Shown one piece after another: positions 1 to 64,000 of a stretch of DNA of 64,000 nucleotides; position 1 is the first letter of the stretch; each line of letters begins with the position of its first letter. A model generated the notes under the pieces. The model did not search any database and had not been told where the DNA came from. It worked only from the letters and a program-made list of their open reading frames with translations. The stretch is from Chloroflexota bacterium (GTDB lineage Bacteria; Chloroflexota; Anaerolineae; Anaerolineales; Villigracilaceae): the NCBI GenBank assembly GCA_016223135.1, contig JACRPQ010000006.1, forward strand, positions 186,001 through 250,000. Reading direction: 5' to 3'. Position numbers and translations under genes: made by a program.

Positions 1-1182
1 GCCGATTTCAAAAAACTCGCTGGTTTCCTCAAGGACTGGGAAATCAGTTCGGGCAACCGCATCTACTACATGGCAACGCCGCCCGGCGTCTTCCCCAATA
101 TTATTGACCTGCTCGGTCTCACCGACCAGTTGACCGAGTACAACGGCTGGCGGCGGGTGGTCATCGAGAAACCGTTCGGCACAGACCTCGAATCTGCCCG
201 CAGTTTGAATCAGCAAATCCACAAGACGCTGAACGAAAAGCAGATTTATCGCATTGACCACTATCTCGGCAAGGAAACGGTTCAAAACATCCTGGTGACG
301 CGCTTTGCCAATACCATCTTCGAGCCGCTCTGGAACCGCAATTACATTGACCACGTGGAAATCACCGTCGCCGAAAAGGTCGGCGTGGAACACCGCGGAC
401 GGTTCTATGACAGCGTTGGCGTCCTGCGCGATATGTTCCAAAATCATTTGCTGCAACTGCTGACGCTGGTCGCCATGGAGCCGCCCGCTTCCTTCGAGGC
501 GAACGCCCTGCGCAACGAAAAGGTCAAGGTGTTGAGTTCCATCCGCCCGATGAAGGCGGAGGAGGTGGCGCAGAAAACGGTGCGGGCGCAGTACGCAGGC
601 TATCGTCAGGAAAGCGGCGTGGATCCCGAATCCACCACGCCCACCTACGCGGCAATCAAGCTGCAGGTTGACAACTGGCGCTGGCAGGGCGTGCCGTTTT
701 ATCTGCGCTCGGGTAAGAACCTCAAGGAAAAACTTTCGCAGGTGACGATTCAATTCAAGGAACCGCCGCATCTGCTCTTCCCCACCAAAGAGGGGCGCAT
801 CACGCCGAACATGCTGGTGCTGTATCTTCAGCCCGACGAGGGCATTCACTGGCGGTTTGAGGCGAAGGTTCCCGATACGGTTTCGGATTTGCGCTCGGTG
901 GATATGGAATTCCATTACGCGGACTCATTCGGCAAGACGGCGATTCCCGACGCCTACGAACGCCTCCTGCTGGACACGCTGACGGGGGACGCCTCCCTGT
1001 TCACCCGCGCCGACGAGGTGGAGACCGCCTGGGGGCTGATGGACCCGATTTTGGAGGCGTGGAAGTCAAACGGTCAGCCGCTGGCGGTGTATGAGCCGGG
1101 CACATGGGGTCCCATCGAAGCGGACGAACTGCTCGCCCGCGATGGGCGCAGGTGGAATACGTGGGATGGCAGAATCGAATAA
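1..1182 (+). CDS. zwf: glucose-6-phosphate 1-dehydrogenase, 5'-truncated by the window edge
   Basis: Oxidises glucose 6-phosphate to 6-phosphogluconolactone with NADP(+), the first step of the oxidative pentose phosphate pathway, in the cytosol. The frame is open from base 1, so the start lies upstream; 393 residues are visible and roughly the first 100-130 of a family-typical ~490-510 are missing. The signature RIDHYLGKE, with the substrate-binding lysine and catalytic histidine region, lies at 250-276. The C-terminal beta-sheet domain follows (FYLRSGKNL near 698-724). A strong terminator follows directly. Identity is very secure; only the N-terminus is unseen. Confidence 0.97.
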   Translation, partial: ADFKKLAGFLKDWEISSGNRIYYMATPPGVFPNIIDLLGLTDQLTEYNGWRRVVIEKPFGTDLESARSLNQQIHKTLNEKQIYRIDHYLGKETVQNILVTRFANTIFEPLWNRNYIDHVEITVAEKVGVEHRGRFYDSVGVLRDMFQNHLLQLLTLVAMEPPASFEANALRNEKVKVLSSIRPMKAEEVAQKTVRAQYAGYRQESGVDPESTTPTYAAIKLQVDNWRWQGVPFYLRSGKNLKEKLSQVTIQFKEPPHLLFPTKEGRITPNMLVLYLQPDEGIHWRFEAKVPDTVSDLRSVDMEFHYADSFGKTAIPDAYERLLLDTLTGDASLFTRADEVETAWGLMDPILEAWKSNGQPLAVYEPGTWGPIEADELLARDGRRWNTWDGRIE

Positions 1183-1217
1183 AACCACCGCCCGGTCAGA
1201 CCGGGCGGTGGTTTTAT
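1181..1217 (+). terminator. Rho-independent terminator of zwf
   Basis: A perfect 15-bp stem starting at the zwf stop codon: AAAACCACCGCCCGG pairs with CCGGGCGGTGGTTTT across a 5-base loop. The arm itself ends in TTTT. Confidence 0.9.
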
Positions 1218-1487
1218 AGTCTGGACTTACGCAAATTGCTTTCTTGTCTGCTAATCTGCACCAATCTTCGCGAATTTTGAACGCATTAGCGCAGATTAGC
1301 GAAGCGCCGCATGGGGATTCCCCCCCGTGCTATTCCTGCCAAGCCCGCTCAAGCGGACTAGTCCCGCCGAGGCGGGACTTTGTATGAATAGCACGGACGC
1401 CCGCCCTGAGCCGCCGAGCTGAGTTTATCGAAGCCCTGCCGAAGGGTTCACGTCTGTGCGGGCATGGCAGATACCGCAAAAGTCGCA
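1218..1487. repeat. Intergenic repeat mosaic (one-sided ACTTACGCAA element plus palindromes)
   Basis: No gene seen. Bases 1219-1300 are nearly the same as 21855-21940 (starting CTGGACTTACGCAAA and running through ATTTTGAACG and ATTAGCGCAG), but the right inverted end present in the second copy is missing here. Bases 1325-1395 form another palindrome with outer arms CCGTGCTATTC / GAATAGCACGG and an inner AGTCCCGCC / GGCGGGACT. Bases 1420-1450 carry a variant of the short CCCTGA..CGAAGGG repeat that is seen again inside the M20 peptidase gene. Confidence 0.75.
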
Positions 1488-2042
1488 TTACTGCATTTTG
1501 GAAATGATCACCCACGCGCTGAAATCTTCCGAAACGATTTCGGCGCTCCCGCCGGAAAACAACGAGGCAATTTGCAAGGGGGAAAGGAAATGACTCCGCA
1601 TGAGCAGCAGTTTTTCCGCCAGCGCAATCAGTTTGACGGCGAAGGTGTTGATGTCGGGTTCTTCGATGACGATGCGCCCGCCGGGCTTTAGCACGCGGAA
1701 CATTTCGCGCGCTGTGACAGGCTGGTCAATTACGTGGTGCAGGGCATCCACCATGATGACGCGCTCGAAGAAGTTGTCGGGGAAGGGAAGCGTTTCGGAG
1801 AGGGAGCAAACAGGCTTGAGCGCAGAGCGAGGCGTCTGTCGCAGCATGCCCATCGAAACGTCGGCGACGATGACCTCGTCCACGTCGTTCAAAAGAGCGG
1901 AAGCGACGCGTCCCGTGCCGCCGCCGATGTCGAGCAAACGTCCCTTGACGGGCAGGGCGGCAAGTTCTCGCATTTTCTCGCGCGCAGAATAAGTCACCCG
2001 CGCATAGAGGGGAGCGATGAGGTCGAAATGATCAAACGGCAT
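1488..2042 (-). CDS. class I SAM-dependent methyltransferase (UbiE/Methyltransf_11 type)
   Basis: 184 residues. The SAM-binding motif I reads LDIGGGTGR at residues 37-45. The acidic residue after strand 2 is in VIVADVS, and motif IV/post-I is PFPDNFFERVIMVDALHHV, typical of the Methyltransf_11 family. The C-terminal part (FRVLKPGGRIVIEEPD) also matches. The acceptor substrate cannot be told from sequence; relatives act on quinones, lipids or small molecules. The start is 2 bp downstream of the comEA-like stop, so it is the last gene of a minus-strand run. Confidence 0.88.
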   Translation of the reverse strand: MPFDHFDLIAPLYARVTYSAREKMRELAALPVKGRLLDIGGGTGRVASALLNDVDEVIVADVSMGMLRQTPRSALKPVCSLSETLPFPDNFFERVIMVDALHHVIDQPVTAREMFRVLKPGGRIVIEEPDINTFAVKLIALAEKLLLMRSHFLSPLQIASLFSGGSAEIVSEDFSAWVIISKMQ

Positions 2043-2044
2043 GG

Positions 2045-2617
2045 TTATGGTCCTACCGTGATGAGGTCCTTGATGCGCTCATAGGTGCCAGGACCGATGC
2101 CGGAAACATTGATAATGTCTTCGGTGGAAAGGAAGGGACCGTTTTGTTCGCGGTATTCGATGATTTTCTGAGCAATGGTGGGACCGATGCCGGGCAAAGT
2201 TTCGAGCTCGGCGGCAGAGGCGGTGTTGATGTTGACGAGGTCGGTATCTGCCGGCGAAACGGGCGGAGCGACGGCAGTGGGAAGCACGGGAGAAAATCCC
2301 TCCAGGAAGGGAATATCCAGCCTTTGCCCGTCTTCAAGTTCCTGCGCCAGGTTGAGGGAGGCTTTATCTGCCTCGGCGAGAAAGCCGCCGGCGGCGGAAA
2401 CCGCATCCTGCACGCGCGCGCCTTTGGGCAGGGCATAGACGCCCGGGCGCGGCACGGCGCCGGTCACATGCACGATGATGGGTTTTTCGGTCGGCGCCGG
2501 GCGGAGCATCACCGCCTGTCCGCTGGGGTTGCGGGTCACCACCCAGACGAGGGCGGCAAGGAATAATCCAAATAGAATTCCCGCCACCAAATTGAGAATA
2601 AATTTCAGATTTTGCAT
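2045..2617 (-). CDS. comEA: ComEA-like DNA-binding competence protein
   Basis: 190 residues. An N-terminal membrane anchor (about residues 7-28) is followed by an SLBB domain (VTGAVPRPGVYALPKGARV, about 50-75) and a C-terminal double helix-hairpin-helix (INTASAAELETLPGIGP, about 130-185). This is the classical ComEA architecture: an extracellular DNA receptor held on the membrane for transformation. ComEC and ComEB are not adjacent. The start lies 10 bp after the acetyltransferase stop, without a clear Shine-Dalgarno, so translation may be coupled to the upstream gene. Confidence 0.9.
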   Translation of the reverse strand: MQNLKFILNLVAGILFGLFLAALVWVVTRNPSGQAVMLRPAPTEKPIIVHVTGAVPRPGVYALPKGARVQDAVSAAGGFLAEADKASLNLAQELEDGQRLDIPFLEGFSPVLPTAVAPPVSPADTDLVNINTASAAELETLPGIGPTIAQKIIEYREQNGPFLSTEDIINVSGIGPGTYERIKDLITVGP

Positions 2618-2627
2618 TGGGGCAATT

Positions 2628-3071
2628 TTACTGCAACTTCATCACCAGCAGCCGTTCCTGCCGCCGGGCAAGAGAGGTCAAAAGTCCTGCCAGGCGGACA
2701 ATCCGCTGGAAATAGTGCGGCATCTCCTCATAGGGTATACGGCGAAAGCCGAATCTTTCGTAGAACGCGCCCAGCGGCGAGGCGCACATGAGATACAACG
2801 GACGCGGGCTGTTTGCCAGCAAATACTCAACGATGGCGCGCGCCACACCTTTCCCGCGATGTTCGGGATAGACTGTCAATGAAGCCAGTTCCAGGATGCC
2901 TGCCCCATGAGGCTTCAACTGACCGCAGCCGATCATTTCATCCCGCTCGTTCACCGCCACAATGAAACGCCTCCAATCCAGACCTGTGGGATTGATCCCG
3001 ACCAAATGAATCAGGTCTCGAATTTGGCGGGATTCGGATTCACGGGCGGGGCGGAGGGTGAAGGAGGGCAT
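2628..3071 (-). CDS. GNAT-family N-acetyltransferase
   Basis: 147 residues from the ATG at 3071. The frame stays open upstream into low-complexity octamer repeat (3073-3128), which reads as Ser/Leu-rich nonsense, so the internal Met before PSFTLRPARE is chosen. The acetyl-CoA pyrophosphate loop is visible as EHRGKGVARAI, in LTVYPEHRGKGVARAIVEYL, and the C-terminal part (YERFGFRRIPYEEMP) fits the fold. The amine substrate is unknown; the length and layout recall ArgA-like short GNATs. Confidence 0.85.
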   Translation of the reverse strand: MPSFTLRPARESESRQIRDLIHLVGINPTGLDWRRFIVAVNERDEMIGCGQLKPHGAGILELASLTVYPEHRGKGVARAIVEYLLANSPRPLYLMCASPLGAFYERFGFRRIPYEEMPHYFQRIVRLAGLLTSLARRQERLLVMKLQ

Positions 3072-3072
3072 A

Positions 3073-3128
3073 GAGAGTCTGAGAGTCTGGGAGTCTAATA
3101 GTCGAATGGTCAAATGGTCAAATAGGGT
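3073..3128. repeat. Octanucleotide tandem tract (7 units)
   Basis: Seven consecutive 8-base units drifting stepwise: gagagtct, gagagtct, gggagtct, aatagtcg, aatggtca, aatggtca, aatagggt. It lies directly upstream of the acetyltransferase start codon. It belongs to the period-7/8 class found throughout the window. Confidence 0.85.
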
Positions 3129-3147
3129 GATGGGGCGAGCGAAAAGG

Positions 3148-3762
3148 TTAGATGAGTCCTGCCGCGACAATGATGATAAACGTGGCGATGAACCAGTGGA
3201 TGAGGAAGGGCCAGACGAACGATTTTGTCCTCCATGCCAGCCAGCCGAAGGCAAAGCCGCCGAAGATGGTGGAGAGGGTCTCGACTTCCGGTTTGCCGTT
3301 GTGCATCAATGCAAACGGGACGGCTTGCAGCCAGAGGGATTCGGGTCCAAATTTGCGGGCGTAACCGAACAAGATCCAGCCGCGGAAGAGGAATTCCCAG
3401 CCAATGAGGTCGAGGAAGGTGGTCCATGGGAGTCCCTTGGTGAAGGGTTTGTAATACTCCCGCATGGACGCATCGCCGCTGCCCAGATAGTAGATGATGG
3501 GAGCCATAAGGAGAATGCCAAGCGCAGTCAGCACAAGTCCAGCCTTCCAGTCGCCGAGAGAGAAGCCGTATTCTTTGGGGTGTTCCCGAAAGAAGACGAG
3601 AATGACGAAGAGCGGAACGAACAGGTAAAGGATGACGCGGTCCCAGTAGTAATAGGGCGTAAAGAGGTGATAGTAATTCACCATCAGCAAGAGGGTCGAG
3701 AGGATGGTGATGGAGACGATTTTCCAGTCGAAGTGGAGGCGTTCACCGAGGAGGGTTTTCAT
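3148..3762 (-). CDS. CPBP-family (CAAX protease-like) membrane protein
   Basis: 204 residues with about six hydrophobic segments. CPBP/Abi motifs are visible: motif 1 as WEFLFRG (E123, R127; the usual paired glutamates are reduced to one), motif 2 FALMH (H154) and a late LIHW (H189). The family comprises intramembrane glutamic proteases and related proteins used for prenyl-protein or bacteriocin-immunity functions. The substrate is unknown. It is 26 bp downstream of the glycosyltransferase gene and probably co-transcribed. Confidence 0.78.
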   Translation of the reverse strand: MKTLLGERLHFDWKIVSITILSTLLLMVNYYHLFTPYYYWDRVILYLFVPLFVILVFFREHPKEYGFSLGDWKAGLVLTALGILLMAPIIYYLGSGDASMREYYKPFTKGLPWTTFLDLIGWEFLFRGWILFGYARKFGPESLWLQAVPFALMHNGKPEVETLSTIFGGFAFGWLAWRTKSFVWPFLIHWFIATFIIIVAAGLI

Positions 3763-3788
3763 AGGGGTGAGGGGAAAGTGGAAAGTGG

Positions 3789-5279
3789 TCAGTAATTGAA
3801 GTAGGTTTGGTTGCCGTTTGGTCCGAGGAGTTGAGTGATTTTATCCCAGTCGCGGTGGAGTTCGAGACCCCAGTTGGCTGCAAGGAAAAACACAGCCAGA
3901 ACAGAAAGCGCGATGAGAAGCCTTCCGCTCTGCCCTTCCCGCCAGCGGGCAGAGAACGCGCTCCAGCCGTTCGTCCAAAATTGCGCGGCAAGGATGGCGA
4001 GATATGGCACAAGCGCCAGGTGAAAGCGGTCTTCGGAGAGGATGAGGATGTGCGGAAGGGTGTAACCGATGAGCAAAAGGACAAGCAAGCAAGTCTGAGG
4101 CGACCAGCGCAGAAGGGACAGCCCCAACGCAGCGGAGGTCGAGACGATGACGAAGGGCAGTAACAAAACCGCCGAAATAGTCAGCAGGAGCGGCAGTGGA
4201 ACGAAACCGATGAGGTTGTTCGAGTAGAAGTACATCAGGACGCGCTTTTCGAGACCGAAGAAAAAGCCCAGGCGGTTGATTGCCAAAGGAAGGAAACGCT
4301 CCGGCTGCGCTTTGATAAACTCGATTGCCCGCTGTGTGCCGACACGGTCGCGTTCAGCGTCGTCGAGGATGGTCAATAAATCCAGTGAGGGACCGAAGAC
4401 AAAGGAGCCGTTTCCCTGCGGATGATAGCCGAGGTATAGGTTGTAACCCATGGAGGTCTCGATGCCGGTCAGTTTGTGATGGAGAAGCGAGTTACGGACG
4501 ATCCAGGGAGAGACGAGCAGGGCAAAGGAAATCACCGCTATCAACGCACGGCGTCCATGCAGGTAGAGTAAAAGGCAGAAGGCGGCGAAGGCAAAGGGCA
4601 GGATGACGGACCGGGTGAGGGCGGTGAGGGCGAGGAAAATTCCAGCAAGTAGAAAGTGGGAATTTGTTGGTTCTTCGATGGAGGCAAGAAGAAAGAGGAA
4701 CGAGGCGAGGAGGAGGACGAAGAACGGGTTTTCCGTCCCAAGCCCAAGGGGATAGACGAGAAGGAGCGGGTAAATGGCAACCGCCCATGCAGAGATACGG
4801 GCGGCGCGTTCGAGCCGCTGTGCGGTTTCTGTTTTTGTGAAAGGCGGAGAATGGAAAGCGCCCGGCAGAGAAGAGAAGAAACGCTTCGCCGCCCAGTAGG
4901 TCAAGGGTGCGAGGGGCGCGCCGAGGAAAATTGCCTGCGCCAGCCGCGCGGCGAAGAAACGGGAGAACCCCGTCCCGCTGAAGAAATACACCACCGCCAG
5001 AAAGGCAGGATAGAGCGGCGCGCGAAAGGAGGTGGGAATGCCGAGGCGTGGATCATAGTTGGGGAGGCTGGTCAGGTCAAAGTCCACGAAAGAGGCGAGC
5101 TGTTCCAAATCCGCTGCGGCGTACCAGCGGAAGCCGTGTCCGCCAGCCAGGCTGCGCGCCAGCATGTCGTATTGAAACATGTCGTCGAGTCCAATGCCCA
5201 ATCCGCGTGAGAGCAGGACGGGAATCAGGCGCAGAAGAAGGGCAGCGAAATAAATGCGGAAGGCAAAGGACTTAAACAT
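3789..5279 (-). CDS. GT39/ArnT-like membrane glycosyltransferase (GT-C fold)
   Basis: 496 residues, with about 10-12 hydrophobic helices. A first-loop acidic pair occurs in GIGLDDMFQYDMLARSL (about residues 28-44), as in GT-C enzymes that use polyprenyl-phosphate sugars, and FRAPLYPAFLAV follows. GT39/PMT_2-like proteins transfer sugars outside the membrane to proteins or cell-envelope lipids. There is no Shine-Dalgarno; a TACAAT box on the minus strand (5296-5301) lies about 17 bp before the ATG, so the message may be nearly leaderless. Family assignment is good, substrate unknown. Confidence 0.78.
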   Translation of the reverse strand: MFKSFAFRIYFAALLLRLIPVLLSRGLGIGLDDMFQYDMLARSLAGGHGFRWYAAADLEQLASFVDFDLTSLPNYDPRLGIPTSFRAPLYPAFLAVVYFFSGTGFSRFFAARLAQAIFLGAPLAPLTYWAAKRFFSSLPGAFHSPPFTKTETAQRLERAARISAWAVAIYPLLLVYPLGLGTENPFFVLLLASFLFLLASIEEPTNSHFLLAGIFLALTALTRSVILPFAFAAFCLLLYLHGRRALIAVISFALLVSPWIVRNSLLHHKLTGIETSMGYNLYLGYHPQGNGSFVFGPSLDLLTILDDAERDRVGTQRAIEFIKAQPERFLPLAINRLGFFFGLEKRVLMYFYSNNLIGFVPLPLLLTISAVLLLPFVIVSTSAALGLSLLRWSPQTCLLVLLLIGYTLPHILILSEDRFHLALVPYLAILAAQFWTNGWSAFSARWREGQSGRLLIALSVLAVFFLAANWGLELHRDWDKITQLLGPNGNQTYFNY

Positions 5280-5280
5280 A

Positions 5281-5319
5281 AAACGGATTGCACGATTGTA
5301 CCGCGCAATCCGTTTTTTT
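5281..5319 (-). terminator. Hairpin between the SET gene and the glycosyltransferase gene
   Basis: Arms AAAACGGATTGC and GCAATCCGTTTT enclose a 13-base loop, with a run of T on each side, so it can terminate the SET-domain gene read on the minus strand. The loop also contains the TACAAT that may serve as -10 for the next gene. Confidence 0.7.
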
Positions 5320-5850
5320 CTACGCCGTCACAGGCGATTTGGCTTTGAGCTTTTCGATGCGCCTCGCCAGATAGGGCATGAAGTAGCCGTCGTATTTTTC
5401 CCACAGTTCGGGGCGCGACCAGTCGGTGCCTTTGATTTGCCCGCGGCAATTGGGACTGCCGCAGTAGCAGGTGAATTCGTCGTAATCCGAGCCGTCGCAC
5501 ATGGCGTAATCAAAGGTGATTTCCTCGCCAGCGTGGATGTCGCGCATGGCGACCAGACCAATCTGCCCGGTGAAGCCGGCGTTCGGGTCGCACGAGTGAT
5601 TGAAACAATCGCTGGGTTCGAGCGGCAGGGGCGCCTCCAGATAAAACCCTTCTTCGATCTGGAGAATGCGCTGGGTAAAGTATTGCATGTTGGGGTCGAG
5701 TTCGCTGGCTGCCACGATCCGTCCGCCCCACAGACAGATCAACTCGCCCTTCCGAATCGGCTCGCGGGCAAACACGCCGCATCCGCCCTTTTCTTCGAAT
5801 TCACCCGAAGCGCATTTCGGGTTCAGGTAGGAATAATATTGACCGGCCAT
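5320..5850 (-). CDS. SET-domain protein (lysine methyltransferase-like)
   Basis: 176 residues. The SET core motifs are NHSCDPNAG (residues 84-92) and EITFDYAM (about 110-117). A post-SET cysteine cluster CYCGSPNCRG (128-137) follows, and an early GVFAREPIRKGELI fits SET-N. These residues bind SAM and the target lysine in eukaryotic-type methyltransferases. Bacterial free-standing SET proteins are known, but targets are mostly undefined. The Shine-Dalgarno AAGAAAGGAAAG precedes the ATG. Confidence 0.88.
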   Translation of the reverse strand: MAGQYYSYLNPKCASGEFEEKGGCGVFAREPIRKGELICLWGGRIVAASELDPNMQYFTQRILQIEEGFYLEAPLPLEPSDCFNHSCDPNAGFTGQIGLVAMRDIHAGEEITFDYAMCDGSDYDEFTCYCGSPNCRGQIKGTDWSRPELWEKYDGYFMPYLARRIEKLKAKSPVTA

Positions 5851-6295
5851 TCTTTCCTTTCTTTGTTAAAGGCATTTCGCCCAAAATGATTCTTTGGCAA
5901 ACAACGCCAAAGTAACTACACGGATGCTGCGGGAGCGTTCACGCTTCTCTTTATAGAAAAACAAAAACAGCCAAAGCACAACAGCTCTGAACCACTGTGT
6001 TGACTGCGCTAACCTTAAGCAGTCCCGCCGCCTCACCAAGTCTGAGTTGGAGGGCGGCGGAAGCCAGATTTTATTCGTGGCGTATCAAATTAGAAAAGCG
6101 GCACAAGTATTGCTTCATTCACACTCGTGCGAGTCGTTGCGATATCGAACGCTCCTTTTGGAATTTGACGCAATTGTAACGGCTATTGACGTGATGTCAA
6201 TCTTTTCGAGGCGGGAATTTTGGGATTAAATCTCCGCCTCTTTCCGGACTGGAGGCTGATCCTGTCCATCGCGCCGCCGCCACGCTGAAAGCGAT
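5851..6295. other. Intergenic region upstream of the SET gene
   Basis: 445 bp without a convincing gene; the two ~60-codon frames here have no recognisable protein features. Bases 6185-6201 hold the inverted repeat ATTGAC-N5-GTCAAT, which resembles a dimeric regulator site. No terminator with a T-run was seen after potC. Confidence 0.5.
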
Positions 6296-7117
6296 TCACT
6301 TCGAGCCGCCTTCCGTATCCGCGCTTTGCGCCGTGATCTTCTGCGCGAAGAAAATCGGCAGGAATGTGATGAGCATGACGAACAACGCCACCACGTTCGT
6401 CACAGGTCGGTCGCGCGGACGGGTCAACTGGCTGAAGATCCAGATGGGCAGCGTGGTCTGTTGACCGGCGGTAAAGGTCGTCACGATGACCTCATCGAAC
6501 GAGAGGGCAAATGCCAGCATCCCGCCAGCCAACAGCGCCGTGGCGATGTTGGGAAAGACCACATAGCGGAACGTTTGAAACGCATTCGCGCCGAGGTCCA
6601 TCGAGGCTTCGATTTGCGAACCCTGCATTCTGCGAAAGCGCGCCAGCACGTTGTTATACACCACCACCACGCAAAACGTGGCATGACCCACAACAATCGT
6701 CCAATAAGAAAAAGGAATATCCAGCGCGCCAATGCTGGTGCGCAGGGCGATGCCGGTCACGATGCCGGGCAGGGCAATGGGTAGGACGAGGAGAAAAGAG
6801 ACCGCCTCCCTGCCAAAGAACTGACTGCGATACACTGCCGCCGCGGCAAGTGTGCCGAGAACCAGCGCCGCGACGGTGGCAACCGCCGCCACCCGCAGGG
6901 AGAGCGTCAGCGCCCGCCATAGGTCCGTGCGCTGGAGGGCGACGCCAAACCATTTGAAGGTAATGCCCGGCAGCGGAAAGGTGTAGGTGGTCTCGTCGGG
7001 GGTGAGGGTGTAGAGGAAAATAATCAGGATGGGAACGTGCAGGAACAACAGCCCGCCCCACGCCGCAAGGGTCAATCCCCAGGAGGCTTTTTGACCGTAG
7101 GAAACGTTAGAGGGCAT
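6296..7117 (-). CDS. potC: polyamine-type ABC transporter permease PotC
   Basis: 273 residues, six predicted membrane helices. The EAA loop reads [22 protein letters not shown], the coupling helix to the ATPase. The start at 7117 is preferred over an in-frame ATG at 7141 because GGGAG lies 6 bases upstream. It overlaps the potB stop by 11 bp, so translation is coupled. It is the second permease of a spermidine/putrescine-type importer. Confidence 0.93.
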
Positions 7118-8015
7118 CGAAGGCTCCCAATTTTCTTGCAATCAGCAGGTAAACAATCATGATGATGACGGGTCCCATCGTCATGGCGGCGGCGAGGGGA
7201 ATGTTTCCCGCCGTGCCTTGATACGAATAGACCGCCTGCCCGATGAAAAATTTAGAATTGCCGAGCGAAAGCGGCACGATGAAATCGCCCAGCGTCAACG
7301 AAAAGGTGAAAATCGAACCCGCCACCACGCCCGGAAACGCCAGCGGCAGGATCACCGTTCGGAAGGTCTGAAACGGCTTTGCGCCCAAATCGCTGGAGGC
7401 TTCGAGCAGGGATGAAGGTACGCGTTCCAGCGCCGTTTGAATGGGGATGATCATATAGGGCAGCCAGATATACACAAAGACGATGAACATGCCAATCGGC
7501 GAAAGCGCCAGCGAGGAGCCGCCAATGCCGGGCAGGCTCAACAGCCAGTTCAGCGCCCCGTCGAGATGCAGAAGTCTGATAAACCACGAGAGGATGCCCT
7601 CCTGCGCCAAAATCAACTTCCAGGCATACACGCGCACGAGGTAACTCGACCAGAGCGGTATGGTCACGGCAATGATGAGCCAGGTCTTCAGGCGGGGCGA
7701 GGCGAACTTGGCGATGTAATAGGCAAGCGGAAAGGCAATCAGCGCATCGGCAACCGTCACTGCCGCCGCCATGCTTGCCGTGCGGGCAAAAATATCGCGG
7801 TTGGCAGGCTCGAAGATTTGCGCATATGTCCGCAGCGTAAACTCACGGACAATCAACCCCGTGAACTCTTCGAGGTAATAAAAACTGTTCAGCAGCAGGA
7901 TGAACAAAGACCCCAGATAAACGACCGTCATGTAGAGCATCGGCGGTCCGAGCAGGAGCGCCAGAACGAGACGCGGACGTTGGTATAGAAACGTGGAAAG
8001 GCGCTGGAGCATCAC
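7107..8015 (-). CDS. potB: polyamine-type ABC transporter permease PotB
   Basis: 302 residues with six hydrophobic helices and an EAA motif ([21 protein letters not shown]). It forms the heterodimeric channel with PotC. Its ATG overlaps the potA stop by 4 bp (ATGA) and its own end overlaps potC, so A, B and C are made as one unit. Confidence 0.93.
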
Positions 8016-9052
8016 GAACCTCCCACTTCACGGATATGTTCCTTTTTCCAGTGCAGGCGCACCGCCTGACCCTTGACCTTCAGCACGTCCATGGAGGTGG
8101 TTTTGAGGTTTTGTTCCACCACCACCAGGTCGCCGCCGCCGTTCAGTTCGACAAGATAACGGGTGTAGAGACCAAGATAAATCACGTCGCGCACCACGCC
8201 GTCGGCGCTGTAACTATCCGCTTCGATGTTGGTATCCATGGTCCCCAAGTGAATCTTTTCCGGACGGATGGAAAAACGAATCTCGCGTCCCGTGATGCGT
8301 TTTGCCACCTCGCCGCTCACCAGGTTGGAGGTTCCCACAAAGCCAGCCACAAAAGCGGTGGCGGGATGTTCGTAGATTTCCGCCGGCGTGCCGACCTGCA
8401 CGATTTTCCCCTCGTTGAATACCGCAATGCGGTCGCTCATGGTCAACGCTTCTTCCTGGTCGTGCGTGACGAAGATGAAGGTAATGCCGACGCGTTTTTG
8501 AATCGCCTTGAGTTCCACCTGCATCTGCTGGCGCAGTTTCAAGTCGAGGGCGCCGAGCGGTTCATCGAGAAGCAAAACTTTGGGGTGATTGATCAAGGCG
8601 CGGGCGAGAGCGACGCGCTGGCGTTGTCCGCCGGAGAGTTGGGAAGGTTTGCGGGCGGCGTATCCTGTCAGTTGAACGAGCTCGAGCATTTCGTCCACCC
8701 GTTTCATCCGCTCAGGCTTCGGCACGCCCTTTACCATCAGTCCATAGGCGATGTTATCGCCCACGCTCATGTGCGGGAACAAGGCGTAGTCCTGAAAGAC
8801 CGTGTTCACGTCGCGCTCATAGGGCGGCAGGTTGGAAACGTCCTGCCCGTAAAGATAGATATGCCCCGAACTGGGCACCTCGAATCCAGCAATCATTCGC
8901 AGACAGGTGGTCTTGCCAGAGCCGGAAGGACCGAGCAGGGAGAAAAATTCGCCGTCTCGAATCTCCAGGTTGGCTTGATCCACTGCCTTTACATTGCCGA
9001 AATATTTGCTGACGTTTTCGAACCGAATGGCTGATTGTGTCTGACCGGTCAT
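8012..9052 (-). CDS. potA: polyamine-type ABC transporter ATP-binding protein PotA
   Basis: 346 residues. Walker A is GPSGSGKTT (41-49), the signature is [15 protein letters not shown], and Walker B is [12 protein letters not shown], with the switch histidine in [11 protein letters not shown]-terminal TOBE-like regulatory domain (about 245-346) is typical for PotA/MalK-class ATPases. It energises import through PotB/PotC. It is separated from potD by 74 bp that contain a perfect hairpin. Confidence 0.95.
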
Positions 9053-9083
9053 GTTGTTGAATAACTCACTGATTGAAAAGGGA

Positions 9084-9109
9084 CGTCAGGCGGGTTTCCC
9101 CGCCTGACG
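9084..9109 (-). promoter_or_regulatory. Intra-operon hairpin between potD and potA
   Basis: A perfect 11-bp stem CGTCAGGCGGG / CCCGCCTGACG with loop TTTC. There is no long U-run behind it on the transcribed strand, only CCCTTTTC. Such structures after binding-protein genes commonly protect the upstream message from 3' exonucleases, giving more binding protein than membrane parts. This role is inferred. Confidence 0.7.
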
Positions 9110-9126
9110 CCGTATGTAAAATGGGA

Positions 9127-10341
9127 TTAGCGTCCGCCGATGACGGCAACGTAATTCGTGACCCATTCGTGGTAAGGCACACACTCCGTAGCGGGATCGT
9201 TATCGCCGCAATCCGCGGTGGGAGTACGCCACCACCAAATCTTGTCGAAGTCGTTCAAACCGTTGTTCACACATCCATCGGGACCGAGCAGGTCGTTGCC
9301 ATCGCACGCATCCAAACGGACGGGGATGTTCTGGAACCATGCCGCCAAATCGCCCTGCACCTTGGGGTTGAGCGACCATTCCATCCATTTGTACGCGCAG
9401 TTGGGATGCGCGGCATCCACATGCAGCATGGTCGTATCCGCCCAGCCGGTCGCGCCTTCCTTCGGAACCACTTTATCAATCGGCGCGCCGCCGAATTTCA
9501 ACAGGTTCGCCTGGAAGGGCCACGAGCTGGAAGCCGCCACGCCTTCGTTGGTGAAGTCGTCCATCTGGATGAAGGCATCGTGCCAGTAGCGGTTGATCAA
9601 CTGACGCTGCTGGCGCAGCAGGTCAATCGCCGCGTTGAACTGATCGCGGTTGAGGGCGTAGGGGTTGGTAATACCCAGTTCGGGGCGGTGATACATCAAG
9701 TAGAGCGCCGCATCCGCCACATAGATGGGACCATCGTACGCCTGAATGCGTCCCTTGTTCGATTTGCCGTCCGGCAGTGTCATTTCCTCGAACACCACGT
9801 TCCAACTATCGGGCGGCTGATCGCCGAACACATCGGTGCGGTACATCAAAATATTCTGCCCGGAGGAATACGGCACGCCGTAATGTTCCGCCACACCGTC
9901 GCCATCCGTATCTACGGTGTGCCAGGGGGCGTTCTGCAAACGCGAGTCGATCTTGCTGTAACTGGGGATGAGGTCAATGTTGATTGGCTGGACGCGCTTG
10001 GCGGCAATCAAACGATTGGAAGCGTCGCCCGAAGCGGTCACCAGATCGAAGCCGCCTTCGTTCATCAGCGCAACCATCTCGTCCGAGGTGGCGGCGGTCT
10101 TCACACTCACAATACAGCCGGTGTCCTTCTCGAACTGCGTCACCCAGTCATACGCCGGGTCGGTCTCGCCGCGTTCGATGTAGCCCGCCCAAGCGACAAT
10201 CGAAAGCGCGCCTTCCCCCTCACCCACTTGCTTCAACGGTCCACCGGCGGCTTCCTCGCCGCCGCCCGTTCCTGCGCACGCCGAAAGGGCAATGCTTGCC
10301 ACCATCAGCAGGCTCACCATTATGAACCACTTGGATTTCAT
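9127..10341 (-). CDS. potD: polyamine-type substrate-binding lipoprotein PotD
   Basis: 404 residues from the ATG at 10341, preceded by AAAGGAGAG; the longer frame start lacks a signal peptide layout. A hydrophobic signal ends in the lipobox LSAC, so it is membrane-tethered, as expected in a monoderm. The body is a type 2 periplasmic-binding fold (LSIVAWAGYIERGETDP at the start, DGVAEHYGVPYSSGQNIL mid-protein), matching PotD/PotF-like proteins. It is the first gene of potDABC. The real ligand could be another small cation. Confidence 0.9.
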   Translation of the reverse strand: MKSKWFIMVSLLMVASIALSACAGTGGGEEAAGGPLKQVGEGEGALSIVAWAGYIERGETDPAYDWVTQFEKDTGCIVSVKTAATSDEMVALMNEGGFDLVTASGDASNRLIAAKRVQPINIDLIPSYSKIDSRLQNAPWHTVDTDGDGVAEHYGVPYSSGQNILMYRTDVFGDQPPDSWNVVFEEMTLPDGKSNKGRIQAYDGPIYVADAALYLMYHRPELGITNPYALNRDQFNAAIDLLRQQRQLINRYWHDAFIQMDDFTNEGVAASSSWPFQANLLKFGGAPIDKVVPKEGATGWADTTMLHVDAAHPNCAYKWMEWSLNPKVQGDLAAWFQNIPVRLDACDGNDLLGPDGCVNNGLNDFDKIWWWRTPTADCGDNDPATECVPYHEWVTNYVAVIGGR

Positions 10342-10459
10342 ATCTCTCTCCTTTGGGAATTTTTGGATTGGCAAAGAACAAACCGATGGAAAACAATCCC
10401 TGCGCCGCCACCTCCTTCCTCAAATCGAACCGCAAGCCTTGTTACGCATAAACAGGCTT

Positions 10460-10465
10460 ATTATA
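10460..10465 (-). promoter_or_regulatory. Candidate -10 box of the pot operon
   Basis: TATAAT on the minus strand, inside TTATAATAAG, about 120 bp upstream of the potD start. No clear -35 was identified, so this is tentative. Confidence 0.4.
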
Positions 10466-10571
10466 AGAAAATACAGGGTAGCGTCAATCAGCAATTTCCG
10501 ATAGGGACGCGCTGCGCGCCGCTTCTTTCCCAAACTGACGGCTGCTTCTGTCTTCAAGCCTTTTCCTCCCC

Positions 10572-11393
10572 TCAGCCGCTCGCCAGCATCACCATCGCCC
10601 GGAAGCCGTTATACGCCGACGCCATTTCCTCCGCCTCCAGCGAAACGCGCGTCCCATCCCGGCGCGTGAAAGGAATGCGCGAAGCCCTGTCCGCCATATC
10701 GGACGTGAAAAACTCCACCGTCACGCGCAGCGGCGTATCCAGCACGAACGGGTCCGGCACATCGCCTTCCAGCAAACGGGACACCGCCCGCGAAGCCGCA
10801 TCCGAAATCATCCCTTGCGTCACAGCCGGCGGCAGACACTCCGCCGCAAAACGTCCACTCGCCTGCTTGACGACCGCCGTTTCCAAATCCCCTAACAACT
10901 CCACGATTTGACTGCACGCTGTCTGATCTCCTGTTGCCATGACCACCGGGACTCCGAAATGACCCGCCAGCGCCGCATTCAAGCCATATTCCCCTGTCAA
11001 AATGTCATTCAGCCACACATTCGCCACCGTCTTTGATGACCACGTATGGTCGAGAACCGCGTCTGGCGAACCGTTGCGGGCGTGATAACCGACAAAGAAC
11101 ACGGCATCCACCGTCTCGTCAATGCCCTGCATCATCGAAAACGGACTGGGAGAGCCGCTATTCAACCTCGCGCGTGGATCGAGTTCCTCGATCAGAATGT
11201 TCGACCCGTTCCAATGTCCATCCGCCACGATGACCTCGTCTGCGCCCGCTTCCATTGCCCCGCGAACCGCAGCGTTCACGTCCTGCGTCATCAAGCGGCG
11301 AAAACGCGCATACTCTGCATGTCCCGGCGTAACCTGGTCCCACGTCGTCACCCCTGTCACTCCCTCCATATCGGTTGCAATTAGAATTTTCAT
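10572..11393 (-). CDS. M55 D-aminopeptidase (DppA-like)
   Basis: 273 residues. The N-terminal KILIATDMEGVTGV holds the metal-binding Asp-x-Glu of family M55, and GADEVIVADGHWNG and FFVGYHARNG carry further metal-ligand residues of the DppA zinc decamer. DppA cleaves D-Ala-D-Ala or D-amino-acid peptides. In bacilli it sits with dipeptide permeases; here the nearest transporter is the polyamine-type operon upstream. Identity is secure, substrate inferred from the family. Confidence 0.9.
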   Translation of the reverse strand: MKILIATDMEGVTGVTTWDQVTPGHAEYARFRRLMTQDVNAAVRGAMEAGADEVIVADGHWNGSNILIEELDPRARLNSGSPSPFSMMQGIDETVDAVFFVGYHARNGSPDAVLDHTWSSKTVANVWLNDILTGEYGLNAALAGHFGVPVVMATGDQTACSQIVELLGDLETAVVKQASGRFAAECLPPAVTQGMISDAASRAVSRLLEGDVPDPFVLDTPLRVTVEFFTSDMADRASRIPFTRRDGTRVSLEAEEMASAYNGFRAMVMLASG

Positions 11394-11761
11394 GGCTTCT
11401 CCTCAAAACGGGCTTGTTAGCAGGGTATCCACTGCAAAAACTTGCCACAGCGACGCCGAGAGCGCGGGAACGTTCTCCAACGTTCCCTGCGCATCTGATA
11501 ATTTCCAAACATGAATTACCCCCGAACGTCCCGAAGGTTTCTTGAGTTCGGCTTTGATTTTGACCAAAACCCTTCGACAGGATCAGAGAGTGTTTTGAAA
11601 TTCATTTTCCAACCACAGATGAACACAGATAAATTGGATTTAGGGTGATTTCATCACGTTTTTCATCAAAATCAGCGTTCATCTGCGTTTATCTGTGGCG
11701 AATCTCGCTTTATAAAACACACTCTCTCAGGACAAGCCTTCGGGACAGTGCGCAACATCAG
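11394..11761. repeat. Nested palindromic repeat region
   Basis: No gene seen. At least two nested inverted repeats occupy about 11550-11755. The innermost is CCACAGAT..AGATAAA (from 11612) against TTTATCTGTGG (to 11698). Outside it are AGAGAGTGTTTT (11586) and AAAACACACTCTCT (to 11728), then the flanks CCCTTCGACAGGAT and GGACAAGCCTTCGGG. The words GACCAAAACC and GTGCGCAACATC recur near 51003-51036. Confidence 0.75.
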
Positions 11762-12685
11762 TTAACCGTCCTTGCCAGAGGCATCTGTGGGGACAATCCA
11801 CTTTTCCACCAACCTCCCTGCAATCGGATAGCGAAAGTTGTGTCCCTTCAGCACACGGTATCCCGCCCATTGACCGAGAATGTGCAGCAGCGGCATAATC
11901 AGGACAACCAGCAAAGAAAATAACAGCGAAACGAGAAACACAATCGCACCCATCATACTGCCCGCTGAATCGAGCGCCGCGTCGCCTGTAAAGCCGACGG
12001 TCAGTATAAAGACAACAAACCCAAAGACATAGAAAAATCCCGCCACCACATACAACAGCGACACCCCGATTTGATACACCAGCGTCTGCGCGGACTGAAA
12101 CTTGAGGAACAGGCTCCGCTTTCCCTGCAACGCCCAGGCGATGATGGGCGTCAGCAGTCCCCACAGCATGATGATGACAGAAAAATGTCCTGCCGCCGCA
12201 ACCCAGCGGTCTTCGTGTTCCTCATTCAACCAGAGGGGTTCATCCGACGGGCGTGAGGGGTCATAACCCAGATAACGGGCGAGGCGGCTGCCAAGGACGG
12301 GATAGCGAAAGTCCATGCCGAAGGCGCAGGCTGCCGCCGCGAGGACAGGAGGAACAAGATACAGGGCGATGAGACCGAAAATGAAGAGGGAGTAGCCTGC
12401 CGTCCAGGCAACGAGATCGGCTTCGAGCGTCTCAATGGTGCTCAAAGTGGCGGCAAATCCTATCGAAGAGACCATCACCACAACGAGCATACCAATCAGC
12501 CAGAGGGTGTACCCCAGTGTCTGGTATCCCAGCGCCTGCAGGGACTGGAACGCCGCATAATTGGACTTGCGCCGATTCTCCGACCACCCGATGAGCGGGA
12601 GCGGCAGTCCAATGCCCATTGCCAGGGCGGAGAGGTGGGCGAGCACCGCCCAGATGCGTTCTTGAGAAGAAGGTTTGGGAGTCAT
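11762..12685 (-). CDS. DUF4870-like membrane protein, duplicated domain
   Basis: 307 residues from MTPKPSS. Two halves share the same plan: a helix with HLSALAMGIGLPLPLIGW then SNYAAFQSLQALGYQ in the first half, and GHFSVIIMLWGLLTPIIAW then LFLKFQSAQTLVYQ in the second. This is typical of DUF4870, with charged segments followed by paired helices. Function unknown. An alternative start 33 bp upstream (12718) exists; the chosen one has AAGAAAGA before it. Confidence 0.7.
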   Translation of the reverse strand: MTPKPSSQERIWAVLAHLSALAMGIGLPLPLIGWSENRRKSNYAAFQSLQALGYQTLGYTLWLIGMLVVVMVSSIGFAATLSTIETLEADLVAWTAGYSLFIFGLIALYLVPPVLAAAACAFGMDFRYPVLGSRLARYLGYDPSRPSDEPLWLNEEHEDRWVAAAGHFSVIIMLWGLLTPIIAWALQGKRSLFLKFQSAQTLVYQIGVSLLYVVAGFFYVFGFVVFILTVGFTGDAALDSAGSMMGAIVFLVSLLFSLLVVLIMPLLHILGQWAGYRVLKGHNFRYPIAGRLVEKWIVPTDASGKDG

Positions 12686-12718
12686 AGCGTCATCTTTCTT
12701 GAATTCGTGATCTACCAT

Positions 12719-13082
12719 TACAACGCCAAGTCGCGTTTTGTGGGTAGACCCTAAAGGTTTGCTTGGACAGCCAAATGAGTGGTAAACCAGCGCATTTTGC
12801 CAGACAAGATACAGATTGACAAGAAAAAACCTTTAGGGTCTGGTTATATCTGATTTTGCGCTGCGCTATTACTGAACTGATGTTACGCAGAGGGTGCGTC
12901 GCACCATCGCCGCCAAAGAAGGTCCCAAGCGGCATTTTGATTGTTATTATGGGCATATCTGCCCGTATGGTGCGACGCACTGTATAAGGTGAGTTACTGA
13001 ACATAAATTTTATCAGCAGAACTTCAAAGCGGCACATGCGCCCAGCGGGGTATAATCCCCTCATCACATCCGGAGGAATAGA
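12719..13082. repeat. Two palindromic elements in the gap before the acyl-CoA dehydrogenase gene
   Basis: Element 1 (12746-12841) has perfect 15-bp ends AGACCCTAAAGGTTT / AAACCTTTAGGGTCT; the CCCTAAA words recur near 32565 and 50950. Element 2 (12869-13003) has an inner perfect 14-bp repeat GTGCGTCGCACCAT (12894) / ATGGTGCGACGCAC (to 12980) and outer ends related to GTAACTCACCTTA, shared with 50923-50942 and 51038-51134. A promoter-like TATAAT lies at 13051-13056. Confidence 0.8.
13051..13056 (+). promoter_or_regulatory. Candidate -10 box of the acyl-CoA dehydrogenase gene
   Basis: A consensus TATAAT, 26 bp before the ATG; the Shine-Dalgarno GGAGG lies between. No good -35 is seen. Confidence 0.55.
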
Positions 13083-14252
13083 ATGAGCGAACTTGCCTTG
13101 TACCCTTTGAGCGATGAACACAAAATGATCCGCGATACGGCGCGGGATTTTGCACAAAAAGAGATTGTCCCGATTGCGGCGGAGTTCGATGAAAGCGGCG
13201 AATTTCCTCACAAGACCATCCAAAAGATGGGCGAGATGGGCTTCATGGGCATCGAAATCCCCGAAGAATATGGCGGCGCCGGCATGGACACTCTTGCCTA
13301 CGTACTCGCCCTCGAGGAAATCTCCAAAGCCGACGCGGCACACGGCGTCATCATGTCGGTGAACAACTCGCTGTACTGCCACGGCATCATGAAGTTTGGG
13401 ACGGAGGAGCAAAAACGGAAATTCGTCACCCCCGTCGCTTCAGGAAAGTCCATCGGCGCGTATTCGCTGACCGAACCGATGAGCGGCTCGGACGCCGGAA
13501 CGATGAAATCGCGCGCCGTGCGCGACGGCAACTCCTACATCCTGAACGGGCGCAAATCCTGGGTCACCAGCGGACCGGTGGCGGATTATTTCGTCGTCTT
13601 CATGATGACCGAGCCGGAGAAGAAACACAAAGGCATCACGGCGTTTCTTGTGGAGGGGAACACGCCCGGTCTCACGCGCGGCAAAAAGGAACCCAAACTC
13701 GGCATCCGCGCTTCAGCCACCAGCGAATTGATTTTCGAAGATTGCCGCGTGCCTGCCGAAAACCGCCTCGGTGAGGAAGGCGAAGGGTTCAAGATAGCCA
13801 TGACCGTACTGGACGCGGGTCGCATCGGCATTGCGACGCAGGCGCTGGGGATTGCAGAAGCGGCTTATGAAGCGGCGCGCCAGTACGCGGTCACGCGCGA
13901 AGCGTTTGGTCAGCCGATTGGCGCGTTTCAGGGAACGGGCTTCAAAATCGCGGATATGAAGACACGCATCGAGGCATCCCGCCTGCTGATTTACAACGCC
14001 GCCCTCGCAAAAGAGAAAGCCAAAAAGAACGGCAGCCGCTATTCGCTGGAGGCTTCGATGGCAAAATTGTTCGCCAGCGAAACCGCCATGTGGGTTACCC
14101 ATCAGGCGGTTCAAATCCATGGCGGCATGGGCTACAGCAAGGAACTGCCCGTCGAGCGCTACTTCCGCGATGCAAAGATCACCGAAATCTACGAGGGGAC
14201 AAGCGAGATTCAGCGCTTGGTCATTTCAAGAAGTGAGATGGGATTGAAGTAG
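13083..14252 (+). CDS. acyl-CoA dehydrogenase
   Basis: 389 residues, full length for the family. The FAD/substrate signature is [13 protein letters not shown], and the C-terminal QIHGGMGY and [14 protein letters not shown] include the catalytic-base glutamate region of short/medium-chain enzymes. It oxidises acyl-CoA to enoyl-CoA and passes electrons to ETF in beta-oxidation or branched-chain amino-acid breakdown. It is followed after 6 bp by an alcohol dehydrogenase-like gene and, further on, a propionyl-CoA carboxylase set, so a short/branched-chain acyl-CoA pathway is plausible. Confidence 0.95.
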
Positions 14253-14258
14253 TCATCC

Positions 14259-15317
14259 ATGAAAGCCGTTCTCTTCCACCAGCACGGCGGACCGGAAGTT
14301 CTCGAATACACAGACTTCCCCGCCCCTGAACCCAAACCCGGCGAGGCGCTGATTCGCCTGCGCGCCGCCGCGCTCAACCGCGTGGATGTCTTCGTTCGCA
14401 AAGGCTGGGCGGGCTTGAAACTGGAACTTCCCCACATCCCCGGCGCAGACGGCGCGGGAGAGGTGGTGGCTTTACCCCCCCTTTCATCCCCCCCAACCTT
14501 GGGGGGGATGAAAGGGGGGCTGATGGCAGGCGACCGCGTCGTCATCAACGCCAACCTCGGATGCGGTCAATGCGAGTTTTGTCTCGCCGGCAAAGACAAC
14601 ATGTGCGCCAACTGGCATCTGCTCGGCGAGACGGTGCGCGGAACGTATGCAGAATACATCGCCTTGCCGGTAAGACAACTTTACAAACTGCCCTCCCATT
14701 TTGACTTCCATCAAGCGGCGGCGGCAGCATTGGTCTATCAAACCGCGTGGCATTCGCTCGTCACGCGCGGCAGACTGCAAAAAGGGGAAACGGTCCTCGT
14801 GGTGGGAGCGGGAGGAGGCGTCAATACTGCCAGCGTGCAAATCGCCAAATTCATGGGGGCGCAGGTCATCGTCGTTGGAAGCGATGCGAAGAAGTTGGAA
14901 AAGGCAGAAGCGCTTGGCGCAGACATCCTGATTGACCGCTCGAAGGAAGAGGATTGGTCGAAAGCCGTCTATCTCGCCACGAACAAACGCGGCGTGGACG
15001 TGGTGGTGGATAACGTCGGCACGACATTTATGCACAGCCTGCGCGCGCTGCGCAAAGGCGGCAGGCTCCTCACCGTCGGCAACAGCGGCGGACCAAAGTT
15101 CGAGATTGACAACCGCTACCTGTTCGCCAAACACCTGAGCATCCTCGGTTCCACGATGAGCACGCTGGAGGAATTCCGGCAGGTGATGGATTTGGTGGTG
15201 GCGGGGAAACTGCGCCCCGTAATGGATTCAACCTTTCCCTTGAAAGACGCCGCGCGCGCTCAGGAACGGCTGGAGAAAAACGAGAACTTTGGCAAGATTA
15301 CCCTGGAGATAGGATGA
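14259..15317 (+). CDS. zinc-type alcohol dehydrogenase / quinone oxidoreductase (MDR family)
   Basis: 352 residues. GroES-like N-half with the PGADGAGEV region, structural-zinc cysteines in GCGQCEFCLAGKDNMC, and Rossmann motif VVGAGGGVNTASVQIAKFMGA. Substrate unknown. Between GADGAGEVVA and AGDRV the protein carries about 15 extra residues (LPPLSSPPTLGGMKGG) encoded by a perfect G/C-tract palindrome at 14476-14519. This is a repeat-derived insertion that keeps the frame and lies in a surface loop of the family fold. Confidence 0.9.
   Translation: MKAVLFHQHGGPEVLEYTDFPAPEPKPGEALIRLRAAALNRVDVFVRKGWAGLKLELPHIPGADGAGEVVALPPLSSPPTLGGMKGGLMAGDRVVINANLGCGQCEFCLAGKDNMCANWHLLGETVRGTYAEYIALPVRQLYKLPSHFDFHQAAAAALVYQTAWHSLVTRGRLQKGETVLVVGAGGGVNTASVQIAKFMGAQVIVVGSDAKKLEKAEALGADILIDRSKEEDWSKAVYLATNKRGVDVVVDNVGTTFMHSLRALRKGGRLLTVGNSGGPKFEIDNRYLFAKHLSILGSTMSTLEEFRQVMDLVVAGKLRPVMDSTFPLKDAARAQERLEKNENFGKITLEIG
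14476..14519. repeat. Perfect palindrome inserted in frame in the alcohol dehydrogenase gene
   Basis: Each arm is 21 bases: six C, TTTCAT, seven C, AA, paired with TT, seven G, ATGAAA, six G, around a 2-base loop CC. The sequence bias is unlike the surrounding codons. Confidence 0.95.
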
Positions 15318-15380
15318 ATGACAGCAAACACCCGCCTCTTTCTCCGCTCAAGCCTGATTCAGTTCCAATGAGCCTGAGCC

Positions 15381-15824
15381 ATGTCTGAAAAACGACGCCC
15401 GTTCAGTGTAACCTTGCTCCTAGTGATGGTGTTATTGGTAGCAGTTTGGGGCGCAACCCGCTTTACAGCGGCGCTGCGCTGGCGGAACGTACTGACGGAA
15501 TTCGACTCCAGCCTCAGCGTGCTGTATCTGTCAGCAACAGGAGCAGGCTGGGGCGCGGCTGGAGGCGCGCTGGCGTTGGGCATCCTGCGCCGAAAACGCT
15601 GGGCGGCGGCAGGTTCGTTCGCAGTCATCGTTTTATGGGTAAGCGAATACTGGATCGAACGGCTCTTCTTCGAGACCTCCCGCGCCAACCTGCCCTTCGC
15701 GCTGACAGTTTCGGCGCTGTTCATCGCGCTGGCAGGGCTGCTGGCAAATCTTCCGCAAACCCAATCCTACTTCACAAAAAGTGAGGCACATGAGCAACCA
15801 GTTGAAAAACCAGATATTGCATGA
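15381..15824 (+). CDS. hypothetical four-helix membrane protein
   Basis: 147 residues with hydrophobic stretches at about 10-27, 46-68, 74-92 and 105-123, and short charged loops (ILRRKRWAA). No family recognised. Its end overlaps the start of the carboxylase gene by 35 bp, so it belongs to that operon. The C-terminus ([14 protein letters not shown]) is written across the carboxylase ribosome-binding region. Confidence 0.6.
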
Positions 15825-17340
15825 AAAACGCGCCCGTTCGAGGTTGGGCGGCGGAGCGGAACGCATCGAAGCGCAGCACAAAAAGGGACGCCTGACAGCG
15901 CGCGAACGCATTGACCTGCTGCTCGATAAAGGTTCCTTCCGCGAGATAGACGCTTTCGTCCAGCACCGCACGCACGATTTCGGGCTGGATAAGCAAAAGT
16001 TCATGAGCGACTCGGTGGTGACCGGCTGGGGGACGATTGACGGAAGATTGGTATATGTCTTCTCGCAGGATTTCACCGTGTTCGGCGGCAGCCTGGGCGA
16101 AGTACACGCCGAGAAGGTCTGCAAAATCATGGATATGGCGATGAAGAACGGCGCTCCCATCATCGGCTTGAACGATTCGGGCGGCGCGCGCATTCAGGAA
16201 GGCGTGGTGTCGCTGGCGGGCTATGCCGATATTTTTCTGCGCAACACGCTGGCATCCGGCGTCATCCCGCAGATTTCCGCCATCATGGGACCGTGCGCCG
16301 GCGGCGCAGTGTACTCCCCTGCCCTGACGGATTTCATCTTCATGACGCGCAACACGTCCTATATGTTCGTGACAGGACCGGATGTCGTCAAGGCAGTGAC
16401 TCACGAAGAGGTGACACAGGAGGAACTGGGCGGCGCGAGCGTCCACTCTGAAAAATCGGGTGTGTGTCACGTCGCCGCCGACAGTGAAGCCGACACGCTG
16501 TACCTCATCCGCAAACTGCTTGGGTATCTGCCGCAAAACAACATGGAAGACCCACCCTTCGTGCCGACCGGCGACGATCCGCTCCGCATGGATGAGGCGC
16601 TGAACGACATCATCCCCGACGACCCCAACAAGCCCTACGACATGAAAGACGTCATCCGCCTGATTGTGGATAACGGGCAGTTTTTTGAGATTCACGAAAA
16701 TTACGCCCAGAACATCGTCGTCGGCTTTGCGCGGCTGGGCGGTCACTCGATTGGGATTGTGGCAAATCAGCCGGCGGTGTTGGCAGGCGTGCTGGATATT
16801 GACGCCAGCGAGAAGGCGGCGCGTTTCGTGCGTTTCTGTGACGCCTTCAACATCCCGATTTTGACCTTGGAGGATGTGCCAGGCTTTTTGCCCGGCACGT
16901 ACCAGGAACATAACGGCATCATCCGCTCGGGCGCAAAACTGCTGTACGCTTACTGCGAAGCGACCGTCCCCAAACTGACGGTCATCACCCGCAAGGCATA
17001 CGGCGGCGCTTATGACGTGATGAGCAGCAAGCACATTCGCGGAGACTTCAATATTGCCTGGCCCTCCGCCGAAATCGCCGTGATGGGACCGGAGGGAGCG
17101 GTCAATATCATCTTCCGCAAGGAATTGGAAAAAGCCCAAGACCCCGCCCAGCGTAAGGCGGAGTTGGTGGCGGAATACCGTGAGAAATTCGCCAGCCCCT
17201 ATGTGGCGGCAGAACGCGGCTATATTGACGATGTGATCGAGCCGAAAGAAACACGTCCGCGCCTGATCAACGCTCTGGAGATGCTGAGCAACAAACGCGA
17301 CTCCAATCCAGCCAAGAAACACGGGAATATTCCGTTGTGA
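15790..17340 (+). CDS. pccB: propionyl-CoA carboxylase beta (carboxyltransferase) subunit
   Basis: 516 residues. The start is the ATG at 15790 with GTGAGG upstream. Carboxyltransferase motifs include [14 protein letters not shown] and [18 protein letters not shown] (acyl-CoA site), then [18 protein letters not shown] (carboxybiotin site), and [17 protein letters not shown]. Length and order match the PccB/methylmalonyl-CoA decarboxylase-like group, not AccD. It transfers CO2 from biotin to propionyl- or acetyl-CoA. Followed by accC and the biotin carrier, forming one operon. Confidence 0.94.
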
Positions 17341-17365
17341 TTTGTGATTGAATGTATGGAGATAA

Positions 17366-17451
17366 GTACACACGTAGACACGTACACACATAGATAGACA
17401 TCTGTTTACCTGTTTACCTGTGTACTTGTGTACCTCCCGTCCACCTGTTTA
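17366..17451. repeat. Inverted octamer arrays between carboxylase genes
   Basis: The left arm has 8-base units gtacacac, gtagacac, gtacacac, atagatag; the right arm has ctgtttac, ctgtttac, ctgtgtac, ttgtgtac and a last ctgtttac after a break. The right units are complementary in form to the left ones, so the gap can fold into an imperfect hairpin in the mRNA. Confidence 0.85.
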
Positions 17452-17473
17452 CTCAACGTACCCTTGAGGAGCC

Positions 17474-18982
17474 ATGTTCAATAAAGTATTGATTGCCAAC
17501 CGAGGAGAGATTGCGGTGCGCATCATCCGCGCTTGCCGCGAACTGGGGATTGAGACCGTCGCCGTTTTCTCGGAGGCAGACCGGCACGCACTGCATGTCC
17601 GCTATGCGGATGAGGCGTATTTGCTGGGACCGGCGCCTTCGCGCGAGTCGTATCTGCGCATGGACAAGATCCTTGACATTGCCAAAAAGTCGGGGGCAGA
17701 CGCCATTCATCCCGGCTATGGTTTTCTGGCAGAGCGCGAGGATTTCGCCGCCGCCTGCGAAGAGAGAGGCATCGCGTTTATCGGTCCCAAGCCTTCTGCC
17801 ATTGCTGCAATGGGCGATAAGATGACCGCCCGTAACACGGTCATGGCGGCTGGCGTGCCGGTGGTGCCGGGCACGGAAGGCGAAGGGGCGCTTTCCAACG
17901 AGGATCTGCTTGCCGTTGCGCCGCAGATTGGCTTTCCGCTGTTGATCAAAGCCACAGCCGGCGGAGGCGGAAAAGGCATGAGGGAGGTGAGGTCGCTCGA
18001 GGAGATGCCAGCCCTTCTTGAGTCCGCGAGGCGGGAGGCGGAGTCGGCATTTGGGGATGGAAATGTGTATCTCGAAAAACTGGTCGAGGGGGCGCGGCAT
18101 ATCGAAATCCAAATCCTGGCGGATGCGCAAGGGAACGTCATCCACCTGGGCGAGCGCGAATGTTCTCTGCAGCGCAGGCATCAAAAACTGTTGGAGGAGG
18201 CGCTCTCGCCCGAATTGGACGAGGAACTACGGGCGCGCATGGGAGCGGTGGCAGTCAAAGCCGCGCAGGCGGTCAATTACGTCAACGCAGGCACCATCGA
18301 ATTCCTGCTCGACAAGGAACATAACTTTTACTTCCTGGAAATGAACACGCGCCTGCAAGTGGAGCATCCCGTCACCGAAATGGTGACCGGCATTGACATC
18401 GTGAAGGAACAAATCCGCATCGCGCGCGGACGGGCGCTCAGTTACCGGCAGGAGGATGTGCGTTTCAACGGACACGCCATCGAATGCCGCATCAATGCCG
18501 AAGACCCCTATAACAACTTCATGCCGTCCACCGGGCGCATCACACACAGCATCCTGCCCACCGGTCCCGGCGTGCGTGTGGATACGGGCGTGTACCCCGG
18601 CTTCGAAATCACGCCGTTCTACGACCCGATGATTGCCAAACTAATCGTCTGGGGCGAGACGCGCGCGCAAGCCATCTTGCGCATGCGCCGCGCGCTGGAA
18701 GAATACCGCATCGTTGGAGTGCGTACAAACATCCCCTTCCACCAGACCATGATGGATTCGCACCGCTTCATGGGCGGGCAATATGATACGCGCTTCGTCG
18801 AGGAACGTTTCTCGATGGATGATGCGGAGGACAACCGCAAAAATCACGATGAAACCGCCGCCCTGCTCGCCACGCTGGTGGCGCATCGGGCAACCGAACG
18901 TTCGGCTCAAATCGTCCAGCGCAACGCGCGCGACACCAGCAACTGGAAATGGGTGGGGCGCTGGGAAAGAATGCACAGGTAA
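17474..18982 (+). CDS. accC: acyl-CoA carboxylase, biotin carboxylase subunit
   Basis: 502 residues. N-domain start [24 protein letters not shown]-grasp glycine loop [11 protein letters not shown], and catalytic [26 protein letters not shown] and [13 protein letters not shown]. It carboxylates biotin on the carrier protein with ATP and bicarbonate. TTGAGGAGCC provides the Shine-Dalgarno. The gene lies 133 bp after pccB, separated by the octamer hairpin, and 6 bp before the biotin carrier. Confidence 0.96.
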
Positions 18983-18988
18983 TCTGCC

Positions 18989-19486
18989 ATGAGATACATT
19001 ACGACAGTCGGCGAAAGAGAATTTCTCGTCGAAATCATTGACGAACATCACGTCAGCATTGACGGCAAGACTTACGAGGTGGATTTCGTCTCGGTCAGCG
19101 GACAGCCGGTCTATTCCCTGATTGTGGACGGCAAATCGCACGAGGCATACGTGAACGAAAGCGACGAAGGCTGGCAGGTGCTTTTGCGCGGACGCTTGTA
19201 CCCGGTCAAGGTGGAGGATGAACGCGAGAAACGTCTGCGGGCGGCGGCAGGCGGCGGCGTGGCAGAGACCGGCGAGTTTCACCTCAAAGCGCCCATGCCG
19301 GGGCTGGTGGTCGCTGTTCCCGTGACGGAAGGTCAGCAGGTCAAAAAAGGACAGGTGCTGGTCATTCTCGAATCCATGAAGATGCAGAACGAGTTGAAAT
19401 CGCCCCGCGACGGCACAGTCGCGCGCATCCGCGTGAAGGCGGGCGAAAGCGTGGAGCAGAAACAGGCATTGCTGAGTGTTCAGTGA
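18989..19486 (+). CDS. biotin carboxyl carrier protein of an acyl-CoA carboxylase
   Basis: 165 residues. The C-terminal biotinyl domain (about 95-165) includes ILESMKMQNELKSP, with the biotin-accepting lysine in ESMKM, the form typical for propionyl-/methylcrotonyl-type carboxylases; acetyl-CoA carboxylase AccB usually has EAMKM. The N-terminal ~90 residues form a beta-rich linker domain. The last codons and stop (CAG TGA, 19481-19486) fall inside the following heptamer repeat. Confidence 0.92.
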   Translation: MRYITTVGEREFLVEIIDEHHVSIDGKTYEVDFVSVSGQPVYSLIVDGKSHEAYVNESDEGWQVLLRGRLYPVKVEDEREKRLRAAAGGGVAETGEFHLKAPMPGLVVAVPVTEGQQVKKGQVLVILESMKMQNELKSPRDGTVARIRVKAGESVEQKQALLSVQ

Positions 19487-19548
19487 GCAGTGAAGAGGAA
19501 ACAGTGATCAGTGATCAGTGAACAGTGAACAGTAATCAGTAGCAGTAA
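19481..19548. repeat. Heptanucleotide tract (cagtgat type) covering the carrier-protein stop codon
   Basis: Seven-base units cagtgag, cagtgaa, gaggaaa, cagtgat, cagtgat, cagtgaa, cagtgaa, cagtaat. The first unit supplies the stop codon of the preceding gene. The tract fills nearly the whole gap to the CYTH gene. Confidence 0.9.
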
Positions 19549-19549
19549 G

Positions 19550-20188
19550 ATGGAAGAAACAGAAGCAAAGTTTTATGTAAGGGATTTGAAACGCATCGAA
19601 TCGCGCCTTCGACAATGGGAGGCGCGTTTGATTCAACCGCGCCTACTCGAAAGAAATATCCGCTTCGACCTCCCCGATAACCGCCTCCGTTCCGAGGGGC
19701 GCGTGCTGCGCCTGCGGCAGGATACCGCCGCGCGCCTCACCTACAAGGGCAAAAGCGCCAATCATCAGGGCGTTCTGAAGCGTACTGAAATCGAGTTTGT
19801 GGCGGAGGATTTCGAGAAGGCAAGGCAATTTCTCGAAGCGCTGGGGTATCGCAGGTTGTTCTATTATGAAAAATATCGAACCACGTATGGGCTTACACAG
19901 CCTTCCGAAGTCTTCGAGGCTTCGGAAGGTTCGGTTCATGTCATGCTCGATGAATTGCCCTATGGGACCTTCGTGGAAATCGAAGGAGAAACTGTCGAAT
20001 CAATCCAAGCCGCTGCCGAAAAACTTGCCCTGAAATGGGAGTGCGCCATTCCCACAAGTTATCACGTCCTTTTTGACAGACTATGCAGAAAATACCCCGC
20101 CCTCGACGCAGCCGACCTCTCATTTGCCGCTCTGCAAGGAATGACCATCACCGCCGAAGACCTGTCCGTTTGCCCGTCAGATGACTAA
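19550..20188 (+). CDS. CYTH-domain phosphatase/cyclase (class IV adenylate cyclase-like)
   Basis: 212 residues. The ExExK signature ETEAKF is at residues 3-8, followed by basic residues RLRQD and YKGK that hold triphosphate, and MLDELPYGTFVEIEGE. CYTH enzymes cleave triphosphate or thiamine triphosphate, or form cAMP; which is unclear. A hairpin repeat at 19901-19929 inserts about 10 residues (PSEVFEASEG) between TTYGL and VHVMLDELP, where relatives have a short turn. No obvious operon link with the carboxylase apart from strand and spacing. Confidence 0.85.
   Translation: MEETEAKFYVRDLKRIESRLRQWEARLIQPRLLERNIRFDLPDNRLRSEGRVLRLRQDTAARLTYKGKSANHQGVLKRTEIEFVAEDFEKARQFLEALGYRRLFYYEKYRTTYGLTQPSEVFEASEGSVHVMLDELPYGTFVEIEGETVESIQAAAEKLALKWECAIPTSYHVLFDRLCRKYPALDAADLSFAALQGMTITAEDLSVCPSDD
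19901..19929. repeat. Hairpin repeat inside the CYTH gene
   Basis: Perfect 10-bp arms CCTTCCGAAG / CTTCGGAAGG around a 9-base loop, read in frame. The same core (ACTTCCGAAGTC) forms the terminator behind pdhC at 32488-32520. Confidence 0.85.
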
Positions 20189-20216
20189 TGTGGGAGAAAA
20201 CTCCCCAACCATCCCA

Positions 20217-20245
20217 TTGAATTTCACTTCAAAACAACGTATACT
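20217..20245 (+). promoter_or_regulatory. Sigma-70-type promoter of the metalloprotease gene
   Basis: TTGAAT (20217-20222), 17-bp spacer, TATACT (20240-20245). The ATG is at 20291, with AAAGGAAAGG before it. Confidence 0.75.
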
Positions 20246-20290
20246 GACACTGTTCAAACGCCTTAGCCGCCAAAGGAAAGGATTCCCTCC

Positions 20291-21457
20291 ATGCACAAAC
20301 ATAATCATCCCATGAATTGTATCGTCCCGCCGCACATGCTCGAGACCATCGCCGCCAACGGCACCCCCGCACAAAGGAATATGGCGGTTCAAACTCTGGT
20401 CACCTCCGCCGAAATGCGCGGCAGGCGGCTCGCTCTCTCCGAGTACCTTGCCGCCGCCATGCGGCAAGCCGCCCCCGGTGGAAAATCCCGCCTTATTTAT
20501 GATGCCAAGACCGGCGTCAGCCTGCCTGGCACGCTGGTACGGCAGGAAGGCGATGCGCCCACTGCGGACGCGGCGGTCAATGAGGCATACGACGGAAGCG
20601 GCGCCACCTACGACCTCTTCAAGGAAGTCTATAGCCGCGACTCGATTGACGGCGGCGGCATGCAGTTGAAATCCACCGTCCATTACCGCAAGGGCTACGA
20701 CAACGCCTTTTGGAACGGCGAGCAGATGGTCTATGGCGACGGCGATGAAGACCTGCCGGAACAGGATCGTCTCTTCAACCGCTTCACCATCTCGATTGAC
20801 ATCATCGGTCACGAACTGACGCACGGCGTCACGCAGTTCGAAGCCAAGCTCGTCTATTCCTATCAGCCCGGCGCGCTCAACGAATCCATGTCCGACGTGT
20901 TCGGCTCGCTGGTCAAACAGCGCGTCCGCAATCAGAGCGCCGTCCAGGCGGACTGGATCATCGGGGAGGGGTTGTTCACGCCCAACGTCAACGGAGTCGG
21001 CATACGGTCCATGAAAGAACCGGGAACCGCCTACAACGACCCCGTCCTCGGCAAAGACCCTCAGCCCGGTCACATGAAGGACTACGTCAACACCACCAGC
21101 GACAACGGCGGCGTGCACATTAACTCCGGCATCCCCAACCGCGCCTTTTACATCACCGCCATGGAGCTTGGCGGCTATGCCTGGGAAAAGGCTGGTCAAA
21201 TCTGGTATGTGACCCTGCGCGACAAACTCACCGCCAACTCCCAATTCCAGGATTGCGCCAACCTCACCTATCTCACCGCCGGCGAACTCTTCGGAAAGGG
21301 AAGCATCGAACAACTCGCTGTCAAAAAGGGATGGGCGGACGTAGGCATTACGGTTGACGATGGAACCACCCCGCCTCCTCCCCCGCCCGAACCGGGCGGC
21401 GGCTGCCTGGAATCTTTACTACGCCTCATCGGAGCCGCGCCCGCTAAATCGAGATAG
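20291..21457 (+). CDS. thermolysin-family (M4) metalloprotease, protealysin-like
   Basis: 388 residues. The zinc motif HELTHGVTQFE (about residues 176-186) is followed by the third ligand in GALNESMSDVFGS. The C-domain has DNGGVHINSGIPNRAFY with the conserved HINSGI. The N-terminus is a short propeptide of protealysin type (NCIVPPHMLETIAANG) with no signal peptide, so it may be cytoplasmic or exported by another route. The tail is a PPPPPPEPGGG linker with a short Leu-rich end. Two bases later lies its likely inhibitor gene. Confidence 0.93.
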   Translation: MHKHNHPMNCIVPPHMLETIAANGTPAQRNMAVQTLVTSAEMRGRRLALSEYLAAAMRQAAPGGKSRLIYDAKTGVSLPGTLVRQEGDAPTADAAVNEAYDGSGATYDLFKEVYSRDSIDGGGMQLKSTVHYRKGYDNAFWNGEQMVYGDGDEDLPEQDRLFNRFTISIDIIGHELTHGVTQFEAKLVYSYQPGALNESMSDVFGSLVKQRVRNQSAVQADWIIGEGLFTPNVNGVGIRSMKEPGTAYNDPVLGKDPQPGHMKDYVNTTSDNGGVHINSGIPNRAFYITAMELGGYAWEKAGQIWYVTLRDKLTANSQFQDCANLTYLTAGELFGKGSIEQLAVKKGWADVGITVDDGTTPPPPPPEPGGGCLESLLRLIGAAPAKSR

Positions 21458-21459
21458 CC

Positions 21460-21795
21460 ATGAAAATCGAAAAAATCAAGTTCGAGCGCACCGGCGGCTT
21501 CGCAGGCATTCGCCTGACGGCAGAGATCGAATTGGACGAACTGCCGGAAGACCAGCGGCGCGAGCTCCTTCACCTGCTCGATGAACTGGACTTCGAGGAA
21601 CTGCCCGAAAAACTCGCCCACCAAACGCCCCGCCCCGACGAATTTTCTTACACGATTTCAGTCATTGCCAAAGACAAGAAAGCCTACACTGTCACCGCTG
21701 GCGAGTCCGCACTTCCCGCCGACATGCGTCCCCTGCTCGAAATGCTCGAAGCCATCGCCAAAAGACAATTGAGAAAAACCAAAGGAGATGATTGA
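21460..21795 (+). CDS. emfourin-like proteinaceous inhibitor of M4 proteases
   Basis: 111 residues. The N-terminal FERTGGFAGIRLT matches the conserved RxGGxAG-type start of emfourins (protealysin inhibitors), followed by an acidic helical segment and YTISVIAKDKKAYTVTAGES. Emfourins are encoded next to protealysin-like proteases and block the active-site cleft. Here the gap is 2 bp, so expression is surely coupled. Recognition is from memory of the family and the context; no search was run. Confidence 0.82.
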   Translation: MKIEKIKFERTGGFAGIRLTAEIELDELPEDQRRELLHLLDELDFEELPEKLAHQTPRPDEFSYTISVIAKDKKAYTVTAGESALPADMRPLLEMLEAIAKRQLRKTKGDD

Positions 21796-21800
21796 GTACT

Positions 21801-22009
21801 TTACACTTTGATTCGGGACGCTGAAAAACGCAGATAAACGCAGATAAAAACAACTTCTGGACTTACGCAAAATGGCTTTCTTGTCCGCTAATCTACGCCA
21901 ATCTTCGTGAATTTTGAACGAATTAGCGCAGTCCAGTCAAGCTTGGTGGATTAAATTCAGGTTTTGCGTAAGTCAGCGTTCATCTGCGTCCAAATTTTGA
22001 AAGTGTAAG
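21801..22009. repeat. Nested MITE-like element (one palindrome inserted in another)
   Basis: The outer ends are TACACTTTGATTCGGGACGC and its approximate inverse (GCGTCC then AAAGTGTA), enclosing ACGCTGAAAAACGCAGATAA on the left and CAGCGTTCATCTGCG on the right. Inserted between them is a second element with perfect 12-bp ends ACTTACGCAAAA (21861) / TTTTGCGTAAGT (to 21973). An uninterrupted relative of the outer element is at 42840-42910 and a one-sided relative of the inner one at 1219-1300. Confidence 0.85.
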
Positions 22010-22030
22010 ATAATTAGAAGAGACGACTAA

Positions 22031-22070
22031 AACCAACCCCGCCCTCTCAAGTCGGAGGGCGGGGTTGGTT
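22031..22070. terminator. Bidirectional terminator between convergent genes
   Basis: A perfect 16-bp stem AACCAACCCCGCCCTC / GAGGGCGGGGTTGGTT with an 8-base loop. It lies between the emfourin gene (plus) and the SH3 lipoprotein gene (minus). Confidence 0.88.
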
Positions 22071-22079
22071 TATGGCAGG

Positions 22080-22859
22080 TTACGGCGGGGGCCACGGAAT
22101 GACTGCCGGCTTTGAAAATCCGTGCTTCTCAACCGTGTACAACTTCCCCGAAGACGGCAGGGCGCAGCCCGCTTCATCCTTGACGGTGTACGTAGTGGTA
22201 AATTGATCCGGATAGGAGTCCGTCCACCAGATATAGGCGCCATTCTGACAGACAAACAATTCGAGCAGATACCCGCGGTCGTCGTCTTTTGTCATCTCGA
22301 CGCGATCCCAGGTAATCGTCACTCGGTCCCCGTCCCGCACTGCCATCACATTCCTGGGCGAACCGTACAGATTGCTACCGACGGATTGCAAATTCAGTTC
22401 TGTGTAGCCAATCTGCGAAATATCCCCCACCACGTCCACCACCGACGGGGCAACCCAGCAGAAGTAATTCAACTTATCAAATTTGACGTACAGCCACTTG
22501 CTATAAAGAAACCGCCCGCGGACAGTTCCCGTGTCGCCGGCGTACAAGTCAGCGGCGTGGAGATAGGCAACCGAGGGACCGTAACGGCAGTGCGCCTGCT
22601 TGTTGACCGTCACTGTGGGAAAGGCATAGGTCGGGGTGGCGGTGACGGTGGGAGTCAGAGTCAGGGTGGGAGTAAGCGTGAGAGTAGGAGTAAGGGTTGC
22701 GGTGGGCGTGAAAGTGAGTGTGAAGGTGGGCGTCGCCGTCCATGAAGCGGCGGTCGCAGAGAGCGCCTCGGCAACAGCAGTTGCTTCGCTTTGTGGGGAG
22801 GGCAGGTTACACGAGAGAAGGGAAGTCATCAGAATCAAGAGCGGGATGAGTTTTTTCAC
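22080..22859 (-). CDS. SH3-domain lipoprotein with Thr/Pro linker
   Basis: 259 residues from a GTG at 22859 with GGAG upstream; the longer frame lacks a signal peptide. The lipobox is LLSC. Behind it is a linker of repeated T-P-T-x units (about residues 40-75), then a bacterial SH3-like domain (CRYGPSVAYLHAADLYAGD through WLYVKF and CWVAP), and a beta-rich C-terminal domain that may be Ig/FN3-like (VTITWDRVEMTKDDDRGYLL). Probably anchored outside the membrane; ligand unknown. Its start overlaps the 3' end of the upstream HDAC-like gene by no bases but is only 19 bp away. Confidence 0.78.
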   Translation of the reverse strand: MKKLIPLLILMTSLLSCNLPSPQSEATAVAEALSATAASWTATPTFTLTFTPTATLTPTLTLTPTLTLTPTVTATPTYAFPTVTVNKQAHCRYGPSVAYLHAADLYAGDTGTVRGRFLYSKWLYVKFDKLNYFCWVAPSVVDVVGDISQIGYTELNLQSVGSNLYGSPRNVMAVRDGDRVTITWDRVEMTKDDDRGYLLELFVCQNGAYIWWTDSYPDQFTTTYTVKDEAGCALPSSGKLYTVEKHGFSKPAVIPWPPP

Positions 22860-22878
22860 AGCGGGTCTCCGTTGAGCG

Positions 22879-23904
22879 TTACGAATTAAAGTTCGACAGG
22901 AACGCCAGAATGTTACGCCCAAGCGCCTCGTTGGCGTATCCCCCTTCCATCACAATGACAGAGGGCAGTCCCAGCGAAGCGATGCGCCTGCCAATCTCAC
23001 CGATTCCCTGCGTGGATACTTTGATTGTGCCAAGCGGGTCATCGGCGTAGATGTCCATGCCGGCGGAGATGACCAAAAAGGCGGGCGCGAACTCGCGGAT
23101 TACAGCGAGCGCGCTGTCGAGCATGTGCAGATATTCGGCGTCGCCTGTCCCGGCGGAAAGCGGGAAGTTGTGATGGAATCCCAAGCCCTGTCCCTTCCCC
23201 CGTTCCTCCGCAAAACCGATGAAATGCGGATACTCGAAATTGGGGTCAGCGTGAATGGAGATGGTCAGCACATCACCGCGTTCGTAGAAGATGCCCTGCG
23301 TGCCGTTGCCGGCGTGATAGTCCACGTCAAGGATGGCAACGCGCCCTTTTGCCGAAAGCCAGTCGGCGGCAACGGCGGCATTGTTGATGAAGCAGTAGCC
23401 GCCCGCATAATCACGCCCGGCGTGATGCCCCGGCGGACGGCAGAGTGCAAACGCCGAGCGTTCACCCTCCGTCACAGCCTGCGCGGCGTTCAAGGCGCAA
23501 TTGGCGGAAGCCAGCGCGGCGGGATACGTCCCCTCGACAATGCAGGCGCTCAAGTCCATGATGTAGTAGCCAGCCCGTCCGAGCAGACTCGCTGGCTTAC
23601 GAGGCTGACGCCGCAGGGCAAAGGTGGCAGGTATCAGCGTGGAAGGGTCTTGGGGGGCAGAAGCCAGCCACTCGGTCCAGGCAGAGGCGAGAAAGTCCAG
23701 ATACTCGCGGTCATGCACAGCCAGGATGGGGTCAAGCCCAAAATCCGACGGTTCGTAAATCTCCGTCCAACCCACACGATGCAAAGCGGCGAGAATCCGA
23801 TCCATGCGGTCGGGGTTTTCGAGATAAGGCACGCGCAGCCCGCCGTCGAAAATTTCAAATGGCGGGTTGTGGCGGCGGTGCGTTTCGGAATAAAATATCT
23901 TCAC
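22879..23904 (-). CDS. HDAC-family deacetylase (acetylpolyamine amidohydrolase-like)
   Basis: 341 residues. The active-site pair HH is in CRPPGHHAGRDYAGGYCF (H160, H161), and zinc ligands are in LDVDYHAGNGTQ (D195, H197) and AGMDIYADDPLG. The catalytic loop and length fit class II HDAC-like/APAH enzymes that remove acetyl groups from lysine or polyamines. In the absence of histones, acetylpolyamines or acetyl-lysine proteins are the likely substrates. The polyamine transporter in the same window is 13 kb away, so a link is speculative. Confidence 0.9.
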   Translation of the reverse strand: MKIFYSETHRRHNPPFEIFDGGLRVPYLENPDRMDRILAALHRVGWTEIYEPSDFGLDPILAVHDREYLDFLASAWTEWLASAPQDPSTLIPATFALRRQPRKPASLLGRAGYYIMDLSACIVEGTYPAALASANCALNAAQAVTEGERSAFALCRPPGHHAGRDYAGGYCFINNAAVAADWLSAKGRVAILDVDYHAGNGTQGIFYERGDVLTISIHADPNFEYPHFIGFAEERGKGQGLGFHHNFPLSAGTGDAEYLHMLDSALAVIREFAPAFLVISAGMDIYADDPLGTIKVSTQGIGEIGRRIASLGLPSVIVMEGGYANEALGRNILAFLSNFNS

Positions 23905-23957
23905 GGCGTCTCCGTAAGATGAGGCGCGGCAATTGTATCAATAGTGCGGAGGAAACC

Positions 23958-24515
23958 ATGGAACTATTCGAAGCAATCTACACCAGACAAACACAGGGCA
24001 AAGTGAAGCCCGACCCGCTGCCGCGCGAGACCATCGAGAAACTGCTAGGCGCGGCGGTGCAGGCTCCGAATCATTACAAGGTGCGTCCGTGGCGGTTCGT
24101 GGTGTTGACCGGGGATGGGCGCAAACGGCTGGGGGATGTGATGGCCGCTTCACAAGCGGACCGTAAGCCGGACCTGCCGCCCGAAGCATTGGACAAGACC
24201 CGGGCATTGCCGCTCCGCGCGCCTGCCGTGATTGCCGTCGGCGTGGACAAGCCCACCGAAGAGAAGGTGCTGGAAATCGAAAATATCTGCGCAGCAGCGG
24301 CGGCGTGCCAGAACATGCTGCTCGCGGCGCACGCGCTGGGGCTGGGCGCCATCTGGCGCACGGGCGAATGGGCGCGCGACCCGAAGGTCAAGGAATTTCT
24401 CGGCTTCGCGCCAGACCAGCATATCGTCGGGTTTATCTACGTCGGATACCCCGAATTCAACCCCGAACCGCATCAGCGCCCGTCCTTTGAGGACCGCACG
24501 GTGTGGGTGGAGTAA
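23958..24515 (+). CDS. nitroreductase-family FMN oxidoreductase
   Basis: 185 residues from the ATG at 23958, with GGAGGAAA before it. Motifs: AVQAPNHYKVRPWRFVVLTG (FMN phosphate and ring region) and LGLGAIWRTGEW. Length and the start (LFEAIYTRQTQGKVKPDPLP) resemble the YdjA-like subgroup of small nitroreductases. It uses NAD(P)H to reduce nitro or quinone compounds; the physiological substrate is unknown. Divergent from the HDAC gene, with a 53-bp shared promoter gap. Confidence 0.88.
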   Translation: MELFEAIYTRQTQGKVKPDPLPRETIEKLLGAAVQAPNHYKVRPWRFVVLTGDGRKRLGDVMAASQADRKPDLPPEALDKTRALPLRAPAVIAVGVDKPTEEKVLEIENICAAAAACQNMLLAAHALGLGAIWRTGEWARDPKVKEFLGFAPDQHIVGFIYVGYPEFNPEPHQRPSFEDRTVWVE

Positions 24516-24591
24516 AAGTGGGAAGTGGAAAGTAGTTTGCCGCGGCTTGCACGAATTCTGTATTGACTAGGATCAGCCCGCCCATTTTCTT

Positions 24592-24665
24592 AAACCACTG
24601 AGCCACTGAGACACGGAGAAAAAAATACCGTAAAAACTCTGTGCCTCCGTGTCTCAGTGGTAAAA
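24592..24665. repeat. Palindromic repeat with 16-bp perfect arms
   Basis: CCACTGAGACACGGAG (24603-24618) pairs with its exact inverse at 24645-24660; partial outer repeats CCACTGAG / CTCAGTGG extend it. It sits between the convergent nitroreductase and GDPD genes and could act as a terminator, though no T-run follows. Confidence 0.8.
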
Positions 24666-24669
24666 CTGC

Positions 24670-25563
24670 TTACTTCAATCCCATCTCTTTCAAGAGTTCC
24701 ACCATCAGGTCGGGGCGGTCGGTGATGATGCCGTCCACGCCCCATTCGATGTATTGCCGCATCAGGGCGGGGTCGTCCACCGTCCATGGCTCGACTTTGA
24801 TGTTCTTCCTGTGCGCCTCGCGGATGAAACGCTGCGTCATGACGGGGATGTTGTACGACTCGGCCGGGTCGTAGGGCGGCTGGATGGCTTGATAGTCCGG
24901 CGCGACCAGCCCGCTGAGGAAGATTTTTCCAAGCAGGACGAACTTCGTCACTTCACCGCGCGAGGCGGAGGTTGCCACTTCCGGACATGCCGCGCGGAAG
25001 GTTTGCATGACCGCGTCGTGGAAGGAGGCGACCAGAACTTTATCCTGCATGTTGTAGCGGCGAATCAAATCGCACAGCGGCTGTTCGACCGGGATGCCGC
25101 TCTTCTTGATTTCGATAACATAGCGCATTTGGGGGAATTTCTCGAATACCTCCGCCAGCGCCGGCACTCGAATCCCCTGCCCGCGATAGGGAAAAGTCTG
25201 CCCGCCATCCTGCGACCAGTCATACGCCGCATCGAGGCGCTTCAACTCTTCCAGAGTCATCTCCTCGATGAGCCCCGTGCCGTCGGTGGTGTCGTCCACC
25301 GTTTCATCGTGCATGAGGACAATCTGCCCGTCCTTCGTGATGTGCGCGTCCATCTCGAGCACGTCCGCGCCGACTTCAACGGCTTTCTCGAAAGCAAAGA
25401 GCGTGTCGCCGGGCCAGATTCCGTCGCCGCCCTGGTGGGCAATCACCTGCGGGGCAGTCGCGTTCTCGTAATAGGGGTGTGCGGGTGCGCCGGGTGTGAA
25501 TACAAGAAACAGGAGGAGGGTAGTTAAAAGCAAAATCAACAGCATGCGCAACATTTTCTTCAT
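24670..25563 (-). CDS. glycerophosphodiester phosphodiesterase
   Basis: 297 residues from the internal Met (ACAGGTACT before it). The N-terminal hydrophobic segment (residues 1-27) is an anchor or signal. The GDPD barrel starts VIAHQGGDGIWPGDTLFAF, followed by LEMDAHITKDGQIVLMHDE, giving metal and catalytic His/Glu/Asp residues. The usual HRG..PEN motif is changed to HQG..PGD. It releases glycerol 3-phosphate from lipid head groups, likely outside the cell. Confidence 0.88.
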   Translation of the reverse strand: MKKMLRMLLILLLTTLLLFLVFTPGAPAHPYYENATAPQVIAHQGGDGIWPGDTLFAFEKAVEVGADVLEMDAHITKDGQIVLMHDETVDDTTDGTGLIEEMTLEELKRLDAAYDWSQDGGQTFPYRGQGIRVPALAEVFEKFPQMRYVIEIKKSGIPVEQPLCDLIRRYNMQDKVLVASFHDAVMQTFRAACPEVATSASRGEVTKFVLLGKIFLSGLVAPDYQAIQPPYDPAESYNIPVMTQRFIREAHRKNIKVEPWTVDDPALMRQYIEWGVDGIITDRPDLMVELLKEMGLK

Positions 25564-25598
25564 AGTACCTGTCTTCATGCTCCGTGTATCAGGATAGT

Positions 25599-26120
25599 TT
25601 ACTTACCAACAGCTTGGATGGCGGCAATGATAACCCCATCTTTTAGATTCAGAGTAGCCACATAGGCATCCTTGAACTTAACGGGGAATTCGCTTCCTGC
25701 ATCCACAAAAAACGGTTCCTCGGTTGTAGCCAGGCAGGTGTCGTCCACCACGGAAATGATTTCAAAGCGGTTTCCTGTCGGGTCGAACTTGAATTGCACC
25801 CTGCCCAGGATCTTCGAGCCATTGTCAGTCACTTCCAAAATGCGGGCGCGGGCAAGCGACTCGTCTGAGGCATATTCAAATACGGGCGCATCCATGCTTC
25901 CCACGCGGATGGATGATGCCTGCACCCCCTCGCCGTACCTGCCACAATCACCTTTGACTCGAAACAATTCGGGCAATTGAACGGAGGCAAGCGCGGTGAT
26001 CAATCCGGTCACAGCCACAATGAACGCAGTAATGCCGGTAATGACACCGGGCAAGGTCTTCCACCAGGAAGGCTTCTCTTCAACGGGAGGCGTTTTAACG
26101 GTCCGTTTTTTGGGCGGCAT
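25599..26120 (-). CDS. hypothetical single-pass membrane protein
   Basis: 173 residues. A basic cytoplasmic start (MPPKKRTVKT), one helix (about 25-48: VITGITAFIVAVTGLITALA), then an extracellular beta-rich domain with two cysteines (KGDCGRYG and DDTCLATT) that might form a disulfide. No family recognised. It lies 3 bp downstream of the gene with ChW-like repeats, so the two are probably made together and may interact at the surface. Confidence 0.6.
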   Translation of the reverse strand: MPPKKRTVKTPPVEEKPSWWKTLPGVITGITAFIVAVTGLITALASVQLPELFRVKGDCGRYGEGVQASSIRVGSMDAPVFEYASDESLARARILEVTDNGSKILGRVQFKFDPTGNRFEIISVVDDTCLATTEEPFFVDAGSEFPVKFKDAYVATLNLKDGVIIAAIQAVGK

Positions 26121-26123
26121 GGC

Positions 26124-26540
26124 TCAGCCAGCATCAATTTCAAGAGCGACAATCCCGACACCGCGCCTTCCCAATGATGAGCCGTCCCATTTATATTCCG
26201 ACCAGTTTTGCGGGTCATTCGCCCATTTGACACGATAAAATATCGAGGTGTCAATAAAAGGAAAGGGACGGTTGACCAGGTCCACACAGAAGCCGTCTAT
26301 GAAGCGAAAAGGCGACCCCGTATCGCCGCGCAGGGTATCGCCGGTCACAGTACCCTGCCAGTCCGCATCAGCAAAACGGACATCGTAGGTCACAACAAAA
26401 GTAGTAAAGGAATCGATAAGGCGAACCTGAATGGCTTGCAACAAGCGCCCGGAGCCGGCGCGGCTCACCGATTTTCCGTCATCTATCCAGCCTGTTCCTG
26501 CCTCTCCTTGAAAAAAAGCCTGATATTGAATGGTGGGCAT
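26124..26540 (-). CDS. small protein made of three ChW-like repeats
   Basis: 138 residues, no signal peptide. Three copies of a ~40-residue pattern can be laid over each other: IQYQAFFQ..GW..DGKS..G.. to LLQAIQVRLI (4-42), VTYDVRFADADWQGTVTGD to FIDGFCVDL (50-88), and IFYRVKWANDPQNW to VGIVALEIDAG (100-138). The pattern resembles clostridial hydrophobic W (ChW) repeats: Y-x-V/A, a Trp, G, then L-x-A-I/L-x-I/V. This is my reading and needs a profile search. The Shine-Dalgarno is AAAGGAG. Confidence 0.65.
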   Translation of the reverse strand: MPTIQYQAFFQGEAGTGWIDDGKSVSRAGSGRLLQAIQVRLIDSFTTFVVTYDVRFADADWQGTVTGDTLRGDTGSPFRFIDGFCVDLVNRPFPFIDTSIFYRVKWANDPQNWSEYKWDGSSLGRRGVGIVALEIDAG

Positions 26541-26840
26541 GTCAATCTCCTTTGGCGTGGTGGGGAAAACTTTTTTTCATTGTACAATACTTTCCCCCCA
26601 AAAAATCAAACCAAAATGAAATAACCCAACCGAAAAAAGAAAAGTTGCCCACAAAGCACACGAATTTTCACGCAAAAGAGACCGAAGCATTCGTACTTCG
26701 TTCTTCGTGAGATTTGTCGAGCAACAAGTTAATTCCGGATAATGTCCAATTCTGCAGTCATAAAGTCAGGAAGGAAATCATAATTGACATGTCTTCCTGT
26801 TTCACGTATAAGTGAATCAGTCTTTTCAACGGAGGCGCAC
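26541..26840. promoter_or_regulatory. Divergent promoter region
   Basis: For the rightward gene there is a near-perfect promoter: TTGACA (26784-26789), 17-bp spacer, TATAAG (26807-26812). Leftward, the palindrome ATTGTACAAT (26579-26588) overlaps a possible -10 before the ChW-like gene. No gene is seen; short words such as CACAAAG/CACACGAATTTTCACG at 26650-26672 look like a degenerate repeat. Confidence 0.7.
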
Positions 26841-27266
26841 ATGTACGTGATAAATATTCTTGCTGAAGAAGGTCCAAACACAGAACTGGCGTGGCTGTTG
26901 TACCTCGCTCTGGGATTTTTTCTCCTCATAATCATTGTCGGCTGGCTGACCAGCCGTCGAAGCGCGGAGCAGGCTGAGGCGGGGCATGAATCGCGCGTGC
27001 ATTCCATCGCCATTCAGCCAGACGACCTCACTGTCATCGAGGGCATCGGTCCCAAAGTCGCCAAAGCCCTAAAGGAGGCGGGCATCCACTCGTTCGCCGA
27101 CCTCGCAAAGGCAAACGCCGCCAGCGTGCAAAAGATCCTCGATGCGGCAGGACTGCAAATGCTGAACCCCGAAGGCTGGATCGAGCAGGCAAAACTTGCC
27201 GCCAAAGGCGACATGGACGGTTTGAAGAAATTACAGAGCGAAATGAAGGGCGGACGGATCAAGTAG
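26841..27266 (+). CDS. membrane-anchored helix-hairpin-helix protein
   Basis: 141 residues from the ATG at 26841 (CGGAGGCGCAC upstream). One membrane helix near residues 16-38, a charged linker, then a helix-hairpin-helix domain (DLTVIEGIGPKVAKALKEAG, about 65-84) and further helices to the end. Such HhH domains resemble those fused to ribosomal proteins or topoisomerases and bind DNA or protein; function unknown. Confidence 0.7.
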   Translation: MYVINILAEEGPNTELAWLLYLALGFFLLIIIVGWLTSRRSAEQAEAGHESRVHSIAIQPDDLTVIEGIGPKVAKALKEAGIHSFADLAKANAASVQKILDAAGLQMLNPEGWIEQAKLAAKGDMDGLKKLQSEMKGGRIK

Positions 27267-27277
27267 AAATTACGACG

Positions 27278-27307
27278 AGACCTGGCTGTTGCCAGGTCTT
27301 GTGTTTT
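27278..27307. terminator. Terminator after the HhH protein gene
   Basis: Perfect 9-bp stem AGACCTGGC / GCCAGGTCT, loop TGTT, followed by TTGTGTTTT. It touches the stop codon of the convergent gene. Confidence 0.85.
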
Positions 27308-27815
27308 AGAACAGCAAATAGCGCGAAGCAGACATCAACAGAATGGTAATGATGATTGAAGGGACATGAAAGCGCGTGGCAATCGCAATTTTCTTCTGGA
27401 GGGATTGAATCTCGGTAAGTTGTTCAGGGGTTGGCTTTCCCTGCACCTGACTGCCAATGAAGGCAAGTTTCTTGTTCATCTGACCAAAGACGACGCCAGA
27501 GATAAATGCTACAAGCCCAAACAGCCCGCCGACGGCGAAACCGATTCCCGCGCTGGATTTCATCCATCCTGATGTGAAGCCATCCGACTCCAACCAATAC
27601 AGAATCGCGCCCGCAAGAACGGTCAATGTCGCCATTGTCGTCATGACCATTACGAATTTGCTCTTTAGCATCAGGTATCCCGCGAATTGCTGTCCTATTT
27701 GATTGGTCGCTTTAACCGCCGGCCCGAAGAAGAAGTACATGACGATGCTTCCCCCTCCCCAGACAATTCCTGCACTGATGTGAACGATCCGCAAAACCAA
27801 TATTAAAGTATTCAT
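27306..27815 (-). CDS. four-helix membrane protein (CopD/DUF2269-like)
   Basis: 169 residues with hydrophobic segments near 5-30, 52-74, 88-112 and 148-167. The first helix has RIVHISAGIVWGGGSI, with a His and Trp/Gly pattern seen in CopD-like and DUF2269 proteins. A charged loop (GKPTPEQLTEIQSLQKK) precedes the last helix. Function is unknown; a heme or copper role is possible only by resemblance. Confidence 0.6.
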   Translation of the reverse strand: MNTLILVLRIVHISAGIVWGGGSIVMYFFFGPAVKATNQIGQQFAGYLMLKSKFVMVMTTMATLTVLAGAILYWLESDGFTSGWMKSSAGIGFAVGGLFGLVAFISGVVFGQMNKKLAFIGSQVQGKPTPEQLTEIQSLQKKIAIATRFHVPSIIITILLMSASRYLLF

Positions 27816-27875
27816 TCTGCCTCCAACCGATAAAGAATTTCAGACAGTTTACTCTCAAACAAAGTTAATAGCAAT

Positions 27876-29018
27876 CTACAATTGGAATCGATTCAGCGCC
27901 GCCTTTGCCAGCGCGTGCATCTCCCTGTCTGCGCGGTTTGCAGCAATCTCCTGCAGGGCAGGCAGGGTGCGCGGGTCGCCCAACTCCCCCATCGCTTCGA
28001 TGACATGCTTTTTCACCTCACGCTCGGGATCCTTCAACATCTCCAACAGGACGAGAGCGACGCGCGGCTCTTTCACCTTCGGCAGGACATCCACGGAATG
28101 AATGCGAATCCACATTTCGGGATGCTCCAGCGCCTCCACCAGGACCTCGAAACTTGCCGCGCCAAAACGAGCCAGCGCCTCCGCTGACGCCTTTCCCACA
28201 TCGTGATGCAGGTCGTAGAGCGCCATGCCCAGCGGCTCGATGGCGCGCCGGTCGCCAATGCGCCCCAACAGGATGGCGGCGTATTTACGGACGGCGCCCT
28301 CGCGGTCTTTCAACGCCTCAATCAACGGTTCGACGGCGGCTGCGCCCATCTGTTCGATGGCGTTCAACAGGTCGCCGGCGGCAACCTCACGCTCATACCA
28401 CCAGTAAGGGTCGCGCAGGGCTTCCATCAGGAAAGGGAGTGCGGCGGGGTGATGGCTTTCTCCCAATGCTTTTGCCGCCGCTTGCCGCACTTCGATCTTT
28501 GGGTCATCGAGCAGAAGGTTGGCAATGTCATCGAAGGTGGAGGGGTCTTTGAAGAAGCCCAGTCCCAAACAAGCGGCGATTCGAACGTCACTTTCGGGGT
28601 CTTTCAGGGTATTCAATAACGCCGGTATCGCCTGTTTTTCGCCAATGCGCCCGAGGGCGATGGCGGCGCGCGCCCGCACGGTATAAAACTCGCCCTTTAT
28701 GGCGTCCAACAGGGCGGGGACGGCGGATTTATCCTTGCGAAGCCCCAATATGTCCGCGGCGCGGGCGCGCAGGATGGGGTGGGCTGTGGCAAGCAGTTTC
28801 ACAAGTTCGGGAGAGGCGGAGGGGATGCGGGTGAGAATCTGCTCATAGATGGCGAGCAGGTTCAGGTCGCGGGTTTGAAGCGCTTCGAGGAGTGCGGGCA
28901 GGGCGTCGGTATCAAGACGAATCAAACCCTGCATGGCGTGGTCACGAGTCCCCACATCTGCCAATTGACTGACGAGTCGTTTTGCCTCCGCTTGCTTACC
29001 GCCGATGAACCATGCCAT
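27876..29018 (-). CDS. HEAT-repeat protein
   Basis: 380 residues, almost entirely made of ~31-residue HEAT/PBS-lyase-type repeats, for example ARAAIALGRIGEKQAIPALL, RIAACLGLGFF, VRKYAAILLGRIGDRRAIEPL and VKKHVIEAMGELGDPRTLPAL: about 10-11 copies. These superhelices are protein-binding scaffolds. No catalytic motif is seen and the partner is unknown. The gene diverges from pdhA, with 143 bp between start codons. Confidence 0.85.
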   Translation of the reverse strand: MAWFIGGKQAEAKRLVSQLADVGTRDHAMQGLIRLDTDALPALLEALQTRDLNLLAIYEQILTRIPSASPELVKLLATAHPILRARAADILGLRKDKSAVPALLDAIKGEFYTVRARAAIALGRIGEKQAIPALLNTLKDPESDVRIAACLGLGFFKDPSTFDDIANLLLDDPKIEVRQAAAKALGESHHPAALPFLMEALRDPYWWYEREVAAGDLLNAIEQMGAAAVEPLIEALKDREGAVRKYAAILLGRIGDRRAIEPLGMALYDLHHDVGKASAEALARFGAASFEVLVEALEHPEMWIRIHSVDVLPKVKEPRVALVLLEMLKDPEREVKKHVIEAMGELGDPRTLPALQEIAANRADREMHALAKAALNRFQL

Positions 29019-29075
29019 GCAGCTATTTTACAACAAAGGCGACAGGTTTTGAGAGAAAATTGGATGGAAAATGTC

Positions 29076-29084
29076 TGATATAAT
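29076..29084 (+). promoter_or_regulatory. Extended -10 promoter of the pdh operon
   Basis: TGATATAAT, an extended -10; the same 9 bases occur before the PknB-like gene at 51294-51302. A 5' leader of about 70 bases would follow. Confidence 0.65.
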
Positions 29085-29111
29085 GCGCCGTTTGGAATTA
29101 GCAAAGCACAT

Positions 29112-29140
29112 CATGGCGTTTTGAGCGCCATGTTATTTTG
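29112..29140 (+). promoter_or_regulatory. Leader hairpin upstream of pdhA
   Basis: CATGGCG / CGCCATG stem with a 7-base loop, followed by TTATTTTG. It lies in the predicted pdhA leader, between promoter and Shine-Dalgarno. It could be an attenuator or just a weak terminator; no alternative fold was worked out. Confidence 0.5.
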
Positions 29141-29161
29141 CCTGAATTTCCGGAGAGAGTA

Positions 29162-30118
29162 ATGAAGAAAGAACAACTTTTAGATTTGTATTACCAGATG
29201 GTGCTCATCCGCCGCGTGGAAGAACGCGGTGCGGAACTGTACCAGGCTGGCAAGATCGGCGGTTTCATGCACTTGTACATCGGGCAGGAAGCCGTCTCGA
29301 CGGGGTTGATTGCGGCGCGTGAGCCGCGCGACCGCGTGATTACCGCCTACCGCGATCATGGCGTGGCGCTCAACTGCGGCATCTCTGCCAATCAAGTGAT
29401 GGCGGAACTGCTCGGCAAGGCGACGGGCATGTCGAAGGGCAAGGGCGGCTCGATGCACATGGCAAGCGTGGAAAAGAACATGTGGGGCGGTCACGCCATC
29501 GTGGGCGGACACATCCCCATCGCGGCGGGACTCGCCCTCGGCGACCAGTACGCGGGCAATGACAACGTTACTATCTGCATGTTCGGCGACGGCGCGACCA
29601 ACATCGGTTATTTCCACGAAGGCTTGAACCTGTCCAAGGTTTGGGGGCTGCGCGTGCTGTGGGTGTGCGAGAACAACCAGTATGGCATGGGGACGAGCGT
29701 GGAGCGCGCCTCGGCGGTGGATGAAATCCGCCAGAAAGCCGAAGGCTACAGGATGAAGAACGCGGCGGTCAACGGCATGGACGTGATGGCGGTCTATGAA
29801 GCGGCGAAGGAGGCGATTGCCTACGTCCGCACGGAAAGCCAGCCGTACTTCCTCGAGGTGAACACCTACCGTTTCCGCGGTCACTCTATGGGCGACCCCG
29901 AACGTTACCGCAAGGCGGAAGAAGTGAAGAAATGGCAGGAGAATGATCCCATCGGGATTTTCAACAAGTACCTGCTCGACAAGAAAATCGCCTCCCGCAA
30001 AGCGCTGGACGAAATCGAAGCGCGCGTGGAAGAGGAAGTGCAGAAGGCGGTGGAGTTTGCGGAGGCAAGTCCCGAACCCGCGCTGGAAGAGTTGTTCACG
30101 GATGTGTATGCGGAGTAG
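29162..30118 (+). CDS. pdhA: pyruvate (2-oxo acid) dehydrogenase E1 component, alpha subunit
   Basis: 318 residues from the ATG at 29162 (CCGGAGAGAG upstream). The thiamine-diphosphate motif starts MFGDGATNIGYFHEGLN and ends in ENNQYGMGTS. RGHSMGDPERYR is the phosphorylation-loop region. KGKGGSMHMA matches PDH rather than branched-chain enzymes. Together with PdhB it decarboxylates pyruvate and passes the acetyl group to E2. Acetoin dehydrogenase is a close alternative. Confidence 0.93.
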   Translation: MKKEQLLDLYYQMVLIRRVEERGAELYQAGKIGGFMHLYIGQEAVSTGLIAAREPRDRVITAYRDHGVALNCGISANQVMAELLGKATGMSKGKGGSMHMASVEKNMWGGHAIVGGHIPIAAGLALGDQYAGNDNVTICMFGDGATNIGYFHEGLNLSKVWGLRVLWVCENNQYGMGTSVERASAVDEIRQKAEGYRMKNAAVNGMDVMAVYEAAKEAIAYVRTESQPYFLEVNTYRFRGHSMGDPERYRKAEEVKKWQENDPIGIFNKYLLDKKIASRKALDEIEARVEEEVQKAVEFAEASPEPALEELFTDVYAE

Positions 30119-30129
30119 GTGGGCAGGTG

Positions 30130-30230
30130 GTACACAAGTACACAGGTATACAGGTACACAGGTATACAGGTATACAAGTCACTTGTTTACGTGTCTACGT
30201 GTGTACGTGTGTACGTGTCTACTTGTATAC
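30130..30230. repeat. Six plus six inverted octamers between pdhA and pdhB
   Basis: Six left units of form gtaNacaN (gtacacaa, gtacacag, gtatacag, gtacacag, gtatacag, gtatacaa), a spacer gtcac-a, then six right units NtgtNtac (ttgtttac, gtgtctac, gtgtgtac, gtgtgtac, gtgtctac, ttgtatac). The arms are about 48 bases each and pair with regularly spaced mismatches around a 5-base loop. The whole 146-bp gap between the genes is repeat. Confidence 0.92.
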
Positions 30231-30264
30231 GTTTCCCACAACCACACAAGGAAGTTAATATAAC

Positions 30265-31239
30265 ATGACCAAAATCACCATGCGCGAGGCAATCTCGCAA
30301 GCACTTATGGAAGAAATGGACCGCGATCCCGCCGTCTTCATCCTCGGCGAGGAGGTCGGCGTGTGGGGCGGCACGTATGCCGTTACCAAAGGCTTTTACG
30401 ACAAGTACGGACCGCAGCGCGTCAAAGATACGCCCATCGCGGAGAACGCCATCATCGGCGCGGCGATCGGTGCAGCGATGGTCGGTCAGCGTCCCGTTGC
30501 GGAATTGATGACCATCAACTTTGCCTTCTCGGCAATGGATTACATCGTCAATCAGGCGGCAAAACTGCGCTACATGTTCGGTGGGCAGTTCACCCTGCCG
30601 CTCGTGATTCGTGCGGTCGGCGGCGGCGGACGTCAACTCGGCGCGACGCACTCGCAGACTCCCGACGCGATCTTCGCGCATTTCCCCGGTTTGAAAGTCG
30701 TCAGCCCCGGCACACCTGCCGACGCGAAGGGATTGCTCAAATCTGCCATCCGTTCGAATGACCCGATTCTCTTCATCGAACACGCCACCATGTATCAGGT
30801 GCGCGGCGAAGTCCCCGAAGGCGAGGTTCTCATCCCGATTGGCAAATCCAAAGTCCAACGCGAGGGCAGCGACCTGACCATCGTCACCTACTGCAAAGGA
30901 CTCGAACTCTCGATGAAAGCGGCGGATGAACTTGCCAAAGAAGGCATCGAAGCCGAAATCGTTGACCTGCGCACGCTCCGCCCGCTCGACATGGAACCCG
31001 TCCTCGAATCCTTCAAGAAGACCAACCGCGCCATCGTTGTCGAAGAAGGCTGGAAATCCTACGGCGTCGGCGCAGAGATCGTCAGCCGCATCTACGAGGA
31101 AGCCTTCGACTACGTGGACGCACCCATCCTGCGCGTGGCGCAAAAGGAAGTGCCGCTTCCCTACAACCGCACACTCGAACAAGCCGCATTGCCGCAAGTG
31201 CCAGACATCATCGCCGCGGCAAAGGAGGTGTTGAAATAA
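30265..31239 (+). CDS. pdhB: pyruvate (2-oxo acid) dehydrogenase E1 component, beta subunit
   Basis: 324 residues. The N-terminal part ITMREAISQALMEEMDRDP, GEEVGVWGGTYAVTKGFYDKYGP and the ELMTINFAFSAMDYIVNQAAKLRYMFGG region are typical E1-beta, completing the ThDP site. C-terminal transketolase domain: VVEEGWKSYGVGAEI. The stop codon overlaps the pdhC ATG by 1 base (TAATG). Confidence 0.95.
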   Translation: MTKITMREAISQALMEEMDRDPAVFILGEEVGVWGGTYAVTKGFYDKYGPQRVKDTPIAENAIIGAAIGAAMVGQRPVAELMTINFAFSAMDYIVNQAAKLRYMFGGQFTLPLVIRAVGGGGRQLGATHSQTPDAIFAHFPGLKVVSPGTPADAKGLLKSAIRSNDPILFIEHATMYQVRGEVPEGEVLIPIGKSKVQREGSDLTIVTYCKGLELSMKAADELAKEGIEAEIVDLRTLRPLDMEPVLESFKKTNRAIVVEEGWKSYGVGAEIVSRIYEEAFDYVDAPILRVAQKEVPLPYNRTLEQAALPQVPDIIAAAKEVLK

Positions 31240-32480
31240 TGGCTGAAACCATCAACATGCCCAAACTCGGCTTCGACATGGCGGAAGGCATGCTCGTCCG
31301 CTGGGTGAAGCAGGTGGGCGAAGAAATCAAAAAGGGCGAAGTGCTCGCCGAAATCGAAACCGACAAAGCCACCGTTGAGGTGGAATCTCCCGCCAGCGGG
31401 GTTGTCCTTCAGCATATCGTCGAGCAGGGGACGGTCGTTCCCGTCAACGCGCCGATTGCGGTAGTGGGAGCGGCGGGAGAGAAAGTGGATGTGCCTTCGG
31501 CGACACCGTCAAAAGTCGAAAGTCGAAAGTCGGACGCGGCGGTTCAGACTCCGCCCGCGCCTGCTCCAACGCCCCAAGCCTCTGCCCCCGCTGAAAGCGG
31601 ATTCGTGAAAGCCAGTCCGCTTGCCAAGAAAATCGCCCGCGATCACAACATCAACCTTGCATCCATTCAAGGCACAGGTCCCGGCGGGCGCGTGGTTCGG
31701 AAGGATGTTGAAGCGGCGCTATCCAGTAATCAGTCATCAGTGATCGGTGTTCAGTCCGCGCAGCCAATTACCACTTACCAATTGCCAACCTCCACCGAAG
31801 ACAAAGTCGTTCCCACTACAAAGTTGCGCCAAGCCATCGGACGCCGCCTGGTTGAATCCAAGCAGACCATCCCCCACTTCTACGTCACGCACGAATACAA
31901 GATGGATGCGCTGATGGAGATGCGCAAGCAAGCCAATGCCTTCCTGCCCGATAACGAAAAACTCTCGGTCAACGATTTCATCGTCAAGGCTGTGGCGCTC
32001 GCGCTGCGGCAGTTTCCGAATCTCAACGCGACCATCAAAGGCAGCGAAATCATCCAGTTCGGTCACGTCAACGTCGGCGTGGCAGTGACCGTCCCCGGCG
32101 GGCTGATGACCGTCGTTGTGAAGGATGCGGATGTAAAGCCGATGCGTCAAATCTCCAGTGAAATCAAAGCCATGGCGGCGCGCGCCCGCGAGGGCAAGGT
32201 CAAGCCGGAGGATGTGGACGGCTCGACGTTCTCCACGTCCAATCTCGGCATGTACGACGTGGACGAATTCATCGCCATCATCAATCCGCCCGAAGCGGCG
32301 ATTTTGGCAATTGGCTCGGCGAAGGAAGTCCCTGTTGTGGAAAACGGTCAAATCAAAACGGGTTGGCGGATGAAAGCCACCATTTCTGTTGATCACCGCG
32401 TCAGCGACGGGGCGGAAGCCGCGCAGTTCATGCAAAAACTGGCGGAGTTTTTGGAAAATCCCGTCAGGATGCTGGTGTGA
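31239..32480 (+). CDS. pdhC: dihydrolipoamide acyltransferase (E2), repeat-derived linkers
   Basis: 413 residues. One lipoyl domain (1-78; ETDKATVEVESPAS with the lipoyl lysine), a linker, the peripheral subunit-binding domain (SPLAKKIARDHNINLASIQG, about 127-165), a second linker, then the catalytic domain ending in SVDHRVSDGAEAAQFMQKL (active-site His/Asp). Both linkers contain heptamer repeat in frame: gtcgaaa units at 31508-31533 (KVESRKS), cagtNat units at 31722-31755 (SNQSSVIGVQS) and ccaatta units at 31763-31788 (ITTYQLP). No E3 gene follows. Confidence 0.95.
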   Translation: MAETINMPKLGFDMAEGMLVRWVKQVGEEIKKGEVLAEIETDKATVEVESPASGVVLQHIVEQGTVVPVNAPIAVVGAAGEKVDVPSATPSKVESRKSDAAVQTPPAPAPTPQASAPAESGFVKASPLAKKIARDHNINLASIQGTGPGGRVVRKDVEAALSSNQSSVIGVQSAQPITTYQLPTSTEDKVVPTTKLRQAIGRRLVESKQTIPHFYVTHEYKMDALMEMRKQANAFLPDNEKLSVNDFIVKAVALALRQFPNLNATIKGSEIIQFGHVNVGVAVTVPGGLMTVVVKDADVKPMRQISSEIKAMAARAREGKVKPEDVDGSTFSTSNLGMYDVDEFIAIINPPEAAILAIGSAKEVPVVENGQIKTGWRMKATISVDHRVSDGAEAAQFMQKLAEFLENPVRMLV

Positions 32481-32487
32481 GAAACTC

Positions 32488-32524
32488 AGACTTCGGAAGT
32501 CCTGGAGACTTCCGAAGTCTTTTT
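32488..32524 (+). terminator. Terminator of the pdh operon
   Basis: Perfect 14-bp stem AGACTTCGGAAGTC / GACTTCCGAAGTCT, loop CTGGA, then TTTT. Its core matches the hairpin found inside the CYTH gene. Confidence 0.92.
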
Positions 32525-32555
32525 ATTGCCGCTCTCTCTACCGTACATTTCTCTC

Positions 32556-32640
32556 GTGAAAAACCCTAAATTTTGGAAATTCTCAAATTCACGAAGGGAA
32601 AGCAGACCTTTAGGGTTTCTGCACGGTAAAGAATTGCCGC
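32556..32640. repeat. CCCTAAA-type dispersed repeat
   Basis: Contains AAAAACCCTAAA, TTGGAAATTCTCAAAT and CGGTAAAGAA in the same order as at 50946-50998, plus the inverted half ACCTTTAGGGTTT. The right part overlaps the 3' end of the nucleotidyltransferase gene, whose last residues are thus repeat-encoded. Confidence 0.8.
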
Positions 32641-33776
32641 TGAAGCAAGATCAAGAGAATTCTTTTGATGATTTGCAGGGGATAAATGATGCGCCCATAC
32701 CAAACCATTTTCCCGCCGCCAATGCCATAATACAATCTCAACCACCACTCAGAGGGAGAAGAAAAGGTACGGCGAAGGAATTCGAATACCCCAACATGCC
32801 GCCAGTCAGAAAAAGAATGCTGGGGCCAGCCGCAAGGATATTGATTGACCCCTTGCGGCGAGGAACTTTGACGGAGGGGTATCACTACTTTCAAATGCGC
32901 GGGAAGCGGGGTAAGGTTGTAAAAAACCTCCAGTTGATTGAGAAGAACGGAGTCGAATCGTTGCAAAGAAGCCCAATCCAGAATTTCTGCATTCTGTTCC
33001 ACCAGACTGACCATGTCTGCCATCCATTTGAGCGGCAGCGGCTTGGCTTCTGTTGCAGCAAATAAATGCCGCCTGAGATGGCGGGAGAGATAACGAAGTG
33101 TGTTCAAAGGGGTGGAAATGTAAATGGCATTCCCCACACTGGCGAGGGGGTGAGCAGCGTCAAGGTTTTTGAATTCTTCGTATGTGTGATCGCGGGTAGA
33201 TGGAGTGTGCAGTTCCACTTGAACGCGAATGCCGTCGGTGAGAGGGGAATCCATTTTGAGTTCGCTGGGCAGCAGGTCTGAGGTCCGCGAAGCATGAGGC
33301 GGGTAAAGAAAAAATCCTGCGTCCGTAAGTACATTCACGGCAAGCGGCATGTCTTTGCGTTCGAGCAGCAGGTCAATATCGCTGACCGGGCGCAGAGCAG
33401 GCTCAGGGTAGTATTGCAGTGCAAGCGCCAACCCCTTGAGAAGCACCGCGCGGATGCCCGCCTGCTCAAACAGCGCATTGATCTTTTTGAGTACCGTCAA
33501 GTGTGTGTGGTTAAACAGGCGGTGACGCAAGTGCAGTCCGCGCAAGGTTTGTTCAACACCGGCAGGCAGGGAAATGCCGGCAGTATGGACGTGGTGCCAA
33601 AGCAAAGGCGCCATGCCATGCAGTTCGGCTTGCGACGGCAGAATATGCCAGGCATCGAAACGCTCGACCTGATTGGCTAACCGTTCATAAAAAACAGGAT
33701 GCCCGGCGGCACGAGCGCACAACGCAAGGAGGCGATACGTCGAATCTATGGATTCGAAACGGTTCGAGTTATCCAT
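32610..33776 (-). CDS. nucleotidyltransferase-family protein (NTP_transf_5-like)
   Basis: 388 residues. The central LKGLALALQYYPEPALRPVSDIDLLLERKD holds the family core with the metal-binding Asp pair (SDIDLLL), as in pol-beta-fold NTP_transf_5 proteins. These occur in lasso-peptide and PqqD/HprK-like gene sets, where the reaction is only partly known. The start overlaps the kinase gene by 31 bp, so it is the last gene of a tightly coupled four-gene unit. The 3' end lies in a dispersed repeat. Confidence 0.82.
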   Translation of the reverse strand: MDNSNRFESIDSTYRLLALCARAAGHPVFYERLANQVERFDAWHILPSQAELHGMAPLLWHHVHTAGISLPAGVEQTLRGLHLRHRLFNHTHLTVLKKINALFEQAGIRAVLLKGLALALQYYPEPALRPVSDIDLLLERKDMPLAVNVLTDAGFFLYPPHASRTSDLLPSELKMDSPLTDGIRVQVELHTPSTRDHTYEEFKNLDAAHPLASVGNAIYISTPLNTLRYLSRHLRRHLFAATEAKPLPLKWMADMVSLVEQNAEILDWASLQRFDSVLLNQLEVFYNLTPLPAHLKVVIPLRQSSSPQGVNQYPCGWPQHSFSDWRHVGVFEFLRRTFSSPSEWWLRLYYGIGGGKMVWYGRIIYPLQIIKRILLILLQRQFFTVQKP

Positions 33777-34585
33777 TGTGCGGCAGATTCAATATCGGAA
33801 TATGTCAACGAGTACACAGCAACCTGCCGGGCGAGGCGGGCGGCGGCGCTCATACCACCGTCAGTGAAGTTGCGGGCGTTGACCAGACACTGCATAAGCT
33901 GGAATAAGGCTTCTGCCGGCGTGAGCCGCTGAACACGGAGAGGCGCGCCGGCTGTGTATTGAGGGAAGAGAAGAATGCGCGGCGTAATGCTCGCGCAAAC
34001 GGCGGCGGGATTGAGCAGCGTCGGCGGGACCCACGCGCTGCCATCATCGAGATGGAGTATGTTGTTTCCAGCCGCCAAATTCCGCCACACAAAGGCTGAA
34101 CCTTGTTTGAGGATGACCGAACGACAAAAACCGCTGATTTCTTCTCCATCCAAGGGGAGTGAAATGACTTCATCGGTGAGATATTGCATTCCCGCAGCAG
34201 TGAACCATGCCGCCAGGGTGGATTTTCCGCTGCCGCTTTTTCCACACAAAATCACTCCCCGTTCACGATACCCCAGAGCGGCAGCATGGAAGATGAGATG
34301 CGTCACTGAAGCGCCGTTTAAGCGGATCAGGCTGTCTTGCATCAGAAATTGCAGCGCCTGCGCGAGGCTGACATTCAAAAGCAAATCACTGCTGTTGACT
34401 GAAACGGAAACGCCGCTTCCATCAATGGCAGTGATTTTATAGGTTGCCAGCAGCGATCCAGTTTTGCCCAGACAATGCGCAAAGTGCGTTTCGATTGCTC
34501 GGCACACCTGCGGGCAGGTGGATGAAACACAAATCGTATTGCCCGCAAAGTGAATGAAGCGGTCGCTGGAGGAACAGATGCTCAC
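33746..34585 (-). CDS. HprK-like serine kinase-related protein
   Basis: 279 residues. The P-loop GKSGSGKST (about 119-127) follows FHAAALGYRERGVILC, the layout of the HPr kinase/phosphorylase C-domain, and LTDEVISL has the acidic residue after it. The HPr-recognition and regulatory N-domain of true HprK is absent, and there is no ptsH nearby. Related kinases in RiPP clusters phosphorylate a serine of the precursor peptide. Its start overlaps the PqqD-like stop by 4 bp. Confidence 0.82.
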   Translation of the reverse strand: MSICSSSDRFIHFAGNTICVSSTCPQVCRAIETHFAHCLGKTGSLLATYKITAIDGSGVSVSVNSSDLLLNVSLAQALQFLMQDSLIRLNGASVTHLIFHAAALGYRERGVILCGKSGSGKSTLAAWFTAAGMQYLTDEVISLPLDGEEISGFCRSVILKQGSAFVWRNLAAGNNILHLDDGSAWVPPTLLNPAAVCASITPRILLFPQYTAGAPLRVQRLTPAEALFQLMQCLVNARNFTDGGMSAAARLARQVAVYSLTYSDIESAAQWITRTVSNP

Positions 34586-34854
34586 CTGGTTGTCAATGCG
34601 CCCTGATCCATCAAAGTTTGAATGGCGGCAGGGACATCGTTTCGGATGTCATTGGCAGCATCCGCGTACGCCGCGCTTAACAGTTCTACGATCTCATCCA
34701 CTGTGCGCTTGCCGTCGCACAATTGCCAGATGAGCGCGCTGGTTTGATTGCCGTGAATGATGATATTGCGGGATGGATGGAGAAGAACCATTTCTCCATC
34801 CATCATCTCGATTTGAAATCCATCAACCGCTACGGGAACAATTGCATCGCGCAT
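34582..34854 (-). CDS. PqqD-like peptide-binding (RRE) protein
   Basis: 90 residues. The PqqD layout is visible: a beta hairpin (EMMDGEMVLLHPSRNIIIHGN), then TSALIWQLCDGKRTVDEIVELL with the typical A/S-x-x-I-W-x-L-C-D-G-x-x-T motif, and a helical end. PqqD-fold domains bind leader peptides and deliver them to modifying enzymes. Here it sits directly between a Tat-exported protein gene (17 bp) and an HprK-like kinase, so a leader-recognition role is plausible but unproven. Confidence 0.85.
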   Translation of the reverse strand: MRDAIVPVAVDGFQIEMMDGEMVLLHPSRNIIIHGNQTSALIWQLCDGKRTVDEIVELLSAAYADAANDIRNDVPAAIQTLMDQGALTTR

Positions 34855-34871
34855 GGTGGAACATCAACCCG

Positions 34872-35357
34872 CTAACAACCGCCAGTATCACTCATAAACG
34901 TTTGAACGTCACTGCCGGAGCCATCGGCAGGGTTATCGAAACTCCAAGTCACTGAAATAATGTCGCCAAAGTCGAAGGCGCCAGGAGTGGTATCAACATT
35001 GATGGTCAGGCTGACGGAGCCTTTCCCATCGGTTACCACTGTTCCGGTCAGTGCAGCCGGTGAAGTAACCGTGGGAGGAGTACCGCTGGTGGTAATGTTA
35101 TAGCGCATCACAATTCCCGGTGTGGGAGGCGTAATGGTGGCGGTGCTGATAAGGGGGAAACAGTAATTCGCAGCGGGGTCAGATGCGCCGGCGGTCACTG
35201 TATGAATGCCGGCGGAAGTTTGGGCGTGGACAGGCAAAACGCCCATTTGCAAGTCGGGTTTGCTCCACGCCGGGGGCAGGGTGGACAAGGCAGCGGCGCC
35301 AGTGGCGGCAGCCAGCAATTTGAGCGCTTCGCGGCGGGAGAGTTTCTGTGACGACAT
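34872..35357 (-). CDS. Tat-exported protein of unknown function, candidate substrate of the downstream enzymes
   Basis: 161 residues. The twin-arginine signal is LSRREALKLLAAATGAAALS (residues 5-24), with cleavage possible after VHAQ. The mature part is beta-rich, Thr/Ser/Gly-rich and Ig-like (GTVVTDGKGSVSLTINVDTT), and ends in DTGGC with a terminal cysteine. A second cysteine is near residue 66 (NYCFPL). No enzyme motif. It is the first gene of the PqqD/HprK-like/nucleotidyltransferase unit, so it may be the modified substrate. This is inference from gene order. Confidence 0.65.
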   Translation of the reverse strand: MSSQKLSRREALKLLAAATGAAALSTLPPAWSKPDLQMGVLPVHAQTSAGIHTVTAGASDPAANYCFPLISTATITPPTPGIVMRYNITTSGTPPTVTSPAALTGTVVTDGKGSVSLTINVDTTPGAFDFGDIISVTWSFDNPADGSGSDVQTFMSDTGGC

Positions 35358-35884
35358 GGCAATACCTCAAGGAAAGATGATTTATTTTGTCGATTTTATC
35401 ATACCGAGTTCTTGCCAGTTACAACATCCTAACAGCAACAAAGCAGTTGTTCATCCAAAAATTATGGTTCTACCGTGTTAACAGGACAATCATTTTCAAC
35501 CATAAAGGACACAAAGGTCATGAAGTTCCGACACTTTCTTCACAGCCCCCATATGGTTTTCTTATTTGATCTCTTGCATAAGTCAGCCGACGTTAGAGAA
35601 CGTCTCTTACGCAAAGGCGTATTGTGTGCTCTCTAGCGCACTTTTGCAAGAGGTCTATTATCGCTCGACGGAATCAATTTTTGTACACGGATCGCACGGA
35701 TGATACGGAATTCTCCGTGAAAAACAGAAAGAAATCCGTTCATTCCGCGAAATCCGTGTACAAAGAAGGCTCGCATTCAGACTTTGAGAAAGCCATACAC
35801 AACCCCATGAAAACGCTTGACGCGCGCCAGAAAAGCGGTACAATCCATTTCGATATTTATCGAATTAAATTTCAGGTGCAAGAG
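35358..35884. repeat. Divergent intergenic region with two palindromic elements
   Basis: No gene seen in 527 bp. The element at 35571-35652 has ends CTCTTGCA / TGCAAGAG, an inner GACGTT / AACGTC, and words of the ACTTACGCAA family. The element at 35681-35763 has perfect 12-bp ends TTGTACACGGAT / ATCCGTGTACAA and an A/T-rich middle. A TACAAT box at 35839-35844 may drive the regulator pair. Bases 35506-35530 hold a degenerate AAAGGACACAAAGG word. Confidence 0.75.
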
Positions 35885-36445
35885 ATGAGTACACAAAATC
35901 CCATGTTGGAGTTTGCCAAAGCGATGGCTTCAGTTGAGCGGTTGAGGCTGATCGGCGCACTGGTGCGCGGACCTGCCACGCAGGCGGAAGTGGCTGCGCA
36001 GGTGCACCTTCCCGTGCGGGAAGTGCATGACCATCTTGCCTTTCTGGTGTCAGTAGGCGCGGTGCGGGAGGAGGAGGGACGGTATCGGGTGGACGAAAAG
36101 TCCATCGAAGCGCTGGTCAAGAGTCAGTTTGAGGGGAAGCGCGCGGAGCCTGATTTGGTCGAGAGCGAGTCAAACGATGTCCGCAAAATCCTGAGAGCGT
36201 ATTTGAAATCCGATGGAACGCTGGCACATATCCCAACGGATAGCCGAAAATTGCGAATTGTCCTGAAGTTCATCGTTGATGTATTTCCTTTCGACGCTAC
36301 CTTCACGGAAAAGGAAGTGAATGCCATCCTGCGCCGTTTTCATGTGGACACCGCCGCTCTGCGCCGCTATCTTGTGGATGAGGGCTTCATGGCGCGGGAG
36401 GGCGATGGGTCGAGGTATTGGCGCGTGAAACTGGAGGCGGCATGA
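35885..36445 (+). CDS. ArsR-type HTH plus DUF2087 regulator, copy 1
   Basis: 186 residues from the ATG at 35885; the longer open frame is repeat DNA. N-terminal winged-helix (RLRLIGALVRGPATQAEVAAQVHLPV, about 16-80), then a C-terminal DUF2087 domain (FTEKEVNAILRRFHVDTAALRRYLVDEGFMAREG, about 135-186). DUF2087 often follows HTH domains, and its role is unknown. The downstream paralogue has exactly the same length and overlaps its stop (ATGA). Confidence 0.85.
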   Translation: MSTQNPMLEFAKAMASVERLRLIGALVRGPATQAEVAAQVHLPVREVHDHLAFLVSVGAVREEEGRYRVDEKSIEALVKSQFEGKRAEPDLVESESNDVRKILRAYLKSDGTLAHIPTDSRKLRIVLKFIVDVFPFDATFTEKEVNAILRRFHVDTAALRRYLVDEGFMAREGDGSRYWRVKLEAA

Positions 36446-37002
36446 GCGAGGAATTGGTCGCCTTCTTCAAGGCGCTGGCAGATGCCAATCGTCTCAAAAT
36501 CGTCGGCTTGCTGGCGGAGAAATCGTACAGCGTGGAGGAACTTGCCGCGCTGTTACAACTCAAACCTTCGACGGTTTCGCATCATCTTTCCAAACTATCA
36601 GAGGCGGGGCTGGTTCAGGCGCACGCGGAGAGCTATTACACCGTCTATCAATTGAACAAGGAAACGCTGGAAGAAAAATCGCGCAGGATGTTCTCACAAA
36701 CGGAACTCTCCAGCGCGGCGGCAGATGTGGATGCAGACGCTTACGACAAAAAGGTCATCCGCGATTACTCGCGTCCCAATGGAAGTTTGAAAACCATCCC
36801 TTCCCAACGCAAGAAACTTGAAGCGATCCTGCGCCATGTGGTAAAAGCCTTTGAGGTCGGCAAGCGTTACAGCGAAAAGAGGATGAACGAAATACTCTCA
36901 CAGTTTCATGAGGATACCGCCACCCTGCGGCGTGAATTGGTCGGCGCGGGGCTGATGGCGCGCGAAGGCGGGGGCGGCGAATACTGGCGGACGGAAAAAT
37001 AA
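36442..37002 (+). CDS. ArsR-type HTH plus DUF2087 regulator, copy 2
   Basis: 186 residues from the ATG at 36442, with GGAGGCGGC in front. The HTH is clearer than in copy 1: FKALADANRLKIVGLLAEKSYSVEELAALL and STVSHHLSKLSEAGLV. The C-terminal DUF2087 has YSEKRMNEILSQFHEDTATLRRELVGAGLMARE. The two copies may heterodimerise. No metal-binding ELCVCDL motif of classical ArsR is visible. Confidence 0.87.
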   Translation: MSEELVAFFKALADANRLKIVGLLAEKSYSVEELAALLQLKPSTVSHHLSKLSEAGLVQAHAESYYTVYQLNKETLEEKSRRMFSQTELSSAAADVDADAYDKKVIRDYSRPNGSLKTIPSQRKKLEAILRHVVKAFEVGKRYSEKRMNEILSQFHEDTATLRRELVGAGLMAREGGGGEYWRTEK

Positions 37003-37038
37003 AACTACCGCAGGGATTCTCCAAACCCTGCGGTAGTT
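37003..37038 (+). terminator. Terminator after the ArsR/DUF2087 pair
   Basis: Perfect 13-bp stem AACTACCGCAGGG / CCCTGCGGTAGTT starting at the stop codon, with a 10-base loop, followed by GATTTAT. It separates convergent genes. Confidence 0.85.
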
Positions 37039-37049
37039 GATTTATGGGG

Positions 37050-37712
37050 CTACTTCATCTGCTCACGATTGACAATTCCCCTCTGCCAGGCATACACCGC
37101 CACCTGCGTGCGGTCTGCCAGGTGCAGTTTACTCAGGATGTTGCTCACGTGTCCCTTGACCGTGTTTTCGCTGATGACGAGTTTCTCGGCAATCTGGCTG
37201 TTGGTCATTCCTTTGGCAATCAGGCGCAGGACGTCCAGCTCACGCTCGGTTAGTTCCGTAAACAGAGGTTCTTCACTTTCGCCGCGCAGGTTTTGCAAAA
37301 CGCGCTCCGCCACCAGCGGATGCAGAGTCACTTCATGGCGCACGGCGCGCTGTAACACCTCCACCAGCTTTTCCATTTTCATATCCTTGAGGATGTAGGA
37401 AGTCGCCCCTGCCTTCAATGCCGGGAAGATATGCACGTCCTCATGATAGGAGGTCAATATCACCACCTGCGTGCGCGGACTAATCTTTTTGATTTGGCGC
37501 GTCGTTTCCACGCCGTCCATGCCAGGCATGATCAGGTCCAACAAAACAACATCGGGAATCAACTCCGCGACCATCTTGACCGCCTGCTCGCCCGACTCCG
37601 CCTCCCCCACCACATCGAACTCCTTGAGCGTTTCGAGATAGGAGCGGATGCCGTTCCGCACCACTTCGTGATCGTCCACAATCAAAATACTGATGACATT
37701 GCTTTTCGCCAT
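37050..37712 (-). CDS. NarL/LuxR-family response regulator
   Basis: 220 residues from the ATG at 37712 (AAAGAGG upstream). Receiver domain with SILIVDDHEVVRNGI (acidic pair), phospho-acceptor Asp in VVLLDLIMPGMDGVE, and the conserved Lys in ILKDMKMEKL. The C-terminal LuxR HTH is LTERELDVLRLIAKGMTNSQIAEKL. It is 13 bp downstream of the Reg_prop kinase gene and is surely its partner. Confidence 0.95.
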   Translation of the reverse strand: MAKSNVISILIVDDHEVVRNGIRSYLETLKEFDVVGEAESGEQAVKMVAELIPDVVLLDLIMPGMDGVETTRQIKKISPRTQVVILTSYHEDVHIFPALKAGATSYILKDMKMEKLVEVLQRAVRHEVTLHPLVAERVLQNLRGESEEPLFTELTERELDVLRLIAKGMTNSQIAEKLVISENTVKGHVSNILSKLHLADRTQVAVYAWQRGIVNREQMK

Positions 37713-37725
37713 ATTCGCCTCTTTC

Positions 37726-40700
37726 TTAATCTTTCGCCGGCACCTGCACAATGACCTTGGTACCTCGCCCCGGCGCGCTCTGCACCTGTACCGAGCCGTG
37801 GACACTGCCCACCCGCTCGCGAATCGAACGCAGACCCAGCCCCTGCCCTCTCAGGTTCATGTCAAAACCGCGCCCATCGTCTGATACGCACAGTTGCAGA
37901 GTTCCGCCATTATAGACCAGAGAAACATCCACGCGGCTTGCATGACTGTGACGCGCCACATTCGCCAGCGCCTCCTGCGTAACGCGGTAAATTGCCTGCT
38001 CGATGTTGAGCGGCAGACGCCGCTCCCTTTCGAGGGTCAGATTCACCTTGATATCGTTGCGGTTTTCCCATTCATAGACATATTCGCGCAGCACAGCCGC
38101 CAGTCCCTTTTCCTGCAGAGCCACCGGGTAGATCTCCTGCACGAGAAAAGTCAATTCCTGAATGACATCCGAAACGAGGTTTTCCGCCTCGTGAAGATGC
38201 AGCGCCGCCTTCTCGCCATCGCCGTTCAACATACCGCGCGCCGCGCCCAGCTGGGCGAGGGCGGCAAAGGCTTTTTGCTTGGCGCTGTCGTGCAGGTCGC
38301 GCGCGAGGCGGTTTCGTTCTTCCATCACCGCCAGGTCCTTGGTCTGTTCGAAAAGCTGCATGTTCGCAATCGAAATGGCGGCGCGCTGGGTCAGCGCCGA
38401 AAACAGCCGCACTGTGTCATCTCCAAGCAGGTGAGGTTTTGTAAAGCCGACGTTGAACACTGCCACCACCTTGTTATCCACGCTGATGGGCAAATGTACA
38501 AACGAACGAATGCCCTCGGCAATCAGCGCTTCGCGGAGCTGCGGACGGAATTCGTTCAGTTCGATTTGGCGGACAATCACCGCTCGACCTGTATCCAGCA
38601 CATTGCCCACAACGCCTTCCCCCCGCGCAAATTCCATGACTTGAAGAGTCTGCGGCGAATAACCCCGGCTGACGCGCGGAATGATGCGCGCCCGCTTCTC
38701 ATCCCAGGCAAGTACCATACTGCGGTCTGCATTAAGCACGTCCACCGCCACATCCACCAGAGTCTGGAAGACCTGGTTCAAACTCACATTGCGAAGGATG
38801 CGTTCGTCTGCCTGATAGAGCGCTTGAATCTCTTGATTGCGTTTTTCGAGCGCGCTGGTTCGTTCACGGACCAAACGTTCCAATTGACGGTTGCGATCCT
38901 GAATTGCCCTTGTGCGCAGACCAATTCCCACCGCCACCACCCCCGCCAGCGCAACAACCAGAAACAGCCGGAACCAAGCCGTCTGCCAAAAAGGCGGAAT
39001 CACCTTCACAGAAATGCTGAGTGGAGTTTCGCTCCAAACGCCGTTGCTGTTGGCGGCTTTCAGGTGGAGGGTATATTCGCCGCCCGGCAGGTTGGTGTAA
39101 CGCCCGTTGCGCTTCATGCCGATATACTGCCAGTCCGGGTCGAAGCCTTCCAGGTAATAGGCATATTGATTCTTGCCAGGCTGGTTGTAATTCAGTGCAG
39201 CGAATTCAAACTCCAGAGAGTTGTGGGGCCATTCCAACACCACACTGGACAACGTCGAAACACTTGCATTCAATGCCAACGGCTGACCGTCCTGCGTCAG
39301 TGACGTCAACACCACTTGCGGCGGATACGGATTATCGAGAACGCTCAAAGGATGAAAAACGGTCAGCCCGTTGACGCCGCCAAAATAGAATTCTCCCTCG
39401 CGCCCTTTGGCAAAAGCCGCCGCGTTGAATTGATTGCTCTGCAAGCCGTCGCCGGCGTCGAAGTTGCGAAACGTCTTCTTCTGCGGGTCGAAGCGCGAAA
39501 TGCCGAAGTTGGTGCTGAGCCATAGATACCCCAAATCGTCCTCGAGGATGCCATACACCACGCCGTTGGGCAATCCGTCTTTTTCCAGAAAATAGGTGAA
39601 TGTCTCGGTGACGGGATCGAACAGATTCAAGCCGCCGCCGTTCGTCCCAATCCACAAACGACCCTGGGAATCCTGGTACACATCAAGGATGGACTCGTTG
39701 CTCAACGACTTTTTGTCATTGGGGTCGGCGTGATATTGCTTGAACGTTTGCGCCGCGCGGTCGAAGCGGTTCAAGCCGTTCTCGGACGTGCCAACCCATA
39801 AATAGCCGTCGCGATCCTCGTAAATCACACTCACCGAGGAACCGCTCAGGCTGGTCGGATCGCCCACGCGGGGGGCGTAATGTTTGAACGTGCCGCTGGC
39901 GCGATCCAGCAGGTCGAGCCCCGCCACGGTTCCCACCCAAACGTTGTTTGCGCTGTCCACAAAGACCTCCTGCACTGTGTTGGCGCTCAGGCTGGCAGGA
40001 TTTTGCGGGTTGCGCTGATAATGGGTAAAACGGGAGGTCCGCCGGTCGAAACGATCCAGTCCATTGGCAGTGCCAATCCATAAAATGCCGTCCTGATCCT
40101 CGTCAATCGCATAGAGGATATTCGAGGCGATGCTGGCAGGACGCCGCTCGTCGTACTGATAGCGGATGACTTGCCCCGTAGACCAGGTGAGGCGGTTCAA
40201 GCCCCCGCCAAAAGCGCCGATCCAGGCGTAGCCCTGCGAATCGACATGGATGGGAAAAATCAAGTTCCCGCTCAATGAGTTAGGGTCTGAAGGAACATGC
40301 CGGTAATAGGCAAAATTGTCGCGCAGGCGGTCATACTTGTTGACGCCGCCGCCGTACGTGCCAAACCACAACACCCCGCCGCGATCTTCATGGATGGAAA
40401 GAATAAAATTATTGCTCAGACTCTGAATGAAAGACGGGTCGTTGACATAATGAATAAAACGTCCTCCCGCGCGGCTCAAACGATCCAGCCCGCTGCTGGT
40501 GCCAATCCACAAATTGCCGCCGCTGTCCAAATGCAAGGTGTTGACACGGTTGCCGGCAATGCTTTGCGGGTCATTATCCGAATGGATGAAGCGCTGAAAC
40601 TTGCCTGAGGCAGGATCAAAGCGGTTCAAGCCGAACCAAGTACCAACCCACAACGTCGAATTGCCCGCGTCCAGAATGGCGGTAATGTGATCGTTGCTGA

Positions 40701-41502
40701 TGGAGGTTACATCCTCCGGGTTGTTTTGGTAGGCGGTGAAAATCCCGCTCTGCGGGTCGAACTGATTCAACCCGCCGGAGGAGGTGCCAATCCAATACCT
40801 GCCCCGGCTGTCCTGCAAAATCGCCGTGACGCTCTTCCCCGTCAACCCGTCAGGAGTAAGCGGATTGTAGCTATAACGCTTGAAGCCTCCGCTCTTGCGG
40901 TCGAACAATTCCAGTCCCTGCTCGGTGCCAATCCACAAGTTATCGTTTCGATCCAGGTAAAGGACATTGATGTGATTGTCGCCAATGCTGGCGGGATTTT
41001 CGCGGTCGTGACGAAACACGGCGAATGTCTCACTGCGCGGGTCGTAACGATTCAAACCGCCCTGCCGTGTGCCAACCCACAAATACCCTTCGCGGTCCTC
41101 CACTATGGCAGTAATCCAGCGGTCGCTCAGGCTGTTGGGCGAGTCAGGTTCGGGTTTGAACGTCTTGAACGTGTAACCGTCGTAGCGGTTTAAGCCGTCC
41201 TCCGTCCCAAACCACAAAAAGCCGGCGCTGTCCTGAAAAATGACATGCACCGAATTTTGCGACAATCCCTGTTCGAGACCGAGATGGTCGAAACGCGGGA
41301 CGCAGTTACAAATCTCCGGCAGGGAATTGGGGGAGATGCGGCTCGGGACTTCGGGAAGGCTGGTCGGCGCTGAAGCAGCCTCGGGCGCGGCTGGAAGCGG
41401 ATTCCCGCTCCCGCACGAAGCCAGCGTCAGCGCCAGGAAGAGTCCCAAAAGGCGGAAGAAGGTCAATTGCTTGCTTCTTCTCATACCCAAAGTATAGCCC
41501 AT
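37726..41502 (-). CDS. Reg_prop two-component sensor histidine kinase with lipobox
   Basis: 1258 residues. The N-terminus has a hydrophobic segment ending in LASC, a good lipobox. Residues ~75-690 hold about 13 Reg_prop propeller repeats (pattern DxxGxLWIGTxxGLxRFD). Then a Y_Y_Y domain (LPGGEYTLHLKAANSNGVWS, ~755-810), one membrane helix (~820-840), a coiled coil, a GAF domain (~890-1040), HisKA_3 with RDLHDSAKQKAF, and HATPase (DDGRGFD, GLGLRSIRERV). The sensing part is outside, likely detecting a carbohydrate or similar ligand. The start may instead be at 41484. Confidence 0.93.
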   Translation of the reverse strand: MGYTLGMRRSKQLTFFRLLGLFLALTLASCGSGNPLPAAPEAASAPTSLPEVPSRISPNSLPEICNCVPRFDHLGLEQGLSQNSVHVIFQDSAGFLWFGTEDGLNRYDGYTFKTFKPEPDSPNSLSDRWITAIVEDREGYLWVGTRQGGLNRYDPRSETFAVFRHDRENPASIGDNHINVLYLDRNDNLWIGTEQGLELFDRKSGGFKRYSYNPLTPDGLTGKSVTAILQDSRGRYWIGTSSGGLNQFDPQSGIFTAYQNNPEDVTSISNDHITAILDAGNSTLWVGTWFGLNRFDPASGKFQRFIHSDNDPQSIAGNRVNTLHLDSGGNLWIGTSSGLDRLSRAGGRFIHYVNDPSFIQSLSNNFILSIHEDRGGVLWFGTYGGGVNKYDRLRDNFAYYRHVPSDPNSLSGNLIFPIHVDSQGYAWIGAFGGGLNRLTWSTGQVIRYQYDERRPASIASNILYAIDEDQDGILWIGTANGLDRFDRRTSRFTHYQRNPQNPASLSANTVQEVFVDSANNVWVGTVAGLDLLDRASGTFKHYAPRVGDPTSLSGSSVSVIYEDRDGYLWVGTSENGLNRFDRAAQTFKQYHADPNDKKSLSNESILDVYQDSQGRLWIGTNGGGLNLFDPVTETFTYFLEKDGLPNGVVYGILEDDLGYLWLSTNFGISRFDPQKKTFRNFDAGDGLQSNQFNAAAFAKGREGEFYFGGVNGLTVFHPLSVLDNPYPPQVVLTSLTQDGQPLALNASVSTLSSVVLEWPHNSLEFEFAALNYNQPGKNQYAYYLEGFDPDWQYIGMKRNGRYTNLPGGEYTLHLKAANSNGVWSETPLSISVKVIPPFWQTAWFRLFLVVALAGVVAVGIGLRTRAIQDRNRQLERLVRERTSALEKRNQEIQALYQADERILRNVSLNQVFQTLVDVAVDVLNADRSMVLAWDEKRARIIPRVSRGYSPQTLQVMEFARGEGVVGNVLDTGRAVIVRQIELNEFRPQLREALIAEGIRSFVHLPISVDNKVVAVFNVGFTKPHLLGDDTVRLFSALTQRAAISIANMQLFEQTKDLAVMEERNRLARDLHDSAKQKAFAALAQLGAARGMLNGDGEKAALHLHEAENLVSDVIQELTFLVQEIYPVALQEKGLAAVLREYVYEWENRNDIKVNLTLERERRLPLNIEQAIYRVTQEALANVARHSHASRVDVSLVYNGGTLQLCVSDDGRGFDMNLRGQGLGLRSIRERVGSVHGSVQVQSAPGRGTKVIVQVPAKD

Positions 41503-41535
41503 AACCTCCCCCTTGCATGAACCGCTCAGCGCGGC

Positions 41536-42573
41536 TCAACCTGTCCTTTGCGCGTCCAGCGCGCGGAAGCGGTGAAGGAAATAAACCGCCAGCCCCACCA
41601 GCACAATGGCGTTTGCCTGATGAATGAGCGCAACCACGATATTCACGTAGGAAAGCACTGTCCACACGCCGAGCGTGATTTGCAAAGCCACCACGCCGAT
41701 GAGCAACTTGAGTCCGTTTTGAATGTCGGCAGGATAGTTTTGCTTTTTCACCACCCAGAACACAAACGGCACGGCGAGCAGTCCCACCCATGCAAACCAG
41801 CGGTGAATGAAGACGATGGTCTGCGGCGACTCGAACAAATTGACAAACGAGCCGAACAAACCGGGCGGAATCCACTTGCCGAACATGAGGGGCCAGGTAT
41901 CGGACACATGCCCCGCTTTCAGTCCCGCCGTGAAGCCGCCATAGGTGATTTGAACGATGAGCAGGGCAAACGAAACCGCCGCCAGTTTCGAGGGCAGCGA
42001 CCACTTCACCTTTTTGCCCGCTTCAGGAAAACCAAAGCGATGCCCCAGCGCCGTCCACAAAGCCAGGCTGAAGAGCGTGAGCGCCAACAGCAGATGTATC
42101 GTCAGGTTGAAGTGACTGACGGACGGACGATCCACCAATCCGCTGGCAACCATGATCCAGCCTGCCACCGCTTGCGAAATGAACAACAGCCCCATCACAA
42201 AATAGACGCCGAACTCCCGCCGCGGAATTGCTCCCTTGAAGAGAAAATAAAACACCGGAATGGCATACGCCAATCCCGCCAGGCGGGCAACGTTGCGGTG
42301 AATCCACTCCATGTAGAAGATGTACTTGTACTCCTCCAGCGTCATCCCAAAATTGACCTTGAGATATTCGGGCGTTTGCTGGTATTTGGCGAACTCCTCC
42401 TGCCAAGCCGCCTCCCCCATGGGCGGAAGCGACCCGCTGACCGGATTCCACTCCACAATGGAGAGACCGGAACGGGTCAGGCGGACGAATCCGCCGAAGA
42501 CAACAAGAAAAGCGACAACGCCGGCGAAGAAAAACAGCCACTTCATCACGGCAGGGTTTTTGGTTTGCGGCAT
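41536..42573 (-). CDS. ctaA: heme A synthase (COX15/CtaA)
   Basis: 345 residues, eight predicted helices. Conserved elements: FVRLTRSGLSIVEWNPVSG, the heme-ligand histidines in WIHRNVARLAG and HFNLTIHLLLAL in the first half, and FIHRWFAWVG and LIHQANAIVLV in the second. It oxidises the heme O methyl group to heme A for cytochrome oxidase. ctaB and cytochrome oxidase genes are not in the window. Confidence 0.95.
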   Translation of the reverse strand: MPQTKNPAVMKWLFFFAGVVAFLVVFGGFVRLTRSGLSIVEWNPVSGSLPPMGEAAWQEEFAKYQQTPEYLKVNFGMTLEEYKYIFYMEWIHRNVARLAGLAYAIPVFYFLFKGAIPRREFGVYFVMGLLFISQAVAGWIMVASGLVDRPSVSHFNLTIHLLLALTLFSLALWTALGHRFGFPEAGKKVKWSLPSKLAAVSFALLIVQITYGGFTAGLKAGHVSDTWPLMFGKWIPPGLFGSFVNLFESPQTIVFIHRWFAWVGLLAVPFVFWVVKKQNYPADIQNGLKLLIGVVALQITLGVWTVLSYVNIVVALIHQANAIVLVGLAVYFLHRFRALDAQRTG

Positions 42574-42961
42574 GACTGCCCTCCTAACAAACGGGATTTA
42601 CAGGATGAACAGAATTGTAAGAAACCTCAATTCGGGGTAAACGCTCGCATCTGACAATATACCGCCAAGACGCTGAGTTCACAGAGATTTTTGGGGGTCT
42701 CAGCGTTCTCTTCGTCTCGACGGTGAGAACGTCCTTATCCCGAAGGTTTTTGCCCATCCCGCGTGCATACTGAAGCGGGATTATAGCACCCTCAAATAAA
42801 AGGCTGAAAACAAAAACTAGCGACCTGACAGTTTCAAATGGGACGCTGAAAAACGCAGATAAACGCAGAAAAAAACTGAATCAGCGTAAATCAGCGTTCA
42901 TCTGCGTCCCAAAACAAAAGTGTCGGGTGGCTAGAACAAAAACAACCGCCGCCGCATATCG
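42574..42961. repeat. Intergenic region with palindromic elements
   Basis: No gene seen. Bases 42840-42910 form an element with ends GGGACGC / GCGTCCC, left half ACGCTGAAAAACGCAGATAA, right half CAGCGTTCATCTGCG: the uninterrupted form of the outer element at 21801-22009. Bases 42662-42720 hold a degenerate copy of a second palindrome (GACGCTGAG..CTCAGCGT). Confidence 0.8.
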
Positions 42962-42967
42962 TATAAT
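42962..42967 (+). promoter_or_regulatory. -10 box giving a nearly leaderless HypA-like message
   Basis: TATAAT ends 10 bp before the ATG at 42978, too close for a leader with a Shine-Dalgarno. The M20 peptidase gene has a similar arrangement (TACAAT at 45429-45434, ATG at 45442). Confidence 0.6.
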
Positions 42968-42977
42968 CCGCTGCAAC

Positions 42978-43313
42978 ATGCTGAAAAGAGAAACCATCAA
43001 AACGCTCTTCGACGCCATCCTGCAACAAACCCACGGCAAGCGCGTGAGACAGATCGTCATCGCGGTGGGGGAAATTGCCGAAATCCGCCCAGCCGAAGCG
43101 CAGGCATTGTGGCAGGAACTTGCCGCCAATACGCCGCTGGAACGGGCGCAACTTCAGTTCCGTCTTATCCCTGCCGAAGTCCAGTGCATGGCTTGTTTCA
43201 AAAAATACCGCCCTGCCAGCGGCGAAATCCGCTGCCCCAATTGCGGAAGTTTCGGCGCAAAAATCCTAAGTGGTGAGGAATTTCATGTGGAACACATTGA
43301 GACAGAAGAATAA
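42978..43313 (+). CDS. HypA-like zinc/nickel protein without the N-terminal MHE
   Basis: 111 residues. The C-terminal zinc site is CMAC..CPNCGS, as in HypA, and VRQIVIAVGEIAEIRPAEAQALW matches HypA helix/strand patterns. But the nickel-binding start Met-His-Glu of true HypA is absent (MLKRETIK), and no hydrogenase or hyp genes are nearby. It may be a HypA relative with another role. It overlaps the next gene by 29 bp. Confidence 0.7.
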   Translation: MLKRETIKTLFDAILQQTHGKRVRQIVIAVGEIAEIRPAEAQALWQELAANTPLERAQLQFRLIPAEVQCMACFKKYRPASGEIRCPNCGSFGAKILSGEEFHVEHIETEE

Positions 43314-44373
43314 TATCGGGAAAGCAGGGACGCTTCTGCTCCTCCTCGTGCTCGCAGGCTGCAACCTGCCCGCCGCTTCCACCCCGACCCCGGACCTGCT
43401 CGCCACCCTCCAAGCCTCCACCCCGCTGACGGTTTCCACGCCCGCCCCGCTGGAAACGCCCTCCGCTTCCCCCACGCCGTTCACCATTACCATCACCCCT
43501 GCCAGCCTCCCGACGGACGGCGTTCCCTCCCCCACCCCTGCCGACGGCTTGAGCGGTCAGATCGTCTTCACCTGTCAAATCTTCAAAGTGCAAGCCAGCA
43601 ACCAAATCTGCATCATGAACGCCGACGGCAGCGGCTACCGCCGCCTGACCACCGACGACTCGCGCCAGCACTTCTACCCTTCCCTCTCCCCCGATGGCAA
43701 GAGCGTAATCTATGCCGCTTTCTTTGAAACCAACAACTTTGAAATCTACGAACTCACCCTCGCCGACGGCACAGTCAAGCGCCTGACCCACAGTTACGGC
43801 GTGGAAACCGCGCCCGAAATCTCCCCCGACGGGAATTTCATCGCCTACACAAAATTCAACCCCTCCACCGGCAACTATCAAATCATCATCGCCCGCCGCG
43901 ACGGCAGCGAGGCTGGCAACATTCCGCGCGTCAACGGCTGGGACCCCACCTGGTCGCCGGACGGCAAGCGCATCCTGTTCGCCTCTGACCGCCGCGGCGC
44001 CGTGCAACTCTACACCGTGCGGCTGGATGGCAGCGACCTGCAAGCCATTACCAGCCTGCCTGCCATTCGCGGACGCAGCGACTGGTCAGCCGATGGCAAT
44101 TACATCGTCACCTATTCCGGTCCCGCTTGGAACCGCGAACTCTACCTCATGAACGCCGACGGCACGAACGTGCGTCAACTCACGCCCAGCGGCGGCAACA
44201 GCCAGGGACCCTCCTTCTCGCCCGATGGCAAGTGGGTGGTCTTCACCGCCTACTTCGACCGCTACGGCGACGACCACGGCTGCGAAATCTACGTCGTCCG
44301 CACCGACGGCACCGACCTGCGCCGCCTCACGAACAACGATTACTGCGACTACCAACCGCGCTGGGGACCGTGA
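43285..44373 (+). CDS. TolB-like beta-propeller lipoprotein
   Basis: 362 residues from the ATG at 43285 (GTGAGG upstream). The lipobox is LAGC, followed by a T/P/S-rich linker and then six or so PD40-type repeats: ICIMNADGSGYRRLT, FYPSLSPDGKSVIYA, EISPDGNFIAYTKF, PTWSPDGKRILFASDRRG, and so on to the end. Likely a surface-exposed propeller; ligand unknown. Its stop overlaps the PfkB start (TGATG). Confidence 0.82.
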   Translation: MWNTLRQKNNIGKAGTLLLLLVLAGCNLPAASTPTPDLLATLQASTPLTVSTPAPLETPSASPTPFTITITPASLPTDGVPSPTPADGLSGQIVFTCQIFKVQASNQICIMNADGSGYRRLTTDDSRQHFYPSLSPDGKSVIYAAFFETNNFEIYELTLADGTVKRLTHSYGVETAPEISPDGNFIAYTKFNPSTGNYQIIIARRDGSEAGNIPRVNGWDPTWSPDGKRILFASDRRGAVQLYTVRLDGSDLQAITSLPAIRGRSDWSADGNYIVTYSGPAWNRELYLMNADGTNVRQLTPSGGNSQGPSFSPDGKWVVFTAYFDRYGDDHGCEIYVVRTDGTDLRRLTNNDYCDYQPRWGP

Positions 44374-45359
44374 TGGATATTCGCTTTATCGTCATCGGCA
44401 AACTGACGCGCGAATTTATCCTTCCGGCTGTGGGTCAGCCGCGGCTCGACGTGCCGGGAGGCAGTCTGCTTTATGCGGCGGGAGGGCTGGGGGCGTGGGA
44501 ATCAGGGGTCGGTCTGGTGGGACGCGCCGGCGATGATTATCCGCGCGCCTGGCTGAACGAGGTCAAAAAGCGCGGCTTCGATACGAGCGGCATTCGCATC
44601 CAGCCGCAGGCGTTGGATGTGCGCGAGTTCATCGCCTATAGCGAGTCGTTCGAGGCGAGCCGCATCAATCCGGTGGCACATTTTGCGCGGCGCGGGATGA
44701 CCGTTCCCAAGTCCCTGTTGGGGTATCAGGCAGAGAAAGCGCCAGAGGAGGCGCTCCGCCTCACCGTGCGTGACATTCCCGAAGAGTACCTGACCGCCCG
44801 TGCCGCCTATCTCTGCCCAATGGACTTGGTCACGCAAACCCAACTCATCGCCGGACTCAAACGCGGCGCCGTGCATACCTTCATCCTTGACCCCGCGCCT
44901 GCCGCCATGACTCCCGCTGCACGCCGTGAACTCCCCGCCCTGCTCAACGGTGTGACGGCATTCCTGCCCTCCGAGGATGAATTGCGCAACCTCTTCCAAG
45001 CCGAAACGCACGACCTGTGGGAAATGGCGGAGGCGGTTTCCCTGTATGGCTGTGAGTATGTGGTCATCAAACGCGGCGAACACGGACAATTTCTTTATGA
45101 CGCAGACGCAAAACGCCGCTGGGAGATTCCCGCCTACCCGGCGCGGGTGGAGGATGTCACCGGCGCCGGCGATGCGTTTGGCGGCGGGTTCATGGCGGGC
45201 TTCTGCAAAAATTACGATCCGCTGGAGGGTGTTCTGCACGGCAACGTTTCGGCTTCCTTGAAGTTGGAGGGGCTGGGCGCGTTTCATCCGATGGACGCTT
45301 TACCGGGACTGGCAGAGGCAAGGCTGGAGGCGTTGAGGGAACTGGTGAGGAGGGTGTAG
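44373..45359 (+). CDS. PfkB-family sugar/nucleoside kinase
   Basis: 328 residues from the ATG overlapping the preceding stop. The second PfkB signature DVTGAGDAFGGGF holds the catalytic Asp and anion hole. N-terminal PGGSLLYAAGGLGAWESGVGLVGRAGDD and VVIKRGEHGQFLYDAD are typical. It phosphorylates a sugar or nucleoside; the substrate is not evident. The N-terminal PGG differs from the usual GGxxxN. Confidence 0.87.
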   Translation: MDIRFIVIGKLTREFILPAVGQPRLDVPGGSLLYAAGGLGAWESGVGLVGRAGDDYPRAWLNEVKKRGFDTSGIRIQPQALDVREFIAYSESFEASRINPVAHFARRGMTVPKSLLGYQAEKAPEEALRLTVRDIPEEYLTARAAYLCPMDLVTQTQLIAGLKRGAVHTFILDPAPAAMTPAARRELPALLNGVTAFLPSEDELRNLFQAETHDLWEMAEAVSLYGCEYVVIKRGEHGQFLYDADAKRRWEIPAYPARVEDVTGAGDAFGGGFMAGFCKNYDPLEGVLHGNVSASLKLEGLGAFHPMDALPGLAEARLEALRELVRRV

Positions 45360-45360
45360 G

Positions 45361-45409
45361 CAGTGATCAGTGAGGCAGTGATCAGTTATCAGTGATCAGT
45401 TAGCAGCAA
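45361..45409. repeat. Heptamer tract (cagtgat type) after the PfkB kinase gene
   Basis: Units cagtgat, cagtgag, (g)cagtgat, cagttat, cagtgat, cagttag, cagcaaa, starting 2 bases after the stop codon; the same family as 19481-19548. Confidence 0.88.
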
Positions 45410-45441
45410 AGTGGAGGTGAGGAGTTGGTACAATAGCAGTC

Positions 45442-46599
45442 ATGACGGACATAATCGAACGTATCATCGAGCTTGCCATTCAGATTCAGCAAATCCCTGC
45501 GCCGACGTTTCACGAGCAGAAGCGGGCGGAGTTTGTGCGCGGGTTATTCATCCAGGAGGGATTGCAGGATGTGACGATGGACGAGGCGGGAAATGTGTAT
45601 GGATTGTGGTCACAGGTTAAAGGCACCGCCCTGAACTTGTCGAAGGGTCAAAGGTCACCAGTCAAGCCTCTGGTGATTTCAGCGCATTTGGATACAGTCT
45701 TCCCGTTCGACATGGATTTGAGCATCCGCAAAGAGGCGGGAAAAATTTACGGCATCGGCATTGGCGACAATTCGATCGGTGTGGCGGCGTTGTTTGGTTT
45801 ATTGTGGATGTTGAAAAATCCCTCACCCCTACCTCATCTCCCCGAGGGAGAGGGAAAGCGTGACATCTGGTTCGTGGCGAATACCTGCGAGGAGGGATTG
45901 GGCGATTTGCGCGGGATGAAGTCGGTGGTGGAACGTTTCGGCGGCGATGTGACCGCTTACCTTGTGCTGGAGGGTATGGCGCTGGGACATGTTTATCACC
46001 GCGCGGTGGGGGTGAAGCGATACCGCATCACGGCACGGACACAGGGCGGGCATTCGTGGTCGGATTATGGTCAGCCCTCGGCGGTGGTGGAGTTGTCGAA
46101 ATTGGTGGTACAACTTTCGACATTGAAACTGCCATCCAAACCGCGCACGACGATGAACGTCGGCAAAATTCAAGGCGGGACATCAATCAACACCATTCCA
46201 GCAGAAGCATGGATGGAACTGGACCTGCGCTCGGAAGGACAGGCAGAGTTGGCAGAATTGGTCGAGGAGGTGGAGAGGTTGATCGAAGCGGCAAACAGGC
46301 AGGGGGTCCAGATTGAGGCGGAGGTCATCGGTCAACGTCCCGCCGGGGAGATGAGCGCGGAACATCCGCTGGTGAAGCTGGCAGAGGCATGTGTCCGTGA
46401 AGTCGGTTTGGAGCCCGTCCTGACTTCCGGTTCGACGGATGCAAATATCCCGCTGAGTAAAGGCTATCCCGCGCTGGTGCTGGGGGTGACGCAGGGCGGC
46501 GGCGCGCACACCAAAGGCGAGTTTATCGAGACAGCGCCAGTAACGAAGGGAATGGAGCAGTTGGTGAGGTTTGTGAGGGCGGTGATTAGTGATTGGTAA
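45442..46599 (+). CDS. M20-family metallopeptidase with repeat-encoded insertions
   Basis: 385 residues. Metal ligands are in ISAHLDTVFPFD (His, Asp), DNSIGVAALFGLLW, ANTCEEGLGDLRG (the Glu pair) and the late HTKGEFIE. It resembles tripeptide/carboxypeptidase M20 enzymes. It carries repeat DNA in frame at two places: GCCCTGAACTTGTCGAAGGG at 45628-45647 (ALNLSKG) and a C/T-G/A palindrome at 45817-45854 (NPSPLPHLPEGEGK). The C-terminal AVISDW and its stop are in a heptamer tract. No Shine-Dalgarno; probably leaderless. Confidence 0.9.
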   Translation: MTDIIERIIELAIQIQQIPAPTFHEQKRAEFVRGLFIQEGLQDVTMDEAGNVYGLWSQVKGTALNLSKGQRSPVKPLVISAHLDTVFPFDMDLSIRKEAGKIYGIGIGDNSIGVAALFGLLWMLKNPSPLPHLPEGEGKRDIWFVANTCEEGLGDLRGMKSVVERFGGDVTAYLVLEGMALGHVYHRAVGVKRYRITARTQGGHSWSDYGQPSAVVELSKLVVQLSTLKLPSKPRTTMNVGKIQGGTSINTIPAEAWMELDLRSEGQAELAELVEEVERLIEAANRQGVQIEAEVIGQRPAGEMSAEHPLVKLAEACVREVGLEPVLTSGSTDANIPLSKGYPALVLGVTQGGGAHTKGEFIETAPVTKGMEQLVRFVRAVISDW

Positions 46600-46690
46600 T
46601 TGGTAATTGGGTCACGGGGCGCTAGTTACTTGCTCGACTCTCCCAATCGCAAATCCAAAATCGAAAATCAAAAATCGAAAATCTACAATC
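46582..46690. repeat. Two heptamer tracts bridging two convergent stop codons
   Basis: Left tract: gtgatta, gtgattg, gtaattg, gtaattg (46582-46609), which encodes the end and stop of the M20 peptidase. Right tract: aatcgca, aatccaa, aatcgaa, aatcaaa, aatcgaa, aatctac, aatc (46645-46690), which contains the cyclase stop codon at 46683-46685 on the other strand. Confidence 0.9.
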
Positions 46691-48392
46691 CCCTCAGCCC
46701 CAGCACTTCGAACACTTCGAGCGGAACGGTCTTCCCTTTGGCGGCAATCGGTGCAATAGGAGTAACCTCCACCTGATCTTTTACGCGGTCGTATGCCACC
46801 CTGCTGAGGATGATTTGATTTTTGGCGGAGTTCTCCTGCAGGCGCTTGGCGGTGTTGACGCTGTCGCTGATGGCGGTATATTCCAAGCGTTTTTCGGTGC
46901 CAATCAAACCCAGCACGGCGTCGCCATAGTGGATGCCCGCGCCGAAAGCGAGATGTTCCTGCGGAGGCAGTTCCTGGTAAAGCCTCTCGAACGCCTCACG
47001 GATGGCAAGCGCAGCCTTGACCGCCCGCAGGGTGTGATCGGGCTGCGGAATGGGGGCGTTGAACCAAGCCATGATGGCGTCGCCCATGAACTTGTCAATG
47101 GTGCCTTCCTGAGAAAGCACTGCCTCTGCCATGGCGGCAAGGTAACGGTTCAGAATGGAGACGAGTTTTTCCGGTTCCTGCGATTCGCTAAAGGAAGTAA
47201 AACCGCGCACGTCGGCAAACAGGACGGTGATGTCGGTGCGCTTGCCGCCCAGCTGCAGACTGTCCGGGTCGAGCTGTTGGATGACAGCAGGCGAGACCAT
47301 GCGCTCGAAGAGTTTGCGCTGCGCCTCGAGGCGTTTTTGCTCGGTCAGGTCGTCCAACACAATGGCTACGCCTTGCGTCTTTTGTCCAGCGTCTTTGAGA
47401 GGAGAGAGGTTCAGCCGCCAGTCCACGCTGCCGCGTTCGGGCAGTTTGCGGCTGAATTCGAGCCCCACAATGGGCTGTTCCTTTTCGCGCACGGCTTGCA
47501 GGTGCGGTTGGATGTCGGAAGCGAAGGCGGGGATGATCTCCTCGAACTTTCTGCCGACGATTTCCACCGAGGCATGCCCCAAAATGGACGCGGCGGCTCG
47601 ATTACACAGGGTAATCTGATCCTGCACATCGGCAGTGATCACGCCCGAAGCGATGGAGGCGAACACGTCGTCCATCAGGTTCTTGAGTTCAGTCACCTCG
47701 GCGAGGGTCTGTTTGAGGGAGGAGAAGAGACGCGCGTTCTCGATGGCGACCGCCGCCTGGTTGGCAAAGGCAATCATCAAGTCGCGGTCTGCTTCGGTAA
47801 AAATGCCGGTGCGGATGCGGTTGTCGGTGTAGATGACGCCGATCAGATCGGTCTTGACCATGAGCGGCACGCACAGGATGGAGCGCAGGTTGAAGGCGAT
47901 GATGGATTCCTGCCCGCCAAAGCGCGGGTCTTCGCGGGCATTGGTGGTCAGCACGGCTTCGCCCGTGTCAATGACGCGCTGGACGATGGTGCGGCTGATG
48001 GCGAACTCGTTCTTGTTGATGGATTCCTGCTCCCAGTTGCGGGCGATGCGGGTGTGCATTTCGCCGTCCTTGTCGCGCAACATGAGGAAGCCGCGTTCGG
48101 CGCCGGTCAGACGCACGATGGTATCCATCACGATTTGGAGCACTTCGTCAATTTCGAGGGTGGAGTTGACCACCTGTCCGATGCTTGCCAGCGCCTGCAA
48201 ATGGCTGAAGCGCAGTTCAAAAGGCACCAACGATTCGCTGATGAGCGAGAGGGAGTTTTCGAGTTCTTTCAGCCCTTCAATGGCTGCGGCGCAGTGATTG
48301 GCATCCAGCGAGGCGCGCAATTTGGCAGCGCGTTGTGTGACAGCAACTAACTGGTCATTGATGGTGATGGATTTTTGTTTTGCCGTAGCCAT
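46683..48392 (-). CDS. class III adenylate/guanylate cyclase with GAF and PAS domains
   Basis: 569 residues. A helical start, a GAF domain (~70-220: LTGAERGFLMLRDKDGEMH), a PAS domain (~240-350: LMDDVFASIASGVITADV), and a cyclase homology domain (~385-560). The cyclase has metal-binding Asp in TVLFADVRGFTSF and in FMGDAIMAWF, and GIHYGDAVLGLIG. It converts ATP or GTP to a cyclic nucleotide under small-ligand or redox control. The stop lies in heptamer repeat. Confidence 0.92.
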   Translation of the reverse strand: MATAKQKSITINDQLVAVTQRAAKLRASLDANHCAAAIEGLKELENSLSLISESLVPFELRFSHLQALASIGQVVNSTLEIDEVLQIVMDTIVRLTGAERGFLMLRDKDGEMHTRIARNWEQESINKNEFAISRTIVQRVIDTGEAVLTTNAREDPRFGGQESIIAFNLRSILCVPLMVKTDLIGVIYTDNRIRTGIFTEADRDLMIAFANQAAVAIENARLFSSLKQTLAEVTELKNLMDDVFASIASGVITADVQDQITLCNRAAASILGHASVEIVGRKFEEIIPAFASDIQPHLQAVREKEQPIVGLEFSRKLPERGSVDWRLNLSPLKDAGQKTQGVAIVLDDLTEQKRLEAQRKLFERMVSPAVIQQLDPDSLQLGGKRTDITVLFADVRGFTSFSESQEPEKLVSILNRYLAAMAEAVLSQEGTIDKFMGDAIMAWFNAPIPQPDHTLRAVKAALAIREAFERLYQELPPQEHLAFGAGIHYGDAVLGLIGTEKRLEYTAISDSVNTAKRLQENSAKNQIILSRVAYDRVKDQVEVTPIAPIAAKGKTVPLEVFEVLGLRGL

Positions 48393-48424
48393 TTTGAATC
48401 CTTTGCGAACTGCCTACCATGGCG

Positions 48425-48450
48425 GTAGCGCGACATTAATGTCGCGCTAC
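48425..48450. repeat. Perfect 26-base palindrome upstream of the cyclase gene
   Basis: GTAGCGCGACATT and its exact inverse with no loop. The GGTAGCGCGA core recurs inside the element at 51038-51134. It lies about 30 bp upstream of the cyclase start and 66 bp after the transglutaminase gene, so it may act as an intercistronic structure. Confidence 0.85.
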
Positions 48451-48515
48451 AATGCTTGAATACACATCTGTTGCGCAGATTTTACGCGCTAAATTGTACT
48501 CTGGGGTAGGGCTTT

Positions 48516-50882
48516 TCAGGGGTTTTCGAGAGGCTTGCCTTCAAAAATATAACGAATTCGTTCGAACACTGCCCGCCAGCGCAGGCGCAGGGCGGAACGT
48601 TGTGCGCGCCGGACGTTTGCTGTGCGGGAAGTATAAAGTGATGTTTGATGTTCGTCCAGAAGGATTGTGATTTCATTTTTTGCGGCGGGAAGCAGGGCAG
48701 TGAGACGCACCGCGCGTTCGATGGGGGTGGCATTCGGCGGCATGGGGCTGCCCAACAGGCGCAGGCTAAAGTTGACGCTTTCAAAAGCGCGGCCGGTGGG
48801 CGGGGCAGCAACCCAGCGCTCCCAGCGGAGAATCCAGGCGGGAGCAGGGACGCCGCTGCGTTCGTAGGCGGCGCGCAGGAGCGCCGGCGCCCGCTCTGGC
48901 ACAGCGTAGCGGCGGCTGAAGTACACTGTCAGCGAGGCAAAGGCGAGGAGGAACAGGAGCAGGTAGAGGCGGGGAGCGAGCGGCGGCGCAGCCGCTGTCT
49001 GTTCGGGAATGGCAACGTCGCCTTCTTCCTGCAAGCCTCGAAAATCTTCGCGCGTGTTTTGGGCGTCGTCCAATTGAGGCAGCTCACGAATGGGAGCGCC
49101 GAGGTCGCCCGGCTCGCTCGGCGGCAGGGGGCGGGAAAGAGCAGGCTGAGCAGCCGTTGGTTCGAACTCAACCCAGCCGATGCCGCGGAAGTACACTTCG
49201 GGCCAGGCGTGCGCGTCCTTTTTGCGGACGATATATTCCGCGCCTGTCTCTTCGCTGAACCTGCCTTCGCCTTGCGCAAAACCGACTGCCACCCGCGCAG
49301 GGACGCCAACCGAGCGCAGCATGAGTGCTTCGGCGGAGGCGTAATAGAGGCAGTATGCCTGGCGGTTTTCGAAGAGCATCCATTCGAGGGGATCGCGGTT
49401 GCGCGGCGGCGGGGGAAGGGTTTCGGCGTATTTGATGTTGTCGCGCAGGTAGCGTGTGATGGCAACTGCTTTGTCGTAGGGAGTTTCAGCGTTTCTTGTA
49501 ATTTCCTGCGCGAGGGCGGCGATGCGCGGCGAAAAATCGGGCGGAAGTTGCAGGTATTTATCCATGACCCAGGGAGGGTATACCGGAGAGGCTTCACGCA
49601 GCTGCTGGGTATTGGGGTTGAGGAGGACGGCATCCACCTCATACGTCTCGCTGCCGCGCAAGGGAGGCGAAGCATACCAGCCGATGATTTCCGCCCGTCC
49701 GCCGGCGGCGCGTACGCGCAGAGATGCATCCCGGCTGAGCCAGACTGGTTGCGAAGGAGCATAGAGCAGCGAAAAAGTCTGGTCGCTGGTTTGGAAGAGG
49801 AAACGCGCCGGTTTCGGCGCATTGAACGGCAATGGAATGAGGAGCGTATCGTCAGGCGCGTATTCCACCAGCAAAGAGTCGGTGGTGTACCACTGCCCAT
49901 TTGTAAAGTAGTCGTAGAAATAGCCGCGCCAGTAATAACGCGGCGGTTCTGCGCCTTCGGGCAGGTCATCGGGAAGCCGCACGCGGAACATGACCGTATC
50001 GGAGAGCGGGAAGCCGCGCCCCAGCGCAATTTCCGTGCCGTAGAATTCGCCGCTGACGCCCCCGCTGGGCGACTCCAATGCCGAGACGGCATTGTCCAAG
50101 CGTTCGGTCAATTCGCGCCAGGGTTCGGTGAGGCGGTTCCAAGCGCGGACGGCAGAATTCACTCCGGCAAGCGAGGCGGGCGGCGTCCATGAAACAAACA
50201 GGATGAACACGGCGGCAGCGGTCATGATGCCCGTCAGGTCAACGGCAGTATCGGGGGAAAGGAAGATGCGGCGTTCGCGCCAGGAGGCGCGGTTTGCAAG
50301 GAAGGTCAGCCGCCCCAAAAGGAACAAAGCCAATAGAAAGAAAAAGGCGATGAACCAGATGCGCCCCTGCTGAAAATTATCGTAACTTTGAATGACCAGC
50401 AGCACCACCGCCGATGGCGTTACCGCTGCAAGGTAATGCTGTCGCCGCACCAGTTGAAACGCCGCCGAAGCGCCAATCATCCAAAAGCCCAGCGTAATCA
50501 ATGAAATGAAAAAGATGGCATCGTCCACGGGCCGCCCCGCCAGAAAATCAGCATACGCTGCAGCCACACGCCCGCCCATCTTCAAAAACTGTTCCTCCAG
50601 CGATGCCTTCTGGTCCACCAACAATGTCCACAACAAGGGCAAATACAAAAGCATGTAAAGGAACGAAATCCAGCGCGAGGCTCGCTTCGAAAAACGCGAA
50701 TACCCCAACGCCGCCCCAACAGTAAAGCCGATGTATGCCGCCGTCTGTCCAAGATAAAGGAACTTCGTCCAGTTCGTGCTGACGAGGCGCGAAGCGGCAG
50801 TCTCCACCAGAAAAAACAAGAGCACAATCGAAGTCCAATCCCACCAACGGGAGGATGTTTTTTGCATGTCAGAAGTGTACAT
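48516..50882 (-). CDS. TgpA-like membrane transglutaminase
   Basis: 788 residues from the ATG at 50882 (AGGAG 9 bases before it). Six or so N-terminal helices (to ~220), an extracellular region (DUF3488/TgpA-like), and the transglutaminase core with RQAYCLYYASAEALMLRSVGVPAR (Cys), DAHAWPEVYF (His) and GWVEFEPT. A further helix lies near 665 and the C-terminus is cytoplasmic. Such genes often stand next to MoxR and DUF58, which are not here. Cell-envelope function likely. Confidence 0.87.
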   Translation of the reverse strand: MYTSDMQKTSSRWWDWTSIVLLFFLVETAASRLVSTNWTKFLYLGQTAAYIGFTVGAALGYSRFSKRASRWISFLYMLLYLPLLWTLLVDQKASLEEQFLKMGGRVAAAYADFLAGRPVDDAIFFISLITLGFWMIGASAAFQLVRRQHYLAAVTPSAVVLLVIQSYDNFQQGRIWFIAFFFLLALFLLGRLTFLANRASWRERRIFLSPDTAVDLTGIMTAAAVFILFVSWTPPASLAGVNSAVRAWNRLTEPWRELTERLDNAVSALESPSGGVSGEFYGTEIALGRGFPLSDTVMFRVRLPDDLPEGAEPPRYYWRGYFYDYFTNGQWYTTDSLLVEYAPDDTLLIPLPFNAPKPARFLFQTSDQTFSLLYAPSQPVWLSRDASLRVRAAGGRAEIIGWYASPPLRGSETYEVDAVLLNPNTQQLREASPVYPPWVMDKYLQLPPDFSPRIAALAQEITRNAETPYDKAVAITRYLRDNIKYAETLPPPPRNRDPLEWMLFENRQAYCLYYASAEALMLRSVGVPARVAVGFAQGEGRFSEETGAEYIVRKKDAHAWPEVYFRGIGWVEFEPTAAQPALSRPLPPSEPGDLGAPIRELPQLDDAQNTREDFRGLQEEGDVAIPEQTAAAPPLAPRLYLLLFLLAFASLTVYFSRRYAVPERAPALLRAAYERSGVPAPAWILRWERWVAAPPTGRAFESVNFSLRLLGSPMPPNATPIERAVRLTALLPAAKNEITILLDEHQTSLYTSRTANVRRAQRSALRLRWRAVFERIRYIFEGKPLENP

Positions 50883-50885
50883 CAA

Positions 50886-51344
50886 ATAACGCTCCTGGAA
50901 TCAGACACTAGGGAGGGGTTCTCGGTAACTCACCTTATGCAGAATGAAAAACCCTAAAGGTCTTTTTGGAAATTCTCAAATTTGTGTACGGTAAAGAAAT
51001 TTTGACCAAAACCTTCGGGACGGTGCGCAACATCGGTCAGTAACTCATCTTACGCGGTAGCGCGAGATTTATCTCGCGTTTTCGGGCGACATAACCCGCC
51101 CTACAAAGGAACTGCGTAAGGTGAGTCAGTAATACAAATCAACCGCATCATGCCAGACCTGAGCCCTGATTCCGTCCGAACGGGCTTTTACTCCCTCAAA
51201 GCAGAGTCTGCCAAAGGTCCAGACAAAGAGGCGCGGGGGAGTTATCGTTCCGTTTCAAATTGGAAGGCAAACCCCACAGGCGGGCGTTTGCTCTGATATA
51301 ATGCCAAATCTAGCGCTATTTTTTCGGAGCATATTCTTATATCC
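50886..51344. repeat. Repeat-rich promoter region of the PknB-like kinase gene
   Basis: No gene seen. 50923-50942 is an end (GGTAACTCACCTTATGCAG) of the GTAACTCACCTTACGC family; 50946-51000 is a copy of the CCCTAAA-type repeat; 51003-51036 carries GACCAAAACC and GTGCGCAACATC words; 51038-51134 is a complete element. An extended -10, TGATATAAT, is at 51294-51302 before the kinase gene. Confidence 0.82.
51038..51134. mobile_element. MITE-like element with GTAACTCA..TTACGC inverted ends
   Basis: Ends CAGTAACTCATCTTACGC (51039-51056) and GCGTAAGGTGAGTCAGTA (51115-51132) are near-perfect inverses. The core has GGTAGCGCGAGATTTATCTCGCG. About 97 bp, no coding capacity. No transposase is in the window, so mobility is inferred from shape and copy number only. 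Confidence 0.7.
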
Positions 51345-53537
51345 ATGACACTCGAACGCGGCACATTATTACACAAACGTTATCGCATCGTCGAAATTCT
51401 CGGGCAGGGCGGCATGGGCTCGGTCTACCGCGCCGTGGACGAAAATCTCGGTGTGGATGTGGCGGTCAAAGAGAACCTCTTCACCACCGATGAATACGCG
51501 CGCCAGTTCCGCCTGGAGGCGGTCATCCTGGCAAATTTGAGGCATCCCAATCTGCCGCGCGTTACCGATCATTTTGTCATTGGCGATCAGGGACAATACC
51601 TCGTCATGGATTACATCGAGGGCGAAGACCTGCGTCAGCGCATGGAACGGATGGGCAATATCACGGAGGACGAAGCCATCCTGCTTGGCGCTTCCATCTG
51701 CGACGCATTGACCTATCTGCACACGCGCAAGCCTCCCATCCTGCACCGCGACATCAAACCCGGCAACGTCAAAATCACGCCCGATGGTCATATCTTCCTG
51801 GTGGACTTTGGTCTTGCCAAAGTGCTGCACGGCAATCAGGCAACCACCACCGGCGCGCGCGCCATGACGCCGGGCTACTCTCCGCCCGAACAATACGGCA
51901 CCGCCCGCACCGACCCGCGCACCGACATCTACTCGCTGGGCGCCACGCTCTACGCCGCGCTGACCGGCATCATTCCCGAAGACGGTTTGGCGCGCGCCAT
52001 GGACAACACCCAACTCACGCCGCTGCGCAAACGCAACAGCAAAATCTCGCGCCGCCTTGCCGCCGCCATCGAAAAAGCCATGGGCATTGACCCTGCCGAC
52101 CGCTTCCAAACAGCGGAGGAATTCAAACGCGCCCTGCTCGGCTCCAAATCAAAGACACAGCGCCTGCCAGGCGAATACGTCATCCCGCCATCCCCCTCCG
52201 AAAGTAATGGGCGTGAAAAACAACCTGCGGACGAAAAGGAAATCAAGCCGCTTGCCGATCTGCGCGAAGGAGCCTCCGCCGAGGAACTGCCGGTCTTCAA
52301 GCCGCCCAAAAAGAAGCGGAAAAAGAACCGCCTCGTCCCTGCCATCCTGCTGACCTTGTTCCTGCTCTCGGCGGCTCTGGTTGGAACGGTGCGCTTCGCG
52401 CCAGCCCTCCTTCCGCCTCTCATCAAGGACCTTATTCCTCCGCCGGTCATTTCGTTCCTCAACCCGCCCGCCACTGCTACAGAAACGGCGGTCTTCTCAG
52501 CCACCTCCACCGAGGCGTTCCCGGTAGTGGCTGTGACCGAACCGAGTCCCACCGCCACGCTGCCCCCCACCGTCACATCCACGCCGACGCTGGCGCCCAC
52601 CGCCACCCTGCCGCCTGTGGTAGAGATGACCGCCACACCCACCAACACCCCCATCCCCGTCGCCACCTTGCTGGGCGGCGGAGGCGGGCAAGTTACATTT
52701 GCATCCTCCACTTCGGGCATCCCGCAAATCTACCTCATCAACCTGGACGCCAGTGGGTTGACCCAACTCACCAACATGGAGGGCGGCGCATGCCAGCCCG
52801 ACTGGTCGCCAGACGGCAAACAGATTGTATTCATCTCTCCCTGCCCGGCGCGCGCGGATTTCACAGAAACCATCTACAAAGACTCCAGCCTCTATGTGAT
52901 GAACGCAGACGGTTCGAACGTCCAACCGCTCAACGCCGGCACTGCCTTCGACCCCGCCTGGTCGCCGGACGGGAAGTCCATCGCCTTCACATCCCTGCGC
53001 GACGGCAAAAAGGACATTTACGTACTGACGCTTGAAAGCGGCGTCATCACCCGCCTGACCACCGTCCGCGGCGACGTGCAGGAAAACAGCCAGCCTGCCT
53101 GGTCGCCTTCGGGAGAACAGATTCTCTATATGGTCAAGCGCTTCAACGCATATCAGGTTTGGGTCATGAACAGCGCCGGGCAAGGCAACGTCCAAGTTGC
53201 CCGCAGCGGACAAAGTTATTCCGACTACCTGCCCACATGGACAGCCGACGGCGAAACCATCCTCTTCAGCCAGAAAGACGCCGGCGCTCCCTCGCGCGCC
53301 TGGCTGATGAGCATCCGCTACGAGGACATCGCCGCCAAAACCCCCACTCGGCTGAATCTGCCGCGCCCCATCGAAGACGTGGATGTTTCTCCCGATGGGC
53401 AGTGGATCGTATTTGAATCCTTTGACAGCAACGGCAACCGCGACATCTATCTGATGACCCTCGGCGGCGAACACCGCACCCGCCTCACCACTGCCCCTGC
53501 CGTGGACTTTGACCCGGCGTGGCGTCCCGCTCCCTAA
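51345..53537 (+). CDS. PknB-like Ser/Thr kinase with extracellular TolB propeller
   Basis: 730 residues. Kinase domain (~1-265): GQGGMGSVYRAVDENLG, VAVKEN, HRDIKPGNVKITPDG, VDFGLAK. One membrane helix (~328-350), a Thr/Pro linker (~375-440), and a C-terminal propeller of PD40 repeats (~445-730: PDWSPDGKQIVFISP, PAWSPDGKSIAFTSLRDG). The outside propeller probably senses a ligand or wall component and controls the inside kinase. It has the same propeller type as the lipoprotein at 43285-44373. Confidence 0.93.
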   Translation: MTLERGTLLHKRYRIVEILGQGGMGSVYRAVDENLGVDVAVKENLFTTDEYARQFRLEAVILANLRHPNLPRVTDHFVIGDQGQYLVMDYIEGEDLRQRMERMGNITEDEAILLGASICDALTYLHTRKPPILHRDIKPGNVKITPDGHIFLVDFGLAKVLHGNQATTTGARAMTPGYSPPEQYGTARTDPRTDIYSLGATLYAALTGIIPEDGLARAMDNTQLTPLRKRNSKISRRLAAAIEKAMGIDPADRFQTAEEFKRALLGSKSKTQRLPGEYVIPPSPSESNGREKQPADEKEIKPLADLREGASAEELPVFKPPKKKRKKNRLVPAILLTLFLLSAALVGTVRFAPALLPPLIKDLIPPPVISFLNPPATATETAVFSATSTEAFPVVAVTEPSPTATLPPTVTSTPTLAPTATLPPVVEMTATPTNTPIPVATLLGGGGGQVTFASSTSGIPQIYLINLDASGLTQLTNMEGGACQPDWSPDGKQIVFISPCPARADFTETIYKDSSLYVMNADGSNVQPLNAGTAFDPAWSPDGKSIAFTSLRDGKKDIYVLTLESGVITRLTTVRGDVQENSQPAWSPSGEQILYMVKRFNAYQVWVMNSAGQGNVQVARSGQSYSDYLPTWTADGETILFSQKDAGAPSRAWLMSIRYEDIAAKTPTRLNLPRPIEDVDVSPDGQWIVFESFDSNGNRDIYLMTLGGEHRTRLTTAPAVDFDPAWRPAP

Positions 53538-53557
53538 CCGTTCTGTATCCTGCCTTC

Positions 53558-53592
53558 AGCCTGTCGCTTCTGCAAGCGATGGGCTGTTTTCT
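53558..53592 (+). terminator. Terminator of the PknB-like kinase gene
   Basis: Stem AGCC..TCGCTT / AAGCGA..GGCT with a 4-base loop CTGC and a 2-base internal mismatch, followed by GTTTTC. Confidence 0.75.
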
Positions 53593-53605
53593 TATACTTC
53601 TCTTA

Positions 53606-53635
53606 TTGACTATAAACTTTTGGGCATGTTATTAT
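53606..53635 (+). promoter_or_regulatory. Heat-shock operon promoter
   Basis: TTGACT (53606-53611), 18-bp spacer, TATTAT (53630-53635). The transcription start would fall at or just before the CIRCE, allowing HrcA to block it. Confidence 0.75.
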
Positions 53636-53648
53636 TGATTGCGAGTTG

Positions 53649-53675
53649 TTAGCACTCTCGCATTGAGAGTGCTAA
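53649..53675 (+). promoter_or_regulatory. CIRCE operator
   Basis: TTAGCACTC-N9-GAGTGCTAA, exact consensus. It is the binding site of the HrcA repressor and stands 12 bp before hrcA, so the operon is autoregulated. Confidence 0.97.
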
Positions 53676-53687
53676 CTATGTAAAACC

Positions 53688-54725
53688 ATGACAGACCTGA
53701 CTGAGCGCCAAAAAACCCTGCTCTTGTTGATCATCCGTGATCACATTGAAACCGCCCAGCCGGTTGGCTCGAAGCGGCTGGTGGAGCATTACCACCTCAA
53801 ACTCTCTCCCGCCACCATCCGCAACGAGATGGCGGCGCTGACCGAGATGGGTTATCTGCGCCAGCCGCACACCTCCGCAGGGCGCATCCCCACCGAAGCG
53901 GGGTACCGCTACTTCGTCAGCCAGATGATGGATCAGGCAGTTCTGCCCGAAACGGTGCAGCGAACCATCTCGCATCAGTTTCATCAATCGGGCGCGGACA
54001 TGAACCAATGGATGACGCTGGCGGCATCCATCCTTGCCCATCAATCGCAGGGCGTATCGGTGGTCACGGCGCCGCACATCCAACAGGTCAAGTTCAAACA
54101 TGTGGAACTTATTTCCACCCAGGGGCGGCAGGTGCTGATGGTGCTGGTGCTGGTCGGAGGCGAGGTCAGTCAGCAGATTCTGACTCTGAACGAACCCGTC
54201 CCTCAGGAACGCCTCAGCCAGACGGCAGCGCGCCTCAACACCCTCCTGGCGGGTCTCACCTTGGACGCCCTGACGGCGCTCCCCACCCCCTCCGACGCGC
54301 TCGATAGGGACATTTTGACCCTCATCGTGCAGGATATGCGCCGCAGCGCCGAACGTGTTTCCGGCGAAATTTACACGGACGGTTTGAGCAACGTCCTCAC
54401 CGAACCTGAATTTATCGAGAAGGAGGAAGCCCGCCGCGCCTTGAAACTCTTCGGCGAGCCTGCCACGTTGAAGGAACTTCTCGACCGTACCATTGCAGGC
54501 GGTAATGTGGGGGGGCTCCAAGTGCTGATTGGCGGCGAAGGCGTGTGGGAGGAACTGCGTCAGTGTTCGATGGTGGTGGCGCGCTATGGCGTGCCGGGGT
54601 TAGCCACCGGCGCATTGGGCGTGCTGGGACCGATGCGCATGTCCTATGCACGGACGATTCCCACCGTGCGGTTTGTAGCCGGCTTGTTGAGCGATTTGAT
54701 AAGCGACACCATCACAAGCGAATAA
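53688..54725 (+). CDS. hrcA: heat-inducible transcription repressor HrcA
   Basis: 345 residues. The N-terminal winged helix has QKTLLLLIIRDHIETAQPVGS and SPATIRNEMAALTEMGYL, typical HrcA, followed by HTSAGRIPTEAGYRYFV. The C-terminal HrcA domain ends GPMRMSYARTIPTVRFVA. It binds CIRCE and is helped to fold by GroEL. First gene of hrcA-grpE-dnaK-dnaJ. Confidence 0.97.
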   Translation: MTDLTERQKTLLLLIIRDHIETAQPVGSKRLVEHYHLKLSPATIRNEMAALTEMGYLRQPHTSAGRIPTEAGYRYFVSQMMDQAVLPETVQRTISHQFHQSGADMNQWMTLAASILAHQSQGVSVVTAPHIQQVKFKHVELISTQGRQVLMVLVLVGGEVSQQILTLNEPVPQERLSQTAARLNTLLAGLTLDALTALPTPSDALDRDILTLIVQDMRRSAERVSGEIYTDGLSNVLTEPEFIEKEEARRALKLFGEPATLKELLDRTIAGGNVGGLQVLIGGEGVWEELRQCSMVVARYGVPGLATGALGVLGPMRMSYARTIPTVRFVAGLLSDLISDTITSE

Positions 54726-54729
54726 CCGA

Positions 54730-54762
54730 AGTTACGCTGAGAGTGCAACACACCGCGTAACT
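54730..54762. repeat. Hairpin between hrcA and grpE
   Basis: AGTTACGC / GCGTAACT, an 8-bp perfect stem with a 17-base loop; similar words to the GTAACTC..TTACGC family. Confidence 0.55.
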
Positions 54763-54788
54763 CGAACATCCAATTTGAGAGTGAAAGC

Positions 54789-55349
54789 ATGACCGAAAAG
54801 AAAAAACAACACCAAGAACATCAACCAGAAGAAACCCAGGAGACTCAAGCCGAGGCGGTGGCAGAGGCTGAAACCGCCGCGCAGGCTGAGGCGGAGGTCG
54901 AAGCGCTGAAAAAGCAAATCGAGGAAGCCGAGGCAAAAGCATCCGAATACAAGGATTCCTGGATACGATCCCAGGCAGAGTTCCAAAATTACAAAAAACG
55001 CCTCGAGCGTGACAATGAAACAATGCGCCTCCACATGAAGGGCGACATCATCAAACGGATTTTGCCCGTGCTGGACGATCTGGAGCGCGCCCTGCAAAAC
55101 CGCCCATCAAATGACGCTTGGGCGGAAGGCATTGCGTTGATTGTGCGAAAATTCCAGTCCACGCTGGAAAGCGAGGGCGTGAAACGGATTGAAGCGGAAG
55201 GCGCGGTGTTCGATCCCAACTTCCACGAGGCAATTTCAAGCGAGCATCATGAGGATTTCGAAAGCGGACATGTAATCGAGGTCGTGCGGAACGGTTACAT
55301 GCTGGGCGATCACGTCATTCGCCCTGCCCTCGTGAGGGTGGCGCAATGA
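54789..55349 (+). CDS. grpE: nucleotide exchange factor GrpE
   Basis: 186 residues. A Gln/Glu-rich start (EKKKQHQEHQPEETQETQ) leads into a long coiled coil (~25-75, EALKKQIEEAEAKASEYKDS). Then the GrpE core YKKRLERDNE, ILPVLDDLERALQN and the beta domain with DPNFHEAISSEHHEDFESG, VIEVVRNGYMLGDHVIRPA. It releases ADP from DnaK. Confidence 0.95.
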   Translation: MTEKKKQHQEHQPEETQETQAEAVAEAETAAQAEAEVEALKKQIEEAEAKASEYKDSWIRSQAEFQNYKKRLERDNETMRLHMKGDIIKRILPVLDDLERALQNRPSNDAWAEGIALIVRKFQSTLESEGVKRIEAEGAVFDPNFHEAISSEHHEDFESGHVIEVVRNGYMLGDHVIRPALVRVAQ

Positions 55350-55353
55350 ACGT

Positions 55354-55385
55354 AATTGGTAAATGGTAATAACCATTTACCAATT
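55354..55385 (+). repeat. Perfect hairpin of the ggtaatt heptamer family between grpE and dnaK
   Basis: AATTGGTAAATGGT / ACCATTTACCAATT, 14 bp, loop AATA. It starts 5 bases after the grpE stop; the dnaK Shine-Dalgarno AAAGGAG follows 12 bases later. Confidence 0.85.
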
Positions 55386-55412
55386 ACCAATTTTCAAAGG
55401 AGAACTTATTTC

Positions 55413-57296
55413 ATGGCAAAAATTATTGGCATTGACCTCGGCACGACCAACTCGGTAGCGGCGGTGATGCAGGGCGGCGAGCCGATTGTGATTCCCTCGG
55501 CGGAAGGCGAACGGCTTGTTCCGTCGGTGGTGGCAGTCAACAAAAACAACGAACGGCTGGTCGGGCGTGTGGCGCGCAACCAGGCGATTACCAACCCGCA
55601 GAACACAATTTTTTCGGTGAAGCGCTTCATGGGACGCAAGGCGGATGACCCCGAAGTGGAACGCACGAAGAAGCGCGTGCCGTACGCCGTGCGCGAAGCG
55701 CCCAACGGCGACGTGCGCGTGGAACTGGCAGGCAAGGAATATTCCCCGCCTGAAATTTCGGCGATGATTCTCGCCAAAATCAAACGCGACGCCGAGGCGT
55801 ATTTGGGCGAACCGGTCACGCAAGCAGTCATCACCGTGCCGGCTTACTTCAACGATGCCCAGCGCAACGCCACCAAGGACGCCGGCAAGATTGCCGGTCT
55901 GGAAGTGTTGCGCATCATCAACGAACCGACCGCCTCTTCGCTGGCGTATGGCTTGGATAAAAAGAAAAACGAAATCATCGCGGTCTATGACCTGGGCGGC
56001 GGCACGTTCGACGTTTCGATTCTGGAAGTGGGCGACGGCGTGTTCCAAGTGCGCTCCACCAGCGGCGACACCTTCCTCGGCGGCGACGATTTCGACCTGC
56101 GCATCATGGATTATCTGATCGAGCAGTTCAAAAAAGACAACGGCATTGACCTGCACAACGACCGCCAGGCATTGCAGCGCCTGAAGGAAGCCGCCGAAAA
56201 GGCGAAAATCGAACTCTCGACGACAATGCAGACCGAAATCAACCTGCCGTATCTCACGGCGGATGCCAGCGGTCCCAAACACTTGGTGATGACCCTCACC
56301 CGCGCCAAACTCGAACAGCTGACAACGGACCTCGTTGACCGCACAATTGCCCCGCTCAAACAAGCGCTGGCAGACGCCAACTTAACCGCCGGCGATATTG
56401 ATGAAGTGGTGCTGGTCGGCGGCATGACACGCATGCCTGCCATTCAAGACCGCGTCCGCGCGTTCTTTGGCAAGGAGCCTCATAAAGGCGTAAACCCGGA
56501 TGAGGTGGTTGCCATTGGCGCGGCGATTCAAGCGGGCGTGCTGGGCGGCGAAGTGAAGGATATCCTCCTGCTCGACGTCACGCCGCTGACGCTTTCCATC
56601 GAAACGCTGGGCGGGGTGGCTACGCCTCAAATCGAACGCAACACCACCATCCCCACCCGCAAGAGCCAAATCTTCTCCACCGCCACCGATAATCAAACAC
56701 AAGTGGAAATTCACGTTCTGCAAGGCGAACGCCCGATGGCGGCGGATAATAAATCGCTGGGTAAATTCATCCTGGATGGCATTCCGCCCGCTCCGCGCGG
56801 CGTGCCGCAAATCGAGGTGACGTTCGACATTGACGCGAACGGCATCCTCAAGGTCACAGCGCAGGACAAGGCGACGGGACGCTCACAGCACATCACCATC
56901 ACGGCGTCGTCCGGTTTGAGCGAAGCGGAAATCGAGCGCATGCGCAAGGATGCCGAAGCGCACGCTGAAGAAGACCGCAAGCGCAGGGAACTCATCGAAG
57001 CCCGCAACCACGCCGATAACACCGTCTATGCCGCCGAGAAGGCGCTGCGCGAATTTGGCGATAAGGTTCCGGCGGAGGTAAAGGGCGAAGTGGAGTCGAA
57101 AGTGGCTGAGGTCAAGCGTGCGGCGGAGGGCGAAGACGCCGCCGCCATCAAAGCCGCCACAGAAGCGCTCGGACAGGCAGTGCAAAAGATTGGCGTCAGC
57201 GTCTATGAACAAAATCCCTCCGCGGGCGGAGGCGAAGCGGGTTCATCCTCCAAGGACGACGGTCCCGACGTGGTGGAGGGAGAGGTGAAAGAATAA
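55413..57296 (+). CDS. dnaK: molecular chaperone DnaK (Hsp70)
   Basis: 627 residues from [17 protein letters not shown]; the longer frame upstream is repeat. ATPase signatures: [23 protein letters not shown] and [16 protein letters not shown]. The substrate domain includes [14 protein letters not shown]. The C-terminal lid is followed by a short acidic tail ([12 protein letters not shown]), a little shorter than the E. coli form. Confidence 0.98.
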
Positions 57297-57299
57297 TGC

Positions 57300-57341
57300 G
57301 TCAAAAGTCGAACGTCCTTTGACGTTTGACCTTTGACTTTT
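57300..57341 (+). repeat. Heptamer hairpin between dnaK and dnaJ
   Basis: AAAAGTC..AACGTC on the left and GACGTT..GACTTTT on the right, with 7-base units gtttgac, ctttgac, ttttaac. It occupies nearly the whole gap, and dnaJ starts 7 bases later without a clear Shine-Dalgarno. Confidence 0.75.
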
Positions 57342-57348
57342 AACTGTT

Positions 57349-58464
57349 ATGAGTAACCGCGATTACTATGACGTCCTCGGTGTGGGACGGAACGCCAGCG
57401 ACGACGAAATCAAAGCGGCGTTCCGCAAACTTGCGCGTCAGTATCACCCCGACGTAAACAAGGACCCCGGCGCTGAGGAGAAGTTCAAGGAAATCAACGA
57501 GGCATACGGTGTACTGTCGGACCGCGAGAAGCGCGCCCGCTACGACCGCTTTGGCAGGGAAGGGCTGGGCAATCTGGGCGGCTTCCATGATTACACCATG
57601 GACTTCAGCGACCTCTTCGAGGAACTCTTCGGAAGTTTCGGCTTCTCCACCGGCAGGAGTTCGCGCCGTTCGCCGCGCCGCGGACGCGACCTGCAAATGC
57701 AGGTCAATCTGACGTTTGAGGAGGCGGTCTTCGGCGTCGAAAAGGAAATTGAATTTCAACGCGAGGAGGTGTGCTCGCGCTGTAACGGTTCGGGGGCGGA
57801 GCCGGGCACGTCGCCCGTGCGCTGCTCCACGTGCAACGGGCAGGGTGAAGTGCGCCAGGTGCGGCAAACCTTCCTCGGTCAGATGGTGCAGACCGCCACT
57901 TGCCCATCCTGCAACGGACGCGGCGAAATCATTTCGACGCCCTGCAAAACCTGCCGCGGCAGCGGGCTGGAACGTAAAACCGTCACCAAGAAGGTGCAGA
58001 TTCCGGGCGGCGTGGATCACGGGACGCAGATTCGTTTGGCAGGCGAAGGCGGACCCGGCGTCTATGGCGGACCAAACGGAAATTTGTTCCTGATTTTGAA
58101 TGTCGAACCGCACAAGTTCTTCAAGCGGCGGGAAAACGACATCATTCTGAACATAGACATCAACGTGGCGCAGGCAACGCTGGGCGCAGAGATTGAAGTG
58201 CCAACGCTGGATGGCAGCGAGAAACTAAAAATCCCCGCCGGCACACAGCCCGGCAGAGTCTTTACGATTCGAGGCAAGGGCGTTCCTTATCTGCGGCGGA
58301 AAGAGCGCGGCGACCAGTTGGTCATCGTGAACGTGGAAATTCCAACGAAACTCACCAAGGAGCAGCGCGAGTTGTTCGAGAAACTGGCGCAATCGCTCGG
58401 CACGACGGTCAAACCGAAGGAAAAGGGATTTTTGGACTGGCTCAACGAAACGTTTGGCGGATGA
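57349..58464 (+). CDS. dnaJ: co-chaperone DnaJ
   Basis: 371 residues. J-domain [20 protein letters not shown] with YHPDVNKD (HPD at ~33-35), a G/F region, four CxxCxGxG zinc repeats ([38 protein letters not shown]) and the C-terminal domain. Stimulates DnaK ATPase and presents substrates. Confidence 0.97.
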
Positions 58465-58486
58465 GCGCCTCGGAAAGCGGAAAATC

Positions 58487-58530
58487 AAAACGTCCTGAAG
58501 GCTGCACAAATCCAGACCTTCAGGACGTTT
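58487..58530. terminator. Terminator between convergent dnaJ and threonine dehydrogenase genes
   Basis: AAACGTCCTGAAGG / CCTTCAGGACGTTT, 14-bp perfect stem with a 15-base loop and T/A ends on both strands. Confidence 0.85.
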
Positions 58531-58535
58531 GTTCT

Positions 58536-59549
58536 CTATCTGCCGTACCGTTTGCGAATCTCCGGCAGGAAGTATTCGTCGAAGAAGCGATCCACGTCGT
58601 AGTCGGGTTTCCAGCCCCATTCGGTGCGGGCGAGGGTGTCATCCACATCTTCGGGCCAGGAATCCACAATTCCCTGGCGGCGTGGGTTCGGCTCGAAGGT
58701 AATCTTTGCATCGGGAAATGCCTTGAGCGCGCGCTCACGGAATTCGCCGGCGGTAATGGCAAAGGCGGCGATGTTATAGACTTGATGCTTCAACTGCTCA
58801 CGCGGCACATCCAACAGCATCAGCAGGGATTTGATGGCATCGGGCATTGCCATGAACGAAATCTTCGTATCTTCGCGCACGAAACACGCATAGGGTTTTC
58901 CCTGCGCCGCGGCGTGCAGCATTTCGGGACCATAATCGCTCGTCCCGCCGCTGGGAACGGTAAAAGCGGAGATCAAGCCGGGGAAGCGAATCGCCCGAAA
59001 GTCCAAAAAGTGAGGCGGGTTTTCATCCAAATGTTTTTGCCCATAATACTTGCTGTAATAAATCCCCAGTTTTTCGCAATACAGTTTGTTACAGCCGTAC
59101 ATGGTATGCGGCGTGTTGTATTCGTCTTCCTTCACCGCGCCCGCCGCCTGCTTGGTCGCCGGGTCGGGCATGCCATAAGCGGCAATCGAACTGGGGAAGA
59201 GAAACTTCACAGACTTGCGATACTTCTCCGAGCGATACGCCGCCATCATCAGCAACTGCATCGTCCCTTCCACGTTGATGCGATGCGCCTCCTCGCTTGC
59301 CACCTCCGCCTTGGAGGAAAGCGAAGCCGCCAGGTGGAAAATCACATCGAAATCATAATCATAAAAGGTTTTGATTTTGTACACCAAATCCCCCTGCGCG
59401 TGTTCCGATGACATGCTTTTGATGCTTTCCGGCAGTGGAGCGAGGTCTGCCGTTACAATTTTGTATCCGCCCTGTTTTGCCAACCCTTGCACCAATGCCT
59501 GTCCGATTTCACCGCAGGCGCCGGTTACCAGCACAAGCCGTTCAGTCAT
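58536..59549 (-). CDS. short-chain-type L-threonine 3-dehydrogenase
   Basis: 337 residues from the ATG at 59549 (AAGGAGAATTT upstream). Extended SDR: LVTGACGEIGQALVQGLAKQ, YGCNKLYCEKLGIYYS (Tyr/Lys dyad; YGCNK). The middle GGTSDYGPEMLHAAAQGKPY, ISFMAMPDAIKSLLMLL and PRRQGIVDSWPEDVDDTLAR match the SDR-type threonine dehydrogenases, not the zinc-type. It makes 2-amino-3-ketobutyrate from threonine. UDP-sugar epimerases are a less likely alternative. Confidence 0.85.
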   Translation of the reverse strand: MTERLVLVTGACGEIGQALVQGLAKQGGYKIVTADLAPLPESIKSMSSEHAQGDLVYKIKTFYDYDFDVIFHLAASLSSKAEVASEEAHRINVEGTMQLLMMAAYRSEKYRKSVKFLFPSSIAAYGMPDPATKQAAGAVKEDEYNTPHTMYGCNKLYCEKLGIYYSKYYGQKHLDENPPHFLDFRAIRFPGLISAFTVPSGGTSDYGPEMLHAAAQGKPYACFVREDTKISFMAMPDAIKSLLMLLDVPREQLKHQVYNIAAFAITAGEFRERALKAFPDAKITFEPNPRRQGIVDSWPEDVDDTLARTEWGWKPDYDVDRFFDEYFLPEIRKRYGR

Positions 59550-59617
59550 AAATTCTCCTTGTGAGCCGTGAAGTTTCCGCATTACGCGGTAGAATTTTAC
59601 AAGTATTGTACAACACC

Positions 59618-60439
59618 ATGAAACAAAATCACCGCGCAGATTGTCATCATTCCATGCGACATTTTCAGCCTTCTCTTTTCTTTATTGGACTTCTGCTTCT
59701 GAACGCCTGCCTGCCCCTCGAAGCAGCGCCGCCTACCGAAACGCCTCCGCCCTCCGACACTCCGCCTCCTTCTCCGACCATCGTCTGGTTCCCCCCTTCA
59801 GCCACCCCCACGCTGAAAGTTTTTCCCACCCCCACCGCCACGCCGGAGATGAATCCCGGCGTAGGTGCGCTCCTCTTCCGCGACGACTTCTCGAACGCCT
59901 CCGCCTGGGACACTGCCGCATCCGAACAAGCGAGCGCTGCCGTCAGCCGCAACCGCCTGACGCTCGTCGCCGAGCCGGGCGTCTATCTCGCCAGTATGAA
60001 CCGTGAAGAAACGTTCGGTGATTTTTACGCCGAAATTACAGCGCGGCTCAGTCTATGCCGCGGAGACGACAGTTACGGCATTATCATCCGCTTCAGCGGC
60101 AGTTCGTTCTACCGCTTCACGCTGACCTGCAACTCCATGATATACGCCGAACGGATACGCAACAACGTGCGGCTGGTGATGCAGCCTCCCATCCCCAGCG
60201 GAGATGCGCCGCCGGGCGCGCCGGGCGAAGTCCGTATTGGAATGTGGGCGGCGGGCAGTGAGATGCGCCTCTTCCTCAACGGGCGCTATCAATTCAGCAT
60301 CAGCGACCCCAGTTCTCCCAGCGGAGCATTGGGAGTGTTCGTGCGAGGCGCAGGCGATGCGCCGGTCAGCGTTACGTTTTCGGAATTAAGCGTGTATGAT
60401 GTGGACTACATCCCGCCGACGCTGACGCCCTCTCCGTGA
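59618..60439 (+). CDS. lipoprotein with Pro/Thr linker and concanavalin-like domain
   Basis: 273 residues. The lipobox is LNAC after a hydrophobic segment; another ATG at 59654 would give a tighter signal peptide. A Pro/Thr linker (TETPPPSDTPPPSPT) follows. The body resembles DUF1080/LamG-type jelly rolls (LLFRDDFSNASAWD at the start, GIIIRFSGSSFYRFTL, EVRIGMWAAGSEMRLFLNGR), which bind or cut carbohydrates. The T/P-rich ends are typical for this genome. Confidence 0.75.
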   Translation: MKQNHRADCHHSMRHFQPSLFFIGLLLLNACLPLEAAPPTETPPPSDTPPPSPTIVWFPPSATPTLKVFPTPTATPEMNPGVGALLFRDDFSNASAWDTAASEQASAAVSRNRLTLVAEPGVYLASMNREETFGDFYAEITARLSLCRGDDSYGIIIRFSGSSFYRFTLTCNSMIYAERIRNNVRLVMQPPIPSGDAPPGAPGEVRIGMWAAGSEMRLFLNGRYQFSISDPSSPSGALGVFVRGAGDAPVSVTFSELSVYDVDYIPPTLTPSP

Positions 60440-60454
60440 AGCTGCGGCGCAACC

Positions 60455-61294
60455 ATGAAACGAAATATGCCAAAGAATAAATTGAACGACCTCACCAACA
60501 AGGAATGGCTGAAGTTCCAAAAATCGTGGTTCATCCACAACCCGCCGCCGCGCAAAAAGGGCGTATTGATGCATCCCGCCAAGTTTCCAGAGACGATGGC
60601 GCAGGAATTCATCGAGTTCTTCACCAAGCGCGGCGAGACCGTCCTCGACCCGATGGCAGGCACCGGCTCCACCCTCGTCGCCGCACTGCGCGCGGGACGC
60701 AACAGTTACGGCATCGAGTTGAATCCCAAATACGCAAAAATTGCCGGGCAAATCATCGCAGAGGAACGAAAAGCGCTCTGCACAGCCACAGCCCATCGAA
60801 AATCCGAAATCGAAAATCTAACATCCGAAATCATCAACGGCGACGCCGCTCAAATTACCAATTACCAATTACCCACGATAGATTACGTCCTCACCTCGCC
60901 TCCTTACTGGGACATGCTGCGCGCACGAGGCGCCGAGACTCAAAAAAAACGCCGCGCCGCCAACCTGGACGTCCATTACTCCGACGATCCCAACGACCTG
61001 GGCAACATAACCGATTACGAAGAATTTCTTGCCCGGCTGATCGAAATTTACAAAGGCTTGAAACCCCTCCTGCGCCCAAAGGCGTACCTCACCATCATCG
61101 TCAAGAACGTAAAAAAAGGCGGGAAGATGTATCCGCTGGCATGGGACATTGGACGGGAACTTGGCAAATGGTACACCCTCAAAGACGAAAAAATCTGGCT
61201 GCAGGATAACCAGCCCCTCGCGCCGTTTGGGCTGGGGTCGGCGTGGGTGAGCAATACGTTTCATCATTATTGTTTGCAATTCCGCAACGAATAG
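60455..61294 (+). CDS. site-specific DNA methyltransferase (N4/N6 type)
   Basis: 279 residues. SAM motif: VLDPMAGTGSTLVAALRAGR (~66-85). Catalytic motif: VLTSPPYWDML (SPPY; ~147-157). The order FxGxG-like before SPPY suggests a circularly permuted (beta-class) enzyme such as the D12-like N4-cytosine/N6-adenine group. Between the motifs, heptamer repeats are read in frame: atcgaaa units at 60795-60832 and aattacc units at 60853-60874, encoding KSEIENLTSEI and ITNYQLP. The next gene, 12 bp on, is a candidate nuclease. Confidence 0.87.
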   Translation: MKRNMPKNKLNDLTNKEWLKFQKSWFIHNPPPRKKGVLMHPAKFPETMAQEFIEFFTKRGETVLDPMAGTGSTLVAALRAGRNSYGIELNPKYAKIAGQIIAEERKALCTATAHRKSEIENLTSEIINGDAAQITNYQLPTIDYVLTSPPYWDMLRARGAETQKKRRAANLDVHYSDDPNDLGNITDYEEFLARLIEIYKGLKPLLRPKAYLTIIVKNVKKGGKMYPLAWDIGRELGKWYTLKDEKIWLQDNQPLAPFGLGSAWVSNTFHHYCLQFRNE

Positions 61295-61306
61295 ACCTTT
61301 CCGCTC

Positions 61307-62290
61307 GTGGTCAAGATCTCCGATTTCATACGCCTGCCCTACACCCGCGACCTGACCGAAGGCGGAATTGCCTATGCGCTCCGTTCTCTCCCCTACACCT
61401 ACAATCGCATGGCAGGCTCGCCATACGACCGCCTGCGGCGCATCACGGCAGGCATCGCAGTGGAACTTGCTTTCCGGCGGTATCTGACGGAACAAAAGAT
61501 ACCCTTCGATGTAAAAGGGGCAACCCCGTTCACCGACCCCGACCGTTATGACGTGGCGCTGGGCGGGCGCAGGTGCGACATCAAATCCTTCTTTATTTCC
61601 TACCGCCGGCAAATCACCGAAATGAAGCGCAATCCGCAAATCATTCTCGATGCGCCGGCGCTGGTACCTTCCGATCAAAACGCCGCAGAGGGACATTCGG
61701 ACAAGGACATCTATCTCTTCGCATTTCTGACCGGACTGACCGCCATCTCGCTGACTGACATTCAAAAAGCAGCCGCAAAACAGCAGCCGCTGTATTTGGT
61801 GCATGTCATGCCGCAGACGTGGCGGCGACCGGTGGAGTGGACACCGTTGGGCAGGTTGGTCTTCAAATCGGAATCGGCGGAGAGGCAGGTCATCGAGATC
61901 AACGGTCAGGCTGAGGGAGGTGAGATGCGTCCGCTGGCGGTGGAACTGCCCCCGCGCCGGCGCGTTCAGATCGAGACGGAATATTTTTCCGTGGCATACA
62001 TCCACAGTAAGGCTTTGCCGAATGCCCGCATCGGAATCCACAGCCCTGCCCGCAAACAAACTTACCTGATCGGCGCGCAGGAATGGGGTAACATTTGGGT
62101 CTATGGCATGGAAATTTGGCTGGCAGGCTGGCTCTCGCGCGCAGAGTTCATGCAACAAGCCGCGCCGCTGCCGGAAGGGACGCGCGTCTTTCAGTACGAA
62201 AAAACCCGCACGAAGAATCTGGCAGCGCCCGTCCACAAACTGAAACCCATCGCGGAATTATTGGAACGCACAAAGGAATGGAGCAAATGA
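61307..62290 (+). CDS. candidate PD-(D/E)XK restriction endonuclease
   Basis: 327 residues from a GTG at 61307. A possible nuclease core occurs near residues 50-95: VELAFRRYLTEQ, then DRYDVALGGRRCDIKSFFIS with D-x(n)-D-x-K (RCDIKS). That is the layout of PD-(D/E)XK enzymes: a conserved Asp, a beta turn, then D/E-x-K. It directly follows a DNA methyltransferase gene and precedes an S41 protease (ATGA overlap). Full restriction-enzyme homology is not recognised, so the function is an inference from motif plus context. Confidence 0.55.
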   Translation: MVKISDFIRLPYTRDLTEGGIAYALRSLPYTYNRMAGSPYDRLRRITAGIAVELAFRRYLTEQKIPFDVKGATPFTDPDRYDVALGGRRCDIKSFFISYRRQITEMKRNPQIILDAPALVPSDQNAAEGHSDKDIYLFAFLTGLTAISLTDIQKAAAKQQPLYLVHVMPQTWRRPVEWTPLGRLVFKSESAERQVIEINGQAEGGEMRPLAVELPPRRRVQIETEYFSVAYIHSKALPNARIGIHSPARKQTYLIGAQEWGNIWVYGMEIWLAGWLSRAEFMQQAAPLPEGTRVFQYEKTRTKNLAAPVHKLKPIAELLERTKEWSK

Positions 62291-63672
62291 AAACAAAGCG
62301 CATTTTATTTGTATTCGCAATTCTGTCGCTGATGGCGTGCAATTTCGTCACGCAGATGATCTTCCCGCCGACGGCAACGCCGATCCCAACCCTGACCCCC
62401 ACCGTCACCGCTTCCCCCACGCCCACAGCGACCCCGCTCGTCCCTGCCTACATCCCGCCGCAGTGCGACGCTTCCACGCCGCTGGCGACGATTTCTCCTG
62501 ATGTTGCCATTTTCCCCACGCCGCAATTCGAGACCCAACCCATCTCAAAGCAAATGCAATTGCAAATTGTGGATGAGGTGGGGCGCATCGTGGAGCAGGT
62601 GTACGTGTACCCCGATTTCAACGGCAAAGACTGGAAGGGCATCGTGGCGCGTTACCGTGCCATGGTGGAAGCCGGACTGGAGACGGAACAGTTTTACCTT
62701 GAAATGCAAAATATGATCAACGAATTGGGAGACGAACACTCATCCTTTATCTCGCCGGTGGAAGTGCGGCAATCGGAAGAGGAATTGAAGGGCAGGATTA
62801 AGTTCGTTGGCGTGGGCGTGTACAGCGACGTGGACTTCGAGCGCGGGAAAATCGTAGTCATATCCACGTTCCCCGGTTCCCCCGCCGACCATGCCGGCTT
62901 GAAACCGCACGACAGCATCCTGCTGGTGGACGGAAAACCGATTACGCTCGAGACGGGCATCCGCACGCTCGGACCGGAATGCACCGCCGTCCGTCTGACC
63001 GTGCAATCGCCGGGCGAGTCGCCGCGCGACGTGATGCTGGTCCGCGCCGCCATTCAGGGCAGCGTGCCAATTGACGCCCGCCTCGTCCCCACCAGCGACG
63101 GCTCCAAAATCGGCTACCTCTTCATCCCATCCTTCTTCGACGAAACTCTCCCGCGTCAAATTGAACAAGCGCTGAAGGACTTTGGCGCTTTGGATGGGCT
63201 CATCCTCGACGTGCGCCTCAATGGCGGCGGAAGCAGTACAGTCGTTTATCCCATCCTTTCCTTCTTCACGAAAGGCAAACTCGGCGAATTCGTCAGCCGC
63301 AGCAACTCGCGTCCACTTGTCCTTCGGGCAACGCCGGTTCATAACTCCCAGACCGTTCCGCTGGTGGTGTTGGTCAGCAGGGAAACCGCCAGTTTTGGCG
63401 AAATCTTCGCCGGCGTATTGCGCGATGCGCGCGGCGCAAAAATCAGCGGCGAAACCAGCCTGGGCAATGTGGAAGTGCTGCACGGCTACGACTTCGACGA
63501 CGGCTCGGTGATGTGGATTGCCTCCGAAACCTTCGACTCCGCCTTCTCGGAAGACGACTGGGAACGCGACGGCATCATCCCCGACCTGGAAGCATACGCC
63601 GAATGGGACACCTTCCGCTTCGAGACCGACCCATCGGTTGCGGCGGCGTTGGAGTTGCTGGGGCATAAATGA
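62287..63672 (+). CDS. S41 C-terminal processing protease-like lipoprotein
   Basis: 461 residues from the ATG at 62287 (overlaps the previous stop). The lipobox is LMAC, followed by a T/P linker (TPIPTLTPTVTASPTPTATP). A PDZ domain (~175-255: GVGVYSDVDFERGKIVVIS, PGSPADHAGLKPHDSILLVDG) and the S41 core follow (ILDVRLNGGGSSTVVYPIL; RETASFGEIFAGVLRDARGAKISGETSLG with the Ser/Lys pair). An extracytoplasmic protease for tail or cell-wall processing. The stop codon starts a palindromic repeat. Confidence 0.9.
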   Translation: MKTKRILFVFAILSLMACNFVTQMIFPPTATPIPTLTPTVTASPTPTATPLVPAYIPPQCDASTPLATISPDVAIFPTPQFETQPISKQMQLQIVDEVGRIVEQVYVYPDFNGKDWKGIVARYRAMVEAGLETEQFYLEMQNMINELGDEHSSFISPVEVRQSEEELKGRIKFVGVGVYSDVDFERGKIVVISTFPGSPADHAGLKPHDSILLVDGKPITLETGIRTLGPECTAVRLTVQSPGESPRDVMLVRAAIQGSVPIDARLVPTSDGSKIGYLFIPSFFDETLPRQIEQALKDFGALDGLILDVRLNGGGSSTVVYPILSFFTKGKLGEFVSRSNSRPLVLRATPVHNSQTVPLVVLVSRETASFGEIFAGVLRDARGAKISGETSLGNVEVLHGYDFDDGSVMWIASETFDSAFSEDDWERDGIIPDLEAYAEWDTFRFETDPSVAAALELLGHK

Positions 63673-63747
63673 CCCCCTCCGCCCTTACGGGCGCCTTCCC
63701 CCAATACGACGAACCACAGTCGTGTTGGGGAAGGCTGGGTGGGGGTC
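63671..63747. repeat. Double palindrome adjoining the S41 gene stop codon
   Basis: Outer GACCCCC / GGGGGTC and inner CCTTCCCCCAATACGAC (63694-63710) / GTCGTGTTGGGGAAGG (63719-63734, with one mismatch). It overlaps the TGA stop by two bases. Confidence 0.88.
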
Positions 63748-63788
63748 GGATTAAATTCGACTCATCCGCCTCTGGTACACTTTTTCAA

Positions 63789-64000
63789 ATGACAAAACGA
63801 AACTTTTTGCTGACCGGCGCAGGCGTCCTTGCGCTGGGCATCTTGTTCCTTCAAATCCCTGCCGTCAACGAACGCTTGGCGTGGCGTTATGAGGTGGCAA
63901 AGACCTATCTGCGAAACGTCCTCAACCCCGTCGGCGAAGTGCCGACCGCCATTCCCAATTCCACCAGCATTGCCACGCCTTTGCCTCTGCCGCTCACCCA
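63789..64000 (+). CDS. hypothetical protein with N-terminal anchor (3'-truncated)
   Basis: At least 70 residues, open to the window edge. An N-terminal positively charged hydrophobic segment (MTKRNFLLTGAGVLALGILF) indicates a signal peptide or anchor, followed by a T/P-rich linker start (PTAIPNSTSIATPLPLPLT). Family not identifiable from this part. Confidence 0.6.
   Translation, partial: MTKRNFLLTGAGVLALGILFLQIPAVNERLAWRYEVAKTYLRNVLNPVGEVPTAIPNSTSIATPLPLPLT

Follow-up and report, generated by a model that had tools for sequence, protein, structure and literature searches.

An operon that appears to phosphorylate, and perhaps to glycosylate, proteins carrying a Tat export signal

Introduction

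What might a PqqD-type RRE, an HprK-like kinase and a nucleotidyltransferase-like protein do in one operon with a protein that carries a twin-arginine export signal? The question is raised by a stretch of 64,000 nucleotides (the window) from a Chloroflexota bacterium, for which an initial annotation had proposed that RiPP-type parts modify a Tat-exported protein. The core of that idea is supported here by a collinear unit, an invariant leader motif and co-occurrence. Judged from sequence, the operon appears to phosphorylate, and perhaps to add sugar to, proteins marked by an export signal, and the same predicted tag recurs in distant bacteria, on many proteins that have little else in common.

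Results and Discussion

The four-gene unit

All four open reading frames are present and intact on the minus strand of the window (span 32610-35357). They follow one another in the order Tat-signal protein, PqqD-type RRE, HprK/PEPCK-fold kinase and NTP_transf_5 protein, and both the frames and the intergenic gaps of 17, -4 and -31 bp from which coupling had been proposed were confirmed:

34872..35357, minus strand: Tat-signal precursor protein, the proposed substrate (161 aa, ending GGC; homologues adjoin the trio in family members)
34582..34854, minus strand: PqqD-type RRE, putative leader-binding adaptor (90 aa; PF05402, 1.7e-17)
33746..34585, minus strand: HprK-like kinase (279 aa, GTG start; TIGR04352, 3.9e-26, below cut-off)
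32610..33776, minus strand: NTP_transf_5 nucleotidyltransferase-like protein (388 aa; PF14907, 1.9e-36)

As the annotation had it, none of the 10 flanking genes (five per side) encodes a lasso B2 peptidase, an Asn-synthetase-like cyclase or a radical SAM enzyme; nor was a dedicated archaeal-type SpI leader peptidase or an MsbA-like exporter found among them. The genome has a single S26 signal peptidase match, on contig C17 and not on C9, and one TatC match (7.4e-51).

The kinase scores 91.8 bits against HprK_rel_A (TIGR04352), short of the curated cut-off of 200. In its AlphaFold2 model (pLDDT 90.8) the PEPCK/HprK fold extends over the full length. Foldseek finds PEPCK and HprK chains, and structural alignment to PEPCK gives Z 18.0 with 264 aligned residues and rmsd 4.8. 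Two elements of the active site are kept:

34220..34243, minus strand: kinase Walker A, residues 115-122 (GKSGSGKS); G118, G120 and K121 invariant in 21 kinases
34172..34174, minus strand: kinase Asp138, candidate catalytic Asp; D138-E139 invariant in 21 kinases

By its Walker A motif, its conserved Asp and its fold, the protein belongs to the HprK/PEPCK P-loop kinase superfamily. The refuting case of a P-loop protein lacking the catalytic Asp of HprK kinases did not hold, Asp138 being the candidate. The RRE profile finds as its best PDB match 9x8z_B, the LppB entry (E 1.3e-4), although lasso B1 and PqqD chains score almost equally well. In the NTP_transf_5 protein the acidic residues D133, D135 and E188 are invariant in 11/11 homologues; a PDB search with its profile gave no meaningful match, and its nearest studied homologue is PsmN, whose action reportedly leads to hexoses on phospho-Ser.

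A conserved leader within the Tat signal peptide

The first protein passes the cut-off of TIGR01409 (TAT_signal_seq; 22.9 bits, cut-off 16.7) and falls under that of PF10518 (17.2 bits, cut-off 22.7); with this twin-arginine signal, and a Tat translocase (TatC) in the genome, it qualifies as a Tat substrate. Its signal peptidase site was placed by the AxA rule, which gives the following features:

35223..35357, minus strand: leader / Tat signal peptide, residues 1-45 (S7 R8 R9 ... W31xxP34 ... LPVHA45), described by a profile of 30 leaders
35256..35267, minus strand: W31-S-K-P34, the predicted RRE-docking WxxP (W-15, P-12)
35214..35216, minus strand: Ser48, at +3 after the predicted cut between AHA and QTS; predicted phosphosite

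Matches to the leader profile were kept if they reached position 40 of 43 (175 of 189 rows; the other 14 were mostly cut by locus ends, or matched in the twin-arginine part alone) and were merged by motif and first 40 mature residues into 92 distinct leaders. W-15, P-12, P-4, A-1 and Ser/Thr at +3 are present in 92/92, an invariance that is partly by construction since the profile itself selects its motif. At +3, 73 leaders have Ser and 19 have Thr, and this residue lies 17 positions from the Trp in every leader. The numbering of W-15 and P-12 is that of PbaA (W-15/P-12/L-10; PMC13381572). WxxP and Ser/Thr+3 are the conserved features of these proteins, rather than the C-terminal end, although the +3 residue could serve export or cleavage instead of modification.

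Variable mature bodies

What follows the leader is highly variable. The mature bodies of the 92 proteins fall into up to 29 groups, an upper figure because the low-complexity masking used in grouping counted Thr-rich and very short bodies as singletons. One body has an F5/8C domain and others are Thr-rich. In the window, the body is all beta in the predicted structure model, in agreement with the initial description of a Tat-exported, beta-rich protein ending in GGC. A Foldseek search with this body (P0001) returned nothing under E 0.017, and the weak Ig-like/adhesin-like matches, the best at that value, were not accepted as a fold identity.

The GGC end had been singled out as the interesting part of the protein, and here the comparison did not bear the annotation out. 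In favour of modification of this end by the three enzymes, GGC or another terminal Cys does occur in 10/20 of the Chloroflexota-type bodies listed. All 10, however, also have a Cys at mature position 16-24, bodies without any Cys lack both, and most other substrates have no terminal Cys. Since the terminal Cys is always paired in this way, that of GGC looks like a disulfide partner; we rejected it as a modification site and consider such a role highly improbable.

Body size bears on another reading, in which the unit makes a secreted RiPP product, that is, an exported bioactive phosphopeptide whose larger bodies are long cores. The enzyme set is that of LPP clusters, and 15/92 mature bodies are shorter than 70 residues, down to the 6-residue QATGQR, in which Thr+3 is the sole hydroxyl residue. 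At least 100 residues are nevertheless found in 75/92 (maximum 263), and an F5/8C domain, Thr-rich bodies and several substrates per genome fit poorly with peptide products, so that we regard this reading as unlikely.

Distribution and co-occurrence

The unit is patchy: a strong kinase was found in 11/150 relatives and not in the other 139 (weak matches in G117 and G035 were not counted). In 10 of the 11 the four genes are collinear, and the named scan gave 15 collinear loci from Chloroflexota, partly in the same genomes as the 11. Desulfobulbales, a Hyphomicrobium and a gammaproteobacterium have this leader and these enzymes too; the Tat protein, the 5' neighbour whose conservation the annotation had suggested checking, proved a constant partner of the window-type trio both in and outside Chloroflexota. 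One unit locus sits among EPS-type genes.

In a Desulfobulbales-order sample of 193 genomes, 64 had a kinase match, with neighbourhoods read in 30. All 25 leader-bearing genomes, 22 of them not used in building the profiles, carry kinase and PqqD, out of 26 kinase-plus-PqqD genomes in all; the exception, G989, has its kinase 240 bp from a contig end. Full-length leader matches are likewise confined, contig ends aside, to genomes with RRE and kinase. The leader search took in 28 of 43 named loci (L091 not among them). No leader was found in 397 other Pseudomonadota genomes sampled, with the proviso that the large-sample searches scored part of the first-look candidates (e.g., up to 12, 18 or 24 from each genome), so that misses are possible.

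Could the Tat gene simply be hitch-hiking as part of a stable operon? Wider synteny is common to some loci (e.g., pdh genes). Desulfobulbales leader genes, however, are often on the opposite strand or distant from the trio, with several substrates per genome: of 67 in the sample, 27 have a listed kinase within 10 kb, 6 share its contig at a distance of 0.56-4.3 Mb, and 34 are on other contigs. Desulforhopalus singaporensis DSM 12130 alone has 10 leader matches, one of them with an internal stop. That they are nonetheless confined to genomes with kinase and RRE, and that the leader was not found in the 397 genomes above, makes hitch-hiking very hard to credit.

Kinase fusions and the +3 residue

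In other lineages, some kinases that adjoin leader genes carry a fused GT2, GT25 or sulfotransferase domain; kinase-GT2 fusions without a PqqD match (L085, L087, L088 and L089) had no leader in their genomes. Thr+3 leaders were considered as a marker of such fusions, as 17/19 occur in genomes with a GT2-fused trio kinase (G159, G1024, G1040, G1044) or a contig-end-cut kinase (G1034); unfused kinases were counted in 21 genomes. This was rejected: Ser+3 also accompanies GT2-fused kinases (that of G153, and those next to a second kinase in G950, G995 and G1003), so the association is clade-limited.

TorD-type proteins are signal-peptide-binding chaperones, and HprK enzymes can act as kinase/phosphorylases. 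Perhaps, then, the RRE is a chaperone of Tat quality control and the kinase gates export by reversible modification of the precursor, a notion to which the enzymatic precedent and the position of the conserved motif within the signal peptide lend themselves. It leaves unexplained both Ser/Thr at mature +3 across unrelated bodies and the glycosyltransferase fusions, and we consider it improbable.

A proposed mechanism

We think it rather probable that the Tat signal peptide also serves as a RiPP leader and that leader-guided modification by RRE and kinase precedes Tat export. From gene and leader conservation, co-occurrence, intact active-site motifs and fold, we infer the following course. The cytoplasmic PqqD-type RRE would bind the leader at W31xxP34x(hydrophobic), and the HprK-like kinase would phosphorylate Ser48, the Ser/Thr+3 of the future mature protein. 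The NTP_transf_5 enzyme would then probably extend the phosphate with a sugar or nucleotide, a role probably taken elsewhere by glycosyltransferases that are fused to the kinase or lie next to it. Finally, the Tat translocase would export the modified protein, and a housekeeping signal peptidase would cut between AHA and Q, so that the secreted protein would begin with the modified tag. With mature bodies as interchangeable cargo, one enzyme set could serve many substrates.

The match of the leader motif to published RRE numbering, and of +3 to the phospho-Ser3 of LPPs, counts in favour of this mechanism, as do the collinear unit, the co-occurrence of leader and enzymes, the QATGQR core with its sole hydroxyl at Thr+3, the kinase fusions beside leader genes and the locus among EPS-type genes. 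Against it, the LPP kinase LppK left an S3T core unphosphorylated (PMC13381572), yet Thr+3 is found in 19/92 leaders. The patchiness of the unit among relatives and the leaderless G989 also weigh against it.

If correct, the mechanism would extend RRE-guided chemistry beyond small natural products to entire exported proteins, and for dozens of unrelated proteins it predicts a single modified residue (Ser/Thr+3). A reason for the use of Tat over Sec is suggested as well, in that cargos must remain cytoplasmic long enough for modification, and a possible function for HprK-like/PqqD/NTP_transf_5 cassettes outside Bacillota. It is tempting to go further, and here we are speculating somewhat against our own expectation: perhaps a phospho-glycan or phospho-nucleotide on Ser/Thr+3 is a general tag that tethers many unrelated exported proteins to surface polysaccharide or seeds it, which would give C-terminal sorting tags an N-terminal equivalent.

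Comparison with known systems

Our literature search found nothing joining an RRE and an HprK-like kinase to a Tat signal, and a term search of PMC12710340 and PMC7470986 gave no mention of HprK, kinase or twin-arginine. As described in PMC12710340, DUF2282 precursors with DUF2063-type RREs are also RiPP precursors bearing an export signal peptide; theirs is of the Sec type, and the variable leader behind it has no predicted RRE motif. The TIGR04352 cassette of Rheinheimera and relatives has a Tat protein, a small ORF, a kinase and an NTP-like gene in the same order, whereas the window kinase is under that family's cut-off and the cassette Tat proteins have another, SLPARSVWA-type leader. The paeninodin and pseudomycoidin lasso peptides (PadeK, PsmK, PsmN) share an HprK-like kinase acting, here by prediction, on a Ser, an NTP-transferase homologue and, with a hydrophobic residue at -10, the PbaA-type leader numbering. 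They differ in having a macrolactam cyclase and B2 protease, neither found among the flanking genes tested here, and in a C-terminal phosphosite, ours being predicted near the mature N-terminus.

The closest known system is that of the LPP RiPPs (linear polyphosphorylated peptides), which are described as restricted to Bacillota and in which core Ser3 is polyphosphorylated (Popov et al., 2026; PMC13381572). In Bacillota the same three enzyme types accompany lasso genes or LPP precursors and have no Tat protein beside them, so that a link to Tat is no general property of the trio; for the window kinase subfamily, however, the refuting outcomes named in the annotation did not hold. The LPP motif YxxPxVLxHQxIxFETxxS is not matched by our leaders, which have W rather than Y in 92/92 and an LPAHA-type end instead of HQxIxFET. 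LPP clusters further have a dedicated SipW-like peptidase and the MsbA-like exporter, in place of which the present unit, with neither among its 10 flanking genes, has a Tat signal, and its proposed substrates, for the most part proteins, are often encoded at scattered genomic sites. Deletion of lppN brought no change in the published LPP host (PMC13381572), a further point against the proposed mechanism. Both systems nevertheless combine a discrete RRE, an HprK-like kinase and an NTP transferase with a [Y/W]xxP leader motif, a constant N-terminus and a variable C-terminal part; both are found in a polysaccharide-locus context, and the phosphorylated core Ser3 of LPPs has its likely counterpart in Ser48, the predicted phosphosite at the predicted +3.

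A four-gene unit with a conserved leader

The tight coupling proposed in the initial annotation for four genes encoding a Tat-signal protein, a PqqD-type RRE, an HprK-like kinase and a nucleotidyltransferase was borne out, with gaps of 17, -4 and -31 bp, and domain searches upheld the gene identities, joined for the kinase by the fold of its model:

35357-34872, minus strand: Tat-signal protein gene (domain searches)
34854-34582, minus strand: PqqD-type RRE gene (domain searches)
34585-33746, minus strand: HprK-like kinase gene (domain searches, fold of model)
33776-32610, minus strand: NTP_transf_5 gene (domain searches)

The kinase scores 91.8 bits against NCBIfam HprK_rel_A, below the cut-off of 200. 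Its model (pLDDT 90.8) is predicted to adopt a PEPCK/HprK fold over its full length, matching PEPCK in structure comparison (Z 18.0, 264 residues, rmsd 4.8), with HprK chains also among the Foldseek matches. The P-loop residues and D138-E139 are invariant across the 21 kinases compared, as are D133, D135 and E188 of the NTP_transf_5 protein in 11 of 11 homologues. Divergent from the unit are two overlapping genes with DUF2087 (35624-37002), the second with an ArsR-type HTH, which are possible regulators. Further along, a large sensor histidine kinase carrying a two-component-regulator propeller (37726-41502) adjoins a LuxR-type response regulator (37050-37805).

The unit is patchy among 150 relatives, since the kinase is strong (E < 1e-30) in 11 and weak in 2. 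A search of the neighbourhood of the three enzymes had been suggested, and all four genes are collinear in 10 of the 11 strong-kinase relatives, including G057 and G028, in which a contig end cuts the Tat and the NTP gene, respectively. In the eleventh (G123, which belongs to a different family), the three enzymes and two Tat proteins are spread over ~8 kb. A profile of the leader alone, that is, of the Tat signal peptide, matched at full length in only 11 genomes, 10 of them with the kinase; the remaining matches were partial, generally covering the twin-arginine part alone. The two mismatches are due to contig ends, as the contig of G018 stops within a second leader gene and the Tat gene of G057 lacks its start. 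For the association of leader and kinase, Fisher p is 1.0e-13, uncorrected for kinship between genomes, and the genome samples behind this and the other counts contain related genomes.

With positions counted from the predicted signal-peptidase cut, which was read from the AxA rule, all 92 distinct leader proteins keep W-15, P-12, P-4 and A-1, 91 of them have V, I, L, M or A at -10, and the offset from W to +3 is always 17. Position +3 is Ser in 73 and Thr in 19, with no other residue, and variability climbs from +4 onward. This invariance is partly by construction, because the profile favours such proteins; a text pattern applied afterwards, which accepted Y or F instead of W, let the spacing vary and left +3 free, was failed by none of the 92. 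Conservation of +3 could instead serve cleavage. Under the reading of +3 as a predicted phosphosite, the Tat signal would double as a RiPP leader, and the kinase would modify Ser/Thr+3 before Tat export.

The mature bodies behind this leader form up to 29 groups, among them a beta-rich group to which the window's Tat protein belongs, an F5/8C domain in one body, and Thr-rich stalks. At least 100 residues long in 75 of 92 cases, they shrink to cores as short as QATGQR, in which Thr+3 is the sole hydroxyl residue.

Occurrence outside Chloroflexota

Scanning named genomes yielded 43 loci. RRE, kinase and leader protein occur together in Desulfobulbus, Desulforhopalus and relatives (L069, L071-L073, L075), as well as in a Hyphomicrobium (L070) and a gammaproteobacterium (L076). 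An NTP match is present at all non-Chloroflexota leader loci (L069-L073, L075, L076) except L075, and the leader gene is opposite in strand to the kinase at L071, L073 (one of two), L075 and L076. Leaders were found in 9 of 27 genomes behind named loci (G151-G159) and in 0 of the 18 others; sequences from G152-G159 went into the leader profile.

In 193 genomes from the order of Desulforhopalus singaporensis (G158; Desulfobulbales), leaders (E up to 1e-4) were detected in 25, all among the 26 with a separate PqqD ORF beside the kinase (Fisher p 1.5e-30, kinship uncorrected). These 26 include G264, with PqqD ~6.5 kb from the kinase, and G1047, with a weak PqqD match; in the sole one without a leader, G989, 240 bp separate the kinase from a contig end. 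Three of the 25 leader genomes helped to build the profiles; the other 22 did not. Leaders are absent from the genomes of L176, L177, L179 and L180, where the kinase is of a longer type and no separate PqqD ORF accompanies it, and no leader match came from 34 further genomes counted by kinase match alone. At E up to 1e-6 the leader is rare in the phylum of G154 (297 genomes; G154 and G264 only) and in that of G153 (398 genomes; G153 alone).

The order sample holds 67 leader genes. Measured against 31 listed kinase genes, 27 have one at less than 10 kb, 6 share a contig with one at a distance of 0.56-4.3 Mb, and 34 are on other contigs, where draft assemblies give no distance. G158 alone has 10, one with an internal stop. 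At L238 (G1012), reverse-transcriptase-like fragments (7584-8093 and 10070-10354, read by eye) lie between duplicated leader-protein genes and could be what is left of a group II intron or other retroelement.

Related cassettes were also seen. A Tat-signal gene lies directly upstream in 8 of 8 gammaproteobacterial HprK_rel_A-type loci read (L078, L080, L081, L083, L084, L090, L091, L092; about 8500-11700), mostly followed by an RRE-sized ORF, the kinase and an NTP-like gene (weak match). In the two tested, L078 and L090, the kinase is above the TIGR04352 cut-off. Their leader is unlike the window type, being of SLPARSVWA type in Rheinheimera and Alkalimonas. In addition, Tat proteins with a WAAPVIR leader (L079:14821-15726, L082:14469-16112) lie a few kb from actinobacterial kinase/PqqD loci, possibly a further branch of the leader-tagging idea.

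Kinase fusions and a possible glycan

Kinases are fused to GT2 domains at L070, L159, L160, L162, L236 and L237, and to GT2 and GT25 at L076. A second kinase of G1003 (L235:2356-5529), adjoining a leader gene, is fused to GT2, GT25 and sulfotransferase domains. The genomes of all these GT-fused kinases (L070, L076, L159, L160, L162, L235-L237) have leader proteins, yet the GT2-fused kinases of L085 and L087-L089 come with no leader. By eye, L047 sits amid glycosyltransferase, flippase-like and polymerase-like genes. The fusions and the setting of L047 support, short of proof, extension of the phosphate by a sugar; we infer both the phosphate-to-glycan step and the biological role of the system. 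The L070 kinase (9128-11731) carries an N-terminal DUF6065 domain besides its C-terminal GT2 domain; no mention of DUF6065 was found in the literature searched.

Comparison with LPP and lasso systems

The closest known system, the linear polyphosphorylated peptides (LPPs) of Bacillota, combines an RRE and an HprK-like kinase with an NTP transferase, a SipW-like peptidase and an exporter; the paper describing it confines LPPs and paeninodins to Bacillota, and a term search of that paper finds mention of neither Tat nor signal peptide (Popov et al., 2026; PMC13381572). The RRE profile has its best PDB match in an LppB entry (9x8z_B, E 1.3e-4), with chains of lasso B1 and PqqD scoring almost the same. 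The W-15, P-12 and hydrophobic -10 positions carry the same numbering as that reported for the paeninodin-type leader PbaA bound to its RRE (PMC13381572). PsmN, a pseudomycoidin nucleotidyltransferase homologue, is reported to attach one or two hexoses to phospho-Ser, though nucleotidylation is also possible (PMC9266682).

We do not file the window-type system as an LPP, because it lacks the YxxP leader of LPPs and because neither a dedicated peptidase nor an exporter, both LPP features, is among its flanking genes. The Thr+3 form of the leader proteins conflicts with a result for LppK: the LPP kinase is described as polyphosphorylating core Ser3 and leaving S3T unmodified (PMC13381572). The proposed working of the window-type system is nevertheless like that of the LPPs.
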